IMG/VR virus record: IMGVR_UViG_3300017735_000010
Location: 1-53,930 of that record
Reading direction: 5' to 3' (one strand)
Origin: a virus
DNA length: 53,930 bases
The position numbers were made by a program, and so were the translations under genes. How positions within the stretch are numbered: position 1 is the stretch's first letter; each line of letters starts with the position of its first letter. The notes beneath the pieces were generated by a model that saw only the letters and a program-made list of their open reading frames with translations, was not told where the DNA came from and did not search any database. Positions 1 to 53,930 of this stretch are shown here, piece by piece.

Positions 1-993
1 TGCTCCTGTTGCTCCAGTAGGTCCAGCTGCTCCAGATAAAAGATAATCGTAGTCTTTTTCATATTCTACAGTTACCATTACCTCTTCGTTACTTCCACCT
101 GTATTATTACCAGCGACTTTATGACCTCTAACTACTAAAACATCTCCAGCTGTTACACTAAGAGAAATTGCAGATGACTCTTCAAAGAAATGATTTCCAT
201 CTGTATTTGCAAAAGTTAAATTTAAAACGTTATTTCCACCAGCATAATCTACATAATTTGCATTATCCGATGAAGCGCCCGGTGAAGTTAATTTACCTAC
301 ACTTATTTGATAATCGAAGGCTGCATCTACACTTGCTGCTGTAGTGTCTAGATACTTAACAGATACTTTCGTTATTTTCATATCGAAAGGTATGTGCAAA
401 GCAGAATTATTAGTTGAAGCCGGACTTAATGTTCCGTTCCAATCTACAAATTCAGGGTTTGTTCCAACTGCAAAGTTAGTAATAAGACCTGAAATAATAC
501 CATTGGTTGTTAATGTTCCTATACTTGCAGGCGGTGTATATGCTGATATCTCTATAGTTTCATTAGCACCTGTATTTTGTTTAGTAATATTGACGTTTGC
601 TCCAGCAACAATCTTATCTTCTAAATATCCTGAAGTTGTATCAGCTGCTGAAATTTTTACGTTTTCATCTGTTGAAACTCCGGCAGCGGGTGCTACAGTC
701 CAATACCAACCTTCTGTGACATCATATTTTAATTGTAAGAATTTATTGTCATCTCCAGTAAAATCTTCTACTGCAACTCCTGTAGAACCAGGAGGTAATG
801 CAGATGGATAAATTCTATAATTTGCTAAAGTTCCTGTAAGAACTTTGTAGTTATAGTCCGCCTCGACATGTTTAAGGGGTCTATTCAATTCACTTGGATA
901 AATTGGTTTCCAGTATCCGTCAGCCTCTCTATGAATATTATCTGCAAAGGCTTGTGAATCTAGTGCTGTGTATTGGTCTAAAGGTTTACTCAC
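1..993 (-). CDS. Fibre-like structural protein with collagen-like repeat (partial, C-terminus outside window)
   Basis: The minus strand is open for 331 codons from a GTG at 993 to the left edge, where no stop has been reached. The N-terminal third is mixed alpha/beta-like sequence, the middle is rich in Thr/Ala/Asn/Gly as in phage adhesins, and the last visible residues are GAAGPTGATGA, the start of a collagen-like Gly-X-Y stretch. GTG is preferred because it lies two bases after the stop of the upstream gene (996-998) and follows AAATAAAA, an A-rich leader. The likely role is a tail or head fibre that touches the host surface. That role is inferred from composition and from the second collagen-like gene at 8097-9626; the receptor is unknown. 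Confidence 0.75.
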   Translation of the reverse strand, partial: MSKPLDQYTALDSQAFADNIHREADGYWKPIYPSELNRPLKHVEADYNYKVLTGTLANYRIYPSALPPGSTGVAVEDFTGDDNKFLQLKYDVTEGWYWTVAPAAGVSTDENVKISAADTTSGYLEDKIVAGANVNITKQNTGANETIEISAYTPPASIGTLTTNGIISGLITNFAVGTNPEFVDWNGTLSPASTNNSALHIPFDMKITKVSVKYLDTTAASVDAAFDYQISVGKLTSPGASSDNANYVDYAGGNNVLNLTFANTDGNHFFEESSAISLSVTAGDVLVVRGHKVAGNNTGGSNEEVMVTVEYEKDYDYLLSGAAGPTGATGA

Positions 994-995
994 TT

Positions 996-1499
996 TTATT
1001 TTATTTTTTTGTATAGTGTTATTAAGTCGTCGTATCTTTCATTTGTTACCATCTCAATATAATCACATCCAATGTAACCATATTCTATGTAAGGAAAACA
1101 AACATATTCTCCGTAAAGTTTATTAAGTTCTACATTTATAGATTTTATCTTAGTTAAACCTTTAAAATGAATATTATTGATTTTATCTGGTTTGGCAGTT
1201 TCAAATCTATTTGGAAGATTGTTTACATAAACAAGCTCTCCCTTGTTTTTAAAACTAAAACTTACTAAATTATATATTCCCTCATTACTAGTGAGACAAT
1301 TACAATTTGATGCTGGTACGTATGGATAAAATGAATCTATAAATTCCTTAAGTTCTTCTAATGAATTAAACTTAGGAATTGATTTTGTTCCATAGTCGTT
1401 TTTTCTATTCAACAAAATAGACTCTATTTTACCGTCATTTCTATCGATCGGTAAAAGAGACCTATAAATTGTTATTAATGATATTCTATCTGCAACCAT
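996..1499 (-). CDS. Hypothetical protein, 167 aa
   Basis: I do not recognise this family. The protein is soluble-looking, with Cys at SNCNCLTS in the middle and an aromatic C-terminal half (YGEYVCFPYIEYGYIGCDYIE). It starts with ATG one base downstream of the next gene's stop and ends two bases before the fibre gene, so it is probably cotranscribed with the fibre and might assist its assembly. That role rests on position only. Confidence 0.7.
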   Translation of the reverse strand: MVADRISLITIYRSLLPIDRNDGKIESILLNRKNDYGTKSIPKFNSLEELKEFIDSFYPYVPASNCNCLTSNEGIYNLVSFSFKNKGELVYVNNLPNRFETAKPDKINNIHFKGLTKIKSINVELNKLYGEYVCFPYIEYGYIGCDYIEMVTNERYDDLITLYKKIK

Positions 1500-1500
1500 C

Positions 1501-1878
1501 TTAAAAGTTTCCTGTTATTAAAAAAGCCAACATACCTAATAAAGTAGTTATAACCATCCATCCCATCTTTGTGATTTGGCTTTTCCACTTCATAAGTTCT
1601 TTGTGCTCTGTTAATAGATCGATTCCAAGGTCTCCCTTTTCTTCCATTTTCTGTCTGAATTCTGTGTTTTTGATTGTTTCTACAACAACCCCACTATATG
1701 GATTTAAGATTTCTTTCTTTAAACCTGAAATAGCTTCCTTCATATCGTTTTGGTTTTCGATAAGCTGTTTTATAGAACTTTCTAAATAAACTCTATTTGG
1801 GTCTTCAATTTTAGTCTTTAAGTCCGTGAAGGCATCAATTAATTCTTTTACTAATTCAGCATTTGATTTGTCTGGCAT
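1501..1878 (-). CDS. Coiled-coil protein with C-terminal membrane anchor (XhlA/holin-accessory-like)
   Basis: The frame is open from a TTG at 1884, but an ATG at 1878 begins MPDKSNAEL and is the better start: it sits 20 bases downstream of a GATATATAA late motif. The product is 125 aa. Residues 5-100 look helical and charged (coiled coil), and the C-terminus has one membrane helix (MVITTLLGMLAFLIT) with a short tail. This layout recalls XhlA-type holin-associated or membrane-tethered phage proteins, but no family signature is certain. It is followed one base later by 996-1499 and then the fibre gene. Confidence 0.7.
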   Translation of the reverse strand: MPDKSNAELVKELIDAFTDLKTKIEDPNRVYLESSIKQLIENQNDMKEAISGLKKEILNPYSGVVVETIKNTEFRQKMEEKGDLGIDLLTEHKELMKWKSQITKMGWMVITTLLGMLAFLITGNF

Positions 1879-1897
1879 AATCAATCTATCTTTTCTT

Positions 1898-1906
1898 TTA
1901 TATATC
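1898..1906 (-). promoter_or_regulatory. Late-promoter-like motif GATATATAA
   Basis: GATATATAA on the minus strand, 20 bases before the ATG of the coiled-coil/TM gene and heading the operon 1501-1878, 996-1499 and the fibre gene. It is one of a recurring set resembling the T4 late element TATAAATA. Confidence 0.55.
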
Positions 1907-1943
1907 TAAAATATATTTAAGATAGATTTGATATGGGATTATT

Positions 1944-3029
1944 TTAGAGTAATTCTATTATCCATTCTTTATTAGTAACATCAATTGGTGAAAACGCGTA
2001 TTTCCCATTAAATGCAAAATTAAGGTCGTCAACTAAATCTTTGAAATTATCTCGTAAATCTGCTTTTGTCCAATCACCATCACTAAGAGAGTCGTATGGA
2101 TAAATTTTATATTGGTTTTTATTTGTAACAGAAACTTTAACCCTGTCTCCTCCAACATTAACTAAACCATTTTCTAATGCGTCTTTAATTTCACTAGTTA
2201 GGTTTTTTTTTTCAGTAACAAAACTTTCATAAGTTTTTAGATGCTCGAATGGAAGTTCTAATTGAGTATACTCTAGACCAATATCCATGATTCCCCATCC
2301 AACTTTTACGATATGACTAGCGCTTTCTGGTTCTTGTTTATTCCATTTCCATTGCTCTTCTTCTCTATGTCTTTTAAAATCAAATACTCCTGATCTTGTT
2401 GACATATTGTCTTCATGCTGGAAATATTCATATTGGTTATATGCTCGGTCATATTTTCTAAATATGTAAACCTCTCCTGGCTTAATCGCTAAACAGAAAT
2501 ATTCAAATCCTCCAGTACCTACAAATAATTTATATAAATAACCCTTTTTAGGAATTAGTTCAACATAGTCATTTACATAATTTCCATCTGCTCTAGTTTT
2601 AAATTTAGGCTTAAAGAATTTCTTAACCATTGGGTCTTTCATATTAAGGTCTGCAAGTTCTTGTGCATGGTTAGGTCCACCATAATCATTTGCATTTCTT
2701 CCAATTCTACAAGGAAGGGTTTTAAGTTCTCTGACATGACTTCCTTTTTTGTGACCCCAGTGGGTTAAACCTTTTTCTAATTGTTCTGGCCATGGGCCTC
2801 CTTTTTTCTCATTCACAATTGATTCATCAAAAAGTCGTTTTACGTGAAATTGCATTCCTGTACCTGCTTGAACATTTTGAGTTTCTCCATCTACGTATGT
2901 TATAGTATAAATTTCTTTTCTCTTATCAATCAATTCTATACTTTTGATTTTTTTTCGCATAAATTCATCTCCAGGCGCATAGTGGCTCACAAATTTAGCT
3001 TCGTTAAATACAGATTCTTCGATAGTCAT
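1944..3029 (-). CDS. Hypothetical protein, 361 aa, candidate head-associated protein
   Basis: I do not recognise a family. The N-terminus reads MTIEESVFNEAKFVSHY, which resembles the short capsid-targeting peptides of T4-like phages that end in a site for the prohead protease (here FNE before A). The rest is a mixed alpha/beta protein rich in aromatics, with no membrane segment. The start ATG at 3029 lies 36 bases after the stop of the upstream gene at 3066. Packaging in the head is inference from the N-terminus only. Confidence 0.75.
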   Translation of the reverse strand: MTIEESVFNEAKFVSHYAPGDEFMRKKIKSIELIDKRKEIYTITYVDGETQNVQAGTGMQFHVKRLFDESIVNEKKGGPWPEQLEKGLTHWGHKKGSHVRELKTLPCRIGRNANDYGGPNHAQELADLNMKDPMVKKFFKPKFKTRADGNYVNDYVELIPKKGYLYKLFVGTGGFEYFCLAIKPGEVYIFRKYDRAYNQYEYFQHEDNMSTRSGVFDFKRHREEEQWKWNKQEPESASHIVKVGWGIMDIGLEYTQLELPFEHLKTYESFVTEKKNLTSEIKDALENGLVNVGGDRVKVSVTNKNQYKIYPYDSLSDGDWTKADLRDNFKDLVDDLNFAFNGKYAFSPIDVTNKEWIIELL

Positions 3030-3065
3030 TCCTTTTGCAGGGTTTGGAAGTTGTTTAAAGTTTTT

Positions 3066-3950
3066 TTAAGCCCATTCTTCAGCTTGCTCTTCGTCTTTAG
3101 CTTTTGACATTGCTGCTTCTACTCTTTTTGCGAAATTAGCCTCGTATTCTTTTCCAAATACTTTTTTAAGTGGCCATTCTTTGTCCCACATATCTTTGGT
3201 AACTTCAGTACCTTCATTAACTTTTGATTCCCAAGCTTGACCAAGCTCCATTGCAATATGTTTTGTTAATTCTTTAGATTTTTTCTTAATCAAATACTCA
3301 TGTGGTTCTTTTTCACCATCATCAAAATTCATGATTCGAAGTTTAGATAAAGCTTTTGCTATTATCTTTTCCTTTTCTTTCGAATCTTTATGTGTAGAAT
3401 GGGTTGCAAACTCTCTGAAATCTTCAACGTTGTCATAATCACCTAACCAATTTTCAACAGCTACTGTAATAGCTTCGACCGAAGATTTTTCTTTTGCGCT
3501 AAAACCTTCATTAACAGATTCTGACATGTCTAATTCTACATTCTTATCAAGTCCTTTAATAAACCCTTCTACTTCTTTCTCTGCTTCTTTCTTCTCAACA
3601 TTTAATTTCTTTAAAGTATCTAAATGTTCTTTTTCTTTAGCACCATTTCCATTATCTTTAGCATCTTTCCATAAAAGAACGGTTGCTTTCAAATCTTGAG
3701 TAATTCTTGTGATTTCGCCAAGAGCCTTATCTAATTGCTTTCTTGTAACTTTTTTAGCTTCAAATAAAGTAACAATACTTTCCATACACTGCATTTGCCA
3801 TTGTGTGTTTAAATAGTATGCTGCATATTCTTCCCTTGTTAAACCATTTATCTGTGCATTCATTTCTAAATAATCTTCCCATTCTCCTGAATGTTGAATA
3901 TCTAAACCGTTGACTAACATAAATGCCTCTGACGTTAAAACTCTACTCAT
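3066..3950 (-). CDS. Helical, charged protein, 294 aa, scaffold/internal-protein-like
   Basis: The protein is strongly helical and charged, with a coiled-coil-like middle (roughly residues 85-135) and an acidic end (DEEQAEEWA). Two internal sites, SVNEG and KVNEG, look like T4 prohead-protease sites (hydrophobic-x-E before small residue). This could be an internal head protein or scaffold fragment, but no homologue is recognised. The ATG is 23 bases from a late motif at 3973-3981, consistent with late expression of a virion protein. Confidence 0.75.
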   Translation of the reverse strand: MSRVLTSEAFMLVNGLDIQHSGEWEDYLEMNAQINGLTREEYAAYYLNTQWQMQCMESIVTLFEAKKVTRKQLDKALGEITRITQDLKATVLLWKDAKDNGNGAKEKEHLDTLKKLNVEKKEAEKEVEGFIKGLDKNVELDMSESVNEGFSAKEKSSVEAITVAVENWLGDYDNVEDFREFATHSTHKDSKEKEKIIAKALSKLRIMNFDDGEKEPHEYLIKKKSKELTKHIAMELGQAWESKVNEGTEVTKDMWDKEWPLKKVFGKEYEANFAKRVEAAMSKAKDEEQAEEWA

Positions 3951-3972
3951 TTTCTTAATTTATTTTTATTAA

Positions 3973-3981
3973 TTATATATC
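3973..3981 (-). promoter_or_regulatory. Late-promoter-like motif GATATATAA
   Basis: GATATATAATTAATA on the minus strand, 23 bases before the ATG at 3950. It matches the other late-type motifs in the window. Confidence 0.55.
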
Positions 3982-4025
3982 TTTTTTATTAGTGGCGCTT
4001 TTATATGCTGGCCGGTTACATGGAC

Positions 4026-4514
4026 CTACCTACTAACTTGCATCTCCGATTGAACTTTAGCCCAATAATGATCTGTCCCTGAATATTTATATCCTAAGGG
4101 CCCTCCATTCCAACATCTTGCTATTTTTTCATCGCTTGAATTTTTATGGTGGTGGTTTTTCCAAACCTCAAACATTTCAATTGATTTTTCTCTGCTAGCC
4201 CGGTCTTTTAAAGTATATACTTCTTTTCCAAGAATTCTATTTACTTCTTTAACCATAATAGGTCTAATTTGTAAAACTCCAATTGATGGAACGTCCATGT
4301 GAGTATCTCCAACTGCAGCTTCGATGCCTCTGCTCTCTACTTGAATCATTGCTTCTAAAAGATTTGATTCTTCTTCTATTACCTCTACAACTTTTACAAC
4401 TTCTATCTTCTCTTCTCTTTCAATAACAATTGAAGATTTAAAGTTTTCTCCAATTGGAAAAAGTGGAATGTATAAAAAAATAAGGCAAAGATTTATTCTA
4501 TTTAAAATTACCAT
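4026..4514 (-). CDS. Membrane-anchored lytic transglycosylase (SLT-like)
   Basis: Residues 5-20 form a hydrophobic N-terminal anchor or signal (LCLIFLYIPLF). From about residue 50 the SLT lysozyme-like fold is recognisable: the candidate catalytic Glu60 in MIQVESRG, then IGVLQIRP and CWNGGP. At 162 aa it is near the minimum for an SLT domain. It would cut peptidoglycan glycan strands in the periplasm, for lysis or DNA entry. The window also encodes an amidase (13649-14554), so the two enzymes may act on different bonds. Its first 17 bases overlap the end of a small ORF at 4498-4647. Confidence 0.78.
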   Translation of the reverse strand: MVILNRINLCLIFLYIPLFPIGENFKSSIVIEREEKIEVVKVVEVIEEESNLLEAMIQVESRGIEAAVGDTHMDVPSIGVLQIRPIMVKEVNRILGKEVYTLKDRASREKSIEMFEVWKNHHHKNSSDEKIARCWNGGPLGYKYSGTDHYWAKVQSEMQVSR

Positions 4515-4647
4515 AAGACAAATATCTAATTAATAAAAGTTTTTTTGCTATTTTAAAATCTCTAACTAGATTCAACTTAAGACCATGGTCTCTAGCAACT
4601 GATTCTAGATGAGGCATCACTTCTGATATTCTTTTGTTTTTAAACAT
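4498..4647 (-). CDS. Small basic protein, 49 aa
   Basis: A short ORF starting MFKNKRISEVMPHLES with ATG at 4647 and ending in TAG inside the next gene's start. It is basic and helical, with no recognised family. It fills the only gap between the PTH2-like gene and the transglycosylase, and its 17-base overlap with the latter is typical of phage operons. It is too short to be certain. Confidence 0.45.
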   Translation of the reverse strand: MFKNKRISEVMPHLESVARDHGLKLNLVRDFKIAKKLLLIRYLSYGNFK

Positions 4648-4681
4648 ATATTTTATATTAACGGTTTTTAGAATGTTTCTA

Positions 4682-5179
4682 TTATGCTAGTTTGAATCTA
4701 GAAAGGAAATCTCTCATTCCAAGGATTTTATCTGTATCATCACCAAATAGATTAAAGTAATAGTTTGGTTCATCAACAGGTTCATGTATGAATTCGTCAT
4801 ATTCAGGATATTTCTCTTTGTCCCAAACTCGCTCATCTACTAAAAAGACTACGGCAGTTAATTGGTCTCCAAGATCTGGTTCATGGAAGGTTGACAATTG
4901 AACACCCATTGAATATAATTCAGATTCTGCGTAATTCAATGTACCTGGAGATTCAGGATTGGTACTAGTTGTTCCACCATTCAGGATAATGAATGTCTTA
5001 TCATTTCTTGCCCATTGAGTATAAGTACAAACTTTATCATTAATTACACGTGTTCTTCCATGTTCTAAACCATATTCTACTACTGCATGGCCGAATTGAA
5101 TTCCTTGTTGAATTGGGCTAATGTTATATGGTACCAATCCGTACATTCTGTATTCTAATCTATTTTTCGTTTTTTTCAT
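4682..5179 (-). CDS. Peptidyl-tRNA hydrolase II (PTH2)-like protein
   Basis: The 165-aa product has PTH2-type landmarks: an N-terminal strand then QQGIQFGHAVVEY (compare the PTH2 helix carrying a Gln/Gly-His-Ala pattern), FIILNGGTT for the central strand, and MGVQLSTFHEPDLGDQLTAVVF for the late strand-loop-strand. PTH2 enzymes recycle peptidyl-tRNAs. Phage relatives are common but their activity is rarely shown, so this may be a fold match without that reaction. A CCA-adding enzyme and a tRNA-Ala elsewhere in the window give a loose tRNA theme. Confidence 0.6.
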   Translation of the reverse strand: MKKTKNRLEYRMYGLVPYNISPIQQGIQFGHAVVEYGLEHGRTRVINDKVCTYTQWARNDKTFIILNGGTTSTNPESPGTLNYAESELYSMGVQLSTFHEPDLGDQLTAVVFLVDERVWDKEKYPEYDEFIHEPVDEPNYYFNLFGDDTDKILGMRDFLSRFKLA

Positions 5180-5324
5180 TATGTAATTTTATTAGATTTT
5201 GATTATTAAATAGGGTTAGCATTGCCCACCATGTAATTGTGCCTGCTGCTTCTGGTTCTGTGATGTAGTAGTATCCTGTCATTGTTAAACACCAGAATAC
5301 CATTAAAGTTAAAAATATTTTCAT
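5160..5324 (-). CDS. Small membrane protein, 54 aa
   Basis: ATG at 5324, TAG at 5160. It begins MKIFLTLMVFWCLTM, a membrane segment or signal anchor, and has a second hydrophobic patch TITWWAMLTLF. The last 20 bases overlap the start of the PTH2-like gene. No family is recognised. Confidence 0.6.
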   Translation of the reverse strand: MKIFLTLMVFWCLTMTGYYYITEPEAAGTITWWAMLTLFNNQNLIKLHNEKNEK

Positions 5325-5336
5325 TTGTTTTTGTTT

Positions 5337-5579
5337 TTATTTGTTATTGTAAATTTCTATCATTCTTGTAATTCCTAACATTGCTAAGAATCCTCCTAAC
5401 AAAACAACCAGTGCTATTGTTGGATAGAGAAACATCATTGTAAAAAACCATACTGCGAATGATATTACCGAGTACATTGCCCATAATGAGAATATTGCTA
5501 TTGTAGTATACATGCAAATGGTTTTTAATATTTTTAGCGTTTCTGCTAGGTCTATGTTTTTGAATTTGAGGTCTTCCAT
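5337..5579 (-). CDS. Small membrane protein with two TM segments, 80 aa
   Basis: A charged N-terminus is followed by two hydrophobic stretches, at about residues 20-45 (ICMYTTIAIFSLWAMYSVIS) and 50-72 (FLYPTIALVVLLGGFLAML), and a short positive tail. Two-TM proteins of this size include holins, but nothing specific supports that. It sits in a run of small membrane genes with almost no spacing. Confidence 0.65.
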   Translation of the reverse strand: MEDLKFKNIDLAETLKILKTICMYTTIAIFSLWAMYSVISFAVWFFTMMFLYPTIALVVLLGGFLAMLGITRMIEIYNNK

Positions 5580-5582
5580 AAT

Positions 5583-5762
5583 TTACTTATTAAGTTTTTG
5601 ATATCTTTCTGTGAAATCTTCTTCTTCCCACAGATCTTGCCATTCTTTATGGCTCATGCCTAATTTTTTCTGACATTTTGTGTTTTCTCTTTGGGAACCT
5701 ATTGCAATACCCATTAAAAGTATTGATGAACCCATTAAAAAGTATGCTCCGAATGTTATCAT
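5583..5762 (-). CDS. Small membrane protein, 59 aa
   Basis: ATG at 5762 overlaps the TGA of the upstream gene (ATGA). One TM segment (about residues 2-23, FGAYFLMGSSILLMGIAIG) precedes a soluble acidic tail with HKEWQDLWEEEDFTERY. No family is recognised. The tight coupling supports a real gene. Confidence 0.6.
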   Translation of the reverse strand: MITFGAYFLMGSSILLMGIAIGSQRENTKCQKKLGMSHKEWQDLWEEEDFTERYQKLNK

Positions 5763-5893
5763 AATATTGGTTTTGTGTTAATAATTGCTAGTCGTATTGC
5801 GCCTCCTAAATCTGCATCATTTGGATACTTCTTAGCTAGCTCCTTAATAAGCTTAAAAATTGAGGTGTCGTCTAATTGTTGTTCTTTTTTCAT
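5759..5893 (-). CDS. Small hypothetical protein, 44 aa
   Basis: ATG at 5893; the stop overlaps the next gene's start by four bases. The sequence starts MKKEQQLDDTSIFKLIKELA and is helical and charged. No family is recognised. Operon position and translational coupling are the main support. Confidence 0.55.
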   Translation of the reverse strand: MKKEQQLDDTSIFKLIKELAKKYPNDADLGGAIRLAIINTKPIL

Positions 5894-5904
5894 GGTTTCT
5901 GTTT

Positions 5905-6093
5905 TTATTTGATTTTTAAATTATTAAGTCTTTTATTAATTACTTTTTCGGTTGCATCTGTTATCAACCTTTGTAAGTCTTTCATAAGAGGGTCGTTAGC
6001 TGAAGTCGGATAATTACCAACTACTAATGCCGTTTGAATTCGATCTAAAATCGATTGTCTCTCTTCTACTGATACTAATCTTTCTTTTATCAT
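5905..6093 (-). CDS. Small helical protein, 62 aa
   Basis: A predicted all-helical protein (MIKERLVSVEERQSILDRIQ...), unrecognised. It lies in the small-gene operon driven by the conserved element at 6588-6644, between genes with 10-20 base gaps. Confidence 0.6.
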   Translation of the reverse strand: MIKERLVSVEERQSILDRIQTALVVGNYPTSANDPLMKDLQRLITDATEKVINKRLNNLKIK

Positions 6094-6110
6094 TTTTATT
6101 TGTTTTTAAA

Positions 6111-6326
6111 TTATCTTTCTAAAATTACGAATGATCCGAAGTTTTTATCAAATACCTCTAAAAGGTTTTCATAATCTCCTGACATCATATCGTCTTCGAT
6201 TGGTTGATGTGGTATTCCTAGTTGCTTAGCCAGTCTTCTAGCCTTTCCAAGTAGTACGAATGCGTTTCCATCTGGACCTGTTAGGTCTATGATGATTTCT
6301 CTGTTGGGTTGTTTCTTTCTGATCAT
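6111..6326 (-). CDS. Conserved phage protein, 71 aa, unknown function
   Basis: The pattern REIIIDLTGPDGNAFVLLG, then LAKQLG, then MMSGDYENLLEVFDKNFG and a terminal FVILER is one I recall from many large-phage genomes as a small conserved protein without an assigned role. It looks like a compact alpha/beta domain. It is the second gene after the conserved promoter element, which suggests early expression. Confidence 0.7.
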   Translation of the reverse strand: MIRKKQPNREIIIDLTGPDGNAFVLLGKARRLAKQLGIPHQPIEDDMMSGDYENLLEVFDKNFGSFVILER

Positions 6327-6331
6327 GTCTA

Positions 6332-6550
6332 TTATATTTGGTCGTTATATTCTCCGTAAGATTCTAAATTTCTTAGTTCTAACATAACAACTTCTTTTAC
6401 GCCGTTATAATAAGGATCGAGAAAACAGTTATTTAGGATTTCATCGAATTCTGCTTTGTACTGATACGCTCTATTAAAGTAAATTTGAGCTGCTGCTTTA
6501 TATTGACCTTTTCTTATTTGGTCTAAAAAGTGTTGAATTGTTTGGTTCAT
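6332..6550 (-). CDS. Small helical protein, 72 aa
   Basis: First gene after the conserved element at 6588-6644 and therefore probably early. The sequence is helical, with a TPR-like look (KAAAQIYFNRAYQYKAEFDEI), but it is too short to call a repeat protein. No family is recognised. Confidence 0.6.
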   Translation of the reverse strand: MNQTIQHFLDQIRKGQYKAAAQIYFNRAYQYKAEFDEILNNCFLDPYYNGVKEVVMLELRNLESYGEYNDQI

Positions 6551-6587
6551 TTTGTGTGTTTTAAAGGTTATTATTAATTGTTAACTA

Positions 6588-6644
6588 CAGTATAAATATA
6601 ATCATTATAAACGACATAAAAAAATCTGGAGTGAATTATTTTCA
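6588..6644 (-). promoter_or_regulatory. Conserved early/middle promoter-like element, copy A
   Basis: The minus strand reads, in order, TGAAAATAATTCACTCCAGA, TTTTTTTATGTCGTTTATAA and TGATTATATTTATACTG. This matches eight other copies and is 38 bases from the ATG at 6550. This copy has ACTG in place of ACTATA at its end. Confidence 0.7.
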
Positions 6645-6651
6645 ATTATTT

Positions 6652-6798
6652 TTAGTTTAAAATTGTGTGAATTTGTAACTCATTTAATCTGTTAATAAAA
6701 TTAGGTACTGCTGTATGCCACCTCTTACCATATAAATTAATAGCATATTGCTTAATTTGTATTTTTTCATTTATTGACAATTGAGTGTACTGTTTCAT
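6652..6798 (-). CDS. Small hypothetical protein, 48 aa
   Basis: ATG at 6798, TAA at 6652. It begins MKQYTQLSINEKIQIKQYAI and is helical and basic. It ends just before the next conserved promoter element and starts five bases after the 104-aa gene, so it is the last gene of that short transcript. No family is recognised. Confidence 0.5.
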   Translation of the reverse strand: MKQYTQLSINEKIQIKQYAINLYGKRWHTAVPNFINRLNELQIHTILN

Positions 6799-6803
6799 AA
6801 TTT

Positions 6804-7118
6804 TTATTTTAATTTGCAAACATATAATGTAACGTAATTATATGAAAATGCTCTATGTGGTTCTTCAATAATACCAGCATTTATTAGTGCTGTAAGAATA
6901 CCTTCGTTCTCGCTATAGTTTTTTATTATAACATCATTCTCGTCGATATTGACCATCTCATGTTCTAAGGCTACAGATGCTGTGCAAAAAGTAAATCCAT
7001 CTTCTGAATCTACCAATCTTAGGCAGTTTTGACCGTTTGCGTACTTTTCTCTCCGTACTTCACAGATAGTTCCGGCGAATCCTAATGTTTGTGTTTTAAA
7101 TTCTTGTGTCATTTTCAT
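6804..7118 (-). CDS. Small conserved protein, 104 aa (DUF4313-like?)
   Basis: The segments KYANGQNCLRLVDSEDGFTF, IKNYSENEGILTALINAGII and a C-terminal VTLYVCKLK resemble a small family I associate with Bacteroidetes mobile elements and phages (KYANG...DYSENEG); the DUF number is from memory. The function is unknown. It is the first gene after element copy B. ATG at 7118 is used; a second ATG two codons on is also possible. Confidence 0.6.
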   Translation of the reverse strand: MKMTQEFKTQTLGFAGTICEVRREKYANGQNCLRLVDSEDGFTFCTASVALEHEMVNIDENDVIIKNYSENEGILTALINAGIIEEPHRAFSYNYVTLYVCKLK

Positions 7119-7140
7119 TGTTGTTGTTTTGATTAATTAA

Positions 7141-7200
7141 TTATAGTATAAATATAACAATAAAAAACGACATAAAAAAATCTGGAGTGAATTATTTTCA
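7141..7200 (-). promoter_or_regulatory. Conserved early/middle promoter-like element, copy B
   Basis: Full-length copy on the minus strand, including TTTTTTTATGTCGTTTTTTA and TTATATTTATACTATAA, 23 bases before the ATG at 7118. The leader TTAATTAATCAAAACAACA also occurs before copy G. Confidence 0.75.
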
Positions 7201-7229
7201 TCCAGATTTCAAAAAGTTTTCAAGAGTTT

Positions 7230-7847
7230 TTAAAATTCTATAACTCTTTCTTCCCCATCAGGGTATAATTTTAAAAAGTTCTTTGGTCTTCCGTATTTGC
7301 CAGCAAACCAGAACTTAGCATCATCTCCACTATAACTTTTTATGAATTTAAGTCCGTCCTCAGTTGGAGAGTCCCAAACAAGTGGCTCTTTATGGTCTTT
7401 TCTAATGGCATCTAACATTTTCTTATTAATGCTATTTCTCTTATAACCTGGTCTAGTACTCATCATTTCAATAATAAGATATCCTTCAGTTACCTGTCCC
7501 TCTATACAAGACCATATCATTTCTGAATTTTCAATTCTTTTATTATAACTCTTTTTCCAAATATCTGTGATAGGTGACGCCCCATATTGACTAAGACTTC
7601 CTCTCATCGGGTTAAACATCAAAATTCCAGCTTTACCTTCATCATATAAAGGTAACCATTTTTCATCATGAAAATATGCAAGTACCTTTCCAGCTGGAAA
7701 CATTATATTCTGTTTCTCATTAAAAAACACAGTGATGTTGTCATTTACTGCATCTAATGAAAGTGCTTTTAACGGAAGTCCTGTTGCAGTATCAACTAAA
7801 TGTTTTCCTTGCTTAGAAAAAGCTGCAAATTCTTTTAAATGCTTCAT
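7230..7847 (-). CDS. GNAT-like acetyltransferase candidate, 205 aa
   Basis: The central part has a GNAT look: a strand GYLIIEMMSTRPGYKRNSIN resembles the beta4 / acetyl-CoA loop region (R-x-G-x-x-R-x-S/G), followed by helix KKMLDAIRK and then PTEDGLKFIKSY. If correct, it would transfer an acetyl group from acetyl-CoA; the substrate is unknown. The N-terminus MKHLKEFAAFSKQG could be a targeting peptide. It overlaps the stop of the 76-aa gene at 7847. Confidence 0.5.
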   Translation of the reverse strand: MKHLKEFAAFSKQGKHLVDTATGLPLKALSLDAVNDNITVFFNEKQNIMFPAGKVLAYFHDEKWLPLYDEGKAGILMFNPMRGSLSQYGASPITDIWKKSYNKRIENSEMIWSCIEGQVTEGYLIIEMMSTRPGYKRNSINKKMLDAIRKDHKEPLVWDSPTEDGLKFIKSYSGDDAKFWFAGKYGRPKNFLKLYPDGEERVIEF

Positions 7848-8077
7848 TATTTTAATTGCTTTTCTAGTTCTTTTAAAAATGGCTTATAATTATGTTCTCC
7901 ATAAGTATCTTCTAATTGTAGTGCAACTGCAGTTGCAAGTTCTTTGTAGTCTAAATTCTCATCTATAAGATTAATTGCTCTATCTAACATAAATTGTAAT
8001 TGACGAGCTTTTGAGCCTTTAGGAGACTTAACTTCTTCATTTAATGTCTCTTCGAATATTTGTTTCCATTTTTCCAT
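7847..8077 (-). CDS. Helical protein with capsid-targeting-like N-terminus, 76 aa
   Basis: It starts MEKWKQIFEETLNEEVKSPKG, which fits the pattern of an amphipathic targeting helix ending in a T4-protease-like LNE. The rest is helical (LQFMLDRAINLID...). No family is recognised. Its stop overlaps the next gene's ATG by one base. Confidence 0.6.
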   Translation of the reverse strand: MEKWKQIFEETLNEEVKSPKGSKARQLQFMLDRAINLIDENLDYKELATAVALQLEDTYGEHNYKPFLKELEKQLK

Positions 8078-8096
8078 AACTTATATATTTGGTTTT

Positions 8097-9626
8097 TTAC
8101 ATTTCAGTAAGATTAAACTTATATTTCTTACCAGTTTTTCTATTAATTAAAAATAAATCGTCAGAACCTTCTTGAATTGACCAGTGTCCAGAAGTACCAT
8201 CTACTTCATTTTCTCTTCCTTCATTATTTAGGTTAATATCACCCACAAGTAGATTAGGCGTTTTTATCTGATCGCCTTCGGCCTTTATCCAAGTTTCTCC
8301 AATATACATTGAGCTATCACTTAAGAAAAGGTGTCTGATTTTAAATTCTGCATTTCCTAAATCATATTGTGCGTTTGCACTTGGGATAATATGTCCATCT
8401 AAATTACCATTAAGGTAGTCTGCAACATCACTATCTGTATATGCATTGTTTCCATCTGCACCAGCAGGTCCTTGAGGTCCTGTTGCACCATCATCACCTT
8501 TTAGTCCTGGTATACCAGTTAAGTTGATATTCCAATTAGAACTAAATGAAGATTGTGTACTTTGATAAATGTTATTCCATGTTATTACACCAGTAGCACT
8601 ATCATATGAAGTTACTTGTACTATATCAAAATTATCTGGACCAGCATCTAAAGATACTATAGCATAATCACCACTTTGGTAAGATAAACCAGTATCTACA
8701 GTTACTGAACCTAATGTTACATTACCTGGATTTCTATCATCACCTAGTGAATGTGGACCGTTAAATGTAGTTGCATATTTTACTGAAGTTCCATCAGCGC
8801 CGTCGTCTCCTTTAGCACCTTCAGCTCCTACAAGTACAAAATATACTTCAGTACTTCCTGTGTTAACTGCTATCTGGTCATACGATACATTATATACATC
8901 AAATACATAATTTCCATTAGCATCTATACTTGCTCCTACTATTTGGTAAACATTGTTATGTCCAGGGTTGGCATCAAGTATTGTTTTAATTTGACCAGAT
9001 TTTGCGTTTAAATATTGGTCTAAAAATGTTGATTGGTCGTCTCCATTTGCATCTTCTTTATGAAATGTTAACTGTGTAGCCTCGCCATAAGTTGAAGCTC
9101 CGCCATATTCCATATTTCCAGCTTGAAAACCTGGAGCCTGACCCATCCAATTTGACCATTTAGATTTACCGGAGGAAGGTATTGAAGAATTTACAGCAGC
9201 TGAAGCCGCTAATTGTACAGTTTTCAATGCATAAGAATTTTGACTAACAACTAGTGAATCTCCCTCACTACTAATACCATCTGTTAAGTCGCTATCTATA
9301 ATAATATCACCAGATAAACCTACAACTCTAAAAACATGTTCTGGAATAGTTGTAGTAAATGCAACTGCACTGTGATGAGGAGCCCACTGTAAATTAATAC
9401 TTGTATTTTCAGCTGAAACCGCACCGTATAATTCCCATGAAGAAGTATCTGTGTTGTAAAAATAAACGGAATATTCTCCTCCTTCTGAGTGAACAAAAAT
9501 ACCGGTTTGTCCTTCACTTTTTTCAATTCCTGTTTCTACAGTAGGTTCTTGCAATAATACAACGTCAACGTCGACGCCTGCTTTAAACCTATTAATTTTT
9601 TCAAATTTATTTATTAATTGTGCCAT
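8097..9626 (-). CDS. Fibre-like structural protein with two collagen-like segments, 509 aa
   Basis: Two short Gly-X-Y stretches, GAEGAKGDDGADG at about 275-287 and GLKGDDGATGPQGPAGADG at about 375-393, separate beta-rich Ser/Thr/Asn segments. Near the end IIPSANAQYDLGNAEFKIRH recalls a widespread phage fibre motif (GS.D.RWK-like) that precedes the tip or chaperone region. It is probably a tail or head fibre. ATG at 9626 lies three bases after the stop of the CCA-enzyme gene, so the two genes may be cotranscribed. Confidence 0.75.
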   Translation of the reverse strand: MAQLINKFEKINRFKAGVDVDVVLLQEPTVETGIEKSEGQTGIFVHSEGGEYSVYFYNTDTSSWELYGAVSAENTSINLQWAPHHSAVAFTTTIPEHVFRVVGLSGDIIIDSDLTDGISSEGDSLVVSQNSYALKTVQLAASAAVNSSIPSSGKSKWSNWMGQAPGFQAGNMEYGGASTYGEATQLTFHKEDANGDDQSTFLDQYLNAKSGQIKTILDANPGHNNVYQIVGASIDANGNYVFDVYNVSYDQIAVNTGSTEVYFVLVGAEGAKGDDGADGTSVKYATTFNGPHSLGDDRNPGNVTLGSVTVDTGLSYQSGDYAIVSLDAGPDNFDIVQVTSYDSATGVITWNNIYQSTQSSFSSNWNINLTGIPGLKGDDGATGPQGPAGADGNNAYTDSDVADYLNGNLDGHIIPSANAQYDLGNAEFKIRHLFLSDSSMYIGETWIKAEGDQIKTPNLLVGDINLNNEGRENEVDGTSGHWSIQEGSDDLFLINRKTGKKYKFNLTEM

Positions 9627-9629
9627 TTT

Positions 9630-10784
9630 TTATAGTAATTTTTTAAATTTTTCTGTTTCTATTTCTTTTATTTTATCTCCAATTGCAGAACCTTTAAGAC
9701 CAAATTCTTTCATTATTTGACCTCCATTCGTAGAAGGTTTGTATTTAAAGAATGCCTTTACTAATTTAAGGTCTAGTTTATTTATCTTAGAAAATTCTAA
9801 AAGTAATTTTTTATCTAATTTTGCAATTTTCCATTCCTTACTTAATTGAAACGCGGTTTCTGGTTTAAGTTCTAAAAATCTTTTAAAGAATATAATTGTA
9901 TCTATTTCTTGATTTGAAAAAGACATCTTATTTAATTCTTTTTTAAGAAGTTCTTCTTGGTTATCTCCAAACAACTGAGTAATTTGCAAAAGCCAATTAT
10001 TAGTATCTAAAAATGTTTTGTTGATTTCCAAGCCGGGAAACATTACTCCCCAAAGACTAAATTCCGAAACCATATCTAAGTAGAACTTGGCAGACTTTGC
10101 GCTTTCTACAGATTTCTTAAACTCGTCTCTAATTCTTTCGCTACTGATATCTTCTAAGCTGTTATCGCTAATTATAGCCTCTGCTGTATTCTTTTCAAGT
10201 TTACTTCCTGTTCTACCTGCAAATCTCAATGCTCTTAATTTTCTTAATGGGTCTTCATCAAATCTTTCTTGAGCTCGACCAACTGTTCTAATTGTGTTAC
10301 TTTGAATATCTGCAACTCCTCCTACCAGGTCAACTACTTTTTGACTTTCAATATCGTAAAACAACGCATTGATTGTAAGGTCTCTTCTAAGAACATCTTT
10401 ATCTATTGTTGAGTATTCTACTGCATCAGGTCTTCTACCCTTTCCAATGTCTTCTCTAAATGTAGCAATTTCCATTCCTTCTGCAAAACTTGGTGTTTTT
10501 GCAATTACAACTCCAAACTGATGACCAACTTCTCCAATTGTTGGAACTCCTCCAGATTTTAAGATTTTTATAACCTCTTCTGGCTTAGCATCGGTTGCTA
10601 AATCAAAGTCTTTTGGTTTTTGGCCAAGAAGTGCATCTCGGACAGCTCCTCCAACAATGTATAATTCCCTTTTATTCTTCTTAAAAAGTTTATGAAGGTC
10701 TTTAACATCTTTTGGTACATTTAATTTTAGATTCTGCTGTGCTTCTAAAATATTCATGAATTCATTTATTGGTTTAATTCTCAT
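9630..10784 (-). CDS. cca: CCA-adding enzyme / poly(A) polymerase family nucleotidyltransferase
   Basis: A class II CCA-adding fold: IVGGAVRDALLGQ at about 43-55, the metal-binding D59-F-D61 in KDFDLATDA, RRDLTINALFYD at about 131-142, and EDPLRKLRALRFAGR at about 176-190. At 384 aa it is slightly short. The usual reaction adds CCA to tRNA 3' ends using CTP and ATP; poly(A) polymerase activity cannot be excluded. The phage tRNA-Ala at 17801-17874 lacks an encoded CCA, so it is a natural substrate. The N-terminus INEFMNILEAQQ resembles a capsid-targeting peptide with a T4-protease site (ILE before A), unusual for this enzyme. It is preceded by element copy C. Confidence 0.88.
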   Translation of the reverse strand: MRIKPINEFMNILEAQQNLKLNVPKDVKDLHKLFKKNKRELYIVGGAVRDALLGQKPKDFDLATDAKPEEVIKILKSGGVPTIGEVGHQFGVVIAKTPSFAEGMEIATFREDIGKGRRPDAVEYSTIDKDVLRRDLTINALFYDIESQKVVDLVGGVADIQSNTIRTVGRAQERFDEDPLRKLRALRFAGRTGSKLEKNTAEAIISDNSLEDISSERIRDEFKKSVESAKSAKFYLDMVSEFSLWGVMFPGLEINKTFLDTNNWLLQITQLFGDNQEELLKKELNKMSFSNQEIDTIIFFKRFLELKPETAFQLSKEWKIAKLDKKLLLEFSKINKLDLKLVKAFFKYKPSTNGGQIMKEFGLKGSAIGDKIKEIETEKFKKLL

Positions 10785-10802
10785 AAGTTATATATTGATT
10801 TT

Positions 10803-10857
10803 ATATAGTATAAATATAATCATAATAAACGACAAATAAAAATCTGAGGGCATAAAA
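10803..10857 (-). promoter_or_regulatory. Conserved early/middle promoter-like element, copy C
   Basis: The minus strand carries GCCCTCAGATTTTTATTTGT, CGTTTATTATGAT and TATATTTATACTATATAA, 19 bases before the ATG of the CCA-adding enzyme. It directly follows a terminator hairpin. Confidence 0.7.
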
Positions 10858-10877
10858 AAGGACTCCTTAGAGTCCTT
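10853..10877 (-). terminator. Rho-independent terminator
   Basis: On the minus strand an 8-bp stem AAGGACTC/GAGTCCTT with a 4-base loop is followed by TTTTTTATG. It ends the transcript of the 57-aa acidic gene just before promoter element C. Confidence 0.85.
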
Positions 10878-10883
10878 AATGTT

Positions 10884-11057
10884 TTAAGCTGGGCCACCTA
10901 CTCCGAAAAGAAACATATCATCATCTGATTCATCATCTGTACCTTCGCTTAAGAAGATACCGAAAAGATCTTCTTGTTGTAAGGTTTTTTCAAACTCCTC
11001 CTGAGGTTGAATTGGTTTCATTTCAGAAGTTTTGGCTTCTTCTGAAATTCTGTCCAT
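10884..11057 (-). CDS. Small acidic protein, 57 aa
   Basis: ATG at 11057, TAA at 10884. The sequence runs MDRISEEAKTSEMKPIQPQE and ends in a cluster of Asp/Glu, then MFLFGVGGPA. It has its own late-type motif variant (11088-11096) and a strong terminator, so it is a monocistronic unit, which suggests high late expression. No family is recognised; a small virion or scaffold-type protein is possible. Confidence 0.6.
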   Translation of the reverse strand: MDRISEEAKTSEMKPIQPQEEFEKTLQQEDLFGIFLSEGTDDESDDDMFLFGVGGPA

Positions 11058-11087
11058 CTTTAATAAATGTTTTTAGGGTTTATTATA

Positions 11088-11096
11088 TTATATATA
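11088..11096 (-). promoter_or_regulatory. Late-promoter-like motif (variant TATATATAA)
   Basis: TATATATAATATAATAAACC on the minus strand, 31 bases before the ATG at 11057. It is one base away from the GATATATAA consensus. Confidence 0.4.
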
Positions 11097-11117
11097 CATG
11101 AAATTCAGAAAAGTTTA

Positions 11118-11750
11118 TTACCTCCATGAATTAAGTCTAGTTTGATTTACATCATGCAAAATAATTGTCTTATCGTTAATACTATTTGAATAAAAATAGT
11201 CTTTACTTAAAATCAGCATATCAGTGTCTATATTATTTAATATTTCATTGCTAAACATTCTTCCACCATTTGCCCAGTTAACATTATTATAAGTTCCTAA
11301 TATTAAATTTATAGTTCTAGAATTTTTTGCAGCGCCGTAAACAGTACAGTCTACAATCCAACCCATTTTTTCTTCATTAACCTTGTCGTTCCATCTTACT
11401 CTTTTAATTCCAGCAAAAAAAGTATGCTCATCGTTACATTTATTTAAAATAATGTCGAAAGGTCTTATTGGTTTCGAATCAACATCAACATAAACTCCTC
11501 CAAAATCTCTTAATAATAGGAGCCTTACCCTATCACTTATATACGCCCATTTGTATAGCTTTGGATTTTTTATATAATTTTGTAAAAAGATGTCATCTTT
11601 ATATAACTCTGTAAATAGTTCATTGCCCCATAAATGATACTCCCATTCAGGGTGCATTTTTTTCATTTCTTCTGAAAATTCCGTGCAATGTTGTGGAATT
11701 GGGTCTGGACCAATCCATATTTGATGGATTATTCTGGGTATTTTATTCAT
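11118..11750 (-). CDS. Glycosyltransferase family 32 (OCH1-like sugar-binding DXD)
   Basis: The N-terminus IPRIIHQIWIGPDPIP is the classic start of GT32/OCH1-like enzymes. DRVRLLLLRDFGGVYVDVDS, with its DVD metal-binding motif, follows at about residues 73-92. The 210-aa length is usual for bacterial capsule-type members. It would transfer a sugar from a nucleotide-sugar donor; the acceptor is unknown, with host surface glycan, virion glycoprotein or small molecule all possible. Its ATG overlaps the stop of the HAD gene by one base, so the two are cotranscribed. Confidence 0.85.
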   Translation of the reverse strand: MNKIPRIIHQIWIGPDPIPQHCTEFSEEMKKMHPEWEYHLWGNELFTELYKDDIFLQNYIKNPKLYKWAYISDRVRLLLLRDFGGVYVDVDSKPIRPFDIILNKCNDEHTFFAGIKRVRWNDKVNEEKMGWIVDCTVYGAAKNSRTINLILGTYNNVNWANGGRMFSNEILNNIDTDMLILSKDYFYSNSINDKTIILHDVNQTRLNSWR

Positions 11751-12337
11751 TATCTATGTGCTTTTTTCGCCTTAATAGTAGAAATGGTCACATTTGGATA
11801 TTCGTCTTCTAAAGATTTTACTAATCTTAAGTTGGCATCATCGTCGTCGTAGAATTGCAGGTCATTAAAACCTTTATCAATAATTTCTCTAAATGCTTCC
11901 TTTTTTCTATCAGCAATATCACCTTTAAATTTATGGTGTGCGTTATCATTTACAGCAAAAACTAAATCTGAATCTATTGGATATTTCAAATGCTCCTTTA
12001 ACCATCTATAAATCATTCTATGGTCATCTCTTGCTGTTACAATAGCAATTGCTATTTTATTTCTATATGCTTCTTTAAAGATTTTGAAATAGTAATTAAT
12101 CAACTTCCCAGCTTTCATAATTTCTAAACTTTGAAATTCATCAAAATTTAAAATCTGGCTAGGTTTCTTTTGAAAGGTGTTAAACTCTTCTGGCGTTAAA
12201 GAGAACTTTTCACCAGTAATTTTATTGGTTACCCAGATTCTGGCTGCCGATACTATAATGGTGTCATCAAGATCGAACACTAGAATCTTTCCTTTGTCTT
12301 TATAGGGTTTTGCTTCGTTTAACTCGTTTGGGCTCAT
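11750..12337 (-). CDS. HAD-superfamily phosphatase (polynucleotide 3'-phosphatase-like)
   Basis: HAD motifs are intact: motif I VFDLDDTI (about 20-27) with nucleophile and acid/base Asp, motif II IVTARD (about 99-104), a Lys in RKKEAF (motif III) and motif IV YDDDDAN. The 195-aa size and phage setting recall the phosphatase half of T4 polynucleotide kinase, but the substrate could be any phosphomonoester. It is cotranscribed with the GT32 gene. A GATATATAA sequence lies only seven bases upstream of the ATG and also encodes the end of the previous gene. Confidence 0.8.
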   Translation of the reverse strand: MSPNELNEAKPYKDKGKILVFDLDDTIIVSAARIWVTNKITGEKFSLTPEEFNTFQKKPSQILNFDEFQSLEIMKAGKLINYYFKIFKEAYRNKIAIAIVTARDDHRMIYRWLKEHLKYPIDSDLVFAVNDNAHHKFKGDIADRKKEAFREIIDKGFNDLQFYDDDDANLRLVKSLEDEYPNVTISTIKAKKAHR

Positions 12338-12343
12338 AACGGT

Positions 12344-12616
12344 TTATATATCACCGTTTTTATTTAAAGTTAACAAAGTTTGAATGTTAGAAAATATAAC
12401 GCCTGCTAAAATAAGAAAGGCATACATGACTGGTTGATTTATGAATTCTCTCATCATAAGAGTAAAACCTGAAAGAAATATAAGTTTGATACCTAGACTT
12501 CCCCATACAAGTCCTATGCCATATTTAGGAAATTGCTTGTAAACTTTAAGGACCATGTAATTTAAAAATACTAGAAATGCGGCTCCAAAAAAGCCATAAA
12601 ATAGAGAACTTAACAT
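12344..12616 (-). CDS. Membrane protein, about three TM segments, 90 aa
   Basis: Hydrophobic segments lie at about 5-20 (FYGFFGAAFLVFLNYMV), 33-55 (GLVWGSLGIKLIFLSGFTLMM) and 64-80 (PVMYAFLILAGVIFS). The product is unrecognised. It follows the mini-MscS gene by 12 bases and might work with it. It ends Gly-Asp-Ile-stop, where GATATATAA supplies the last two codons and the stop. Confidence 0.65.
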   Translation of the reverse strand: MLSSLFYGFFGAAFLVFLNYMVLKVYKQFPKYGIGLVWGSLGIKLIFLSGFTLMMREFINQPVMYAFLILAGVIFSNIQTLLTLNKNGDI

Positions 12617-12628
12617 TTGTTTTTAGAT

Positions 12629-12934
12629 TTAATCGTTATTATTTAAGGGTAATTGTTTTTCTATGTCTAGTTTCCAAAGCATAGAGTTTGGAATAATGAA
12701 TTTTCTTTGATGTGGAAAAACATAAAATGTTGTCTTCCATATATTTTGTCTGACTATTCTTGCCTTTTTATTTCCTTTAATGTATACAATATCGTCTACA
12801 TCAAAATCATGACCCCATAAGAATTGAAGTCCTATAAAAAAGTTTTGTATTAGGTCTTTTAATGCAAATCCTAAAAATGCAGAAAGGGCAATTAATGCCC
12901 ACTCTATAATGTGACTTGAAACAAGTTCTTTCAT
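12629..12934 (-). CDS. Miniature MscS-like mechanosensitive channel domain protein, 101 aa
   Basis: Residues 10-45 are a membrane helix ending in ALKDLIQNFFIGLQFLWG, which matches the pore-lining TM3 of MscS (pattern ALxxxxxNxxxG). DFDVDDIVYIKGNKKARIVRQ then matches the MscS beta-domain start, and KFIIPNSML matches its conserved IPN segment. Full MscS proteins have three or more TM helices and a C-terminal cage; this protein keeps only about the last TM helix plus the beta domain. It could form a small channel, join host MscS heptamers or act in lysis. All these roles are inference. It overlaps its upstream neighbour by four bases. Confidence 0.75.
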   Translation of the reverse strand: MKELVSSHIIEWALIALSAFLGFALKDLIQNFFIGLQFLWGHDFDVDDIVYIKGNKKARIVRQNIWKTTFYVFPHQRKFIIPNSMLWKLDIEKQLPLNNND

Positions 12935-13218
12935 TCACCTTGGATTTTTTTGAGTTCTTCTTTTAACTCATATAATCTCCACTCATAATCAAAAAGTTCT
13001 TCTCTTTGTAATTTACCAGCTTTCCATGCTCTTTTAGCGGCAGAGTATTCTTTTTCTAATCTTTTAATATTTCTTTTAAGGTCTTGCTCAGAAAGAGTTA
13101 ATTCAGTTTCTACAACTTCTCTATAATATTCATCTGATTCTGAATATTTACCGGACTTTGTTACTACTAAATCAAAGTCTGAAAAAAGCTCTAAGAATTT
13201 ATTTATATTATTTTTCAT
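12931..13218 (-). CDS. Coiled-coil protein, 95 aa
   Basis: Residues 35-95 are strongly helical and charged (LKRNIKRLEKEYSAAKRAWK...), a likely coiled coil. The N-terminus is mixed. No family is recognised. Its TGA overlaps the ATG of the mini-MscS gene. Confidence 0.65.
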   Translation of the reverse strand: MKNNINKFLELFSDFDLVVTKSGKYSESDEYYREVVETELTLSEQDLKRNIKRLEKEYSAAKRAWKAGKLQREELFDYEWRLYELKEELKKIQGE

Positions 13219-13229
13219 AATGCTGTTTT

Positions 13230-13427
13230 TTATATATATCCCGATCCTGCCAAGTCTTCTTGACTAGCGTATCCTATGTTTTTCTTACAAGCCTTACAGA
13301 CTTTTCTTAAACTTCCCTCTATCAATTCAATATTGTATTCTTCGTGGGTACAGTTTTCTTGAATTGCTTCTAGTTCTTTTTGAAGTTTATTGATATTATC
13401 TAATATTTCTTTAACTTCCTGATTCAT
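13230..13427 (-). CDS. Small coiled-coil plus zinc-ribbon-like protein, 65 aa
   Basis: An N-terminal helix (about 1-25, INKLQKELEAIQ) is followed by Cys25-Thr-His-Glu and VCKACKKNIGY. The one Cys and His plus CxxC could bind zinc. No family is recognised. It overlaps the neighbouring 64-aa gene by four bases. Confidence 0.6.
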   Translation of the reverse strand: MNQEVKEILDNINKLQKELEAIQENCTHEEYNIELIEGSLRKVCKACKKNIGYASQEDLAGSGYI

Positions 13428-13618
13428 GATTCAGCTAACGCAGGGTCACTTTTTTTGTCAACTGGAAAGTTATTCAATATTTCTTTAGTAGTTACATTCA
13501 CTGCGCTAAATGTTAATGCTGCATCCTGCATCGAAAGTATTCCAGCTTTTTGAGCTAATTCTGCAACTTGATGTAGAACTTTTACTGCTTCTTGTAATGT
13601 CATTTCTTTATTTTCCAT
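13424..13618 (-). CDS. Small helical protein, 64 aa
   Basis: The helical sequence MENKEMTLQEAVKVLHQVAE continues with LAQKAGILSMQDAALTFSAV. Short proteins of this type occur in many phages without known roles. It lies between the amidase and the zinc-ribbon gene. Confidence 0.6.
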   Translation of the reverse strand: MENKEMTLQEAVKVLHQVAELAQKAGILSMQDAALTFSAVNVTTKEILNNFPVDKKSDPALAES

Positions 13619-13648
13619 AAATATTATATAAGGTTTATTTAATTAGTT

Positions 13649-14554
13649 TCAAAGACTTAATAGCATTTCTATAAGTTCTGGCTGTGGAAACATATCACTT
13701 TTATCTTTTCTGACATTTGTATGATTTATGATTCCCTTTATTTTACCTTCACATACTGCTTTATTCCATTCAAATGCATTAACGTTTGAGTGAAGCATTG
13801 CTGCCATTCCTTCTTTTATATTGATTGAATGCTTTTCTCCTAGAAATATTAAAAGTGCTTTCAAAGATTTTATTTGTTCTTCTGAATATTTATGGAACGC
13901 TTTATATCCTCTAAAGGGTTTGTCTAAAATACAAACTTGACTTGGGTCAACTTCTTCTTTAAACCAAGTGTACCATTTTCCATTTTTCTGCTTTAAACCA
14001 CCTGCACTGCAAACTTCTATACTTATTGAATTTTCTTTAAGTGCATAGATTCCACCTTTTCCTATATGCCATCCAAAGTACTCATCATCAATTGCTCTTA
14101 AGACTTTACCATCATGTTTTGCATCTTTTCCATTTGAAGACGTACCACCAATTACATAATTGGTACCTACTCTACCTCTGCTATCTCTAGCCCAATGGTC
14201 TATACATTTGTAAGGGTTATGTCTTCCTGCTGTATGGTGCAGCATTATCCATTCTTTATTAGTTATTTTATGAATATATTCTCCTTTTGGAAGATGATAT
14301 TTTTCTATCCAATTTTCATATGAAGACCTATCAGTGTCTAATTCGAATTCTATTGGGTCATATCCTAAAGACTTCCATGTTAATGGACCTACGATGCCAT
14401 CTGTTGCTAATTTTTTTGATTTTTGGAATTTTGTTACCGCAGTGTGTGTTAATTTACCAAAGTGATTATCTACCCTGATACCTAAGATTCCTTGTAGTAT
14501 TCCAACAAGTTCTCCTTCGCTTCCAAATTTAAGAATTATGTTTTTTGAGCTCAT
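13649..14554 (-). CDS. Endolysin: N-acetylmuramoyl-L-alanine amidase with peptidoglycan-binding domain
   Basis: Residues 8-65 are a PG_binding_1 domain (LKFGSEGELVGILQGILG, then FQKSKKLATDGIVGPLTW). Residues 100-290 are an amidase_2/PGRP domain with zinc ligands His106 or His107 in MLHHTAG and His278 in NHTNVRKDKSD, whose K285 and D287 fit the T7-lysozyme-type active site. It would cleave the bond between MurNAc and L-Ala at lysis. No signal peptide is seen, so it needs a holin or other export. Its first 26 bases overlap the upstream 142-aa gene. Confidence 0.9.
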   Translation of the reverse strand: MSSKNIILKFGSEGELVGILQGILGIRVDNHFGKLTHTAVTKFQKSKKLATDGIVGPLTWKSLGYDPIEFELDTDRSSYENWIEKYHLPKGEYIHKITNKEWIMLHHTAGRHNPYKCIDHWARDSRGRVGTNYVIGGTSSNGKDAKHDGKVLRAIDDEYFGWHIGKGGIYALKENSISIEVCSAGGLKQKNGKWYTWFKEEVDPSQVCILDKPFRGYKAFHKYSEEQIKSLKALLIFLGEKHSINIKEGMAAMLHSNVNAFEWNKAVCEGKIKGIINHTNVRKDKSDMFPQPELIEMLLSL

Positions 14555-14957
14555 AGTTCAAGTGTTCTTTTATTTGTTTTATTGTTTTATATATTTCACT
14601 TTCATTTTTAGTAAAATGTTCAAACTTCCAAATTTGCTTATATTCATTTATTTTATAAAGAGATACTTTTATTCTAAAATGAGGGGTTTCTGTATTCTGA
14701 TTTTTTATGGCTGCATTTTTTAATTGTTTAGCAGCACTTCCAGCAATAATGTAGTTGGGTATTATTCTAGCTGAAAGAGTAAAGCCAGAAGATACGTCTA
14801 AGTCCATAAAATAATAATCTGAGTTGACTTCGCTTTTTATCATAAAGATTCTTTTGATAACTGTGAAGCTTTCATCTTTAATATTTTTTAAAGAATTATT
14901 TTCTATCGGCTTTGTTAAATACAGATCAGGTAATCTAAAACCTATATCATTTATCAT
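14529..14957 (-). CDS. Hypothetical protein, 142 aa
   Basis: I do not recognise a family. The sequence is mixed alpha/beta with a Lys-rich helical C-terminus (EIYKTIKQIKEHLNYELKKH). It overlaps both neighbours (26 bases with the amidase, 11 bases with the membrane protein), which supports a real, coupled gene in the lysis-like operon. Confidence 0.65.
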   Translation of the reverse strand: MINDIGFRLPDLYLTKPIENNSLKNIKDESFTVIKRIFMIKSEVNSDYYFMDLDVSSGFTLSARIIPNYIIAGSAAKQLKNAAIKNQNTETPHFRIKVSLYKINEYKQIWKFEHFTKNESEIYKTIKQIKEHLNYELKKHNS

Positions 14958-15561
14958 CCTCTTCTTTTAAAATATTAGACCTTTTATTATCTTCATTTTC
15001 CTTAGTAGCAATATCTAGAGGGTCTATTTCAGACTCTTCTGGATATAATTCAAAATCATGTGGCATGTATTCTGGATTTCCTGAAGGATCTAAAATATCG
15101 TCTAACTCTTCTTTAAGTTCTTCAGTCTCTCCTGGTTTAATATAGTCTACTAAGGACTTAATAAACCCTAAAGCAACTAAAGGTAAAATACCGGCTGCAA
15201 CAAGTGAAAATATTCTTTTTTGAAATAACGGCTCTTCTTCAGATAACCAAAACAGTTCTGACCATTGAGAATAATCTCCCATGTGAGTAAAAGCATGATA
15301 AAGATTTCCCTGCATTTGCATTAATGTGATTGCTATAAAAAGAGCCCAAACTAAACTTTTATTCATCTTGTCTAAAATAACAAGAGAGGCCAAAGAAGCT
15401 GCTGCTCCAATTTCAAAAGCAACTGCTAAAGTTATAGCCATCCAACTTGGGTTTGCTACTTCAAAAAAGTCAATAACATGTACTGTTGATATTAACGATA
15501 CTAGGATATAAAGCGAACAAAATATTCCTATAATGAATTTTCTTACTAAACTTGGTTTCAT
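14947..15561 (-). CDS. Membrane protein with about four TM segments and acidic tail, 204 aa
   Basis: TM segments lie at about 8-28, 38-62, 68-85 and 117-138, followed by a highly acidic C-terminal tail (EELKEELDDILDPS...). No family is recognised. It sits between a lipoprotein-like gene and the amidase, which suggests an envelope or lysis role by position only. Its ATG touches the stop of the preceding gene. Confidence 0.7.
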   Translation of the reverse strand: MKPSLVRKFIIGIFCSLYILVSLISTVHVIDFFEVANPSWMAITLAVAFEIGAAASLASLVILDKMNKSLVWALFIAITLMQMQGNLYHAFTHMGDYSQWSELFWLSEEEPLFQKRIFSLVAAGILPLVALGFIKSLVDYIKPGETEELKEELDDILDPSGNPEYMPHDFELYPEESEIDPLDIATKENEDNKRSNILKEEDDK

Positions 15562-15863
15562 TAGTTTTCTTCTTTATTCTTGAAAGAATTAATTGGAATT
15601 CTATTCTTATCACTTAATTCTTCTATTTCTAGAGTTCTCCATGCTGGAGTATTTTTAATAATTTCTATCATTTCCGGAGCGGATATGATTTTCTCTCCAA
15701 ATTCCTTTTTAACAGCTTCGATCTTCTTATCTACTATTTCGATATTATCATCTACTCTAGCAACAGATCTTGAAGTTGAACAGGATTTGAAGTAGTTTAA
15801 GATTAAAAGTAAGCAAATTACTTTTATCCCATGTTCTTTAAAAAATTGATTGAATTTATTCAT
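15561..15863 (-). CDS. Small envelope protein, lipoprotein-like or TM-anchored, 100 aa
   Basis: An N-terminal hydrophobic stretch VICLLLILNYFKSCSTS, with Cys soon after, resembles a weak lipobox or a signal anchor. The following part is a charged coiled-coil segment (RVDDNIEIVDKKIEAVKKEF). This layout fits an inner-membrane spanin-like protein, but no partner is certain. A late motif lies 22 bases upstream, so it heads the lysis-like operon with 14947-15561, 14529-14957 and the amidase. Confidence 0.6.
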   Translation of the reverse strand: MNKFNQFFKEHGIKVICLLLILNYFKSCSTSRSVARVDDNIEIVDKKIEAVKKEFGEKIISAPEMIEIIKNTPAWRTLEIEELSDKNRIPINSFKNKEEN

Positions 15864-15884
15864 AGTTCTATTTTTTTTAATAAG

Positions 15885-15893
15885 TTATATATC
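15885..15893 (-). promoter_or_regulatory. Late-promoter-like motif GATATATAA
   Basis: GATATATAACTTATTAAAAA on the minus strand, 22 bases before the ATG at 15863. It heads the operon that ends with the amidase. Confidence 0.55.
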
Positions 15894-15897
15894 TAAT

Positions 15898-16659
15898 TTA
15901 ATAATTAAATTTGTCACGGAAAGCTTTTCTTATCTCCATGAAACTCTTATAATAATATTCTAAGTCATCCTTAGTGAGTTCAAAACATTGTGGCATTAAA
16001 TCTATTTCATTGGCTATCCATATCTCAGCACCATCTGCTTTTATTCCAGTTCTATCCCAATAAGCAATCCAATAGGCTGCAGTCTGTCTGAAATAATCTT
16101 GAATCCATTCTCTTCTTTTAGGTTTTCTAGAGTTTTTATAGTCAATGATTTTTACAGTACCATCTTTTAATCTTGATACATTATCCAGGGTTCCAGCAAA
16201 TTCACCACCTTTGACAGTCCATAAAAATCTTTCTGATTCTAGAACTTCATCAACCTTTCCAAAAAATCTACTATTATTGTACCAGAACTTATCGAACATT
16301 TTCCAAGCCTCATTATAGTAAAGCTGCCCATTTTCAAGATCTGTTATTTCTATAACTTCTGAATCTTTTGCTGCAGTGTCTTCTAAATAATCTCTCTTTT
16401 CTTGAGGTGAACCTGGCAGGGGTTTATATAATTCTATAAGTCGGTGCATGATGGTCCCTCTATTCATCGAAAGTTTACTGATTCTATCAGCCTCTTCTTC
16501 ACCAACCCTTTGTCGCCATTTTTCTAGGCCAGACTTATCAGCCATAGAGCCCATAACGGTTGTTACTGAGGGCAAAGTTGCTATAACTTTACCATCTTGA
16601 GTCACTTCATAAAAACGTTTTCCGTCTTCTTTATAGACTCTTTTTATTTCTTCTATCAT
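15898..16659 (-). CDS. PD-(D/E)XK nuclease, RecB/Cas4-like exonuclease family
   Basis: An ATG at 16659 is chosen over a TTG at 16680 because it overlaps the upstream stop as ATGA, giving 253 aa. Motifs: LPSVTTVM near the N-terminus, GTIMH at 68-72, FAGTLDN at 154-160 with Asp159, IIDYKNSRK with Asp173 and Lys175, and QTAAYW with Gln192. This is the full RecB-type active-site set, so it is probably an active DNA nuclease for recombination, repair or host DNA breakdown. Confidence 0.85.
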   Translation of the reverse strand: MIEEIKRVYKEDGKRFYEVTQDGKVIATLPSVTTVMGSMADKSGLEKWRQRVGEEEADRISKLSMNRGTIMHRLIELYKPLPGSPQEKRDYLEDTAAKDSEVIEITDLENGQLYYNEAWKMFDKFWYNNSRFFGKVDEVLESERFLWTVKGGEFAGTLDNVSRLKDGTVKIIDYKNSRKPKRREWIQDYFRQTAAYWIAYWDRTGIKADGAEIWIANEIDLMPQCFELTKDDLEYYYKSFMEIRKAFRDKFNY

Positions 16660-16847
16660 ATTTGAAATGAATTTGGCCAATGATTCATGAATTCATCATG
16701 AAATGGCGATTTAGGGTCATAAGGCAGGTTATCTATAAAGTAAGATACTGCATTACCATTTCTTACGATTTTAAAAATAAAGGTTTCTCCTTCTACTTCT
16801 ACCTCAAACTCCTTGATTATATCAATCTTCTTTACTTTTATCAGCAT
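16656..16847 (-). CDS. Small hypothetical protein, 63 aa
   Basis: A compact beta-rich protein (VEVEGETFIFKIVRNGNAVS) ending NHWPNSFQI. No family is recognised. It is coupled by ATGA to the RecB-like nuclease and overlaps the upstream 45-aa ORF by 26 bases. Confidence 0.6.
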   Translation of the reverse strand: MLIKVKKIDIIKEFEVEVEGETFIFKIVRNGNAVSYFIDNLPYDPKSPFHDEFMNHWPNSFQI

Positions 16848-16959
16848 TATTATCTCTAACTTTTTTTAAAATTTCTAAAAGCCATTCGTAATCTTCGTGA
16901 TTTCTAGTTGCCAATAACCTAAAAGAAATTTCGTCTGCGTATTTTTTTAAATCTTCCAT
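16822..16959 (-). CDS. Small helical protein, 45 aa
   Basis: ATG at 16959, TGA at 16822. It begins MEDLKKYADEISFRLLATRN and is acidic and helical. Overlapping reading frames and the absence of any other gene in this gap support it. No family is recognised. Confidence 0.5.
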   Translation of the reverse strand: MEDLKKYADEISFRLLATRNHEDYEWLLEILKKVRDNNADKSKED

Positions 16960-16962
16960 ATT

Positions 16963-17448
16963 TTACAATAAATTATATATAAAGTCCCAGATAATTGATA
17001 AAACACCTGTTTTCATAATAAGTTTTATGATTATATAATTCGCAAAAAGCCATGCAGAAGAACCCAATATATTTAAAATAATTGACAGCAAATCAAGTTT
17101 ATCAAGTACTGGCCAAAATATAACTAAATATGCGCCAGATCCTTTAATTTCTTGCATTTGAGGATATACAATATTTGAAAGATTCAACTCAGTCATTACA
17201 GAACCAAATCTTCCCATTTCTTTTAAAACATATGCTTGTTGAATTTCTTCAGCTGCGCCTAAAACTTCATCAGGAACATTTACAACTCCGTAAACTCTTC
17301 CTATCCAATCTACTCTTAATTCATTTTTTTCTAATAATTCTCTATTCGACTTTGATTTATTCATGAATAAAAGCCAAATTCTCATTTCTTGAAAAAAGCC
17401 AAACCAGTGTAGGAATGGGTAAAGTGCGTAATTCTTTATAAGTTTCAT
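16963..17448 (-). CDS. Membrane-associated protein, 161 aa
   Basis: A hydrophobic aromatic N-terminus (YALYPFLHWFGFFQEMRIWL) and a C-terminal third with two likely TM stretches (LLSIILNILGSSAWLFANYI and VLSIIWDFIYNLL) flank a soluble middle. No family is recognised. It is followed by the small genes leading to the RecB-like nuclease. Confidence 0.65.
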   Translation of the reverse strand: MKLIKNYALYPFLHWFGFFQEMRIWLLFMNKSKSNRELLEKNELRVDWIGRVYGVVNVPDEVLGAAEEIQQAYVLKEMGRFGSVMTELNLSNIVYPQMQEIKGSGAYLVIFWPVLDKLDLLSIILNILGSSAWLFANYIIIKLIMKTGVLSIIWDFIYNLL

Positions 17449-17480
17449 ATTTATTATATATGCTTTTTAAATTTTGTTCA

Positions 17481-17504
17481 AAAAGGGGCCGTTAAGCCCC
17501 TTAA
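17481..17504 (-). terminator. Rho-independent terminator after the H1-like gene
   Basis: On the minus strand a 7-bp GC-rich stem AAGGGGC/GCCCCTT with a 6-base loop is followed by TTTTTGAAC. It is 14 bases after the stop of the histone H1-like gene. Confidence 0.85.
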
Positions 17505-17517
17505 ATTAAAACTTCAA

Positions 17518-17712
17518 TTAAGCCTTGTTTGCTTCTGAAACAGCAACTCTTACGTTTTGAGCCAATGTCTTAATTGTTTGCATTTGCTTACGTACTCTAG
17601 TACCAGCTGCTTTGTTTCCTTTTTCACTAAATTTTGTAGCATCTTCTTGTACATCATTTAATGTAACTTGTAATTGTTCTAATAGTTCTAACATTACTTC
17701 TCGTTCACTCAT
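17518..17712 (-). CDS. Histone H1-like DNA-binding protein (Hc1 family)
   Basis: The 64-aa product contains the Hc1 core: an LLEQLQ helix, DATKFSEKGNKAAGTRVRKQ and TIKTLAQNVRVAV. The pattern K-F-x-E-K-G-N-K-A-A-G-T-R-x-R-K is characteristic of the H1-like proteins common in Bacteroidetes. It lacks the Lys/Ala-rich tail of chlamydial Hc1. It probably binds or compacts DNA (phage DNA, host nucleoid or both). The gene stands alone with a strong terminator, which suggests high expression. It is probably host-derived. Confidence 0.85.
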   Translation of the reverse strand: MSEREVMLELLEQLQVTLNDVQEDATKFSEKGNKAAGTRVRKQMQTIKTLAQNVRVAVSEANKA

Positions 17713-17766
17713 TTTTTAAATTTTAAAAGTTATGGTTTTTATATAAGGTTTTTAGATTTTGTTTAA

Positions 17767-17797
17767 AACAAAAAAGCCCTAAATTAATAGAGCTTTG
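17767..17797 (-). terminator. Terminator after tRNA-Ala
   Basis: On the minus strand AAAGC-T-CT / AG-G-GCTTT forms a hairpin with one internal mismatch, then TTTTTTGTTTT. It lies just downstream of the tRNA. Confidence 0.7.
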
Positions 17798-17800
17798 TTG

Positions 17801-17874
17801 TGGAGGATATCAGAGTCGAACTGATGACCCCTTGCGTGCAAGGCAAGTGCTCTAGCCAGCTGAGCTAATCCCCC
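17801..17874 (-). tRNA. tRNA-Ala, anticodon TGC
   Basis: The minus strand folds into a full cloverleaf: acceptor GGGGGAT/ATCCTCC (one G-T pair), D arm GCTC...GAGC, anticodon stem CTTGC/GCAAG with loop CTTGCAC (anticodon TGC), a 5-base variable region and T arm ATCAG-TTCGACT-CTGAT. The discriminator is A and the next bases are CAA, so CCA is not encoded and must be added, perhaps by the phage enzyme at 9630-10784. The tRNA starts six bases after the stop of the 101-aa gene, so it must be cut from that transcript. Confidence 0.95.
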
Positions 17875-17880
17875 GAACGG

Positions 17881-18186
17881 TTATTTTTTATCTTCTTTTT
17901 CAGCGTCAGAAGGAAGTTCTTCTTTCAACATATTATCGATTGAAAATCTAATACTTGCAGCTAATTGTTGAATTGCTTCTTCTTCTGAATCTGTTTGATA
18001 GATTCTAAGAGTTCCATAACTGTTAACTAACTGATCGATTGAAAGACCTTTCTGCCAATCTTTTGTTTCAACTGCTAAAACTTCGTTATCTTCTCCATCC
18101 CTAGCTAAAAATATTTTGACTTCTTCGGTTAATGATTCTCTAACCGTATTTAAGATAGTATCTAATATGTGTTCTTTTTCTGCCAT
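17881..18186 (-). CDS. Acidic hypothetical protein, 101 aa
   Basis: The protein is acidic and mixed alpha/beta (ESLTEEVKIFLARDGEDNEV, then LRIYQTDSEEEAIQQLAASI), with a charged tail. No family is recognised. It is transcribed with the tRNA directly downstream and has a late motif 20 bases upstream, which would put the tRNA under late control unless another promoter exists. Confidence 0.65.
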   Translation of the reverse strand: MAEKEHILDTILNTVRESLTEEVKIFLARDGEDNEVLAVETKDWQKGLSIDQLVNSYGTLRIYQTDSEEEAIQQLAASIRFSIDNMLKEELPSDAEKEDKK

Positions 18187-18205
18187 TGTTTTTCTTTTTG
18201 TTTTA

Positions 18206-18214
18206 TTATATATC
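18206..18214 (-). promoter_or_regulatory. Late-promoter-like motif GATATATAA
   Basis: GATATATAATAAAACAAAAA on the minus strand, 20 bases before the ATG at 18186. Confidence 0.55.
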
Positions 18215-18234
18215 CTTTTTTTATTTTGTTTTAC

Positions 18235-18954
18235 TTACTCTTTTAACATCCACTCATAAATAGTTCCATAAAGTTCTTTTTCAATATCTTTAAAATTATT
18301 TAATTTTTCTTTTAATAAAATATTTGACCACTGATTTTTCTTAGCATGAAAATTATGCCTTTTTCGTTCATATTTGTAATCTTCAAAAATATTATAAAAC
18401 TTGGTTATTTTATCTGCTGCATTTCTAGTGTCAACATTTAACTCCTTTTCATAATCAATGTGTATGGTGTTTGGTTTTGTATATTCTTGAATAGCGCTGT
18501 TTGTCAGATCCATTCTTTGGAAAATGTTAAAAATTGATTTAACTTTATTTTCATCAATTGTTACTGTTTTTGAACCTTTTATTTTTCTAGCTTTTTTAAA
18601 ATGTCCACTTGAAAGTATGGCTAAATAATTATTTCTTTTGATTGTTACAAAGTCAAATTTATCTGATAGCATTTCTATACCTTCGCGGAGGTCAACTTTA
18701 AGACCTAAAAAATGCATTGGTTTAATATGTATTAAAAGAAGCTTTCCTTCTTTTTCAGCAGATTTTATCATTTTACTAATATGGTCATTGTACCAGTGAG
18801 CATCTCCATCTTTAAGATAACCATTATAATGTTCTCTATTAACATTTAAAGGCTCTTTATTCTCATGAAACCAAAAATTAGAATTGTTTAATAATTGGTC
18901 AACAATAGCATTTGTACCAGAACAACCATAAGATATGATAGCAATATGTTTCAT
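18235..18954 (-). CDS. Sulfotransferase-like protein 1 (Stf0/NodH-type)
   Basis: The N-terminal strand-loop-helix HIAIISYGCSGTNAIVDQLL fits the PAPS 5'-phosphosulfate loop. VTIKRNNYLAILSS at about 102-115 fits the 3'-phosphate-binding motif (R, then S) of Stf0/NodH-like enzymes. At 239 aa it is typical of small bacterial sulfotransferases. It would move sulfate from PAPS to an acceptor, probably a glycan given its neighbours; no PAPS-making genes are visible. It follows the next sulfotransferase gene by two bases. Confidence 0.72.
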   Translation of the reverse strand: MKHIAIISYGCSGTNAIVDQLLNNSNFWFHENKEPLNVNREHYNGYLKDGDAHWYNDHISKMIKSAEKEGKLLLIHIKPMHFLGLKVDLREGIEMLSDKFDFVTIKRNNYLAILSSGHFKKARKIKGSKTVTIDENKVKSIFNIFQRMDLTNSAIQEYTKPNTIHIDYEKELNVDTRNAADKITKFYNIFEDYKYERKRHNFHAKKNQWSNILLKEKLNNFKDIEKELYGTIYEWMLKE

Positions 18955-18956
18955 TT

Positions 18957-19757
18957 TTATTCGTATTTTTTATAAATAAAAGAATCTATATGATTCAATT
19001 CTCTTAATTGAGTATATAGCTCTTTCGGTATTTCATATGTTTTAGTAGATACATTCTTTCTAGTCGTATCCCATACTATTTCTTTATTTATTATAGAGCT
19101 AATATCGTTTTTTATAGAATTTACATTTTTTGTGGTGTAAACTTTATCTAAAAAATCATAAGTCTCTATTACGTCTTCTTGCATAATATCTATTTTTTGA
19201 TGTGGCCATAAATTAGAATGATTATGTAATAGATATTTGGACTGCGCATTATGTTGAGACTTTGTTTTTATTTGTCTTTGAATATCTGTATCGTTATTTC
19301 TGTTATTTGCTTGATAATTAATTTTGGATTCTATAAAACTTACAGTTTCTCTAATACATGTAAAAAGAAAAAGTTTACCGCCGGTGGATTCAACAGCTGT
19401 TCTTAATTTTATTAATTTATCTTTTAAATCAAATATACCAGGATATCCCATGTGATGATGAACATAGACAGTATCGAATCTGCTATTAATTATATTGTCT
19501 AAAAAATCGTTTATTTGTCTGCTACACTCATTTCTTACTCCGAGATCTTTAAGAGATGAAACAGGAAGTCTATTAAAATTGTAACAAATACTCTTTCCTG
19601 TTTTATCTTTTAGATTTTTATTATTTTTGAGTAATTCTATTTCTGATTCTAAATATGGGCTTTTTGGATGAATATTGCTATCAGCGTTTTGTTGCAAATT
19701 CCTAGCAATGAAAGTTCCGGCGCATTTAGGTAAATGATAATAGTAAATTAAATTCAT
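18957..19757 (-). CDS. Sulfotransferase-like protein 2
   Basis: YYYHLPKCAGTFIARNL at 5-21 is a near-perfect 5'-phosphosulfate loop (H-x-P-K-x-A-G-T). CIRETVSFIESK at about 133-144 fits the 3'-phosphate motif with Arg and Ser. The 266-aa length is normal for the sulfotransferase_2-like group that acts on carbohydrates. It overlaps the third sulfotransferase gene by an ATGA, so the genes are translationally coupled. Confidence 0.78.
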   Translation of the reverse strand: MNLIYYYHLPKCAGTFIARNLQQNADSNIHPKSPYLESEIELLKNNKNLKDKTGKSICYNFNRLPVSSLKDLGVRNECSRQINDFLDNIINSRFDTVYVHHHMGYPGIFDLKDKLIKLRTAVESTGGKLFLFTCIRETVSFIESKINYQANNRNNDTDIQRQIKTKSQHNAQSKYLLHNHSNLWPHQKIDIMQEDVIETYDFLDKVYTTKNVNSIKNDISSIINKEIVWDTTRKNVSTKTYEIPKELYTQLRELNHIDSFIYKKYE

Positions 19758-20446
19758 GAATATCCCAGTTTTTTTTCTGTATTAGAATTAAAATATCCAT
19801 GCCTTCTAATAAAGTCGATGTCTATATAATGAACATTATTTGATTTAATAAACTTCTTACTTTTATTCTTTTTATAATATTCGATTTTGGCGATATTGTG
19901 GTGCTTTCTTTTTATTTTAAATTTATTTTCTATATTTTTTAAAGTGTTTATGTAATCATCTCTAAGATCTTCATATTTTATTAAAATATAGTTATCGACT
20001 AAACTTGGCATAGTATTACATAAATAATCTAACTTAACTTCTCTGCACTCAAATATATTTTTATATCTATTTCCTGTTTTAATATTTCTATCTTCGATAA
20101 TTTCAGAATTTAGTTTTTTTGTAACTCCCTTAACATTTTCTTCAAGATGTTGCCACTTTGTATTTTCATTATTGATACTAAAAAACTCATCGTTTAAAAA
20201 TCCGTAAATGTCAGTATAATATTCTAAGTGCCATGGCTTCTTATAAAGGCTATTAAGCCATTCATGTGGGTCTCTAACAATTCCTATAAATAAAGTTTCG
20301 TTGGTATTTATTAATTGGTCATGGCCAAAAAAATGTTTCCAGCCAAAATCCCAAGTTAATTCAATATTAAAATTGTAATTTATTGCTTCCTCTAAAAAAG
20401 AAGTTCCAGAGGCTCTTTCGCCATAAATTGTATAATTTTTAATCAT
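19754..20446 (-). CDS. Sulfotransferase-like protein 3
   Basis: IYGERASGTSFLEEAIN at 7-23 is a P-loop-like PAPS motif, and GIVRDPHEWLNSLYKKPW at about 54-71 is a strong match to the 3'-phosphate motif (R-D-P-x-x-W-x-x-S). The rest is Lys/Asn-rich. It is distinct in sequence from its two neighbours, so the trio is either ancient paralogues or separate acquisitions. It overlaps the glycosyltransferase-like gene by eight bases. Confidence 0.75.
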   Translation of the reverse strand: MIKNYTIYGERASGTSFLEEAINYNFNIELTWDFGWKHFFGHDQLINTNETLFIGIVRDPHEWLNSLYKKPWHLEYYTDIYGFLNDEFFSINNENTKWQHLEENVKGVTKKLNSEIIEDRNIKTGNRYKNIFECREVKLDYLCNTMPSLVDNYILIKYEDLRDDYINTLKNIENKFKIKRKHHNIAKIEYYKKNKSKKFIKSNNVHYIDIDFIRRHGYFNSNTEKKLGYS

Positions 20447-21332
20447 ATTTTCCTTCTCTAATTTCTTTTATTAAATTAAATAAACCGCTTAATCTATTTA
20501 AAAAATTGGTATATGAATCATCCATGGTTTTATTATAATGGCTAAGGCGTATTATCCTACCTGTAATTAAGTGTTTGACGTCTTCCTTTGGCCTGTCTTT
20601 AATACCAAATAGTACATCGCTATTTTTCCAAATATCCCAAATTCCAGGAATATTTAAAACTCTAAGAAGTTCTGCCTTATCGCCGACGCCATATGTCATA
20701 TTTGAATTAAAAGTAATCTTTGATGTGTTTTTAAAAATCAATTGAGGTTCTTTCTTTTGATATTTATTTAGTTTTTCTGGTAAAAATATGTCATCATTTG
20801 AATGAATTCTTATCTGTGGAATAGCAATATATTCGACACTGCTGTCTACATTTGTTAAGATACTATTGAAATCTTCTAGTAAAAATGAATTAGAATCTAA
20901 AATAAAGCTCCACTTATATTTCTTTTTGCAATAGTCAAGCGCAAAATTTCTAGCACCGTTAATATTAATAACGTATCTATTTAGGTATTTGAGACTTTCA
21001 TAAATCTCTCTTTGTCGATATTTATTTTTTAAAATATTTTTAAGTGTTTTTGAATCACTCCATTTTTTACAAACATCTTCAATTTCATACCATTTATCGA
21101 AATCTTCTTTTAAAAATTTTATCTCTAGATAATCAGTGTTGTATTTATTTAAAAGATTGATTATTCTTTTGCGCTTTTCTTTATTTACAATCCTATTTAG
21201 AATATAGAGTTTATCAGTGTTTTGGAAATCTTGTTCGTGTGTTAATGTAAATTCTAAATTTGAAAAAGTTTGATTTTCTCCATGAATACCGCTAAGATCG
21301 TTACCAAGTATGCGTACAATGCAATTTTTCAT
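20439..21332 (-). CDS. Glycosyltransferase-like protein (GT-A type, distant)
   Basis: An ATG at 21332 (MKNCIVRILGNDL) is preferred over a TTG three codons earlier. The middle has INGARNFALDYCKKKYKWSF, then ILDSNSFLLEDF. This resembles the ARNxAL helix and the 'DGDxxL' acidic strand of GT-A enzymes such as GT2, though the canonical DxD reads DSN. It is probably a glycosyltransferase or relative acting with the sulfotransferases. It heads their operon and has a late motif 29 bases upstream. Confidence 0.6.
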   Translation of the reverse strand: MKNCIVRILGNDLSGIHGENQTFSNLEFTLTHEQDFQNTDKLYILNRIVNKEKRKRIINLLNKYNTDYLEIKFLKEDFDKWYEIEDVCKKWSDSKTLKNILKNKYRQREIYESLKYLNRYVININGARNFALDYCKKKYKWSFILDSNSFLLEDFNSILTNVDSSVEYIAIPQIRIHSNDDIFLPEKLNKYQKKEPQLIFKNTSKITFNSNMTYGVGDKAELLRVLNIPGIWDIWKNSDVLFGIKDRPKEDVKHLITGRIIRLSHYNKTMDDSYTNFLNRLSGLFNLIKEIREGKYD

Positions 21333-21360
21333 TTTAAACAATGTATATTCTGAGTGAATA

Positions 21361-21369
21361 TTATATATC
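21361..21369 (-). promoter_or_regulatory. Late-promoter-like motif GATATATAA for the glycan operon
   Basis: GATATATAATATTCACTCAG on the minus strand, 29 bases before the ATG at 21332. It overlaps the stop codon of the small upstream gene. Confidence 0.55.
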
Positions 21370-21528
21370 CTGTTTATTTTCTACAATTTCCCACTTAAAA
21401 GCTTCTCTATTTCTTTGATATTGTTCCATATAAAATTCTAAAGAACTTTCTGTTAAAGCCTCTACTTCTATGATAGAAGTTTCTCCTGAAACATAATAGG
21501 TTATTTTTATGAGTTTACTATTTTTCAA
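21361..21528 (-). CDS. Small hypothetical protein, 55 aa (TTG start)
   Basis: The frame is open from a TTG at 21528 that overlaps the end of the 61-aa gene. The protein reads (M)KNSKLIKITYYVSGETS and continues with EALTESSLEFYMEQYQRNRE, a plausible small alpha/beta domain. The last two codons and stop (GAT ATA TAA) are the late-promoter motif of the next operon. The alternative start makes this less certain. Confidence 0.5.
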   Translation of the reverse strand: MKNSKLIKITYYVSGETSIIEVEALTESSLEFYMEQYQRNREAFKWEIVENKQDI

Positions 21529-21703
21529 TGCAATGAGTGTTTAGTATTTCGTCTATTTCTTTTGTCGTAAGAGTATCTAAGTACTTAGTATCGATTCTTA
21601 ATTTCTTTTTTAAGAAATGCTCTTCTATTAAAATTATTTTCATAGCTCTAGAGTTTAATCTTACTAACATCTCTACTTCTTTTTCTGTTAAATCTTTATC
21701 CAT
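21518..21703 (-). CDS. Small helical protein, 61 aa
   Basis: Starts MDKDLTEKEVEMLVRLNSRA and is helical and charged throughout. It begins two bases after the sigma-factor gene and so is cotranscribed with it. A sigma-associated or anti-sigma role is possible from position but nothing in the sequence shows it. Confidence 0.6.
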   Translation of the reverse strand: MDKDLTEKEVEMLVRLNSRAMKIILIEEHFLKKKLRIDTKYLDTLTTKEIDEILNTHCIEK

Positions 21704-21705
21704 TT

Positions 21706-22305
21706 TTAAATATTTTCTGCGATTAATACTTTACCTCTACGAATTCTGTTTTTAACAGTTTGAAGATTAACGTTGTGCTTATCTGCAATATCTTCATATT
21801 TCATGTTTTTGATAAGACGGTCTTCCATGATACCTTTATACATTGGCTTTAAATCATTGATTGCTTTAAGAGCTCCATAATACTGGTCCATGATTTCTTC
21901 ATCTTCCATAATAAAGTCTTCTTCAGTTTTTTGTTCAAAACTTGCAATTAGACCTGAGATAGAATCATTAACAACTCCACTGCTTGAAAGCTGAACTCCA
22001 GCATCTCTCATTCCATCTAGAGAAGACTTTTTGTTTCTTTCTCTAATATAAGCAAGAGACTCATTGAATGCAATTTTATATAACCAAGTTGTGATTTGCC
22101 ATTCTGGATTGTATTGGTCTATTTTAGTCCACAATTTTACTAGAGTATTAGAAAGTAAATCTTCAGCCACTTCGCTGTCTTTTACCATTTTGAATATGTA
22201 ATTCTTTAGACCTGGTTTAACTCTTAAATAGAGCTTGTTATAGTCTTTTTCTGTTCGTGTGTTGTAGAAGTTTTCTCCTAATTCTCTGTAAGTCGCTTGT
22301 TTCAT
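21706..22305 (-). CDS. Phage sigma factor, ECF-like (functional analogue of T4 gp55 suspected)
   Basis: Region 2 is seen at about 25-95: NYIFKMVKDSEVAEDLLSNT, LVKLWTKI and ITTWLYKIAFNESLAYIRER, the typical ECF core-binding and -10-melting helices. Region 4 is at about 140-199: DLKPMYKGIMEDRLI, then YEDIADKHNVNLQTVKNRIR, a helix-turn-helix. Length (199 aa) fits group 4 sigma factors. It would direct host RNA polymerase to phage promoters, probably the GATATATAA late set; that link is inference. The gene itself follows promoter element D. Confidence 0.88.
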   Translation of the reverse strand: MKQATYRELGENFYNTRTEKDYNKLYLRVKPGLKNYIFKMVKDSEVAEDLLSNTLVKLWTKIDQYNPEWQITTWLYKIAFNESLAYIRERNKKSSLDGMRDAGVQLSSSGVVNDSISGLIASFEQKTEEDFIMEDEEIMDQYYGALKAINDLKPMYKGIMEDRLIKNMKYEDIADKHNVNLQTVKNRIRRGKVLIAENI

Positions 22306-22323
22306 ATTTTTTATGTTTTTTAA

Positions 22324-22383
22324 TTATAGTATAAATATAACAAAAATAAACGACATAAAAAAACTTTATGGCATTTATTTTCA
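22324..22383 (-). promoter_or_regulatory. Conserved early/middle promoter-like element, copy D
   Basis: The minus strand carries GAAAATAAATGCCATAAAGT, TTTTTTATGTCGTTTATTTT and TGTTATATTTATACTATAA, 19 bases before the sigma-factor ATG. Confidence 0.75.
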
Positions 22384-22390
22384 ATTTTTT

Positions 22391-22918
22391 TTATCCTATT
22401 TCATTGAGAAGACCTAGTATTGATTCTAAATCTTGTGGTTTATAGTTACATTGCTCTACGCTGCAATTAATAACTTTATTTTTGGGATTAGTTTTGTATT
22501 TTCTATTTGGATACCCAACAATATTATAAGATCCCTTGGATTTGTTTTTCCATTCCTTTAAAGGCCAATATGAGTAAACTCTGTTTTTTTCAGCATCGAA
22601 ACAGACGTCATCAATAATTTTGACTTTTTCAGGTAGCGTATCTTTTTGCCAAAGCTCTAATAAAGGAGCATCTGTTTCTGCTTGAATAAAATAAATTTCT
22701 CGGCCATTAAGAGCCATTACTGAATCATAGGCTGTTTTAGGGTCCCATGCAAAGTTACCTAAATGATATACAACGTCTCTGTTCGTAACAGTATCGTTCC
22801 AATTCTTAATTAGAGTTTCTGTCATTTCATCAACATTCTTGAAAGGCCGTTTCCATTTTCCAATGGCAGAAGGCCTTCCAAGTTGCATGTTTGATGTGAT
22901 ATAAGTTTTACTTTCCAT
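22391..22918 (-). CDS. Calcineurin-like metallophosphoesterase homologue with metal ligands lost (predicted pseudoenzyme)
   Basis: The scaffold matches small metallophosphoesterases closely: RPFKNVDEMTETLIKNWND at 24-42, VVYHLGNFAW at 49-58, LNG at 70-72 and a C-terminal CNYKPQDLESI. Every usual metal-binding position is changed: TSDTH is TSN10-M-Q12, GDF is G-N55-F, GNHD is A80-E81-T82-D83, the SHYP His is Tyr117, and GHxH is G135-Y136-P-N138. Catalysis is therefore unlikely, but a preserved fold suggests a binding role (decoy, inhibitor or partner). It overlaps the nuclease-like gene by one base and ends a three-gene late operon. Confidence 0.8.
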   Translation of the reverse strand: MESKTYITSNMQLGRPSAIGKWKRPFKNVDEMTETLIKNWNDTVTNRDVVYHLGNFAWDPKTAYDSVMALNGREIYFIQAETDAPLLELWQKDTLPEKVKIIDDVCFDAEKNRVYSYWPLKEWKNKSKGSYNIVGYPNRKYKTNPKNKVINCSVEQCNYKPQDLESILGLLNEIG

Positions 22919-23454
22919 TAAACTACTTTAAATTTAATATTGTATCTTTTCCACAAATCTTCGACTAATTCTTTTTCCTTTTTGTTATCTTCAGAATTTT
23001 TGATTTTACCATCTTTACTTGTGTCTATAAAGAGATAAATTACAAAATCATAGTCTTTAGAGTAAATTAGCGACTGCCCAAGACCAGATCTTAAAGAATT
23101 TCCAGTGTCACCTTTTTTAAACTCAATTGCAATATTGACTCCAGACATTTCTAAAACCATATCTGGCCTGTTTCTGGTTCCCATAAAGAGAGTGTGGTGA
23201 ACTGTTGTATTTACATTTCCTTCCCATTTTAAACGCTGTTTTACGAATTTTCTTGCTGATTCTTTAGTCTTACCCATTTCTTCAACAATATATTCAGTAA
23301 GAGCATTTACCATGTGAGGATATGTAAACTGCTTAATCTTATCTTCACTTTGATTTTTGTAATCTATCGTATTGAAAATCTCATCAGTTGTTAAAGATTC
23401 GCAAACAAGTTCTATAAAATCTGTTCTTTTCTTGCTTTTAGTCGCTACGTCCAT
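22918..23454 (-). CDS. PD-(D/E)XK nuclease-like protein, 178 aa
   Basis: NRPDMVLEMSGVNIAIEFKK at 95-114 carries Asp98 and the E111-F-K113 pair of a PD-(D/E)XK core. GLGQSLIYS follows with Gln127, then a strand FVIYLFIDTS. The N-terminal 90 residues are helical. The active site looks intact, so DNA or RNA cleavage is plausible; the substrate is unknown. It is coupled to the pseudo-phosphoesterase downstream and follows the coiled-coil gene by five bases. Confidence 0.7.
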   Translation of the reverse strand: MDVATKSKKRTDFIELVCESLTTDEIFNTIDYKNQSEDKIKQFTYPHMVNALTEYIVEEMGKTKESARKFVKQRLKWEGNVNTTVHHTLFMGTRNRPDMVLEMSGVNIAIEFKKGDTGNSLRSGLGQSLIYSKDYDFVIYLFIDTSKDGKIKNSEDNKKEKELVEDLWKRYNIKFKVV

Positions 23455-23459
23455 AAGTC

Positions 23460-24008
23460 TTATCCCTCGCTAGTTAACGTTGGTTCGACTTCTTCTCTGT
23501 TTTCTGCATCTTCTAAATGTTGGATAGTTCCATCAACGTCATTTAGTTCTACATGTAAATCAGTCATGACTTTATTAGACTCTGACATTTCAGTCATTGC
23601 TGTTGTAACTGATTCTCCTACTAATGTTAGCATTCTAATGAATTTTCTAGCATTTTCAATACCTTCGCCATTTACATTCAATAGGGCTTGGTAAAGTCCG
23701 TTAAGCTCATAGGCTTTTAACTCTAGAACCGGTTGATAATCAGCAACCTCTTGATCTGTTTCGAGTTCAGCAACTTCTTTAGTGATTCGAGTTCTTTCAG
23801 TTTTCAATTTATCGTATAAAGTTACGATAATTGCTGCATTTTTTGTAGTCCATGTGTAACCTTTGTTAAGGTGGTCTTGGATTGTTTTAATCATTTTCAC
23901 ATCATCAATTTCTACTGCGAAAATTTTGGATGCTTCTAATTCAGCTAATCTTGTTGCTTCAGCTTCTAGTTCATCTCTTTTTGTTTTTAAGTCTTCTAGT
24001 TTTGACAT
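23460..24008 (-). CDS. Coiled-coil protein, 182 aa
   Basis: Helical coiled-coil segments occur at the N-terminus (LEDLKTKRDELEAEATRLAE), the middle (KLKTERTRITKEVAELETD) and the C-terminal half (MTEMSESNKVMTDLHVEL), with an acidic end. No family is recognised. It is the first gene of an operon with the nuclease-like and pseudo-phosphoesterase genes and has a late motif 25 bases upstream. Confidence 0.65.
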   Translation of the reverse strand: MSKLEDLKTKRDELEAEATRLAELEASKIFAVEIDDVKMIKTIQDHLNKGYTWTTKNAAIIVTLYDKLKTERTRITKEVAELETDQEVADYQPVLELKAYELNGLYQALLNVNGEGIENARKFIRMLTLVGESVTTAMTEMSESNKVMTDLHVELNDVDGTIQHLEDAENREEVEPTLTSEG

Positions 24009-24032
24009 TTAATATAAATTTTAGGGTGTTAA

Positions 24033-24041
24033 TTATATATC
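24033..24041 (-). promoter_or_regulatory. Late-promoter-like motif GATATATAA
   Basis: GATATATAATTAACACCCTA on the minus strand, 25 bases before the ATG at 24008. Confidence 0.55.
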
Positions 24042-24042
24042 T

Positions 24043-24516
24043 TTAAAATTCGGAATTCGTTACCCTTAAATCGAATTCTTCAAAGTTTTTAAATTGCTTT
24101 TCATCTGCCTCAAATCTACGCTCTAATGTATCGTTTTTATCATCGCGTAAGATTAATCGGACTAATCTGGTAGTTGGTTCGATATCTAAATATATTACCA
24201 TACACCTGTTTTTAATATCTTCAGGTAAAAGATCTAAGCCTTCTGGAGACATAATCAATATGTCACCTTTTTCAAACTCATCTCTTGTCAAACCATAATA
24301 GGTTCCTTTAAATATCATGTGTTCTAACATTTCTCCAGAATCTATAAGTTCTTTAAATTTCTCTTCTGTAGTATAATGATAGTCTACTCCGTCTGTTTCT
24401 GTTTTTCTTGGAGGACGCGTTGTATGACTTACACCAGAAATAAAAGATTTATGTTCTAATCTTTCTCTTAAATAATCTTTTCCTGCTGCTGCTTTTCCTA
24501 CTAAAATAAGTTTCAT
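24043..24516 (-). CDS. gmk: Guanylate kinase-like (d)NMP kinase
   Basis: The start is placed at the ATG at 24516 (MKLILVGKAAAGKDYL), because the upstream extension encodes only a run of hydrophobics without homology; the product is 157 aa. Walker A GKAAAGKD at about 7-14, SGVSHTTRPPRKTETDGVDY (guanylate-binding region) and YYGLTRDEF match guanylate kinase, which phosphorylates (d)GMP. It is slightly short (usual about 190-200 aa) and lacks a full C-terminal lid segment. It supplies nucleotides for phage DNA synthesis. Confidence 0.85.
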   Translation of the reverse strand: MKLILVGKAAAGKDYLRERLEHKSFISGVSHTTRPPRKTETDGVDYHYTTEEKFKELIDSGEMLEHMIFKGTYYGLTRDEFEKGDILIMSPEGLDLLPEDIKNRCMVIYLDIEPTTRLVRLILRDDKNDTLERRFEADEKQFKNFEEFDLRVTNSEF

Positions 24517-24552
24517 GTGTATTATATAAAAAATTAAAAAATAGTTTATCAC

Positions 24553-24717
24553 TTAGCGTAAAACATTAGAAAACTTTAAATTTTCTAATTTAGTTCTTGC
24601 TACTTCGGTTCTTAGTTGTCTTACTTTTTCAGAAGATCTTTTTCCTGGTACTTTTTCTAATTCTTGAATCTGCTCTAATAATGAATTAAGCTGATTTTCA
24701 TATTCCTTTCTTGTCAT
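24553..24717 (-). CDS. Small helical protein, 54 aa
   Basis: ATG at 24717 directly follows the previous stop, TAA at 24553. It begins MTRKEYENQLNSLLEQIQEL and is basic and coiled-coil-like. No family is recognised; tight packing supports it. Confidence 0.55.
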   Translation of the reverse strand: MTRKEYENQLNSLLEQIQELEKVPGKRSSEKVRQLRTEVARTKLENLKFSNVLR

Positions 24718-24906
24718 TTAATATGGTGTTTGGTCCGTGTAAATTCTTACCCATTCAGTTTGTCTTTCCTTGCATTCTGTTTCTTGAAAATCAAATAACA
24801 CGCAGCTATCTTCATTTTCTAGATACTGTTCTATTTCTTGCTTAGAAAGGTCCGCTTCATAAGTGATTGTTTTTTGTATTATTACTGTTTTTATTAATTT
24901 TGCCAT
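24718..24906 (-). CDS. Small hypothetical protein, 62 aa
   Basis: A compact alpha/beta-like sequence (MAKLIKTVIIQKTITYEADL then SKQEIEQYLENEDSCV). No family is recognised. It lies between two small genes with almost no spacing. Confidence 0.55.
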   Translation of the reverse strand: MAKLIKTVIIQKTITYEADLSKQEIEQYLENEDSCVLFDFQETECKERQTEWVRIYTDQTPY

Positions 24907-24912
24907 TTTAGT

Positions 24913-25089
24913 TTATTTTACCCAATCATTAAATGCATGGGTGAACGCATCTACTATTTCCATAGTTGGGTATTCTTTTATTATTTTTGTAGCCGTGTTC
25001 TCTACTTCCCATCTTAAACCGTGCTTTTCTGCTTCTTTAAGAATTAAATTAACATGCTCGTAGTCTTTCTGCGTATTTTGTTTTGTCAT
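24913..25089 (-). CDS. Small hypothetical protein, 58 aa
   Basis: ATG at 25089 overlaps the upstream stop as ATGA; TAA at 24913. It begins MTKQNTQKDYEHVNLILKEA and contains EVENTATKIIKEYP then AFTHAFNDW, a helical pattern. No family is recognised. Confidence 0.55.
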   Translation of the reverse strand: MTKQNTQKDYEHVNLILKEAEKHGLRWEVENTATKIIKEYPTMEIVDAFTHAFNDWVK

Positions 25090-25409
25090 AGTAGTGTACT
25101 TATATAATATGCTAATTTGTATCCTGTGAACCCTCCTAGTGCAGTAGGAATAGGGAATAATAGAAACTTTGCAAGACTGGTAACGTATTTAGGTCTGTTA
25201 ATAACCTTGCTAATATAGAAGTAATGAATCATGTAACAAATAAGAACTGCAATATCTAGTCTTACAGCAATAAATGGAACTATGATAGCTCCACTTAAAC
25301 CAAAGAAAAAGTTCTCTAAAATAACATGTCTGAACTCACCAGGTTTAAGAGTTTTATACTCTTCTTTCATTACTTTAATTGTCTTCACGCTCTTTTTATT
25401 TTTTGCCAT
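25086..25409 (-). CDS. Membrane protein, two or three TM segments, 107 aa
   Basis: A basic N-terminus is followed by TM stretches at about 32-55 (FFGLSGAIIVPFIAVRLDIA) and 55-68, and a C-terminal one (FLLFPIPTALGGFTGYKLAY). No family is recognised. It overlaps the lipoprotein-like gene upstream by 14 bases. Confidence 0.6.
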   Translation of the reverse strand: MAKNKKSVKTIKVMKEEYKTLKPGEFRHVILENFFFGLSGAIIVPFIAVRLDIAVLICYMIHYFYISKVINRPKYVTSLAKFLLFPIPTALGGFTGYKLAYYISTLL

Positions 25410-25683
25410 TTCTCCTTATATATCTGTTAATATTTCTAACATATTCATATTCTAATTCTACCGTATCTTTATAAGAAAATCGCAATGTTTTTTGAGGAAA
25501 ACAAGCTCCACTTAAATTATAATGTGGAGTCTCTATTTCATAGTTATAAGTTACAGGAATCTGTTCTTTTATTGTAACTACTCTGGTTCCGCATGAAGCT
25601 AAAAGAATTACTCCTAAAAGAAATAAAAGGAAAGCCATTAAAAGTCTACTATCTCTCTCCCACATCTTCTCCAAAAATTTCAT
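25396..25683 (-). CDS. Lipoprotein-like protein, 95 aa
   Basis: The N-terminal hydrophobic segment LLMAFLLFLLGVILLASCGT ends in a good lipobox (LLASC), so the mature protein would be a lipoprotein of about 65 aa that ends in basic residues. The size and adjacency to a membrane protein recall outer-membrane spanins, but no spanin family match is certain. It overlaps its upstream neighbour by 35 bases. Confidence 0.6.
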   Translation of the reverse strand: MKFLEKMWERDSRLLMAFLLFLLGVILLASCGTRVVTIKEQIPVTYNYEIETPHYNLSGACFPQKTLRFSYKDTVELEYEYVRNINRYIRRNGKK

Positions 25684-25918
25684 TCATATAACTACATTTT
25701 GGGTTATGTGACTTAACAACTTTTCCAGTTGAACATGCACAGTCAACTTGCATAACCTCTATAAATAAATCTACCCAATTGTCTATGACGTTTGGGAATA
25801 TCTTTTGTGTTCTTTTGGCCCACTTTTCAGCCCAAGAAGTTGCTACAGTTTTTTGTTCTTCTGTTTTGCAACTACCTACAATTTTTTTAACGTATGTTAT
25901 TTGTTCTTTTAAATGCAT
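25649..25918 (-). CDS. Small Cys-containing protein, 89 aa
   Basis: Helical first half (MHLKEQITYVKKIVGSCKTE), then VDCACSTGKVVKSHNPKCSY with four Cys/His that could bind metal. No family is recognised. Confidence 0.55.
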   Translation of the reverse strand: MHLKEQITYVKKIVGSCKTEEQKTVATSWAEKWAKRTQKIFPNVIDNWVDLFIEVMQVDCACSTGKVVKSHNPKCSYMNEIFGEDVGER

Positions 25919-25929
25919 ATTTTTAATAT

Positions 25930-25958
25930 AAAAGCAGAGTGAATAGTTTCACTCTGCT
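25930..25958 (-). terminator. Terminator after the Nampt-like gene
   Basis: An 11-bp stem AGCAGAGTGAA/TTCACTCTGCT with a 4-base loop, followed on the minus strand by TTTATATT. It is 18 bases after the stop at 25976. Confidence 0.8.
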
Positions 25959-25975
25959 GTATTTATCTATGATTT

Positions 25976-27493
25976 TTATTTAACCAATTTAGGGTTTGTA
26001 ATTAAGTTAGAGATTTTATTTCTAACTTCAGTTAAGGTAGTTCTATTGTAGAATTTACCGTCTTTGAAGATAGTTTTCAATTCTCCTTCTGCTTCTGTTT
26101 TTCTAGAAACCATATCTCTTAGTTCTAGTTCTCCAGTTTCTGGGTTCTTACTTACATGTAATAAACCTTTTGCAGATTTTTTGGTTCCATCATCTGTGAT
26201 AGGGTCTTTAAAGATTTCTCTTCCTTTTCCTTCAACTTCAACATAGGTTGCTTTCATTGCGAAACCAAATGTATCTCTAGTGTTGTACTGATAAGTGTAA
26301 CTTCCAATACCTAGAACTACGTTTGTAGAAGCGAATCCTTTTCTAGCAAGTCTTTCAATAATTTGTCTTGCTCGATCTGGAGTAATACTATCTCCATAAA
26401 TTGCTCCAATATGCTGGTCTAAGACTTTGTAACCCTGTGAATTTGTGGTTCCTCCAAAGGTTTCCCATAAAAGTTCAATTAAACCTTTATTAGCAGGATG
26501 TGCATCACCCACAGTGATTGCCTTGCCCTTGAACTCGTCTGTCGTAAGAGAGTTATATCCACAAAGAATATCTACTGGGTCTCCACTGTCAGGTCGAATA
26601 ACTATTTTACCATCTCGACTCATGATTTCGTCTTTTAAAGTTGGTAAATAATCAGTGACTACTGTCCATAAGTCCCAAGTATCAGATACAATACTTAATA
26701 TTCCTGTTGGATAAGTCTCCATAAGTCTTCTAAAGGTTCCTAATTCATCTCCTTTAGTTCCAGCACACATTACTGAATGCTCTGTAGCGTTTACTGAACC
26801 GACGATAAAACCATCTTCATCATAGTAGTTTCTGGCTGCTGCAATAACTGGCAAAGAATCACTTCCACTAAATGCGGCAGCATGTCCTAGTCCACTTAAG
26901 ATGGTACTCATAAATCCTCCCATTCCTCTCATAGAAAAGTCATGTCCTTGGAAGTCTACGAAACCAATTGCATCTTTATCCGTTTTTAAAGCACCTTCAG
27001 TTAAAATTCGCTTATATAATAAAGCGATTGTTGCTGAAGTCATTGGTTGCCATAACATGTTAGAGAAAATAGTCTCTAAAAAGTTAGTCAACCATCCAAA
27101 GTTTCCAGTATTTTGCACTGTCAACATTGGAACTCTTAAAGGAACTTCAATTCCTTCTTCTATAGATTTCACTTCAATAGGAAGATAACCTAAATCGTGA
27201 AGTTCTTCAAAATGAGTTACATCATAGTCTGTATTTAAGTACATTGACAATTCAGTTTTCATTTGGCCACAAACTTCTTCTTTAGGCTGACTAAAAAAGT
27301 TTTCATTGAAATGGTCTACTAACCATTGAATTACCATTTGTTGTCCAAATGAAACAACTTTATCACAACCTCTCGGTGCGTACTTGTTTCCTCTTGGTGT
27401 CCAGTTGGAATAAACAGTGTTTGTTCCTTTTGGATATTGTTGATGGTGTCCTGTTTTGTAACCATCTGTTAAAAATAAGCTATTCATTTTCAT
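25976..27493 (-). CDS. nadV: Nicotinamide phosphoribosyltransferase family protein (NadV/Nampt or Namat)
   Basis: The 505-aa product has full-length Nampt architecture: N-terminal LTDGYKTGHHQQYPKGT at 9-25, FQGHDFSMRGMGG at 181-193 with the nicotinamide-selecting Asp185, ATEHSVMCAG at 236-245, IVSDTWDLW at 268-276 and IRPDSGDP at 299-306. Nampt makes NMN from nicotinamide and PRPP. Relatives called Namat instead use ADP-ribose-pyrophosphate to make NAD+ directly. The adjacent Prs-like gene (11 bases away) would supply either donor. It is transcribed from promoter element E and ended by a strong hairpin. Confidence 0.92.
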   Translation of the reverse strand: MKMNSLFLTDGYKTGHHQQYPKGTNTVYSNWTPRGNKYAPRGCDKVVSFGQQMVIQWLVDHFNENFFSQPKEEVCGQMKTELSMYLNTDYDVTHFEELHDLGYLPIEVKSIEEGIEVPLRVPMLTVQNTGNFGWLTNFLETIFSNMLWQPMTSATIALLYKRILTEGALKTDKDAIGFVDFQGHDFSMRGMGGFMSTILSGLGHAAAFSGSDSLPVIAAARNYYDEDGFIVGSVNATEHSVMCAGTKGDELGTFRRLMETYPTGILSIVSDTWDLWTVVTDYLPTLKDEIMSRDGKIVIRPDSGDPVDILCGYNSLTTDEFKGKAITVGDAHPANKGLIELLWETFGGTTNSQGYKVLDQHIGAIYGDSITPDRARQIIERLARKGFASTNVVLGIGSYTYQYNTRDTFGFAMKATYVEVEGKGREIFKDPITDDGTKKSAKGLLHVSKNPETGELELRDMVSRKTEAEGELKTIFKDGKFYNRTTLTEVRNKISNLITNPKLVK

Positions 27494-27504
27494 ATTATAT
27501 AGGT

Positions 27505-28362
27505 TTATTTGTTACAATTTATAATAGTAAGACTCTTTGATTCAAATTCACGAACAATAGAGTCTGTGGTGTATACATGGTCGACATGTTCGATCGGAAG
27601 ACCTTTAGTAAAGAGACCATGTGTTACTGCTAAAACTATTCTAGCATTTTCTTTTTCTTTTTTTATAACTTTAGCAAGTTCAAGGAAGGTTCTACCTCCA
27701 TCGCATATATCATCAAAGATAACATAGGTTGCGTTTGAGATATTTATGTCTTTCAGTCCTGAAATAGAAGTATGTGTTATTTGACCTTTAACATCTCTAT
27801 TTTTAGAGCCAATTACAAGATTTTCAATCTTTGTAGCTTTCTGAATTTTGAATACTTTTTTGAGAGCTCCTGCATCTGGAGATACAAGTACCACTGGGTA
27901 TTCCGATGTTGGGTAATATTGGTCTTTTACATCTTTTAAAACCTGATCAGCAAAATCAAGAGTATCGATTCCTTTGAAGTTATTAAGACACGCTTCTATT
28001 ACATCTGAATGTGGGTCTAAAACAGTAACTCTATCAAAGTTTTGACTGTTAATAATTGGACAAACTACTGTTTTTAAATAGTTTGAAGTTCCTTCTTCGA
28101 ATTTTCTATCACTTCTACCACCTAAGAAATATGGGGTATATAAACTGACTTTTTGAACTCCCATTTCTTTAAGGGCTTGGTTAGCACAGATTATTAATTC
28201 TAAATCTAGGAATGAAGTAAAAGGGCTTACAATTTCTACCTCTAAAACATCATGCTGAAATGCAAAATCTTCTATTTTAATAGATTGTTGACCATCTGGA
28301 AATTTATAAATTTCGTAGTCGATTCCTTTTTTTTGATTTGGGTATAAGTTGAGTTGTATCAT
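27505..28362 (-). CDS. prs: Ribose-phosphate pyrophosphokinase-like protein (Prs or Adps)
   Basis: Landmarks of the PRPP synthetase fold: FPDGQQ at 21-26, YTPYFLGGRSDRK at 75-87 (compare PYYGYARQDRK), DPHSD at 116-120, SPDAGALKK at 161-169 and the PRPP loop VIFDDICDGGRTF at 214-226. At 285 aa it is shorter than usual (about 310-320), and several positions differ from canonical Prs: DPHSD for DLHA and FDDICDGGRTF for VDDMIDTAGT. It either makes PRPP from ribose 5-phosphate or, as described for the phage enzyme Adps, pyrophosphorylates ADP-ribose. Confidence 0.9.
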   Translation of the reverse strand: MIQLNLYPNQKKGIDYEIYKFPDGQQSIKIEDFAFQHDVLEVEIVSPFTSFLDLELIICANQALKEMGVQKVSLYTPYFLGGRSDRKFEEGTSNYLKTVVCPIINSQNFDRVTVLDPHSDVIEACLNNFKGIDTLDFADQVLKDVKDQYYPTSEYPVVLVSPDAGALKKVFKIQKATKIENLVIGSKNRDVKGQITHTSISGLKDINISNATYVIFDDICDGGRTFLELAKVIKKEKENARIVLAVTHGLFTKGLPIEHVDHVYTTDSIVREFESKSLTIINCNK

Positions 28363-28373
28363 ATTGTTAATTT

Positions 28374-28434
28374 GTTATAGTATAAATATAAGAATAAAAA
28401 ACGACATAAAAAAATCTGAGGGCAATTATTTTCA
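28374..28434 (-). promoter_or_regulatory. Conserved early/middle promoter-like element, copy E
   Basis: The minus strand carries GAAAATAATTGCCCTCAGAT, TTTTTTATGTCGTTTTTTAT and TCTTATATTTATACTATAA, only 12 bases before the ATG of the Prs-like gene. Confidence 0.75.
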
Positions 28435-28437
28435 CTT

Positions 28438-28980
28438 TTATTTATAAATTTTTGAATTGCGCCAATTTTTAAATGCATGGCTAATTTCTTCATCTACAGG
28501 TTTTATAGTCGTTTTTTGCACTTTGTTTTCTTTTTTCGGCATAAACTCTTTAAATATCTTAGTCAATTGATTCCATTGTCCTTTTGAGATGTCTCTTTTA
28601 TCTAAGGCCCTTTGAAGAGTATAGGTTACCTTTTCCCAATCTTCAAGTTCTACCCACAACATGCAATCCTTTCCGACTTTTTCGAAACTTTTTTCGTTTC
28701 CGACAAAAGCAGTAGAACAACATTTTCCAGATGTCAGCTTTTCTTTTTTAGAACTAGTTCCAGATCTTAAACTTCTTAGAGTTCCAAACCCAGTCCTTTG
28801 AGTTAATTTGTTTGCCTGTTCTGCATCTTTTCTAGAAAGTACTTCGATTGTATTTCCAGTCTTGTGCTGTACAACATCGACACAGCCATACTTTTCTACT
28901 TCTGAACATTCAACACAAACAGAGTAACCTAAATCTGCCCTTCCTTGTGGAATACTTTCGCTACATTTTCTGCAAATCAT
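28438..28980 (-). CDS. DksA/TraR-like zinc-finger protein, 180 aa
   Basis: Residues 3-25, with CRKCSESIPQGRADLG and CVECS, form a C4 zinc finger like that of DksA/TraR (CxxC-x-x-x-I-P-x-x-R...CxxC). In DksA the finger is C-terminal after a coiled coil; here it is N-terminal. A second Cys pair GKCCST lies at about residue 86, and the rest is basic and helical. It might bind host RNA polymerase or nucleic acid. The promoter for the NAD pair starts only four bases after its stop. Confidence 0.6.
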   Translation of the reverse strand: MICRKCSESIPQGRADLGYSVCVECSEVEKYGCVDVVQHKTGNTIEVLSRKDAEQANKLTQRTGFGTLRSLRSGTSSKKEKLTSGKCCSTAFVGNEKSFEKVGKDCMLWVELEDWEKVTYTLQRALDKRDISKGQWNQLTKIFKEFMPKKENKVQKTTIKPVDEEISHAFKNWRNSKIYK

Positions 28981-29129
28981 GATTTTGATTCTTTAATTGT
29001 TTGTAAATGACCAATCACATGTTCATCGTATGCTTCAATTATATCCAATAAAGTCCAATGATCTGGTAATTGGCTTACTTTAGTTCTTTGTAACATTTCT
29101 TTATCGGTGTATCTTTCTTCTTTACTCAT
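28977..29129 (-). CDS. Small hypothetical protein, 50 aa
   Basis: ATG at 29129; its TGA overlaps the start of the zinc-finger gene (ATGA). It begins MSKEERYTDKEMLQRTKVSQ and is helical and charged. No family is recognised. Confidence 0.55.
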   Translation of the reverse strand: MSKEERYTDKEMLQRTKVSQLPDHWTLLDIIEAYDEHVIGHLQTIKESKS

Positions 29130-29167
29130 CTTTGTTTTGGTTTTTATCTAAATACTTTTTAAGTGTC

Positions 29168-29599
29168 TTATAATTCATAAAATGCACAAGTTATTCCGCG
29201 GGATAGCTCGTTAGTGAACCATTCTATAAACGACTCGTCACTTCCTTGTGAATCCTCCCAATTGTCTGGAAACAACTCCTTACAAATTTCTAACAATTCT
29301 GGTCCTGTTCCTGTATATACAAAGGGTTCTTCATGATCTACATAAACCATTAATAAAGGTTTATTGATATCAAAATCAGGTAGTATTGGGCCGTATTGCT
29401 TTGTGATTAAGCTGAGTAAACTGTCTGTATCAGCATGGTTTATATAGTCATTGTAAATATCTTCCATTATCTCTCTTCTCCATTTCTTAAAGTCTTCTAA
29501 TTTAGTTTTACCCTGTCTTTCTCTTTCTTTTGAGTCATAAGCCCATTCACCCCACTTTGATGCTGCAATTAAAGCTTCTATAATAATTTCTTTGCTCAT
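29168..29599 (-). CDS. Acidic hypothetical protein, 143 aa
   Basis: An alpha/beta protein with many aromatic and acidic residues (WGEWAYDSKERERQG; MVYVDHEEPFVYTGTG; ELFPDNWEDSQGSDE). No family is recognised. It is followed by two small genes and then the zinc-finger protein. Confidence 0.65.
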   Translation of the reverse strand: MSKEIIIEALIAASKWGEWAYDSKERERQGKTKLEDFKKWRREIMEDIYNDYINHADTDSLLSLITKQYGPILPDFDINKPLLMVYVDHEEPFVYTGTGPELLEICKELFPDNWEDSQGSDESFIEWFTNELSRGITCAFYEL

Positions 29600-29609
29600 A
29601 TTCTTTGTT

Positions 29610-29696
29610 TTATTTTAGTGAATCGTTGTCATATATACCGGCAATAAGGGCTATTCCCATTAATACCACTAATATTATAAATATTGTTGTCATCAT
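29610..29696 (-). CDS. Micro-protein with one TM helix, 28 aa (tandem copy 2)
   Basis: Reads MMTTIFIILVVLMGIALIAG then IYDNDSLK: one membrane helix and a short acidic tail. It is preceded by TATAAACCAAAAACAAAGA, the same leader as its neighbour at 29713-29799, and both are exactly 28 aa with NDSL near the end. The shared form suggests a tandem duplication of a real gene. Confidence 0.55.
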   Translation of the reverse strand: MMTTIFIILVVLMGIALIAGIYDNDSLK

Positions 29697-29712
29697 TTTC
29701 TTTGTTTTTGGT

Positions 29713-29799
29713 TTATAGAGAATCGTTAAAGTCTTTTAAAGCGTAAATAAAGGTTACTCCCAAAATTACCACTCCTATTATAAATATTATTCTAATCAT
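29713..29799 (-). CDS. Micro-protein with one TM helix, 28 aa (tandem copy 1)
   Basis: Reads MIRIIFIIGVVILGVTFIYA then LKDFNDSL. Its architecture and length match the following gene, and the two share 17-19 bases of leader. Such peptides may regulate or stabilise membrane complexes; no target is known. Confidence 0.55.
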   Translation of the reverse strand: MIRIIFIIGVVILGVTFIYALKDFNDSL

Positions 29800-29812
29800 C
29801 TTTGTTTTTGGT

Positions 29813-31123
29813 TTATACGTAATCAACTCTTCCGTTTTGGTAGACTGCTTTAATCACTGGGAACCTCAATGAATGGGTGCCATTTTGATTTGTAGTCTCT
29901 TCAAAGTACTGAACAGTTATGGTCTTACCTAAAATTTTATTAGGATTTTCAAAATAGTTTCTTCTCTCATCGATTGTGAAACCACTTCCAACCTGTACTC
30001 TATTTCCTTTGTGTTCTATGATGACGTTCTTTAGCATCATCTCTTCCACTTCAAGTCCATCGACAATTACACGATTGGGGGAATTCTCTACGTCTACGAC
30101 GATATACTCTTCATCATAGAATTTCTTTACCTTTAAGATATCAGTACTGCGTTTTCCTTGGTACTTATCGTCTTTTCGTAGCATTAGACCTTCCCAACCG
30201 CTTTGAACGGCAAGGTCCATCTTAGACTCAAACATATCCCAACTGGTTAAGAGGTCTTGTTCAAGTACTCTGTTGTATATTAGTGCGTCTTCTAGTCTTT
30301 CCATTACGAGCCAAAGATTATCAAGTCTCTCACTTAATTTTTCCCTAGAAGTCTTATTCTCAAAGTCTTCTAAAGATATCATATCGAAAATTTGAAATAA
30401 TGGGTTTTCGATGGTGTGGTCTTTTCTTTTGATTTCTTTGATGATTGATTGAAAATCTTCATCACCATTTTCATCAACGATGCAAATCTCTCCATCCATC
30501 ACGGTGTTGTAGAGTTTCAGTTTTTCAAGTTCTTTGGCTACATTTCCAAGTGTTTCAAATGGTTTGCCACTTCTACTTTTGAAAGTAACAGTTCCGAAAT
30601 TATCGAAGAATGCTAAACATCTGACTCCGTCCAATTTTCTAGAAAGGTACCATTCATCAGAATCAAGATTGACTTTCTTTTTGGTTTTCTCATCATAAGT
30701 TGCGGCTAATGCTACATCGAATGTTGGAACCAAACCTGGTACAACTTTGTTAATCATTGAAGTTGTAGAACGGGTCTTAAGATTCCGGTCGAAGATGTTA
30801 TAAATAAGGTCTTCATATTGTCTGTTCTCGAGAATGAATCTGTTTACTGCTGCAATTGCATCATGTCCAGTAATAACTCGATCATTTAAAGTATCTAATA
30901 GGGTAAATATAGTACCGAATTGATTTCCTATGGGGCTAACCAGATCACTTCTCTTTTTAAGATTTTTTGAAGTAACATAATACTGTTTAAATGGAGAATA
31001 TACATACCTAAGGGCTTGAAGGACCTCCTGATCTGATATATAGTCTCTTAAGACATTTAATTTATCAGTGTTTGAGTTTGTTGAGTTACTTCTCTCTACG
31101 AATTGCTGTAATCTATCTAGCAT
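29813..31123 (-). CDS. lig: ATP-dependent DNA ligase (T4 gp30-like)
   Basis: The adenylation motif SRKLDGVR places the nucleophile at Lys163. Further motifs are FKSRSGKPF (III-like), VMDGEICIV (IIIa region), EGLMLRKDDKY (IV) and ILKVKKFYDEEYIVV (V). An OB-fold C-terminal domain follows. The 436-aa length is close to T4 ligase (487 aa). It seals nicks in phage DNA replication and repair. It follows promoter element F. Confidence 0.95.
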   Translation of the reverse strand: MLDRLQQFVERSNSTNSNTDKLNVLRDYISDQEVLQALRYVYSPFKQYYVTSKNLKKRSDLVSPIGNQFGTIFTLLDTLNDRVITGHDAIAAVNRFILENRQYEDLIYNIFDRNLKTRSTTSMINKVVPGLVPTFDVALAATYDEKTKKKVNLDSDEWYLSRKLDGVRCLAFFDNFGTVTFKSRSGKPFETLGNVAKELEKLKLYNTVMDGEICIVDENGDEDFQSIIKEIKRKDHTIENPLFQIFDMISLEDFENKTSREKLSERLDNLWLVMERLEDALIYNRVLEQDLLTSWDMFESKMDLAVQSGWEGLMLRKDDKYQGKRSTDILKVKKFYDEEYIVVDVENSPNRVIVDGLEVEEMMLKNVIIEHKGNRVQVGSGFTIDERRNYFENPNKILGKTITVQYFEETTNQNGTHSLRFPVIKAVYQNGRVDYV

Positions 31124-31156
31124 ATTTTAAAGGTTTTAAAGGTTATTATTAATTTG

Positions 31157-31216
31157 TTATAGTATAAATATAATCATTATAAACGACATAAAAAAATCTG
31201 GAGTGATTTATTTTCA
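31157..31216 (-). promoter_or_regulatory. Conserved early/middle promoter-like element, copy F
   Basis: The minus strand carries GAAAATAAATCACTCCAGAT, TTTTTTATGTCGTTTATAAT and GATTATATTTATACTATAA, 34 bases before the ligase ATG. Its leader (AATAATAACCTTTAAAA) is shared with copy A. Confidence 0.75.
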
Positions 31217-31223
31217 CTTTTTT

Positions 31224-31562
31224 TTATCTTAGTTGATTTAATTTATCGTGAATATACCTATTAATTCTCTCCCATCTACTGAGTCCTGAACCCCATAGAA
31301 CTCTTTCGTCCATATTAATACACCAATAATTCCATTTTTTAAATAAAAATAAAATATCGATTGTTAGTTCTCCAGCATGTGTAATTGTTGGGAAATGCCA
31401 TGTGATTTCGAATAGAGAGCCTGACCATATAAATCCTCTATCTATGTTAAGTATCTGAAATCCAAATTTTTGATTATCTCCACCTAAATAAATACTGAAT
31501 AAACTTATTTTAGTAGTCCAATTATTTGTTTTCCATGCTATTTTCTGTAGTATCTTTCTCAT
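31224..31562 (-). CDS. Hypothetical protein, 112 aa
   Basis: The frame opens further upstream, but the ATG at 31562 (MRKILQKIAWKTNNW) is chosen because it lies two bases after the previous stop; the longer version would overlap that gene by 55 bases. The product is aromatic-rich (FIWSGSLFEITWHF; KKWNYWCINMDERVLW), possibly a small beta-rich domain. No family is recognised. Confidence 0.6.
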   Translation of the reverse strand: MRKILQKIAWKTNNWTTKISLFSIYLGGDNQKFGFQILNIDRGFIWSGSLFEITWHFPTITHAGELTIDILFLFKKWNYWCINMDERVLWGSGLSRWERINRYIHDKLNQLR

Positions 31563-31564
31563 TT

Positions 31565-31759
31565 CTAAAATTTTTTCGATGGTAGACCATTTCGTGCTCG
31601 TTCTAAAAAGTGTAACCATACTGCTCCATTAATTCCTATCCAAATGTTGTTTTCAAGGCTGTAAGGTTCGATCCATTGGCCGTATATAATTACTGGAAGA
31701 CTGAATAAAGCGATCATTTGTACTAGTGCGAATAATTTGTATTTTAAAATGTTTTTCAT
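31565..31759 (-). CDS. Small membrane protein, 64 aa
   Basis: Two hydrophobic stretches (LFALVQMIALFSLPVIIYG and NIWIGINGAVWLHFLE) and a basic tail. No family is recognised. It is followed two bases later by the 112-aa gene. Confidence 0.6.
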   Translation of the reverse strand: MKNILKYKLFALVQMIALFSLPVIIYGQWIEPYSLENNIWIGINGAVWLHFLERARNGLPSKKF

Positions 31760-31772
31760 TTTTATTTTATTT

Positions 31773-31973
31773 TTATGTTAATAATGTATATGCTTCTCCA
31801 TATATTTCGTTTAATTCTTTCATGGACAAACTTTCTAAATCTTTTAATTTTTGGATATTTTTACTTCTTAAAAAAGAAACCCATTCCTTTCTCATTACTT
31901 CTGGCCATTCGAATTCAGTTGTTACCCATTCTATCTGGTCTATTGTGTGTTTTCTGTTTAATGTTATTTCCAT
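31773..31973 (-). CDS. Small helical protein, 66 aa
   Basis: Starts MEITLNRKHTIDQIEWVTTE; the C-terminal part KLKDLESLSMKELNEIYGEA resembles short helix-hairpin interaction segments seen in many phage small proteins. No function is assigned. It begins one base after the previous stop. Confidence 0.6.
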   Translation of the reverse strand: MEITLNRKHTIDQIEWVTTEFEWPEVMRKEWVSFLRSKNIQKLKDLESLSMKELNEIYGEAYTLLT

Positions 31974-31974
31974 T

Positions 31975-32436
31975 TTAGTTTAATTTATATCCTTTAAAAT
32001 TTTTATGAGTTTCAAATACCCATTGCTCTTTTGCATCTAGGGTTTCGTACCATTTAATAAGACTTTGAATAGTACCGTTTTTACGCTTCATTATTTTATC
32101 TAAATCGGTTTTCATTCTGCTTGCGTCTTCTTCGGTATGATTGTTAAACCATTCTTGAAGTTTTGGTTTTACATGTAAATATCCTTCTTCAAATAATACA
32201 AAGGTTGCATTACATAAAAGCTCTGTTGTCTTATTTAATCTTTGTGCGAAATCTTTAGCTGCTATTTTTGCAGTTTGAAGTTCTGCTTCAAGCTTTGATT
32301 CTTTTTCAGTTTTAGATTCTTCTAATCGTTTTTCAAGTCTTAAAACTTCTTTTCGAAGAGCTTCGTTTTCATCTAATTGTCTTTGAGTCCTGTGGTCATC
32401 TAAATAATCGTAGGCTCCTGCATCTGAACATGGCAT
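31975..32436 (-). CDS. Coiled-coil protein, 153 aa
   Basis: MPCSDAGAYDYLDDHRTQR is followed by a long charged coiled coil at about 20-75. The C-terminal half is helical with WFNNHTEEDASRMKTDLDKI. Similar short proteins starting MPCSDG/A... occur in several phage genomes from memory, but no function is known. Confidence 0.65.
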   Translation of the reverse strand: MPCSDAGAYDYLDDHRTQRQLDENEALRKEVLRLEKRLEESKTEKESKLEAELQTAKIAAKDFAQRLNKTTELLCNATFVLFEEGYLHVKPKLQEWFNNHTEEDASRMKTDLDKIMKRKNGTIQSLIKWYETLDAKEQWVFETHKNFKGYKLN

Positions 32437-32456
32437 AATTTTTGGTTTTTAAGGGT

Positions 32457-32663
32457 TTATAATTTACTATTTATGTAGGCTATAATTACGCCTACTGTGA
32501 TTGTTAATCCTATTACTAATAATCCTACTGTAAGAGGTAGCCATAAGGGTGCGGTTATCCACCACCATGACCAAGCAGCTACCTGTCCTATTTCAGCCAG
32601 TTTTAAAGTTAGAAATATTAGAAATATTATTGTAAATATTGGAAATGATTTTTTCTTTGACAT
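32457..32663 (-). CDS. Small membrane protein with two TM segments, 68 aa
   Basis: Hydrophobic segments at about 7-22 (PIFTIIFLIFLTLKLAEIG) and 36-64 (WITAPLWLPLTVGLLVIGLT), with a WSWWW cluster between. No family is recognised. Confidence 0.6.
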   Translation of the reverse strand: MSKKKSFPIFTIIFLIFLTLKLAEIGQVAAWSWWWITAPLWLPLTVGLLVIGLTITVGVIIAYINSKL

Positions 32664-32664
32664 C

Positions 32665-32952
32665 TTATAATGATTTTAAAAGGTTAGGTGATACTTTGAA
32701 TTTTTGTGTTGCAAAAGGGTTTGTTGAATATTCAACTACTGAGATAGTTTTTCTATTGATTCTTTCAATTACAAAAACCTCTTCTGGGTCTCTGCTTTCG
32801 TGAACAATTGTAACTTTATCTCCAATTTTGAATTGGCTTTTTTCTTCTTCCTGAACAAGAGTTACTGCTCTGTTAAAAATAGTTCTAATTTCATTTAGCT
32901 CCCTTCGGTTAGCTGTTCTAATGAAATCTTTAACGTTTTCTAAATTTGTCAT
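32665..32952 (-). CDS. Small SH3/KOW-like protein, 95 aa
   Basis: A helical N-terminus (about 1-35) precedes FKIGDKVTIVHESRD, INRKTISVVEYST and FKVSPNLLKSL. This beta-barrel pattern (GDKV...INRKT..V...VSPxLLK) recurs in small phage proteins and resembles KOW/SH3-type nucleic acid or ribosome-binding domains. The role is unknown. It is the first gene after promoter element G. Confidence 0.6.
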   Translation of the reverse strand: MTNLENVKDFIRTANRRELNEIRTIFNRAVTLVQEEEKSQFKIGDKVTIVHESRDPEEVFVIERINRKTISVVEYSTNPFATQKFKVSPNLLKSL

Positions 32953-32973
32953 TGTTATTGTTTTGATTAATTA

Positions 32974-33030
32974 ATTATAGTATAAATATAACAATAATAA
33001 ACGACATAAAAAAATTCGGAGTGACTTTTT
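32974..33030 (-). promoter_or_regulatory. Conserved early/middle promoter-like element, copy G
   Basis: The minus strand carries GTCACTCCGAATTTTTTTAT, GTCGTTTATTATTG and TTATATTTATACTATAA, 22 bases before the ATG at 32952. This copy has CCGAAT where most have CCAGAT. Confidence 0.7.
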
Positions 33031-33042
33031 TTTAAAAAAGTT

Positions 33043-33144
33043 TTATTTATTTGGCCACTTTTTGTCAATGTGGTTTAAGGCAAAGCCTATTACGAAAAAT
33101 GCAAGAACTGCTGTTAATGTGGCCATTTTAGTAGGTAAGTCCAT
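33043..33144 (-). CDS. Small membrane protein, 33 aa
   Basis: ATG at 33144, TAA at 33043. MDLPTKMATLTAVLAFFVIG is followed by FALNHIDKKWPNK: one TM helix with a short basic tail. It is the last gene before promoter element G. No family is recognised. Confidence 0.5.
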   Translation of the reverse strand: MDLPTKMATLTAVLAFFVIGFALNHIDKKWPNK

Positions 33145-33153
33145 GTAACCGGG

Positions 33154-33285
33154 TTATTTGCCCTGTCCTCTGTACTTCTTTTTATAGTTTTTAGATTCTT
33201 TAGACCTAGATGTGTTGTTTTTAGAATGCACTCCTGGTCTTTTTGTTTTTTGTACTTTTTCGTTTGATGAAGTTAATCTTGCCAT
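33154..33285 (-). CDS. Small basic protein, 43 aa
   Basis: ATG at 33285, TAA at 33154. MARLTSSNEKVQKTKRPGVH is followed by a Ser/Lys/Asn-rich tail ending YRGQGK. It is strongly basic, so nucleic acid or ribosome binding is plausible. I recall similar tiny proteins (MARLT...GVHSK...) in flavobacterial phages, but no function. Confidence 0.6.
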   Translation of the reverse strand: MARLTSSNEKVQKTKRPGVHSKNNTSRSKESKNYKKKYRGQGK

Positions 33286-33289
33286 TTTA

Positions 33290-33490
33290 CTATTTTTTCT
33301 TTATATATTCTAATGCCTTTGATTGATTTTCATGTTTTTTGAAAAAATCGTATTCTTGTTTATCGCTTAACTGAACTTCATCTATATGTCCATCTTTAAA
33401 TATTACCGATAGTTTTTTATTAGATACATTATAGGCTGAACCTGTAATATTGCTGTCGTTATAAAATGCAGTTTCTCTGATTAAAGACAT
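33290..33490 (-). CDS. KTSC-domain-like protein, divergent copy, 66 aa
   Basis: MSLIRETAFYNDSNITGSAY, then NVSNKKLSVIFKDGHIDEVQ, aligns along its length with the neighbouring 78-aa protein. It keeps the S-x-I/V-x-x-x-x-Y-N...L-x-V-x-F-x-x-G frame of KTSC domains but is less typical. It overlaps the other copy by ten bases, consistent with tandem duplication and divergence. Confidence 0.65.
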   Translation of the reverse strand: MSLIRETAFYNDSNITGSAYNVSNKKLSVIFKDGHIDEVQLSDKQEYDFFKKHENQSKALEYIKKK

Positions 33491-33717
33491 TCTTCCTGAA
33501 AGATTTTAGTGTTTTCTAGATTTTTAATGTATTCATTGAATGACTTTCCAGTTGACAAACCATCTCTAAAAAATTCATAATTTATGATAGGCACCATTTT
33601 ATATTCGTATACTGCACCAGTATTAAACATAACCTCTAACGTGTAATCGTTAAAATTATAATGAGATGATTTTACCGTACTTGATTTGTACTTTACTGTT
33701 TCGGATAATTTTGACAT
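33481..33717 (-). CDS. KTSC-domain protein, 78 aa
   Basis: SSTVKSSHYNFNDYTLEVMF, NTGAVYEYKMVP and STGKSFNEYIKN match the KTSC domain (named for its K-T-S-C-like C-terminal motif; here GKSFN). In other systems this domain is a small beta-rich unit, sometimes linked to RNA or ribosome-related proteins. Its role here is unknown. It is followed by the divergent copy. Confidence 0.75.
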   Translation of the reverse strand: MSKLSETVKYKSSTVKSSHYNFNDYTLEVMFNTGAVYEYKMVPIINYEFFRDGLSTGKSFNEYIKNLENTKIFQEECL

Positions 33718-33766
33718 ATTTTTTATTTTTATTTATATGTTATATGTAAAATTCTAAAAATGTTTA

Positions 33767-36700
33767 TTAAAAGCTGTTTCTTGTCTTTACAACAACCTGT
33801 CCACTTTCTAACAGGTCTATTAATTCCTGCATACTTCCTCCAGATGATGGAGCTGGTTCAGCAGGTCTCGGTGTTGGTTGACCTATAGGAGTTGCTTTAT
33901 TACTTGTTGCTTCAGCAAGTTTGCCCATTGCCTTACTTGCATCTCCAACTACGTTACCTACCTCCGAATTTGATTCTTTAGCAGCTTCTACGGTCGATTC
34001 AAAGTTAGCTATCATAGATGCAAGTTCTTTAACTGCTTCAATTAAACTATCACCAAGTGTTGCCATTGCGTCTTCTCCTCCTTGTTCAGTAAGATATGCA
34101 AGTGCTTTAAACATTTCTGTTGATTTTTCAAGAGCTTCTAGATCCATTCTTTGAGAAGTCTCTTGTATTTTACCATAAGATATTGCAATTGATCTAAAAT
34201 CTTTTGCAGTATCTGTTATTTTAGCGGCATGCATTATTTTTATCATTTTATTAATTCCAAAATGAGCAAATGGCCTTACTTCACCTATTTGAGTATATGC
34301 GTCTGCCATTCTTTGGAATGCATGTGCAGTTCTTCCTAATCTTTGGAATTTTAAAAGAGCTCCTAAGCCGTCAACACCATCTTTCCACGATCCTAAAAAG
34401 CCACGTACTGCTTTTCCTAAAAACATTATTTTAAATGCTCCTATTTTATTGAAACCTAAAAGGGCGTGTGCCATCTCTCCCATAGTATGTGCTGCAACTC
34501 TACCAAGTTTAACTACAGAAGGGTCCTCTACTATCTTTTTAATACCAGTAAATACATACATTAATGATACAGGTAAACCTTTTGCAAGATTCATACCTTT
34601 TGAAACATCACTTTTAGGAGGTCCAACTCTAAAGCCAAACATTGTATCATCTCCGCCATATTTCTTACCTATTCTACCAAATGCATCCATTGGGTAGTAA
34701 ATCATATCATAGATGTTTTTAGCTAATTTCTTTAAATTATCGCCTGCTAATGTTTTATATCCAGTTACTTTTTCCGGATTTGAAGGGTCATCATATTCAG
34801 GAAATTTAAGTTTAGCCATATACATATATCCTATTGCTATTGATGCAAGTCTCCTACCTAAATATTTTGCTGATGATATACCTTGACCAGCTGCTCCTGA
34901 TAGCCGTGAACCAAAAAGTCCTTTTGGTGGACCCATTGGATATTTCTTACCTATTCTACCAAATGCATCCATTGGATAATAAATCATCTGGAATATATTC
35001 TTAGCTACTTTCTTAGGAGCATCTCCTGTCATTGTGTCATAACCTACAATTCTTGTACCTTTATATCTAGGGAATTTCAATATGGCAAACCAGCTAATAC
35101 CTCTTGCAAGATTTCCTAGTACTCTACCTAAATATTTACCCTGTGCAATACCAGCACCTACATCACCTGTATTATTAATACCTAATTCTCCTAGGAGACC
35201 AGACGCTCTTTTGAAAGGATATTTCTTACCTATTCTACCAAAACCGTCCATAAGAGAAACGATCATGTTTACGATATTATCTGTAACCTTTTTCATACCT
35301 CCACTGGTTAAAGAAGTATACCCTACTAACTTTTTACCTTTATATTCCGGGAATTTAAGAGTTGAAAAGTCTTTTAAACCTTTACCAAGTTCTGATATTA
35401 CTCCTCCCATTCCGGATGCTTGCTTAACACCTTCACCAACTTTTCCATCTGGTGCGTATCTAGTAGCGCCCCACCAAGTTTTATATTTTCTTCTAGGGAA
35501 TCTTCTAGCAACATTACCAAAACCGGTAGCAAGTGATAAAATCATATCTACGATGTTTGCAGTTACTTTCTTAAGAACATTTCCTTTTGTTAAATCAATA
35601 TAGTCTACTATTTTAGTTCCCTTATATACTGGGAATTTAAGAGTTGAAAAGTCTTTTAAGCCCGCACCAATTCCAGCAACAACTCCACCCATACCAGAAG
35701 ATTGCTCGATACCAACACCTACCGGACCTGTAGTCGTATAAGTTGTACCAAAGAAGCCCTTGTGTTTTTTCTTTGGATATCTTCTACCTATTGTTGCAAA
35801 ACCTCCTGCTAAAGCAACAACCATCATAACTATATTGTCAGTTACTTTTTTAAGTACATCTCCTTTGGTTAAATCAATTGTCTCTGTTATTTTCTCAGGT
35901 TTTGAAGGGTCATCATATTTATGAAATTTAAGAGTTGAAAAGGATTTCATACCTTCGGCAATTCCACCAAGTGCAGAACCCATACCGGAAACAGATTGAA
36001 TACCTGTTTTTACAGGGTTGTCAGTTCCTCCTAAGAAACCCCATAAACCTGATTTTGGTTTATTAGGAAACATTCTACCCACTCTACCAAATGCGCCTGC
36101 TAGACTTTCTACCATCATAGCAACATTTGCTGAAATTTTATTCATAGCACCCTTGTCAACTGTTATATACTCAGTTATTTTTCCAGGGTCATTAGGGTCT
36201 CCATAAGTTGGGAATCTAAGTACTGAAACGGCTTTCATACCTTTTGCGATACTTGTTAAAGCGTCTCCCATTCCCATTGTTGATTGAATACCATCATATA
36301 AAGCACCGGCTCCTAAACCAAAGAAACCAGCACCTCCGTATTTTCTACCAATTCTACCAAATGCACCTGCTATAGACTCTACCATAACAGAAATATTTTT
36401 GGCTACTTTTTTATCGATTTTGTGCTTCATGAAGTCGGCAATACCCTTACCTATTTTTATTAAGGAATGACCTACGACAACCATTGCTGCAGCTCCAGCT
36501 CCAATATTTATAGAACCGAAACCGAATTTGAATGCTTCTCCTAATGAATTAATTAAAAGTTGAATATTTGTTTGGGCAGTTGCACCTATTCCCATGAAAC
36601 CTCCTGATTTTGGGTTTCCTTTAGTGGAAATCATCTCTCTCCAACCATTTCCCTTAAATATAGGCATCATTGCTTTTATACCTTTTGCTATTGGCCACAA

Positions 36701-38584
36701 TGCTAAACCAGCAGCACCTAATGCTACGGACCCTGCTAGAATCATACCAGAGTTTAATGGGTTCCATCTAAAACTATAACCAACTGATTCCATTAAAGTT
36801 TGAAAATTAGATACTGGTCCCGCTCCCATTCCTAAAAAACCTTTAGATTGGTGGTGAGTACCTATCATTGATTTCCATTCTGAGCCTTTAAATATTGGAA
36901 TAAAGCCTTCAAGTCCAAAAGATACTGATTTCAATGCTAATCCAGTAGCTCCCATTGCGGCTGCTCCTAAAAGTATGAGTGCAGATGCGAAACCCCAACC
37001 TGCTGCCATAACTCCCATTCCAACAAGAAATACTCCAAGTTCAGCCATAAACATCCAAGGATCTCCAGTACTATTTAAGGCTTCTGCCATTGATCCGACT
37101 CCCCATCCCATAACTGCAAGTGCTAGTCCAGTACCTGCAAGTACTAATGCACCTTTTCCTATAGTCTTCCATTGCTTACCATAACCCCACATTATTACAC
37201 CTAAACCTACAAGGGCTACTCCTAGCTGAGCCATAAACTCCCAAGGGTTTGCAGGTAATGCTGCTTCGAATTTTTTAAGTGCGTATGCTAATATGATGAT
37301 TGCTATCCCTGTCAATGCTAAACCTATTGCTCCCTTTTTTATACCTTTGCTAAATTTACCAACAATCCACATTGCAAATGCAAGACCTACAAGTACTAGC
37401 ATTGTAAATCCTAAAGTTTTGAAAGTTTCTTTTGTTGGTGGAAAAAGAAGTCCAAAAATAAATAAAGCGGCTCCCAATATTAATATGGCTATACCTAGCT
37501 TTTTTAATGCTTTAGCACCTTTATTCACTGATTTTGTAAATTTTAATTTATCTAAAACAAAAAACAATAAAGCAAATCCTAATATTACACCCATTATAAT
37601 TGGTATTGACTTAAGTGCGTATTGATATACGAACCCACTTAGAACTATAGCAACACCAAATAAAAGTATTCCTATTCCTACATCTCTTAAATCCTTGAAC
37701 TTTTCTAAACTTTTCTTATTTACTAAGAACCCTATTAAAGTAAGGGCAATCAACATTATGGCTAGTGTTCCTATTATAGATTTTAACGAATTGAATGCCA
37801 TTGGATATACATATCCTGAAAGAAGTAATAAACCTCCAAATAAAAGTATTCCTATTCCTACATCTCTTAAACCTGTAAATTTTTCTAAACTCTTCTTACT
37901 TGTTAAACCACCTATTATAGTAAGGGCGACCATTGTTATTAATAGTGTTGGTATTATAACAACTAAGGCTAATAACGCAAACGGATATACAAGTCCTGCA
38001 AGTGCTAAAGTAACACCGAAAAGTAGTATTGATGTTCCAACTTTCCCTAAAAGAGTTAGAGCTTCCATAGTAATTTTTGCTGTAGCTGCAAACGGGGCTA
38101 ACATTGACATTATTACCATCATTCCCACTAACATGAGCCCAACAAGTGGAACTGCTATCATACCAGTTATAAGGAAGGGTAACGCAAGTGTTAGTAGAAT
38201 AGCAAATTTAAGAATTTTAGGTGCTATACCCATTACGGCTTCAATACCCATGGAAATACCTTCCATTCTCTCCTTAACTTCTTTACCAGAAGTTGTCATT
38301 TTATCTATAACTTCGGCGATACCGCCTAGACCTTTACCTACTGCTTGAAGACCTTTTTCACCAAGTATCTTCCAAGCAATTGCTTCTTTAATTGTTAAAC
38401 CTGCAAATAAACTTACTTTTGTTTCAGCCTCGTCTTTTACTTGACGTTGTTCTGTACCTTGAAGCTGCTTTAGAATTTCTTCAAATATGCTGAACAGCTC
38501 TCCTCCTGGGGAAAGCTGTTCAACTATTACTTTTTGATTATCTCCTGATAATTTCTCAAATGGAGATGCGAATGGTTTTGCCAA
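33767..38584 (-). CDS. Tail tape measure protein, 1605 aa, with membrane segments and internal repeats
   Basis: The start is a TTG at 38584, supported by a late motif 19 bases upstream and no nearby ATG. Residues 1-115 are soluble, about 115-550 hold many hydrophobic segments (for example FAILLTLALPFLITGMIAVP), and about 700-1400 contain repeats built on LKDFSTLKFPxYKG, then KKVTxNIVxMI and GFGRIGKKYP. The end is helical, then Pro/Ser-rich. Size, hydrophobic core, repeats and position after the sheath/tube and gp26/51-like genes identify a tape measure. It sets tail length and probably enters the host envelope. Confidence 0.85.
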   Translation of the reverse strand: MAKPFASPFEKLSGDNQKVIVEQLSPGGELFSIFEEILKQLQGTEQRQVKDEAETKVSLFAGLTIKEAIAWKILGEKGLQAVGKGLGGIAEVIDKMTTSGKEVKERMEGISMGIEAVMGIAPKILKFAILLTLALPFLITGMIAVPLVGLMLVGMMVIMSMLAPFAATAKITMEALTLLGKVGTSILLFGVTLALAGLVYPFALLALVVIIPTLLITMVALTIIGGLTSKKSLEKFTGLRDVGIGILLFGGLLLLSGYVYPMAFNSLKSIIGTLAIMLIALTLIGFLVNKKSLEKFKDLRDVGIGILLFGVAIVLSGFVYQYALKSIPIIMGVILGFALLFFVLDKLKFTKSVNKGAKALKKLGIAILILGAALFIFGLLFPPTKETFKTLGFTMLVLVGLAFAMWIVGKFSKGIKKGAIGLALTGIAIIILAYALKKFEAALPANPWEFMAQLGVALVGLGVIMWGYGKQWKTIGKGALVLAGTGLALAVMGWGVGSMAEALNSTGDPWMFMAELGVFLVGMGVMAAGWGFASALILLGAAAMGATGLALKSVSFGLEGFIPIFKGSEWKSMIGTHHQSKGFLGMGAGPVSNFQTLMESVGYSFRWNPLNSGMILAGSVALGAAGLALWPIAKGIKAMMPIFKGNGWREMISTKGNPKSGGFMGIGATAQTNIQLLINSLGEAFKFGFGSINIGAGAAAMVVVGHSLIKIGKGIADFMKHKIDKKVAKNISVMVESIAGAFGRIGRKYGGAGFFGLGAGALYDGIQSTMGMGDALTSIAKGMKAVSVLRFPTYGDPNDPGKITEYITVDKGAMNKISANVAMMVESLAGAFGRVGRMFPNKPKSGLWGFLGGTDNPVKTGIQSVSGMGSALGGIAEGMKSFSTLKFHKYDDPSKPEKITETIDLTKGDVLKKVTDNIVMMVVALAGGFATIGRRYPKKKHKGFFGTTYTTTGPVGVGIEQSSGMGGVVAGIGAGLKDFSTLKFPVYKGTKIVDYIDLTKGNVLKKVTANIVDMILSLATGFGNVARRFPRRKYKTWWGATRYAPDGKVGEGVKQASGMGGVISELGKGLKDFSTLKFPEYKGKKLVGYTSLTSGGMKKVTDNIVNMIVSLMDGFGRIGKKYPFKRASGLLGELGINNTGDVGAGIAQGKYLGRVLGNLARGISWFAILKFPRYKGTRIVGYDTMTGDAPKKVAKNIFQMIYYPMDAFGRIGKKYPMGPPKGLFGSRLSGAAGQGISSAKYLGRRLASIAIGYMYMAKLKFPEYDDPSNPEKVTGYKTLAGDNLKKLAKNIYDMIYYPMDAFGRIGKKYGGDDTMFGFRVGPPKSDVSKGMNLAKGLPVSLMYVFTGIKKIVEDPSVVKLGRVAAHTMGEMAHALLGFNKIGAFKIMFLGKAVRGFLGSWKDGVDGLGALLKFQRLGRTAHAFQRMADAYTQIGEVRPFAHFGINKMIKIMHAAKITDTAKDFRSIAISYGKIQETSQRMDLEALEKSTEMFKALAYLTEQGGEDAMATLGDSLIEAVKELASMIANFESTVEAAKESNSEVGNVVGDASKAMGKLAEATSNKATPIGQPTPRPAEPAPSSGGSMQELIDLLESGQVVVKTRNSF

Positions 38585-38602
38585 CGTTTTTAAGTATTTT
38601 TA

Positions 38603-38611
38603 TTATATATC
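38603..38611 (-). promoter_or_regulatory. Late-promoter-like motif GATATATAA
   Basis: GATATATAATAAAAATACTT on the minus strand, 19 bases before the TTG start of the tape measure. Confidence 0.6.
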
Positions 38612-38612
38612 T

Positions 38613-38933
38613 CTAAAACTTAGGCATTTTCATGCTGGGCATTTTCACATCGCCCATTTTCGGCATTTTAGGAGTTTTTGTACTGTACTGTTCCTGCATT
38701 TGTTCATTTTGCTCCTGCTCTTCTTTATTCTGCTTCTTGAGATGTTCAGTAAGATTTTGCATATAATACTGATATTCGTAAAAATCAAGAGCATCAATTT
38801 CACTAGGCTGGAGATGCAAATGGAAACCCAGATAGAATTTAGCCTTAAAGAAGTTCTCCAGCGAGATCTGAAATAATGAAAAGGCCTTTGACTCCACCTG
38901 GGAAATCGAGAGGGACCGTAACGTCCTCACCAT
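38613..38933 (-). CDS. gp51-like tail assembly protein; possible +1 frameshift product of the gp26-like gene
   Basis: The ORF is 106 aa if started at the ATG at 38933, but that ATG lies deep inside the upstream gene and lacks an A-rich leader. The part after the overlap starts KAKFYLGFHLHLQPSEIDAL, then FYEYQYYMQNLTEHLKKQ, which resembles small helical gp51/tail-chaperone proteins, and ends in Met/Pro/Lys repeats (MPKMGDVKMPSMKMPKF). It lies just before the tape measure, the classic place for the second half of a frameshifted tail chaperone pair. Confidence 0.65.
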   Translation of the reverse strand: MVRTLRSLSISQVESKAFSLFQISLENFFKAKFYLGFHLHLQPSEIDALDFYEYQYYMQNLTEHLKKQNKEEQEQNEQMQEQYSTKTPKMPKMGDVKMPSMKMPKF

Positions 38934-39867
38934 CGATGTCTACTTCCATTTCTGGTTGAGCACCTATTTTCATTTTTTCTGCTAATCTATATACTACCAT
39001 GTACTTCTTCTCATTCCAACCCTGGAATTCAATTTCACTGTTAAAGATTTCTTTTGAACCGAAACCTCTCCAGTCTAATTGTATATAAGGTAAAATTTGA
39101 ATGAATGCTTGGTCCCATCTTTTCTTAGTTTCTTGTTGAGTTCTAATATACTTAGTAACTTCTTCCATAACTCCAATAGATGGTGGCCTCATTAGTATTT
39201 CACCAGAAGAACGGGTTTGAATTCTAAAACATCTTGAAACTGTATCATAATATCTTTCAATCTCTTCTGGAATTTCATTCGCAGTAAAGTTCTGTGTCGC
39301 CACTTCAACATCTCTAGTTTGACCATAACTATTCTCAGCCTTTACAATAATTTTGTTTTCTGGTTCTGGGAAAGTAAGGTCTCTAATTGCTAAAAGTACT
39401 GCGATTCTATCTTCTTCCATAAGGTCTTTATAAGACAATTTTTTAGACTTAGATTCGAATCTCATACAAGATTTTACAATACTGTTTAGTTTTTCTTCAA
39501 TGTCCAAAATATTCTCTTCGTTCATTGTTGAAAAATGTCTAATTTCTGCTACCTTTGCTGACCTAACGTGGATAGTTGAGTCTTGTGGGTAAAATCTACC
39601 TTTAGAAAAAAGTTGATCCATTGCTAAAGGCACATAACCTAAAACAGTATCTGTAGAATCTGCTCTTTGGCGTCCATAATTAGCCATGTTTACAGAACCT
39701 AATCCTTTTTTCTCGATAGCTTCCTCAATAGGATCTACTTCTTCAACCGTTTCGTCAGTTGTTTCGCTAGTTTCGTTGGTTTCATTTGGCAAGTCGTCAA
39801 AACCATTGCCTTCTTCTTTTTTGCTTAAGAATTTATCAAATTCTTCATTGTTGTTTTCTTCAGTCAT
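38845..39867 (-). CDS. gp26-like baseplate hub / tail assembly protein, 340 aa
   Basis: After an acidic N-terminus (about 1-65), GYVPLAMDQLFSKGRFYP, VRSAKVAEIRHFSTM and EILMRPPSIGVMEEVTKYI match, from memory, the gp26-type proteins of T4-like phages. Position agrees with T4 order (26 before 51). It ends GELL-stop with codons CTT CTT TAA, which could allow a +1 shift into the downstream frame. It probably works in tail assembly as a chaperone rather than as a major structural part. Confidence 0.65.
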   Translation of the reverse strand: MTEENNNEEFDKFLSKKEEGNGFDDLPNETNETSETTDETVEEVDPIEEAIEKKGLGSVNMANYGRQRADSTDTVLGYVPLAMDQLFSKGRFYPQDSTIHVRSAKVAEIRHFSTMNEENILDIEEKLNSIVKSCMRFESKSKKLSYKDLMEEDRIAVLLAIRDLTFPEPENKIIVKAENSYGQTRDVEVATQNFTANEIPEEIERYYDTVSRCFRIQTRSSGEILMRPPSIGVMEEVTKYIRTQQETKKRWDQAFIQILPYIQLDWRGFGSKEIFNSEIEFQGWNEKKYMVVYRLAEKMKIGAQPEMEVDIDGEDVTVPLDFPGGVKGLFIISDLAGELL

Positions 39868-39902
39868 CTTTAATGAATTTTTAAGGTTTATATTAATTTA
39901 AT

Positions 39903-40115
39903 TTATTTTGTTTCAGAATCGTTTAAATTTTCGAATCTTTTTATTTCTTTTTTAACAAGCTCTCTAACAAATGCGCTAACGGATCTAGGCCTTTGTTTAT
40001 TCTTTAAAGCCTCGCTTAAGATTATGTTATTTAACTCCTCAAACTCCGGCTCTGTTAATAAAACTTGTATCTTTTTAATTAACTTATCTACTAAATAATC
40101 TTTCTTATTGGACAT
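39903..40115 (-). CDS. Ribbon-helix-helix-like small protein, 70 aa
   Basis: VLLTEPEFEELNNIILSEAL then NKQRPRSVSAFVRELVKKEI has the strand-helix-helix spacing of Arc/CopG-type DNA-binding proteins, which usually form dimers and regulate nearby genes. It sits between the tail tube terminator and the gp26-like gene and might control tail gene expression. That is inference. Confidence 0.6.
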   Translation of the reverse strand: MSNKKDYLVDKLIKKIQVLLTEPEFEELNNIILSEALKNKQRPRSVSAFVRELVKKEIKRFENLNDSETK

Positions 40116-40149
40116 ATTAAAATATTATTATATTATGTTTTCAGTGTAA

Positions 40150-40180
40150 AAAAAGAGAAGACATTAATATTGTCTTCTCT
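40150..40180 (-). terminator. Terminator after tail tube gene
   Basis: A 10-bp stem AGAGAAGACA/TGTCTTCTCT with a 7-base loop, followed on the minus strand by TTTTTTTACAC. It lies 16 bases after the tail tube stop. Confidence 0.85.
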
Positions 40181-40195
40181 CTTATAGGTTTGTTA

Positions 40196-40750
40196 TTATG
40201 CTAACTCTTCTGACCAGTTGTCAGCTCTCCAAACAACGTCAATTGCTTGTGCGTCTCCTGTTTCGTAGTTATTTTCAGCCAAAGGATTTATTGGTGAGAA
40301 AACGAAACAATCATCTAATGTGATTTTTCTAAAAATATCACCTTTTCTGTTAAATTGAACAATAACCATCTGTCCAACATAGTCTTTTTTAAGACCTGTT
40401 TCTCCAGTTTCTGGGTTATATGCCAATCTGTACCAGTCTCTCATTGTTTTGTAAAGATACATTTGATTTGCATCGTTTAAGTTTAATGAGAAGTTAACGG
40501 TAACGTCTAAGAAGGAATCTCCAGGAACACCTGTGAAAGACCTTGTAGACCACTTAAATTTTTGAGTTACTGTTCCCAAATCTTTATGAAGTTCTAAACC
40601 TGAGATACTGTTAATATGTTGAATTAATAATTCTTGACCTCCAACTCCTGCTGGTGGAAGAATAGTTACCTCAAACATATTCGCTAATACTGGTTCAAAA
40701 TTCTTACCTTTCTTGCTAGTTTGGTCGTTTGAATAATGTGGTAATGCCAT
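40196..40750 (-). CDS. Tail tube protein (gp19-like)
   Basis: 184 aa, near T4 gp19 (163 aa). Features: ANMFEVTILPPAGVGGQELL, then QHINSISGLELHKDLGTVTQ and FTGVPGDSFLDVTVNF, a typical tube-protein beta-barrel pattern, then YLYKTMRDWYRLAYNPETG and a C-terminal FVFSPINPLAENNYETGDAQ. Position directly after the sheath fits. It has its own late motif and terminator, consistent with very high expression. Confidence 0.88.
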   Translation of the reverse strand: MALPHYSNDQTSKKGKNFEPVLANMFEVTILPPAGVGGQELLIQHINSISGLELHKDLGTVTQKFKWSTRSFTGVPGDSFLDVTVNFSLNLNDANQMYLYKTMRDWYRLAYNPETGETGLKKDYVGQMVIVQFNRKGDIFRKITLDDCFVFSPINPLAENNYETGDAQAIDVVWRADNWSEELA

Positions 40751-40777
40751 TTCTTTATTTTTATTTTTATTTATGTT

Positions 40778-40786
40778 TTATATATC
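40778..40786 (-). promoter_or_regulatory. Late-promoter-like motif GATATATAA
   Basis: GATATATAAAACATAAATAA on the minus strand, 28 bases before the tail tube ATG. Confidence 0.6.
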
Positions 40787-40802
40787 TATTTCTTTTCTAA
40801 AA

Positions 40803-40835
40803 TTTATCAGGAAAGACCGAAGCCTTTCCTGATTA
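40803..40835 (-). terminator. Terminator after tail sheath gene, UUCG-capped
   Basis: A 10-bp stem ATCAGGAAAG/CTTTCCTGAT that extends by G-U and C-G pairs to a C(TTCG)G tetraloop when read on the minus strand. The downstream tail AAATTTT is weak in U, so it may be partly leaky or act mainly as an RNA 3' end stabiliser. Confidence 0.75.
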
Positions 40836-40847
40836 TTTTAAATATTT

Positions 40848-43103
40848 TTAGAAATTACCTGAAGCAATGTCTCCAGTATTAAGTACAGTAGTTCTATGTA
40901 CAATAATTTCTAAACCTTTAACTGGTTCAACGAATGTATCAAGGATACCAATGTTATTATCAATAACATCGTTCGTATTGTTAGTTTGGTCTATTACGTT
41001 ATTATATGCATAAACTCCGCTGTCTGCTAAAACTCCTTCCATGAATGCATCTGCAAGAGTTTTAATTTCTAATCTAGTCTGTGCAGTGTTAAACTCAAAT
41101 AAGTAATCCTTAAGAATATCTGCTAATCCGTTTTCGATGAAGATTAATACTTCTCTTACGTGAGCAGAACTTAAAGCTGATTTTACAGTTTGTTGTGCAG
41201 TTTTATTACCTTTGATGTTCAATCCAACTCCTCTTTCGAATACGATTGGGTTGATTCCAAATGGTTCTAAATTATCTCTATCATCTTTATCGAATGGATA
41301 TTCAGCACCGATAACGTTAGTTCCAGTGATAACTCCTCTTCTAGGTCCTGATACGATAGACCAAGGAAGAGCATTTGTAAATTTATCAATGTAGTTATTA
41401 GATACGTAAGCAGCTGGTACAACTGTTTTAATTTTACCTGCTTCTCTTACTTCTAATCCTGGTCCATAATAGAAACCATAGTTAGCTCCTTCTGCAATTG
41501 AAGGTAAAGCGTAGATTCCTGTTGGATTTTGTGATAAATCTCCACCGTCTTTTATAAATCTAGTATTGAATTTTCCAGTTAATGCATCTTTAAAAGATGG
41601 GTCTGATGATTTTTTAAATTCTGCAACAGTTGGTGCATTTAAGATACATGATACGTTCTTTCTAGCTTTAGCAACTCTTGTGAATTCGTTTTTATTTAAA
41701 AGTGCTCCACCTTCATATGAACCAAATGTATCTACGATATATCTTAAATCGATAACATCTCTATCAGTTAAAGCTGAATATAAACCTCCTGATGAGAATG
41801 CTGTTAAACAATCTACTATAGTTTGTTCAGAAATTACAATTTTATCAAGATTAAATAAGCTGTATTCTGTAGCTGCTTTATGGAAAGACTTAAACGCTAC
41901 GTCTGTAGCTGGGTCAAAACCATTATCTGGTGCTTCTGAACACGTTATAGTATAAATTGTTGGTGCAGTACCTGCTTGAGAAATTCTATTTACTCTTGCT
42001 AATTTACCAGTTTGAGTAGGCATATAATCTCCTACTTCTAAATCTAAATCATCATCAGCAGCTGAAGTAAATGTAAATGTAGCTCCAGTTGAAGCAAATA
42101 CAAAGTCAGTTGCTGAAAAATCGATTCCTCTAGCTCCTGCTAAAGTCTTATAAGATAATAATTCGAAATCAGAAGCATTGTCTGCAATACCTTTTAGATT
42201 TGAATTTCCTTCTTCTACTGCTTCTTCATTAACAGCACAGAATAAACCAGTTCTTCTAGTTTCTGAGTTAATAATTTGCTCTAAATATAAACCGTTTCCT
42301 TCTAAATCTTGGAATCCTGGTAAAATTGAACCAGTGTATTGTGCCAATAAAGAAACAGATCTTTCATCTGCGAAATCATTTAATTTGTCTTTTAATAAAC
42401 CAGTTGTTGAGAAGTAATCTCCATATACTGGGTCAACATCCATTGCAGATGCATCGAATTTACCTTTAAATACGAATACGTCTACCATGTAATCTGAAAT
42501 ATAGTCAAATTCAGAAACTCCATCTGGAAGATTTCCTTCTCCGTACCATTCTCTAGCAGTTACTTCGAATGCTTTAACATCTTGTGCTTGTCTTACGATA
42601 ATTGATAAATTGTCTTGTCCAAGATTTACAAGGTTTAATGCTTCAGTTGAAGTTGCAGTACCACCAATAGTAGCTAAAACTTCTTCATCTGATGGATACA
42701 TGAATTTGTCAGTGTTATGAAAATCTTCATACTCTTTATCTGCAACTGTACTAGCTGCTGTAGAGTCTGTAGCATCTGTAACGATTGCAGCGTAATCAGC
42801 CTTATCAGCTGAATCAAAATCTGCTAAATTCATAGCTAGAATAGGACCTCTTTTAAGAGCTTCTAAACAGCTTCTATGAAAGAACATTCCCTTCTTTTCT
42901 AATTTTTTGTCGATATTACCAAAGATAAGAGTAAAAGATTCTGTATCTTCGCAATATACTGGTGTGTTGTAAGGTCCTTTTCTAGAGTGACCAGCAACCA
43001 ACCTAATAGTCTCTGCAGTAACGTTAGATACTTGAGACTTATCAAATTCTAGACGGTAAACACCACTAGATTTGAATTGCAATAATTGAGGACTTAGTGC
43101 CAT
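40848..43103 (-). CDS. Tail sheath protein (gp18-like)
   Basis: 751 aa, near T4 gp18 (659 aa). The N-terminus LQFKSSGVYRLEFDKSQVSN then LVAGHSRKGPYNTPVYCEDT is the typical start of contractile sheath proteins. The C-terminal third has NNYIDKFTNALPWSIVSGPR, GVGLNIKGNKTAQQTVKSAL and LEIIVHRTTVLNTGDI, with the conserved fold that forms the contracting helix. The middle holds variable surface domains. Order terminase, sheath, tube matches T4. Confidence 0.92.
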   Translation of the reverse strand: MALSPQLLQFKSSGVYRLEFDKSQVSNVTAETIRLVAGHSRKGPYNTPVYCEDTESFTLIFGNIDKKLEKKGMFFHRSCLEALKRGPILAMNLADFDSADKADYAAIVTDATDSTAASTVADKEYEDFHNTDKFMYPSDEEVLATIGGTATSTEALNLVNLGQDNLSIIVRQAQDVKAFEVTAREWYGEGNLPDGVSEFDYISDYMVDVFVFKGKFDASAMDVDPVYGDYFSTTGLLKDKLNDFADERSVSLLAQYTGSILPGFQDLEGNGLYLEQIINSETRRTGLFCAVNEEAVEEGNSNLKGIADNASDFELLSYKTLAGARGIDFSATDFVFASTGATFTFTSAADDDLDLEVGDYMPTQTGKLARVNRISQAGTAPTIYTITCSEAPDNGFDPATDVAFKSFHKAATEYSLFNLDKIVISEQTIVDCLTAFSSGGLYSALTDRDVIDLRYIVDTFGSYEGGALLNKNEFTRVAKARKNVSCILNAPTVAEFKKSSDPSFKDALTGKFNTRFIKDGGDLSQNPTGIYALPSIAEGANYGFYYGPGLEVREAGKIKTVVPAAYVSNNYIDKFTNALPWSIVSGPRRGVITGTNVIGAEYPFDKDDRDNLEPFGINPIVFERGVGLNIKGNKTAQQTVKSALSSAHVREVLIFIENGLADILKDYLFEFNTAQTRLEIKTLADAFMEGVLADSGVYAYNNVIDQTNNTNDVIDNNIGILDTFVEPVKGLEIIVHRTTVLNTGDIASGNF

Positions 43104-43133
43104 AATTGAAATTATTTTTTTTAGTTTGTTAAA

Positions 43134-43142
43134 GTATATATC
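43134..43142 (-). promoter_or_regulatory. Late-promoter-like motif (variant GATATATAC)
   Basis: GATATATACTTTAACAAACT on the minus strand, 31 bases before the sheath ATG. The last base differs from the consensus. Confidence 0.5.
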
Positions 43143-43162
43143 TTAGTGTTATGGAGATTATT

Positions 43163-44977
43163 CTATAATAGGTCATAAATATCAAAATTTAAGTCTCCTT
43201 GGTCTTCATTGTCTTTAAATAGAGTCATTTCCATGAAATCATGAATATCCGGATCTATTATATCTAGCATTTCTTCTATAGAATCTGCATATGCAGTGGT
43301 GTTAAAAAATTCTGTTGCTATAATACTTGACATTGCAAGGTCATCATGACCCATCTGAGCACCATATCTTCCATTTGAAAGGGTGCCAAATAGACTTATC
43401 TCATTAGTTGTTTCAAATTCAGTTATATTGATTTTATTATTTTCATATAAAGATTTAAAATTCTGACAAAATATTGGCTTATTATCATTTTTTATCTTTA
43501 TTCCGTGTTTTAAACCTTTACTATCATGTCTATGTTTAAATCTTAAAATCATCTCTTCATCAAAATCATTTGTTCTAGGAAATACTGTTTGTAGATATTT
43601 TAAAAGAACAGCACCATAAGTGTTGAATTCTATAATCATTTTGGTATTTTCATTGTATAGTAATTCTACTCCTATTAAATAAAGTATTTTTGAAAAATCT
43701 TCAATAATATGTTCATTGCTTCTGAAAACACCGACTTGATTTAACTTAAAGAAATCATACATTGCACCTGGTGTTACAGCATTTTCTATTTGCTTCTTAG
43801 TCATTGGATCGACTCTAAATATATTAATAATGGAATAGTCTCCTCCGTTTCCTTCAGCAATATCAACTGTTAATAGCCAATATTTATCTTTATCTCCTAA
43901 AGTTTCAACATCAAATCCTGGATGCCAACTTAAAAAGCCTTTTATATCTATTTGATTGTCTGTAAAACAATCAAAATCATGATGAACATATTCTTTCATT
44001 GAACTTCTCATCTTCTTCATAGAACCTGGGTCTAAAAGAAGATTTGATGAACTTACAAATTCATTTCCATATTGTCTGTTAAAAGCCTCGACAGTTCCTA
44101 AGTTACCAAGTTCTCTTTTATACCAAGCATCGTCTCTATCAGGGTGTTGCCACCAATCTATTCTCATCGGATGATATTCGTTATCACCACGTTCTGCTGC
44201 GCTGTATATCTTATAAAACTTATTAAACCCATTTGGAGTACTTGTAATAATAATCCTAGACACCTTAGAAGCAGAAAGCGTTGGATAAACGTTTTCATAA
44301 AATGCGTCAACTATGGAAGGGTGTATATGTGCAAACTCATCTAAGAATAGTAAGTGAATTGTAAAACCAATACCTGCTTTAGCAGTTGTACTTTGACCAA
44401 CAAGCCTGCAACCATTATCACATTTAACATTCATTACGTCGTATTTCGTAATACCAGGTTTCATAAAGAATGGAAGATTTTCTATAACAACCTTTGCTTT
44501 ATCGATAATTTCTTTTGTTGTATCAGATTTGTTTGCTAATAACAGTGTGTTTTTATCTGTGTTGAATGTTAAGAACCATGCATTAAAAATACTGGCCATA
44601 ACTGTTTTACCCATCTGACGGGCTGCTAAACATATATTAAATCTATTGTTTTGAAAGTTTCTCAACATATCTTTTTGATAGTCTCTCAACTTTACTTGCT
44701 GGATTCCCTCATCAGTAAGAACAACTGCATACTTTTCTGCAAAATATACAATATCTGACGCACATCTAGCCAGCTCTTGAATCTCTTCATCAGTGTATTC
44801 AAATACAATATTACCCCTTCTTAAAAATTGCTTTCCTTCATAGAAAGGCATCTTAACTTGTGGCTTATAACCTTGGTCGAGTGCAATTTCTAAATCGTCG
44901 ATTTTTTTAGTTGACCAAACAAGTCTTTCTGAAGTTGCTTGGCCCGTTTCTTTTGGAATCCAAACATTATCACTCAT
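43163..44977 (-). CDS. terL: Terminase large subunit (gp17-like)
   Basis: 604 aa, close to T4 gp17 (610 aa). The ATPase domain has Walker A AARQMGKT at 118-125, Walker B LLFLDEF at 209-215 and coupling TSTPNG at about 246-251. The nuclease domain has its first Asp in LLTVDIAEGNGGDYS, Asn/Glu-bearing MIIEFNTYG later and the last Asp in YGAQMGHDDLAMSS. It pumps DNA into proheads and cuts the concatemer. It overlaps the small terminase gene by eight bases. Confidence 0.96.
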   Translation of the reverse strand: MSDNVWIPKETGQATSERLVWSTKKIDDLEIALDQGYKPQVKMPFYEGKQFLRRGNIVFEYTDEEIQELARCASDIVYFAEKYAVVLTDEGIQQVKLRDYQKDMLRNFQNNRFNICLAARQMGKTVMASIFNAWFLTFNTDKNTLLLANKSDTTKEIIDKAKVVIENLPFFMKPGITKYDVMNVKCDNGCRLVGQSTTAKAGIGFTIHLLFLDEFAHIHPSIVDAFYENVYPTLSASKVSRIIITSTPNGFNKFYKIYSAAERGDNEYHPMRIDWWQHPDRDDAWYKRELGNLGTVEAFNRQYGNEFVSSSNLLLDPGSMKKMRSSMKEYVHHDFDCFTDNQIDIKGFLSWHPGFDVETLGDKDKYWLLTVDIAEGNGGDYSIINIFRVDPMTKKQIENAVTPGAMYDFFKLNQVGVFRSNEHIIEDFSKILYLIGVELLYNENTKMIIEFNTYGAVLLKYLQTVFPRTNDFDEEMILRFKHRHDSKGLKHGIKIKNDNKPIFCQNFKSLYENNKINITEFETTNEISLFGTLSNGRYGAQMGHDDLAMSSIIATEFFNTTAYADSIEEMLDIIDPDIHDFMEMTLFKDNEDQGDLNFDIYDLL

Positions 44978-45623
44978 CTTCTTCTGGTTTTATATCTTCT
45001 ATATCTGCCTGATTAATACCTGCCTGTATTTGATTCATTAAGTCTTTAGTTCCTCTTTGAATATTTCCATTTTCATTAGAACCTCCGCTATCTTGAACAG
45101 CGCCATCTCTATCTCTCTTTTTATAGAGTTCAATATCTCTAGCTATTCGCTTTGCACTTTCTTCAGTAGCCATCAAATACATGGTCTGACTTTTAATTAT
45201 ATCAAGCATTGATTTTTGTAACGTAGCAAGTACTTCAAACATTCTAGGAGCAAGTTCTCCTCCTTCAATAGTTTCCAATAATGTAGTAAGTGCTCTTTCA
45301 CCTGCTTTTAACTGATAAACGAGAGAGCCCATTGTCATCTCATCCATTTTCTTTTTAGCCTGTAAATATTCGTCTCTTTCGATAATTTCTGAATCTAAAT
45401 AAAACTCCATTAGACTTGTAATTGTCTTCTTAGCCTGTTTTTCTGAAAGACCTTTCATCTCTCCGTAATTTACAGCTGGTTTTGAGTTGTGGAATTTTGG
45501 AACTGGCAAATCTCCCGGATCTTGCTCTACATCAATAGATTCATTTGGTCCTAAAAGTTCTTCTAAGTCCTTTCTGATGAATTCAGCCTGTTCTGAAATA
45601 GTTTTCTTTTTATCTTCTGACAT
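44970..45623 (-). CDS. Terminase small subunit (gp16-like)
   Basis: The 217-aa protein is helical with a central region ALTTLLETIEGGELAPRMFE, then LATLQKSMLDIIKSQTMYLM, which resembles the coiled-coil oligomerisation core of gp16-type small terminases. An acidic tail follows. Position directly before terL and size (T4 gp16 164 aa) support the call. It would recognise DNA and regulate the motor. A late motif lies 16 bases upstream. Confidence 0.75.
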   Translation of the reverse strand: MSEDKKKTISEQAEFIRKDLEELLGPNESIDVEQDPGDLPVPKFHNSKPAVNYGEMKGLSEKQAKKTITSLMEFYLDSEIIERDEYLQAKKKMDEMTMGSLVYQLKAGERALTTLLETIEGGELAPRMFEVLATLQKSMLDIIKSQTMYLMATEESAKRIARDIELYKKRDRDGAVQDSGGSNENGNIQRGTKDLMNQIQAGINQADIEDIKPEEDE

Positions 45624-45638
45624 TCTTATTAATTTAAG

Positions 45639-45647
45639 TTATATATC
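45639..45647 (-). promoter_or_regulatory. Late-promoter-like motif GATATATAA
   Basis: GATATATAACTTAAATTAAT on the minus strand, 16 bases before the small terminase ATG. It drives the gp16/gp17-like pair. Confidence 0.6.
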
Positions 45648-45651
45648 CCTT

Positions 45652-47613
45652 TTATCGAGCCTGACCATATGTCTGCAATTGTAAAGAAGGAATTGCATTA
45701 TCGGCAAGTAAAAGGTGTTGTGCATCTCTGACAACATATTGATGAAGTACTGCAACTTTCTGCTCGTCTTCGATAGTTCTTTTAAATATTCTAACATTAG
45801 TAATATTTAGTTCACTTGCCCTTAAAGCCCAATTAACTTCAGTTTGCCATACTTGAGTTGAAAGCATGTCTAATTTACCAAAGTACATTTCTTCAAGTTC
45901 CATAGGACCTGTTGGGTTGACAAAGTTATTCTGTCCATCTAGTTTAAATATACTAACTGATATTTCATTATAAGTGTTACTCATATTAACCACAATTGAA
46001 TACCAATTGTCGGGTCCTAAAATAAGTTTATGTTTGAATATGTAATCTTGGTTGTTTATTTTAACAATAACACCCTTTGATGATATTTGAACTACAAGGC
46101 CATTCCCTTCAATATCTGTACCATCAATTGTTTGATACTGTTTTGCCTCTTTGTAGTCGAATCTAGGCGTTGGTTGAAACCAGTGCTGTAGTGAAAGATT
46201 TTCGCCGACTCCATTTTTTGATATTTCATTATATACAACACCTGGACTTTGAGTTTCATCTCCTAAAATAGTTGACATGTCATAATAATTCCTAGAAACT
46301 ACCGTCCATTTGTTCTTTAAATCAACATCTTTTATTTCTAAATCTTTATGTACATATTTTCTAACACCATCTTGAGATACATGATGTGTTGCTTGGTATT
46401 GTAGCGGTTTAGTAACTTTTGTAAATTCTTCTTGTATTTCTTCTCCAAAAACGTCTTCTACTCCTACTACTAAATCTGTTAAATCTTCAGCAAATTCTCC
46501 TTTATTTGTAGAAGTTCTATTTTCATATTTTTTCAAATGAAGCCTAAAATAAGTTAATTCTTTATTGAATTCATCTGCTAAAGAAACAGAACTTACTTCA
46601 TACATTCTATTATTATAGGGTATAAATAAATAGTCTCTTGCTCCTGGACTTTTTCCTTCTCCGAAATATTTTCTAAATTCAGAACCTAACATGTGTATTT
46701 CGAAATCTTCAAAGCCCATTCCAAAAATATCGAAAGAGGGGGTTTCAGTAGGGAATTCATTATCAGGAACCATTATTTTTAAAGTTGCCTTTTCAATAAC
46801 ATCATATAAAGAGTATTCTTTTAAAATTACATCTTTACTTCTGACGTTAGGTTCTACTCTATAATAAGTTACAGGGTGACCATAAACTTGATTTGCCAAA
46901 TTAGAAAGACTATTGTATATCTTTACAGGTCTTGTAAGACCATAAGGGTCATATAAATTTTCAGAATCACATTCTACTAAAATATTTGCGCAGCCAATAA
47001 CATCGTAAGGTTCGCATTCTGTACATATTTGAGGACATTCTTCTATTGTTCCATCCTCATATTGTATTGTATAAGTTACTTTTAAAAATGAAATTTCATG
47101 AAGTGGCTGTAAATCTTGAACAGTTGCTTTTATTTCAATCCAAAGAGGGGCACTTGAATTTATATCTAATGCTAATATATCTCCTAATATTACTGTTTTA
47201 TTTAATGGATGCCATTCACTAAGCTCTCCACCTTTTTCAATTATATCATTTTGAGACCATCTAAAATCATACTTAAAATAATTCCATTTATTTTCTTTAA
47301 CATGGAACTCTACGTTTTCTAAATCATATAGTGAAGGTGCTACTAATTCTATTGTATTAGCATCTGGAGTTGAAGAAATTTCAAACTCATATCCTGCAGC
47401 AAGAACGATATCTCCTGCGTTAAGGTCTAAATTTGTTCCAATTCCTGTAACTGTAGTACTTCCTTGTGTGAATGAAATTTTGCCTACCGTAAATTCATTA
47501 GAAAAACCTGCTTGAATATTCCAATCAAGAATCTGCTCTGCCCCTTTATAAGGGTCTACTAATTTAGCAATAATAATATCGCCTACTTCTGAAGCTGTAT
47601 AACTTGTAACCAT
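45652..47613 (-). CDS. Neck protein (gp14-like) fused to a lectin-like C-terminal region, 653 aa
   Basis: Near residues 295-375, DIFGMGFEDFEIHMLGSEFR, FGEGKSPGARDYLFIPYNNR and YEVSSVSLADEFNKELTYFR resemble gp14-type head-completion proteins, where an F-x-P-x-x-N-x-x-Y-E strand is typical. Both ends are extra. Residues 480-630 (WYSIVVNMSNTYNEISVSIF; ITNVRIFKRTIEDEQ) look like a LamG/concanavalin-type jellyroll. At 653 aa it far exceeds T4 gp14 (256 aa). It probably closes the head-tail joint and may display a glycan-binding decoration. Moderate certainty. Confidence 0.55.
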   Translation of the reverse strand: MVTSYTASEVGDIIIAKLVDPYKGAEQILDWNIQAGFSNEFTVGKISFTQGSTTVTGIGTNLDLNAGDIVLAAGYEFEISSTPDANTIELVAPSLYDLENVEFHVKENKWNYFKYDFRWSQNDIIEKGGELSEWHPLNKTVILGDILALDINSSAPLWIEIKATVQDLQPLHEISFLKVTYTIQYEDGTIEECPQICTECEPYDVIGCANILVECDSENLYDPYGLTRPVKIYNSLSNLANQVYGHPVTYYRVEPNVRSKDVILKEYSLYDVIEKATLKIMVPDNEFPTETPSFDIFGMGFEDFEIHMLGSEFRKYFGEGKSPGARDYLFIPYNNRMYEVSSVSLADEFNKELTYFRLHLKKYENRTSTNKGEFAEDLTDLVVGVEDVFGEEIQEEFTKVTKPLQYQATHHVSQDGVRKYVHKDLEIKDVDLKNKWTVVSRNYYDMSTILGDETQSPGVVYNEISKNGVGENLSLQHWFQPTPRFDYKEAKQYQTIDGTDIEGNGLVVQISSKGVIVKINNQDYIFKHKLILGPDNWYSIVVNMSNTYNEISVSIFKLDGQNNFVNPTGPMELEEMYFGKLDMLSTQVWQTEVNWALRASELNITNVRIFKRTIEDEQKVAVLHQYVVRDAQHLLLADNAIPSLQLQTYGQAR

Positions 47614-47630
47614 GTTTTATTTATCTAGTT

Positions 47631-47885
47631 TTATTCAGAGTCTTCAGAGCTATCTTTAAACCCTCTTCTACTAAATTTTTCAACAGTAGCAGAACCTATT
47701 CCGGCACCTGTCAGCCAAAGCATACCTTCAAACATATATCGCTGTAGTGGAACTTCAATAATAAGGTTTGTTATAAATGCAGCTGAAATTAAAACGAATG
47801 CAACAAGTGTTACTAATCTTTTTGAAGATGGCTGGCCATCAACATCACATAGTACCTTCTCGAAAAAAGTCTTCTTTTTACTCAT
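47631..47885 (-). CDS. Holin-like two-TM protein, 84 aa
   Basis: SSKRLVTLVAFVLISAAFIT (TM1, about 20-43) and YMFEGMLWLTGAGIGSATVE (TM2, about 50-68) with EKFSRRGFKDSSEDSE as a charged tail. I recall this small family beside structural genes in Bacteroidetes phages, where it is often listed as holin or unknown. Pore formation for endolysin release is plausible but unproven. A late-type motif lies 22 bases upstream of the ATG. Confidence 0.55.
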   Translation of the reverse strand: MSKKKTFFEKVLCDVDGQPSSKRLVTLVAFVLISAAFITNLIIEVPLQRYMFEGMLWLTGAGIGSATVEKFSRRGFKDSSEDSE

Positions 47886-47906
47886 AATATAATAGAACTA
47901 TTTCTA

Positions 47907-47915
47907 CTATATATC
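47907..47915 (-). promoter_or_regulatory. Late-promoter-like motif (GATATATAG)
   Basis: GATATATAGTAGAAATAGTT on the minus strand, 22 bases before the ATG at 47885. The motif also encodes the final Asp-Ile and TAG stop of the upstream gene. Confidence 0.5.
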
Positions 47916-48563
47916 TAAGAAATCCGTGATTATAAGTGCTTGTGGGTTATCTTCAGACCATTCAGAAAAATGAAGAATCATTGTAGAGCATATTCTGTTC
48001 TCCTCGTCTGTCATTCCTTCAGAAGCATCTCTTAAATTTGCGAGTCTATCTTCTAAACTTCTTAATTTGACTACACTATAATGTTTATCTGTAATGCACC
48101 CTACTTTTTTTAGAATATTATTGACGAGAGGCATTTGCTCTTCTTTGAAGAATTCAAAAGTTTTAAAACTACCACGCAGTACTTTAAAGTCAAAATTTAA
48201 AGTTTTTTCTTCATTTTCATGAAAATTACTACTTATTCTACTATATGATAAATTTTTACAAAGTGTAATTTTAAACCATCTAAGGTTTTTCATTTCACCC
48301 ATAAACTTATTTATAAAATAAATTGTGGTTGCTCCTTTGTAAAGATTTTTATTAGGGAGCATTTCTAATTTTTCAATTTCTAAAGGATATGTTTCTTTAA
48401 CAATAGAATAAAGATCTGAACTTTTTACTAAAATAGAAATAGAATTATTATGGCTAGTGTAGCAACCTCTATTCTTTATTAAAGTATAAATCTTATTGTC
48501 TATAGAATTATATTTTTGCAAAGTTATAGCAACTATTTCTGGAAAATGATAACCTCTAGCCAT
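47907..48563 (-). CDS. Hypothetical protein, 218 aa, in the replication block
   Basis: I do not recognise a family. It is an alpha/beta protein with SLEDRLANLRDASEGMTDEE near the C-terminus. In T4 the equivalent slot after the clamp-loader genes holds regA, a translational repressor, but no regA signature is visible. It overlaps the gp62-like gene by eight bases. Confidence 0.65.
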   Translation of the reverse strand: MARGYHFPEIVAITLQKYNSIDNKIYTLIKNRGCYTSHNNSISILVKSSDLYSIVKETYPLEIEKLEMLPNKNLYKGATTIYFINKFMGEMKNLRWFKITLCKNLSYSRISSNFHENEEKTLNFDFKVLRGSFKTFEFFKEEQMPLVNNILKKVGCITDKHYSVVKLRSLEDRLANLRDASEGMTDEENRICSTMILHFSEWSEDNPQALIITDFLDI

Positions 48564-48981
48564 ATACTTTTATTTGATTTTCTAATGCTTTTAAATCTTG
48601 ATAAAGTTCTTCTTTGCAGAATGTTTTCAATTCTTCAATTTCTCTTTTTCCTATTTCATTCTTCTCCATATAAATTCTTAAAGCAGTTTCGCTTGGTTGA
48701 TATTTATCTTTAGTATTCTTTTTAGAACTTTTTGTTTTTGTGTATATCCAACCAGGTACTCTACTAAATCTGCTTGTTACCATATGCCAGCAGTCTATTA
48801 CTGAAGCGCCGTCGATTCCATTAAAGTTAAATGATTGTGCATTAACAGGAAAGTTAATAGCCATAAATCTATTTACCATAAAGTGGTGTCTTTTCTTTGA
48901 AAAGTTCTTTAATTTATTATAATGATCCGGTTTCGTGAACATTATTTTAATAAAATCGAAAAGTTTAGTGTCGTCTAGCAT
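48556..48981 (-). CDS. Clamp-loader small subunit candidate (gp62-like), 141 aa
   Basis: LFDFIKIMFTKPDHYNKLKN then HHFMVNRFMAINFP resembles the gp62-type pattern (small helical domain; 'PFIVNRxLS..FP'). Position downstream of the clamp-loader ATPase, one gene apart, fits. T4 gp62 is longer (187 aa), so this is tentative. It overlaps the stop of the FEN-like gene by one base. Confidence 0.5.
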   Translation of the reverse strand: MLDDTKLFDFIKIMFTKPDHYNKLKNFSKKRHHFMVNRFMAINFPVNAQSFNFNGIDGASVIDCWHMVTSRFSRVPGWIYTKTKSSKKNTKDKYQPSETALRIYMEKNEIGKREIEELKTFCKEELYQDLKALENQIKVYG

Positions 48982-50210
48982 TAAAACAATTTGTTGTTAT
49001 TATTCTTATCTATTAATTTTAATTTTTTTGGTTTATCTTCAGTATCTAAGTTAGAAAAGATGTCTGCCTTTCTAGATTTCTGAATATCTAACCATTTTGT
49101 ATTTTCAAGTATTTTATCTTTATTAGTTAATTTAGAAACGTCCATTCTATCTAATAATGTAAATTCTTTTTCTACTGCTTTATATATTTCGTTTTGAATA
49201 GGTTCAGGTATTATTCTGGTGTGAAGCATCATTAGAGACATATTATTAAATATCTTGTTTGTTATAATGTCAGCTGATTCTCTACCTACAACCCGGTATA
49301 CAATTTCTGCCATTCTTTCTAATTCACTTCTTACAAACAATGAATCTACAACAAAACTATCGTTTTCTTTTGTAAACTGTGCAAATATTTTATCTGCCAT
49401 TCGATCTGTAATAGAGTAAGTTCTTAATTTGCCATTCTTCATTGCCTTTTGCCAAGTAATAACAGATGGAATATTATCGCCACTGTCACCAACTAATATC
49501 TTTTTGAATAAGAATTCATCGCAATTAACTTCTGTTAATTTTACTTTATTATTAATCATCCATGTTTTAAGAGCATGTCTAGATTCTTGTGAGAGACCTT
49601 TATAAGAACTCATGTTAAATAACATATCGTCGTTATTTACTTCTTCTTTCTTATTAATAACTTCTTCAAATGATTCAAAGGCATAAAGGCTTTTGTGAGC
49701 GCTTGAATACCATAAAGTGTATGCATCATTTGGAATAGAATAGTTTACTAATTGAATAAGGTCTCTGTCGCCTGTCCATATTATGCAGTTTTTACCTTTA
49801 GTATTTAAGTATGAAGACCAGCCGAAAAGAACATCGTCTGCTTCTGCGCCATCGATTCTATGAACAATTACGCCATGCTTTTGTAGAATAGCTTGGAATT
49901 CTTCATAGATACCATAAACACCAGACCAATCTATTTTAGAGTCTTGTTTTCTAGTACCTTTATATTCTGCTTGTGGAAATAAGTCTTTGCGCCAACTTCT
50001 AGCGTCTACTGTTACTACAACTTTATCTATAAAGTCTCTCATCTTTCTTACTTCTGATGCTAAATCTATTGCCAATTTGCGCATAAGATTTGCTCTTGAT
50101 TCTTCATCTTCCATCATCTTACCATTCGAAGGTCTTGGAAGGACGAAGAGGCGACTATGTAGAAAATAGTTGCCATCTATAAGAAGTGTATGTCCGCCTT
50201 TCTTCATCAT
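48981..50210 (-). CDS. 5'-3' exonuclease / RNase H, FEN-PIN family (T4 rnh-like)
   Basis: Metal-binding motifs of FEN nucleases are present: LLIDGN with Asp12, VVVTVDARSW, GAEADDVLFG, TGDRDLIQLV and GDSGDNIPSV (helix-two-turn-helix region). At 409 aa it is longer than T4 RNase H (305 aa), with an extra charged C-terminal tail. It would remove RNA primers and 5' flaps at the replication fork. It sits between the clamp loader and the gp62-like gene. Confidence 0.88.
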   Translation of the reverse strand: MMKKGGHTLLIDGNYFLHSRLFVLPRPSNGKMMEDEESRANLMRKLAIDLASEVRKMRDFIDKVVVTVDARSWRKDLFPQAEYKGTRKQDSKIDWSGVYGIYEEFQAILQKHGVIVHRIDGAEADDVLFGWSSYLNTKGKNCIIWTGDRDLIQLVNYSIPNDAYTLWYSSAHKSLYAFESFEEVINKKEEVNNDDMLFNMSSYKGLSQESRHALKTWMINNKVKLTEVNCDEFLFKKILVGDSGDNIPSVITWQKAMKNGKLRTYSITDRMADKIFAQFTKENDSFVVDSLFVRSELERMAEIVYRVVGRESADIITNKIFNNMSLMMLHTRIIPEPIQNEIYKAVEKEFTLLDRMDVSKLTNKDKILENTKWLDIQKSRKADIFSNLDTEDKPKKLKLIDKNNNNKLF

Positions 50211-50214
50211 AATT

Positions 50215-51171
50215 TTATTTTTTAATAATTGTCTGTATTTTAAATACTAATGAAAGCATTGTAATTACTGGGTCTATTACAGAAAGTCTTTGTGCTTGGT
50301 GATGTGCAACTTCCACTGTTATTTCTGGAATATGCTTTACATATTGACTTTTTTCTTGATTTATATAATCAATAAAGTCACCACCTAGACTTTGTAATAC
50401 GTCTTCAACTCTATTTGAGTAATTGCTTACTAATGTTTTATAATTAACTACTGGATTTGTTTCATTAAATATGAGTTCAAATATATCTTTATAGACTGAG
50501 TTGAATCTTTTTACATCTTCTACTTTAATATCTAAAGTTCCTTGAGATTTAAAGCCCTGTAATTTATTGAGAGTATCTCTTAGATCTGGAAAATTACGTC
50601 TTACAAATTCTAACAAAGCTGGCTTTTCAATTTGAAGACCTTCTTTTTGACATATTTCATAAACTCTTCTGATATATTTCTTAGTCAGTTCTGCTTCATC
50701 TTCTTTATCAAAGTCAAAATTAATAACTTCAAATCTAGATAGGATTGGATCTGGAAGTTTATTAATATAATTACATGTTGCAATAAATCTACTGTTCGAT
50801 GCGAATGTTTCCATTGTAGCACGAAGCGCTTTAAAGAATTGATCTGATACTCCATCAACCTCATCTAATATTACAACTTTCATAGAACTAGGACCGTCCA
50901 TAATAGATACAGTAGAACAAAAGTCTGTAATTCTTGTTCTAATAACATCTACTGAAGTATCTGTCGATGCGTTTATATAAAGATAAGGCATCTTAAATTG
51001 TTTAACAATTGCCTTAGCAGTTGATGTTTTTCCAGTACCTGGACTACCTGCTAATAACATGTTTTGGACTAAACCATCTTTGAATTTATTCATAACTCTT
51101 TCTGGTAGAATAAGTTCTTCTAGGTTTTGTGGTCTATATTTTTCTGTGAAAAGTTGTTGAACTGCTTGCAT
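50215..51171 (-). CDS. Clamp-loader large subunit, AAA+ ATPase (gp44-like)
   Basis: 318 aa, the same size as T4 gp44 (319 aa). N-terminal KYRPQNLEELILPERV, Walker A GSPGTGKT at 42-49, Walker B VVILDEVDG near 100 and the sensor/arginine-finger region LPDPILSRFEVINF are all present. It loads the sliding clamp, using ATP, for the phage polymerase. It is cotranscribed with the FEN nuclease four bases downstream. Confidence 0.93.
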   Translation of the reverse strand: MQAVQQLFTEKYRPQNLEELILPERVMNKFKDGLVQNMLLAGSPGTGKTSTAKAIVKQFKMPYLYINASTDTSVDVIRTRITDFCSTVSIMDGPSSMKVVILDEVDGVSDQFFKALRATMETFASNSRFIATCNYINKLPDPILSRFEVINFDFDKEDEAELTKKYIRRVYEICQKEGLQIEKPALLEFVRRNFPDLRDTLNKLQGFKSQGTLDIKVEDVKRFNSVYKDIFELIFNETNPVVNYKTLVSNYSNRVEDVLQSLGGDFIDYINQEKSQYVKHIPEITVEVAHHQAQRLSVIDPVITMLSLVFKIQTIIKK

Positions 51172-51209
51172 ATTTTATTTTTAATTTATAGAAAAAAACT
51201 TTAATTTGT

Positions 51210-51386
51210 TTATTTAAGATTTTTAAAAGTTTCCATGGTCATTTTACGATCTTTTTTCATCTGATCTATTCTTACATGATTTTCAAAAGCTTCTAAAATA
51301 GCCTCTATTAATTTTGCGTTATCGAATCCGTGGATTTCCTTTGCTGTTGTTTTCATTATTTCATTTAATACGTCCTGTCTAGTCAT
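51210..51386 (-). CDS. Small helical protein, 58 aa
   Basis: ATG at 51386, TAA at 51210. It starts MTRQDVLNEIMKTTAKEIHG and is helical, with a basic C-terminus. It fills the gap between the clamp loader and the 119-aa membrane protein. No family is recognised. Confidence 0.55.
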   Translation of the reverse strand: MTRQDVLNEIMKTTAKEIHGFDNAKLIEAILEAFENHVRIDQMKKDRKMTMETFKNLK

Positions 51387-51396
51387 TTGTGTTGTT

Positions 51397-51756
51397 TTAT
51401 TTGATTATTACTATATTTCTGTACATTGAGAAGAAAGGAACTCTCCATCCATAAACCTCTGCAGTGTATGTTTCTCCTCTTTTAAGTTTTCCTTGGATAT
51501 CTGAAGAGTTAAATTTACCTCCAAATAAAAGGTCTGTATTTTCAAAAGTTTCGTTTTCTGTGAAAACAATGTATTTCGAAGATACGTTTTCTCCATCTGA
51601 TGTTACTTTTGTTTCTTTATCTGTTACTGTAAATGTAACAGTTTCAGCTGTTTGGTAGTATGCTATTTCTAAGCCTACAAATGTTAATATCATTGCTGTT
51701 ACCAATGTGATGATTCCTACCATTGTTACTCTAAACCAATCTATTCTTCTTCTCAT
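51397..51756 (-). CDS. Membrane-anchored protein, 119 aa
   Basis: A basic N-terminus (MRRRIDWFRV) and one TM helix (about 12-32, MVGIITLVTAMILTFVGLEI) are followed by a beta-rich domain with TFTVTDKETKV and YTAEVYGWRVPFF. The layout recalls a small family of phage and bacterial inner-membrane proteins with an external beta domain. The role is unknown. It begins one base after the upstream stop. Confidence 0.65.
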   Translation of the reverse strand: MRRRIDWFRVTMVGIITLVTAMILTFVGLEIAYYQTAETVTFTVTDKETKVTSDGENVSSKYIVFTENETFENTDLLFGGKFNSSDIQGKLKRGETYTAEVYGWRVPFFSMYRNIVIIK

Positions 51757-51757
51757 T

Positions 51758-52492
51758 TTATTTAATTTTTATTGTGTTTGTATTATTTGATACTGTGTTT
51801 TTATATTCGTTGTAGTATATTTCAAGTATACCTGAAGATCCGTGCTTCTTATCTTCTGCCCATCTAAATTTGTTAGGAAAAAGGGCTTTAATGTAGAAAG
51901 ACCCGAGATTTTTACTATTCCATTCATTTCTTGGGAATATTCCTTCAGTGTAAATTGAAATATTGATATCTTCATATCCTGAAAGGTCTAGATAGTGTTT
52001 TTCATCTTTAATATATGTTTTTAAGCCTAGTTCTTCAAAGAGTAGTTCTTGATGATGTAGCATCCATTCATGCATTTTCTTTGTGTGCCATCCTTTCGTT
52101 GGTCTATTTTTAAGAAACTGTTCTCTTAAAAAATTACACGATTGAAGTAACATTTCAGGGTCTATTTTGACATCAATTCCGTGAACTTTAAAATAATTTT
52201 CTTTTTGTTCTTTCTCTTTTGCTGCAGTTATTTTTTCACCAAGATTGTTGAAGTGCTTTTCGATTTCTTCATAATCTACATTTGTAAAAATTCTTGCAAT
52301 TCTCTGAATATACGAACTTTTGCCTAAGTCATCAAGTGGATGACGACCTGCTGCAAGATAATGATATCGATCTTCCATGTACGCAAGTACTGCTTTTTCT
52401 AGTTCTTCTGCAAAGATGTAAGTCTTTGCTGGTATAGTAACAGCAGGAATGTGTTGTTCTGGTGTTGTGTGATTTAAGTTTTCTGTATTCAT
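51758..52492 (-). CDS. Hypothetical protein, 244 aa
   Basis: I do not recognise a family. The middle is helical (about 25-165, LEKAVLAYMEDRYHYLAAGR) and the last third beta-rich (LDLSGYEDINISIYTEGIFP). There is no membrane segment. It is the first gene after promoter element H, so probably early, and is followed by the 119-aa, 58-aa and clamp-loader genes. Confidence 0.7.
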   Translation of the reverse strand: MNTENLNHTTPEQHIPAVTIPAKTYIFAEELEKAVLAYMEDRYHYLAAGRHPLDDLGKSSYIQRIARIFTNVDYEEIEKHFNNLGEKITAAKEKEQKENYFKVHGIDVKIDPEMLLQSCNFLREQFLKNRPTKGWHTKKMHEWMLHHQELLFEELGLKTYIKDEKHYLDLSGYEDINISIYTEGIFPRNEWNSKNLGSFYIKALFPNKFRWAEDKKHGSSGILEIYYNEYKNTVSNNTNTIKIK

Positions 52493-52510
52493 TGTTGTTA
52501 TTATTAATTT

Positions 52511-52572
52511 GTTATAGTATAAATATAAGAATAAAAAACGACATAAAAAAATCTGGTGTGACTTTTTTTAAA
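52511..52572 (-). promoter_or_regulatory. Conserved early/middle promoter-like element, copy H
   Basis: The minus strand carries AAAAAAAGTCACACCAGATT, TTTTTATGTCGTTTTTTATT and CTTATATTTATACTATAA, 19 bases before the ATG at 52492. It could drive the whole block down to the gp62-like gene. Confidence 0.75.
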
Positions 52573-52575
52573 TAA

Positions 52576-53136
52576 TTAATGCATCTTATGTCCATGTTCT
52601 GCATAATATGTGATTGCTGCTATCATATATGCTGCCATTGAAATAATGAACGTAGTTGCAGCAACAATAAAAGCCTCGCCTTTCCATTCTTTATTAGCTG
52701 TTAATTTGTAATCGGTTAAGATATACCATCTTTTCTTCCATGGATTATTATAAGTGTCTTTGTGTTGTCTATAAATATCATACAGGTTGTCATACATTTT
52801 GCCATATTCTTTATCTGCGTATCTTTCTTCTTCTTCAAGATAGGGTTCAAGGCTCTCTTCGGTTCCTGCGTAGTAAGACCACTCAAAATGCGAGCCAAAC
52901 TTATTCTCCCATATATCGCGCATCTCCTGATATGACGTATATCCTTTTTCTATAGCAAGTTTATTAAGAAACTCGGTTGAAGTTTCTTTTCCTAAGATTA
53001 ATTTCCAAATAACATATCTAGTAGAATATATTATTAAAGCGAATGTTAGTAGTATTCCGGATATTATTGCTGCTGCTATAGCACCATACATTAATAACCA
53101 TCCTAATCCTTTTCCTAAGTAGTATAAAATTTCCAT
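52576..53136 (-). CDS. Membrane protein with N- and C-terminal TM segments, 186 aa
   Basis: TM segments lie at about 8-40 (GLGWLLMYGAIAAAIISGIL) and 158-176 (AFIVAATTFIISMAAYMIAA), with an acidic, Tyr-rich loop between. No family is recognised. It is the only gene between promoter elements H and I and ends with an HGHKMH tail. Confidence 0.65.
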   Translation of the reverse strand: MEILYYLGKGLGWLLMYGAIAAAIISGILLTFALIIYSTRYVIWKLILGKETSTEFLNKLAIEKGYTSYQEMRDIWENKFGSHFEWSYYAGTEESLEPYLEEEERYADKEYGKMYDNLYDIYRQHKDTYNNPWKKRWYILTDYKLTANKEWKGEAFIVAATTFIISMAAYMIAAITYYAEHGHKMH

Positions 53137-53156
53137 AATTTATTTGTTTTGATTAA

Positions 53157-53216
53157 TATAGTATAAATATAAGAATAAAAAACGACATAAAAAAATCTGG
53201 TGGCAATTATTTTCAA
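53157..53216 (-). promoter_or_regulatory. Conserved early/middle promoter-like element, copy I
   Basis: The minus strand carries GAAAATAATTGCCACCAGAT, TTTTTTATGTCGTTTTTTAT and TCTTATATTTATACTATA, 21 bases before the ATG at 53136. It lies between divergent genes. Confidence 0.75.
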
Positions 53217-53231
53217 CAAATATATAAATAA

Positions 53232-53723
53232 ATGCAAATAAAACGCTCAAACAATCCTAAACAGGCACATCGCCACGGAGTAAGACTTGATGGTCTTCCT
53301 AGAACTCTTCGTAAATTTATGATAGAACATCGTAACTTGAATAGATGGAAAAACGATATGATTTTTATGGAGCAAATTCTTAGAATTAAGCAAAAAGAGT
53401 TAAAACTGAAAAACACTGTTTTAAGAGATAAGTTTTATTATGATTGGACAAATCAAACCCCTGTTAAGATGGAGGAGCTAATTGACTCCTATGATACCAT
53501 AGATTGGTTCTGCGCGATAAGCCGTAAACCCATTAAAGCTAAATTTAATAACTTTCAGCTTGAGAATTTTATTCACCCTGAGTATTCTGATATCCTGAAA
53601 CAAAGTATGGTAGATAGTCGTATTCTTAAGAGTAGTATTGAGTTTCGGAAATATTGTAAAAAACTCCTGCTGGAAGACCAACAGGAGTTTATACGTATTG
53701 TTAAAAAGGGTAAAAAAGACTAG
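53232..53723 (+). CDS. Basic hypothetical protein, 163 aa; only clear plus-strand gene
   Basis: MQIKRSNNPKQAHRHGVRLD starts a basic, helical protein (VLRDKFYYDWTNQTPVKMEE; FRKYCKKLLLEDQQEFIRIV) with no recognised family. The ATG follows AAATATATAAATAA, similar to the late-type element but very close to the start. It converges with the partial gene at 53728 with four bases between stops. The overlapping minus frame has odd composition and is taken as a shadow. Nucleic acid binding is plausible from charge alone. Confidence 0.6.
   Translation: MQIKRSNNPKQAHRHGVRLDGLPRTLRKFMIEHRNLNRWKNDMIFMEQILRIKQKELKLKNTVLRDKFYYDWTNQTPVKMEELIDSYDTIDWFCAISRKPIKAKFNNFQLENFIHPEYSDILKQSMVDSRILKSSIEFRKYCKKLLLEDQQEFIRIVKKGKKD
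53658..53690 (-). terminator. Terminator for the partial right-edge gene, inside the convergent plus-strand gene
   Basis: A hairpin with AAACTCCTG/CAGGAGTTT arms, one mismatch and a 6-base loop is followed on the minus strand by TTTTTTACAA. On the plus strand no U-tract follows, so it should stop minus-strand transcripts only. Confidence 0.7.
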
Positions 53724-53727
53724 ATTT

Positions 53728-53930
53728 TTAATTTGTTTCTTCATTTCCTCCAGTAGCTGGTGTGTTCTGTGGTGGATCTTGTGCTGGTTCTTGTGTTTGT
53801 TCAGGTGCTGCTTCTTTCTCTTCTTTGCCGTTAATCTTATCAAAAGGTTCTTCCATTGTTTCGATTCTTGTTTGGTATTCATCTTTGGCAGCTGCAACAT
53901 CTCCCTGTTTAGAATCGCCTTCGTATCCAA
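53728..53930 (-). CDS. Acidic C-terminus of a gene entering from the right edge (partial)
   Basis: The frame ending in TAA at 53728 reads, near the edge, GYEGDSKQGDVAAAKDEYQT, then RIETMEEPFDKINGKEEKEA and a Pro/Gln/Glu-rich tail with PATGGNEETN. The other open minus frame is Lys/Gln/His-rich and unlikely. It is probably the disordered tail of a structural or head-vertex-type protein; the body is outside the window, so no function is assigned. Confidence 0.65.
   Translation of the reverse strand, partial: GYEGDSKQGDVAAAKDEYQTRIETMEEPFDKINGKEEKEAAPEQTQEPAQDPPQNTPATGGNEETN

Follow-up and report, generated by a model that had tools for sequence, protein, structure and literature searches.

A predicted NARP1 gene pair, Adps-like and Namat-like, in an uncultivated myovirus

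The window analysed here is an entire virus record of 53,930 bases, perhaps a fragment of the virus, and it carries two adjacent minus-strand genes encoding P0001, a relative of Prs, and P0002, a relative of Nampt (Table 1). Both reading frames start with ATG and are separated by 11 nt (27494-27504). A promoter-like element lies 5' of the P0001 gene and no copy of it is present between the two genes, while an intrinsic-terminator-like hairpin follows the Namat-like gene; a preliminary description of a Prs-like and a Nampt-like gene 11 nt apart, with a common promoter element and a single terminator, thus holds in every one of these respects.

Table 1. Features of the gene pair and its flanks (window coordinates)
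Feature	Coordinates	Strand	Basis
P0001, 285 aa, related to Prs; putative ADP-ribose pyrophosphate synthetase (Adps-like)	27505..28362	-	ORF, families, motifs, fold
P0002, 505 aa, related to Nampt; putative nicotinamide ADP-ribose transferase (Namat-like)	25976..27493	-	ORF, families, clamp, tree
Segment encoding the selectivity-clamp helix of the Namat-like protein (GSYTYQYNTRD, P0002 residues 397-407)	26273..26305	-	Motif defined in PMC12774641 (accessible text)
Codons for DPHSD, P0001 residues 116-120	28003..28017	-	DLHA at the same site in four Bacteroidota housekeeping Prs
Codons for FDDICDGGRTF, P0001 residues 216-226	27685..27717	-	Compared with four housekeeping Prs
Promoter-like element (nine copies in the window), the copy 5' of the pair	28379..28412	-	Repeat search of the window
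Intrinsic-terminator-like hairpin, 11-bp stem, T-rich tail, just 3' of the Namat-like gene	25933..25958	-	Sequence

The promoter-like element, TTTTTATGTCGTTTNNTATNNTTATATTTATACT, is 34 nt long and its near-identical copies in the window all lie on the minus strand; up to three mismatches were allowed in the search, the worst copy has two, and the expectation from shuffled sequence is 0.00. Other copies precede the genes for a phage sigma factor (start 22305), DNA ligase (31123) and a tRNA nucleotidyltransferase (10784), and the places where the copies sit suggest that the element is a promoter. P0001 and P0002 would then probably be co-transcribed from a phage-wide promoter element.

Genes for a tail sheath, a large terminase and clamp-loader proteins are present, and the tail-sheath gene marks the phage as a myovirus. 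We found no close isolated relative, with zero megablast matches when positions 20000-44000 were compared with 50,697 phage records. Both genes are kept in three sister contigs. Ten window proteins were compared with models of defence systems, and the sole match was a weak one between P0001 and a PRTase model.

P0002 belongs to the Nampt families, matching Pfam NAPRTase (2e-37), NAMPT_N (6e-8) and phrog_448 (6e-191). Its top PDB matches are the SPbetaL1 Namat chains 9W5X and 9W5W (515 bits), followed by 9KE8 (420 bits), the bacterial Nampt 7YQO (216 bits), which we take to be the Xanthomonas enzyme, and human Nampt 6E68 (191 bits). Identity to the SPbetaL1 Namat is 50.6% over 496 aligned columns by BLAST, or 53% when 468 columns of a multiple alignment are compared, and identity to 7YQO is 34%.

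The selectivity clamp of Namat has been described as a helix with the signature GSX-Phi-X-Phi-X-Phi-TRD together with a loop (SCL) that supplies a stacking residue, either an Arg or the residue that follows a Lys/Tyr (PMC12774641). The P0002 helix, GSYTYQYNTRD, matches this signature. In the clamp loop (..RGNKYAPRG..) K37 aligns to SPbetaL1 R40 and is followed by Y38, an arrangement that is one of the published alternatives, although the K37/R40 alignment is less sure because the length of this loop varies. Seventeen of the 20 NAD+-contacting residues given for the SPbetaL1 Namat in the accessible text of the same paper are identical in P0002, the three differences (F392 to Tyr, A362 to Ser, R40 to Lys) are all seen in the clade, and the catalytic His is kept. 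Neither the helix signature nor the two helix aromatics occur in any of the seven clampless references, which are 7YQO and six phage Nampts, and in most of these the SCH-equivalent segment is GGxLLQ-like where P0002 has GSYTYQYNTRD. The preliminary description had proposed a phylogenetic check, and when the clamp columns are removed from the alignment P0002 still falls with the Namats and apart from the Nampts, the split between these having an SH-aLRT of 100 in a quick tree, computed with no bootstrap from 53 rows hand-picked out of 97 dereplicated sequences.

P0001 matches phrog_619 (1e-57) and PDB chains of Prs (from 3e-13), and has two Pfam matches, each under the gathering score. An AlphaFold2 model built from a 27-sequence alignment has a mean pLDDT of 91.0 and its top Foldseek matches are Prs structures, E. 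coli Prs among them (E value 9e-18, 21% identity); as modelled, P0001 has the Prs fold. Both motifs quoted in the preliminary description, DPHSD and FDDICDGGRTF, are found in P0001. The housekeeping controls are few, four Prs from Bacteroidota genomes together with PDB alignments, and all four of the Bacteroidota proteins have DLHA at the first site and a loop ending in TL at the second (DDMVDTAGTL in three and DDICDTANTL in one, against DDICDGGRTF). E. coli Prs (4S2U) reads DLHA and DTGGTL, whereas Prs chain 4TWB reads EPHK and STGGTI, so the motif at the DLHA site is not universal in Prs. The SPbetaL1 Adps (L210) has EPHSD and DDLSSFGGTF, and therefore has PHS and the terminal TF in common with P0001, but not DGG.

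For a wider comparison, 100 viral and 80 bacterial loci (the best 80 listed) were retrieved with P0001 or P0002 as query, a procedure that partly builds in their clamp-type character. For counts of partners and motifs the window and L001 were left out and identical Namat C-termini were collapsed, giving 175 distinct loci, and a protein was called Prs-like on any phmmer match to P0001 at an E value of 1e-4 within the stretch, some of these matches being weak. The loop ends in TF or SF in every one of the 125 Prs-like proteins that share a stretch with a distinct clamp-type Namat, while PHS is present in 116 and missing in nine, and DGG is present in 117. DGG was rejected as a mark of Adps, since it is absent from the SPbetaL1 protein and from the other eight of the 125, and proline-histidine alone was rejected because of the EPHK in 4TWB. 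Of the altered motifs that the preliminary description linked to a changed substrate, PHS and the TF loop end recur in the SPbetaL1 Adps, and DGG and a bare proline-histidine are not diagnostic.

In two trees of hand-chosen sequences (57 and 51 rows) P0001 stands apart from the housekeeping Prs with an SH-aLRT of 100, those Prs (four in one tree, three in the other) being the chosen root, but the SPbetaL1 Adps lies with a Staphylococcus phage Adps on a deep branch of its own that adjoins the canonical-Prs root. P0001 is 31% identical to the SPbetaL1 Adps over 205 residues (60.5 bits) and 22-23% identical to housekeeping Prs (50-55 bits). With identity to the verified Adps this low, and bit scores near those of housekeeping Prs, the Adps label rests mainly on the partner gene and the motifs. 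In Prs, the loop equivalent to FDDICDGGRTF lies near the sugar phosphate and holds the 5'-phosphate. The P0001 loop may have been remodelled to accept the ADP side of ADP-ribose, and the motif changes and the neighbouring gene suggest that ADP-ribose is the substrate. The structure of Adps is described as unresolved in the accessible text of PMC12774641 (January 2026), and for this reason the aligned set of Adps sequences assembled here, with its motif differences from Prs, should be useful.

The partners of clamp-type and clampless enzymes were compared in 16 phage references, hand-picked with their annotations in view from the matches listed (14 of 1,937 records and 2 of 1,384). A Prs-like gene lies in the stretch around the transferase gene in all ten clamp-type phages and in none of the six clampless ones, but two of the ten (L196 and L197) had been chosen by their Prs-like match, which builds the partner in, and the clamp-type count is more fairly given as eight of eight. 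Extending the search to complete records gave no Prs match for the clampless phages (0/6) and a cytidylyltransferase-like gene in every one of them (6/6); such a gene is present in one of the 11 named clamp-type phages, these being the ten references and SPbetaL1. Among the best 80 viral loci by similarity to P0002, the stretch includes a Prs-like gene in 57; of the others, 15 have a short flank and eight lack the gene despite full flanks. In all eight of the latter an Adps gene is located elsewhere on the same contig. Phages DyoEdafos and Bas63 (presumably a relative of wV8) were not seen among the matches listed (60 of 1,423 records; 60 of 254), and the comparison set is without the DyoEdafos enzymes and the Bas63 Namat.

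The preliminary description also remarked that no NMN adenylyltransferase was visible. Neither PF01467 (cytidylyltransferase-like) nor PF00293 (NUDIX) has a match at an E value of 1 or less in the 53,930-base record, and PF01467 is similarly absent from the three sister contigs, which may be fragments; as a control, PF01467 was found in 14 of 14 genomes. The observation therefore stands for this record, although it is weak evidence because the record may be a fragment of the virus. Its diagnostic value is also weak: a match to PF01467, which is a broad superfamily, is present in 11 of 14 large IMG/VR contigs bearing clamp-type Namats, as well as in the one named clamp-type phage mentioned above. 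At L085, whose Adps is the closest to P0001 among the fetched loci outside the sister contigs (69%), the pair is directly followed by a gene for a 355-aa fusion of DnaA-C and cytidylyltransferase domains.

Considering the gene anatomy, fold and family membership, clamp residues, clade position and co-occurrence together, we conclude that the pair very probably forms a NARP1 module as regards its chemistry, as the preliminary description proposed; the Namat clade, the clamp signature and the motif changes that P0001 has in common with the SPbetaL1 Adps all support this reading. As a kind of system it is already known, and the pair adds one more example. P0001 would use ATP to transfer pyrophosphate to ADP-ribose, at the 1-position that is free on its distal ribose, generating ADPR-PP, and P0002 would join ADPR-PP with nicotinamide to yield NAD+ in a single step that needs no NMN adenylyltransferase. 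ADP-ribose and nicotinamide would be the leftovers of the TIR, SIR2 and SEFIR NADase defences, and since both inputs are the waste of such defences, the phage could undo NAD+ depletion and keep replicating. This mechanism has been established for the SPbetaL1 and Paenibacillus proteins, which counter NAD+-depleting systems in E. coli (PMC12774641), and the DyoEdafos enzymes produced NAD+ in vitro (PMC13232231). An anti-defence role in this particular phage, which we infer, is less sure than the chemistry. According to the accessible text of the phage Adele paper (PMC12846349), NAD+ drops during infection by the related phage PaP1 in spite of these genes, so that a benefit in vivo is not to be assumed.

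With this pair, NARP1 extends to uncultivated phages, and the nearest cellular Namats of these, among the best 80 listed, are from Bacteroidota, mostly Flavobacteriaceae. All 80 of these bacterial Namats, which come from genome assemblies including some metagenome bins, have the clamp, the scan being one that catches close relatives only. They fall into two groups. The first comprises 53 loci, with an Adps-like gene in the stretch in all 53 and an NrtR-like match in 46, and both the NUDIX domain and the NrtR winged helix were confirmed in the three NrtR-like proteins that were scanned. The second comprises 27 loci, mostly from Aquimarina, with an Adps-like gene in two stretches and a Tpt1-like gene in 16. 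Regulators of the NrtR type sense ADP-ribose (PMC9503650). Bacterial NARP1 has already been reported (PMC12774641), so the link to NrtR alone might be new; a narrow literature search found no paper making it. It renders the purpose of bacterial NARP1 directly testable.

The NrtR association bears on the strongest alternative, in which the chemistry is that of NARP1 but its main purpose is metabolic, the reuse of ADP-ribose that arises from NAD+ turnover by phage or host. This overlaps the NARP1 reading and differs in purpose. The position of NrtR-type regulators beside similar clamp-type enzymes in most loci of the first Bacteroidota group hints at a housekeeping function, and the fall of NAD+ in PaP1 infection points in the same direction. 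We nonetheless consider it unlikely, if far from negligible, because the SPbetaL1 and Paenibacillus modules do act against NAD+-depleting systems. An ordinary salvage route is improbable: here the Prs-like protein would make PRPP, the Nampt-like protein would make NMN, and a host adenylyltransferase would complete NAD+. In its favour, P0001 is a member of the Prs superfamily and P0002 of the Nampt superfamily, the SPbetaL1 Namat can still turn PRPP into NMN in vitro (PMC12774641), and bacteria have adenylyltransferases of the PF01467 superfamily, as the control genomes illustrate. However, P0002 has the adenine clamp and nests among the Namats, the six sampled clampless phage Nampts are paired with a cytidylyltransferase-like gene and not with Prs, and P0001 departs from the four housekeeping Prs at both DLHA and DTxxTL. 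That the pair is decaying or inactive is very improbable indeed, given that both frames are open, that P0002 retains its catalytic His and ligand residues apart from three clade-typical substitutions, that the sister contigs retain both genes, and that neither the promoter-like element nor the terminator is damaged; no observation in favour of decay was found.

Within the NARP1 reading, the two halves of the module do not appear to have the same nearest relatives. P0002 groups weakly with the Bacteroidota Namats (SH-aLRT 45 in a 53-row tree and 81 in a 32-row tree), and P0001 groups with other phage Adps proteins (99 in a 57-row tree and 97 in a 32-row tree). In AU tests on 32 hand-chosen rows, monophyly of the phages is rejected on the Namat data (p-AU 0.003), and the Namat grouping is not rejected when forced on the Adps data (p-AU 0.098), both groups having been named after the earlier trees were seen. 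These comparisons are suggestive of Adps and Namat having been re-paired. We tentatively put forward, as a possibility that may well prove wrong, that Bacteroidota phages and bacteria draw on a common, exchangeable toolkit for converting ADP-ribose to NAD+, of which the bacterial version would be a housekeeping operon under an ADP-ribose-sensing regulator of the NrtR type; a Namat of the same lineage combined with a different, phage-specific Adps lineage would then mean that the halves of NARP1 were re-paired and not co-inherited.

The window pair resembles the SPbetaL1 NARP1 in having Adps followed by Namat on one strand, a Namat that is half identical with nearly identical ligand residues and the clamp motif, and an Adps with xPHS and the TF loop end. 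It differs in the limited similarity of P0001 (31% over 205 residues, with DGG where SPbetaL1 has SFGG), in its 11-nt gap and phage-specific promoter-like element, and in a clamp-loop stacking residue of the K/Y type where SPbetaL1 has Arg. The phage Adele pair, which is of the Pakpunavirus type, has been called NARP1 (PMC12846349). Pseudomonas phage YS35, of that same type, likewise has a clamp-type Namat and an Adps with DDICDGGATF, but there a small gene separates the two and the sequences are distant from those of the window. The Bacteroidota pairs, such as those of Cellulophaga, Maribacter and Tenacibaculum, have the same clamp and Namats 60-69% identical to P0002 (among the best 80). Unlike the window pair, however, they have Namat followed by Adps (53 loci), usually beside an NrtR-type regulator, and their Adps proteins belong to another branch, mostly with HPHS and DLADGGRTF. 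The Nampts of phages VH1_2019, RB43, CcrSwift, BcepSaruman, SCTP-2 and Colwellia phage 9A have the catalytic core in common with P0002, but are clampless and are accompanied by a cytidylyltransferase-like gene instead of any Prs match, a combination of phage Nampt and adenylyltransferase that we take to be NARP2.

The window contains a 34-nt promoter-like element in nine copies, all on the minus strand, against none expected by chance. Each copy precedes a predicted gene, among them the ligase gene, the NARP1 pair (the Adps-like and Namat-like genes) and the window's own sigma-factor gene. The sigma-factor gene itself stands behind a copy of the element, a possible self-driven regulon. Exact matches to the 29-nt core of the element occur in the loci of the window and of three closely related virus contigs, and the core is absent from the 203 other fetched loci compared.

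Coordinates of promoter-like elements and selected genes
Feature	Sequence	Coordinates	Strand	Remark
Promoter-like element copy 1	window	6589-6622	-	
Copy 2	window	7145-7178	-	
Copy 3	window	10807-10840	-	
Copy 4	window	22328-22361	-	
Copy 5	window	28379-28412	-	
Copy 6	window	31161-31194	-	
Copy 7	window	32979-33012	-	
Copy 8	window	52516-52549	-	
Copy 9	window	53160-53193	-	
Phage-encoded RNA polymerase sigma factor	window	21706-22305		phrog_1740 match, 8e-20
Open frame, 1605 aa	window	33767-38584		no match in PHROGs comparison
355-aa DnaA C-terminal DNA-binding domain plus cytidylyltransferase domain protein	L085	6448-7515		IMG/VR contig, 125 kb

A Shine-Dalgarno-like string lies within 22 nt upstream of only 9 of the 77 minus-strand gene starts in the window, as taken from a crude start list. 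Scarcity of Shine-Dalgarno sequences is a trait of Bacteroidota, and a Bacteroidota host would fit this pattern.

Bacterial Namat genes were examined in two groups. The first comprises 53 stretches (L102-L154) from Bacteroidota genomes, mostly Flavobacteriaceae, and in 46 of these an NrtR-like match accompanies the Namat/Adps pair; some also contain Macro (4), Tpt1 (8) or ADP-ribosylglycohydrolase (5) genes. The second comprises 27 stretches (L155-L181), mostly from Aquimarina, only two of which include an Adps-like gene. The genome of one member, L180, encodes a Prs-like protein with the motif DDICDGGGTF at a separate location (L202), away from the Namat stretch. In the viral locus L085, the fusion gene is directly downstream of the Adps-Namat pair, and the cytidylyltransferase domain of its product is NadD-like as judged by eye.

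Comparison of P0002, the window's Namat-like protein, with solved structures places 9KE8/9KEO second (420 bits), behind the SPbetaL1 Namat. These entries carry a Nampt label, and their helix reads GAQTYQRNTRD, which is close to that of Namat.
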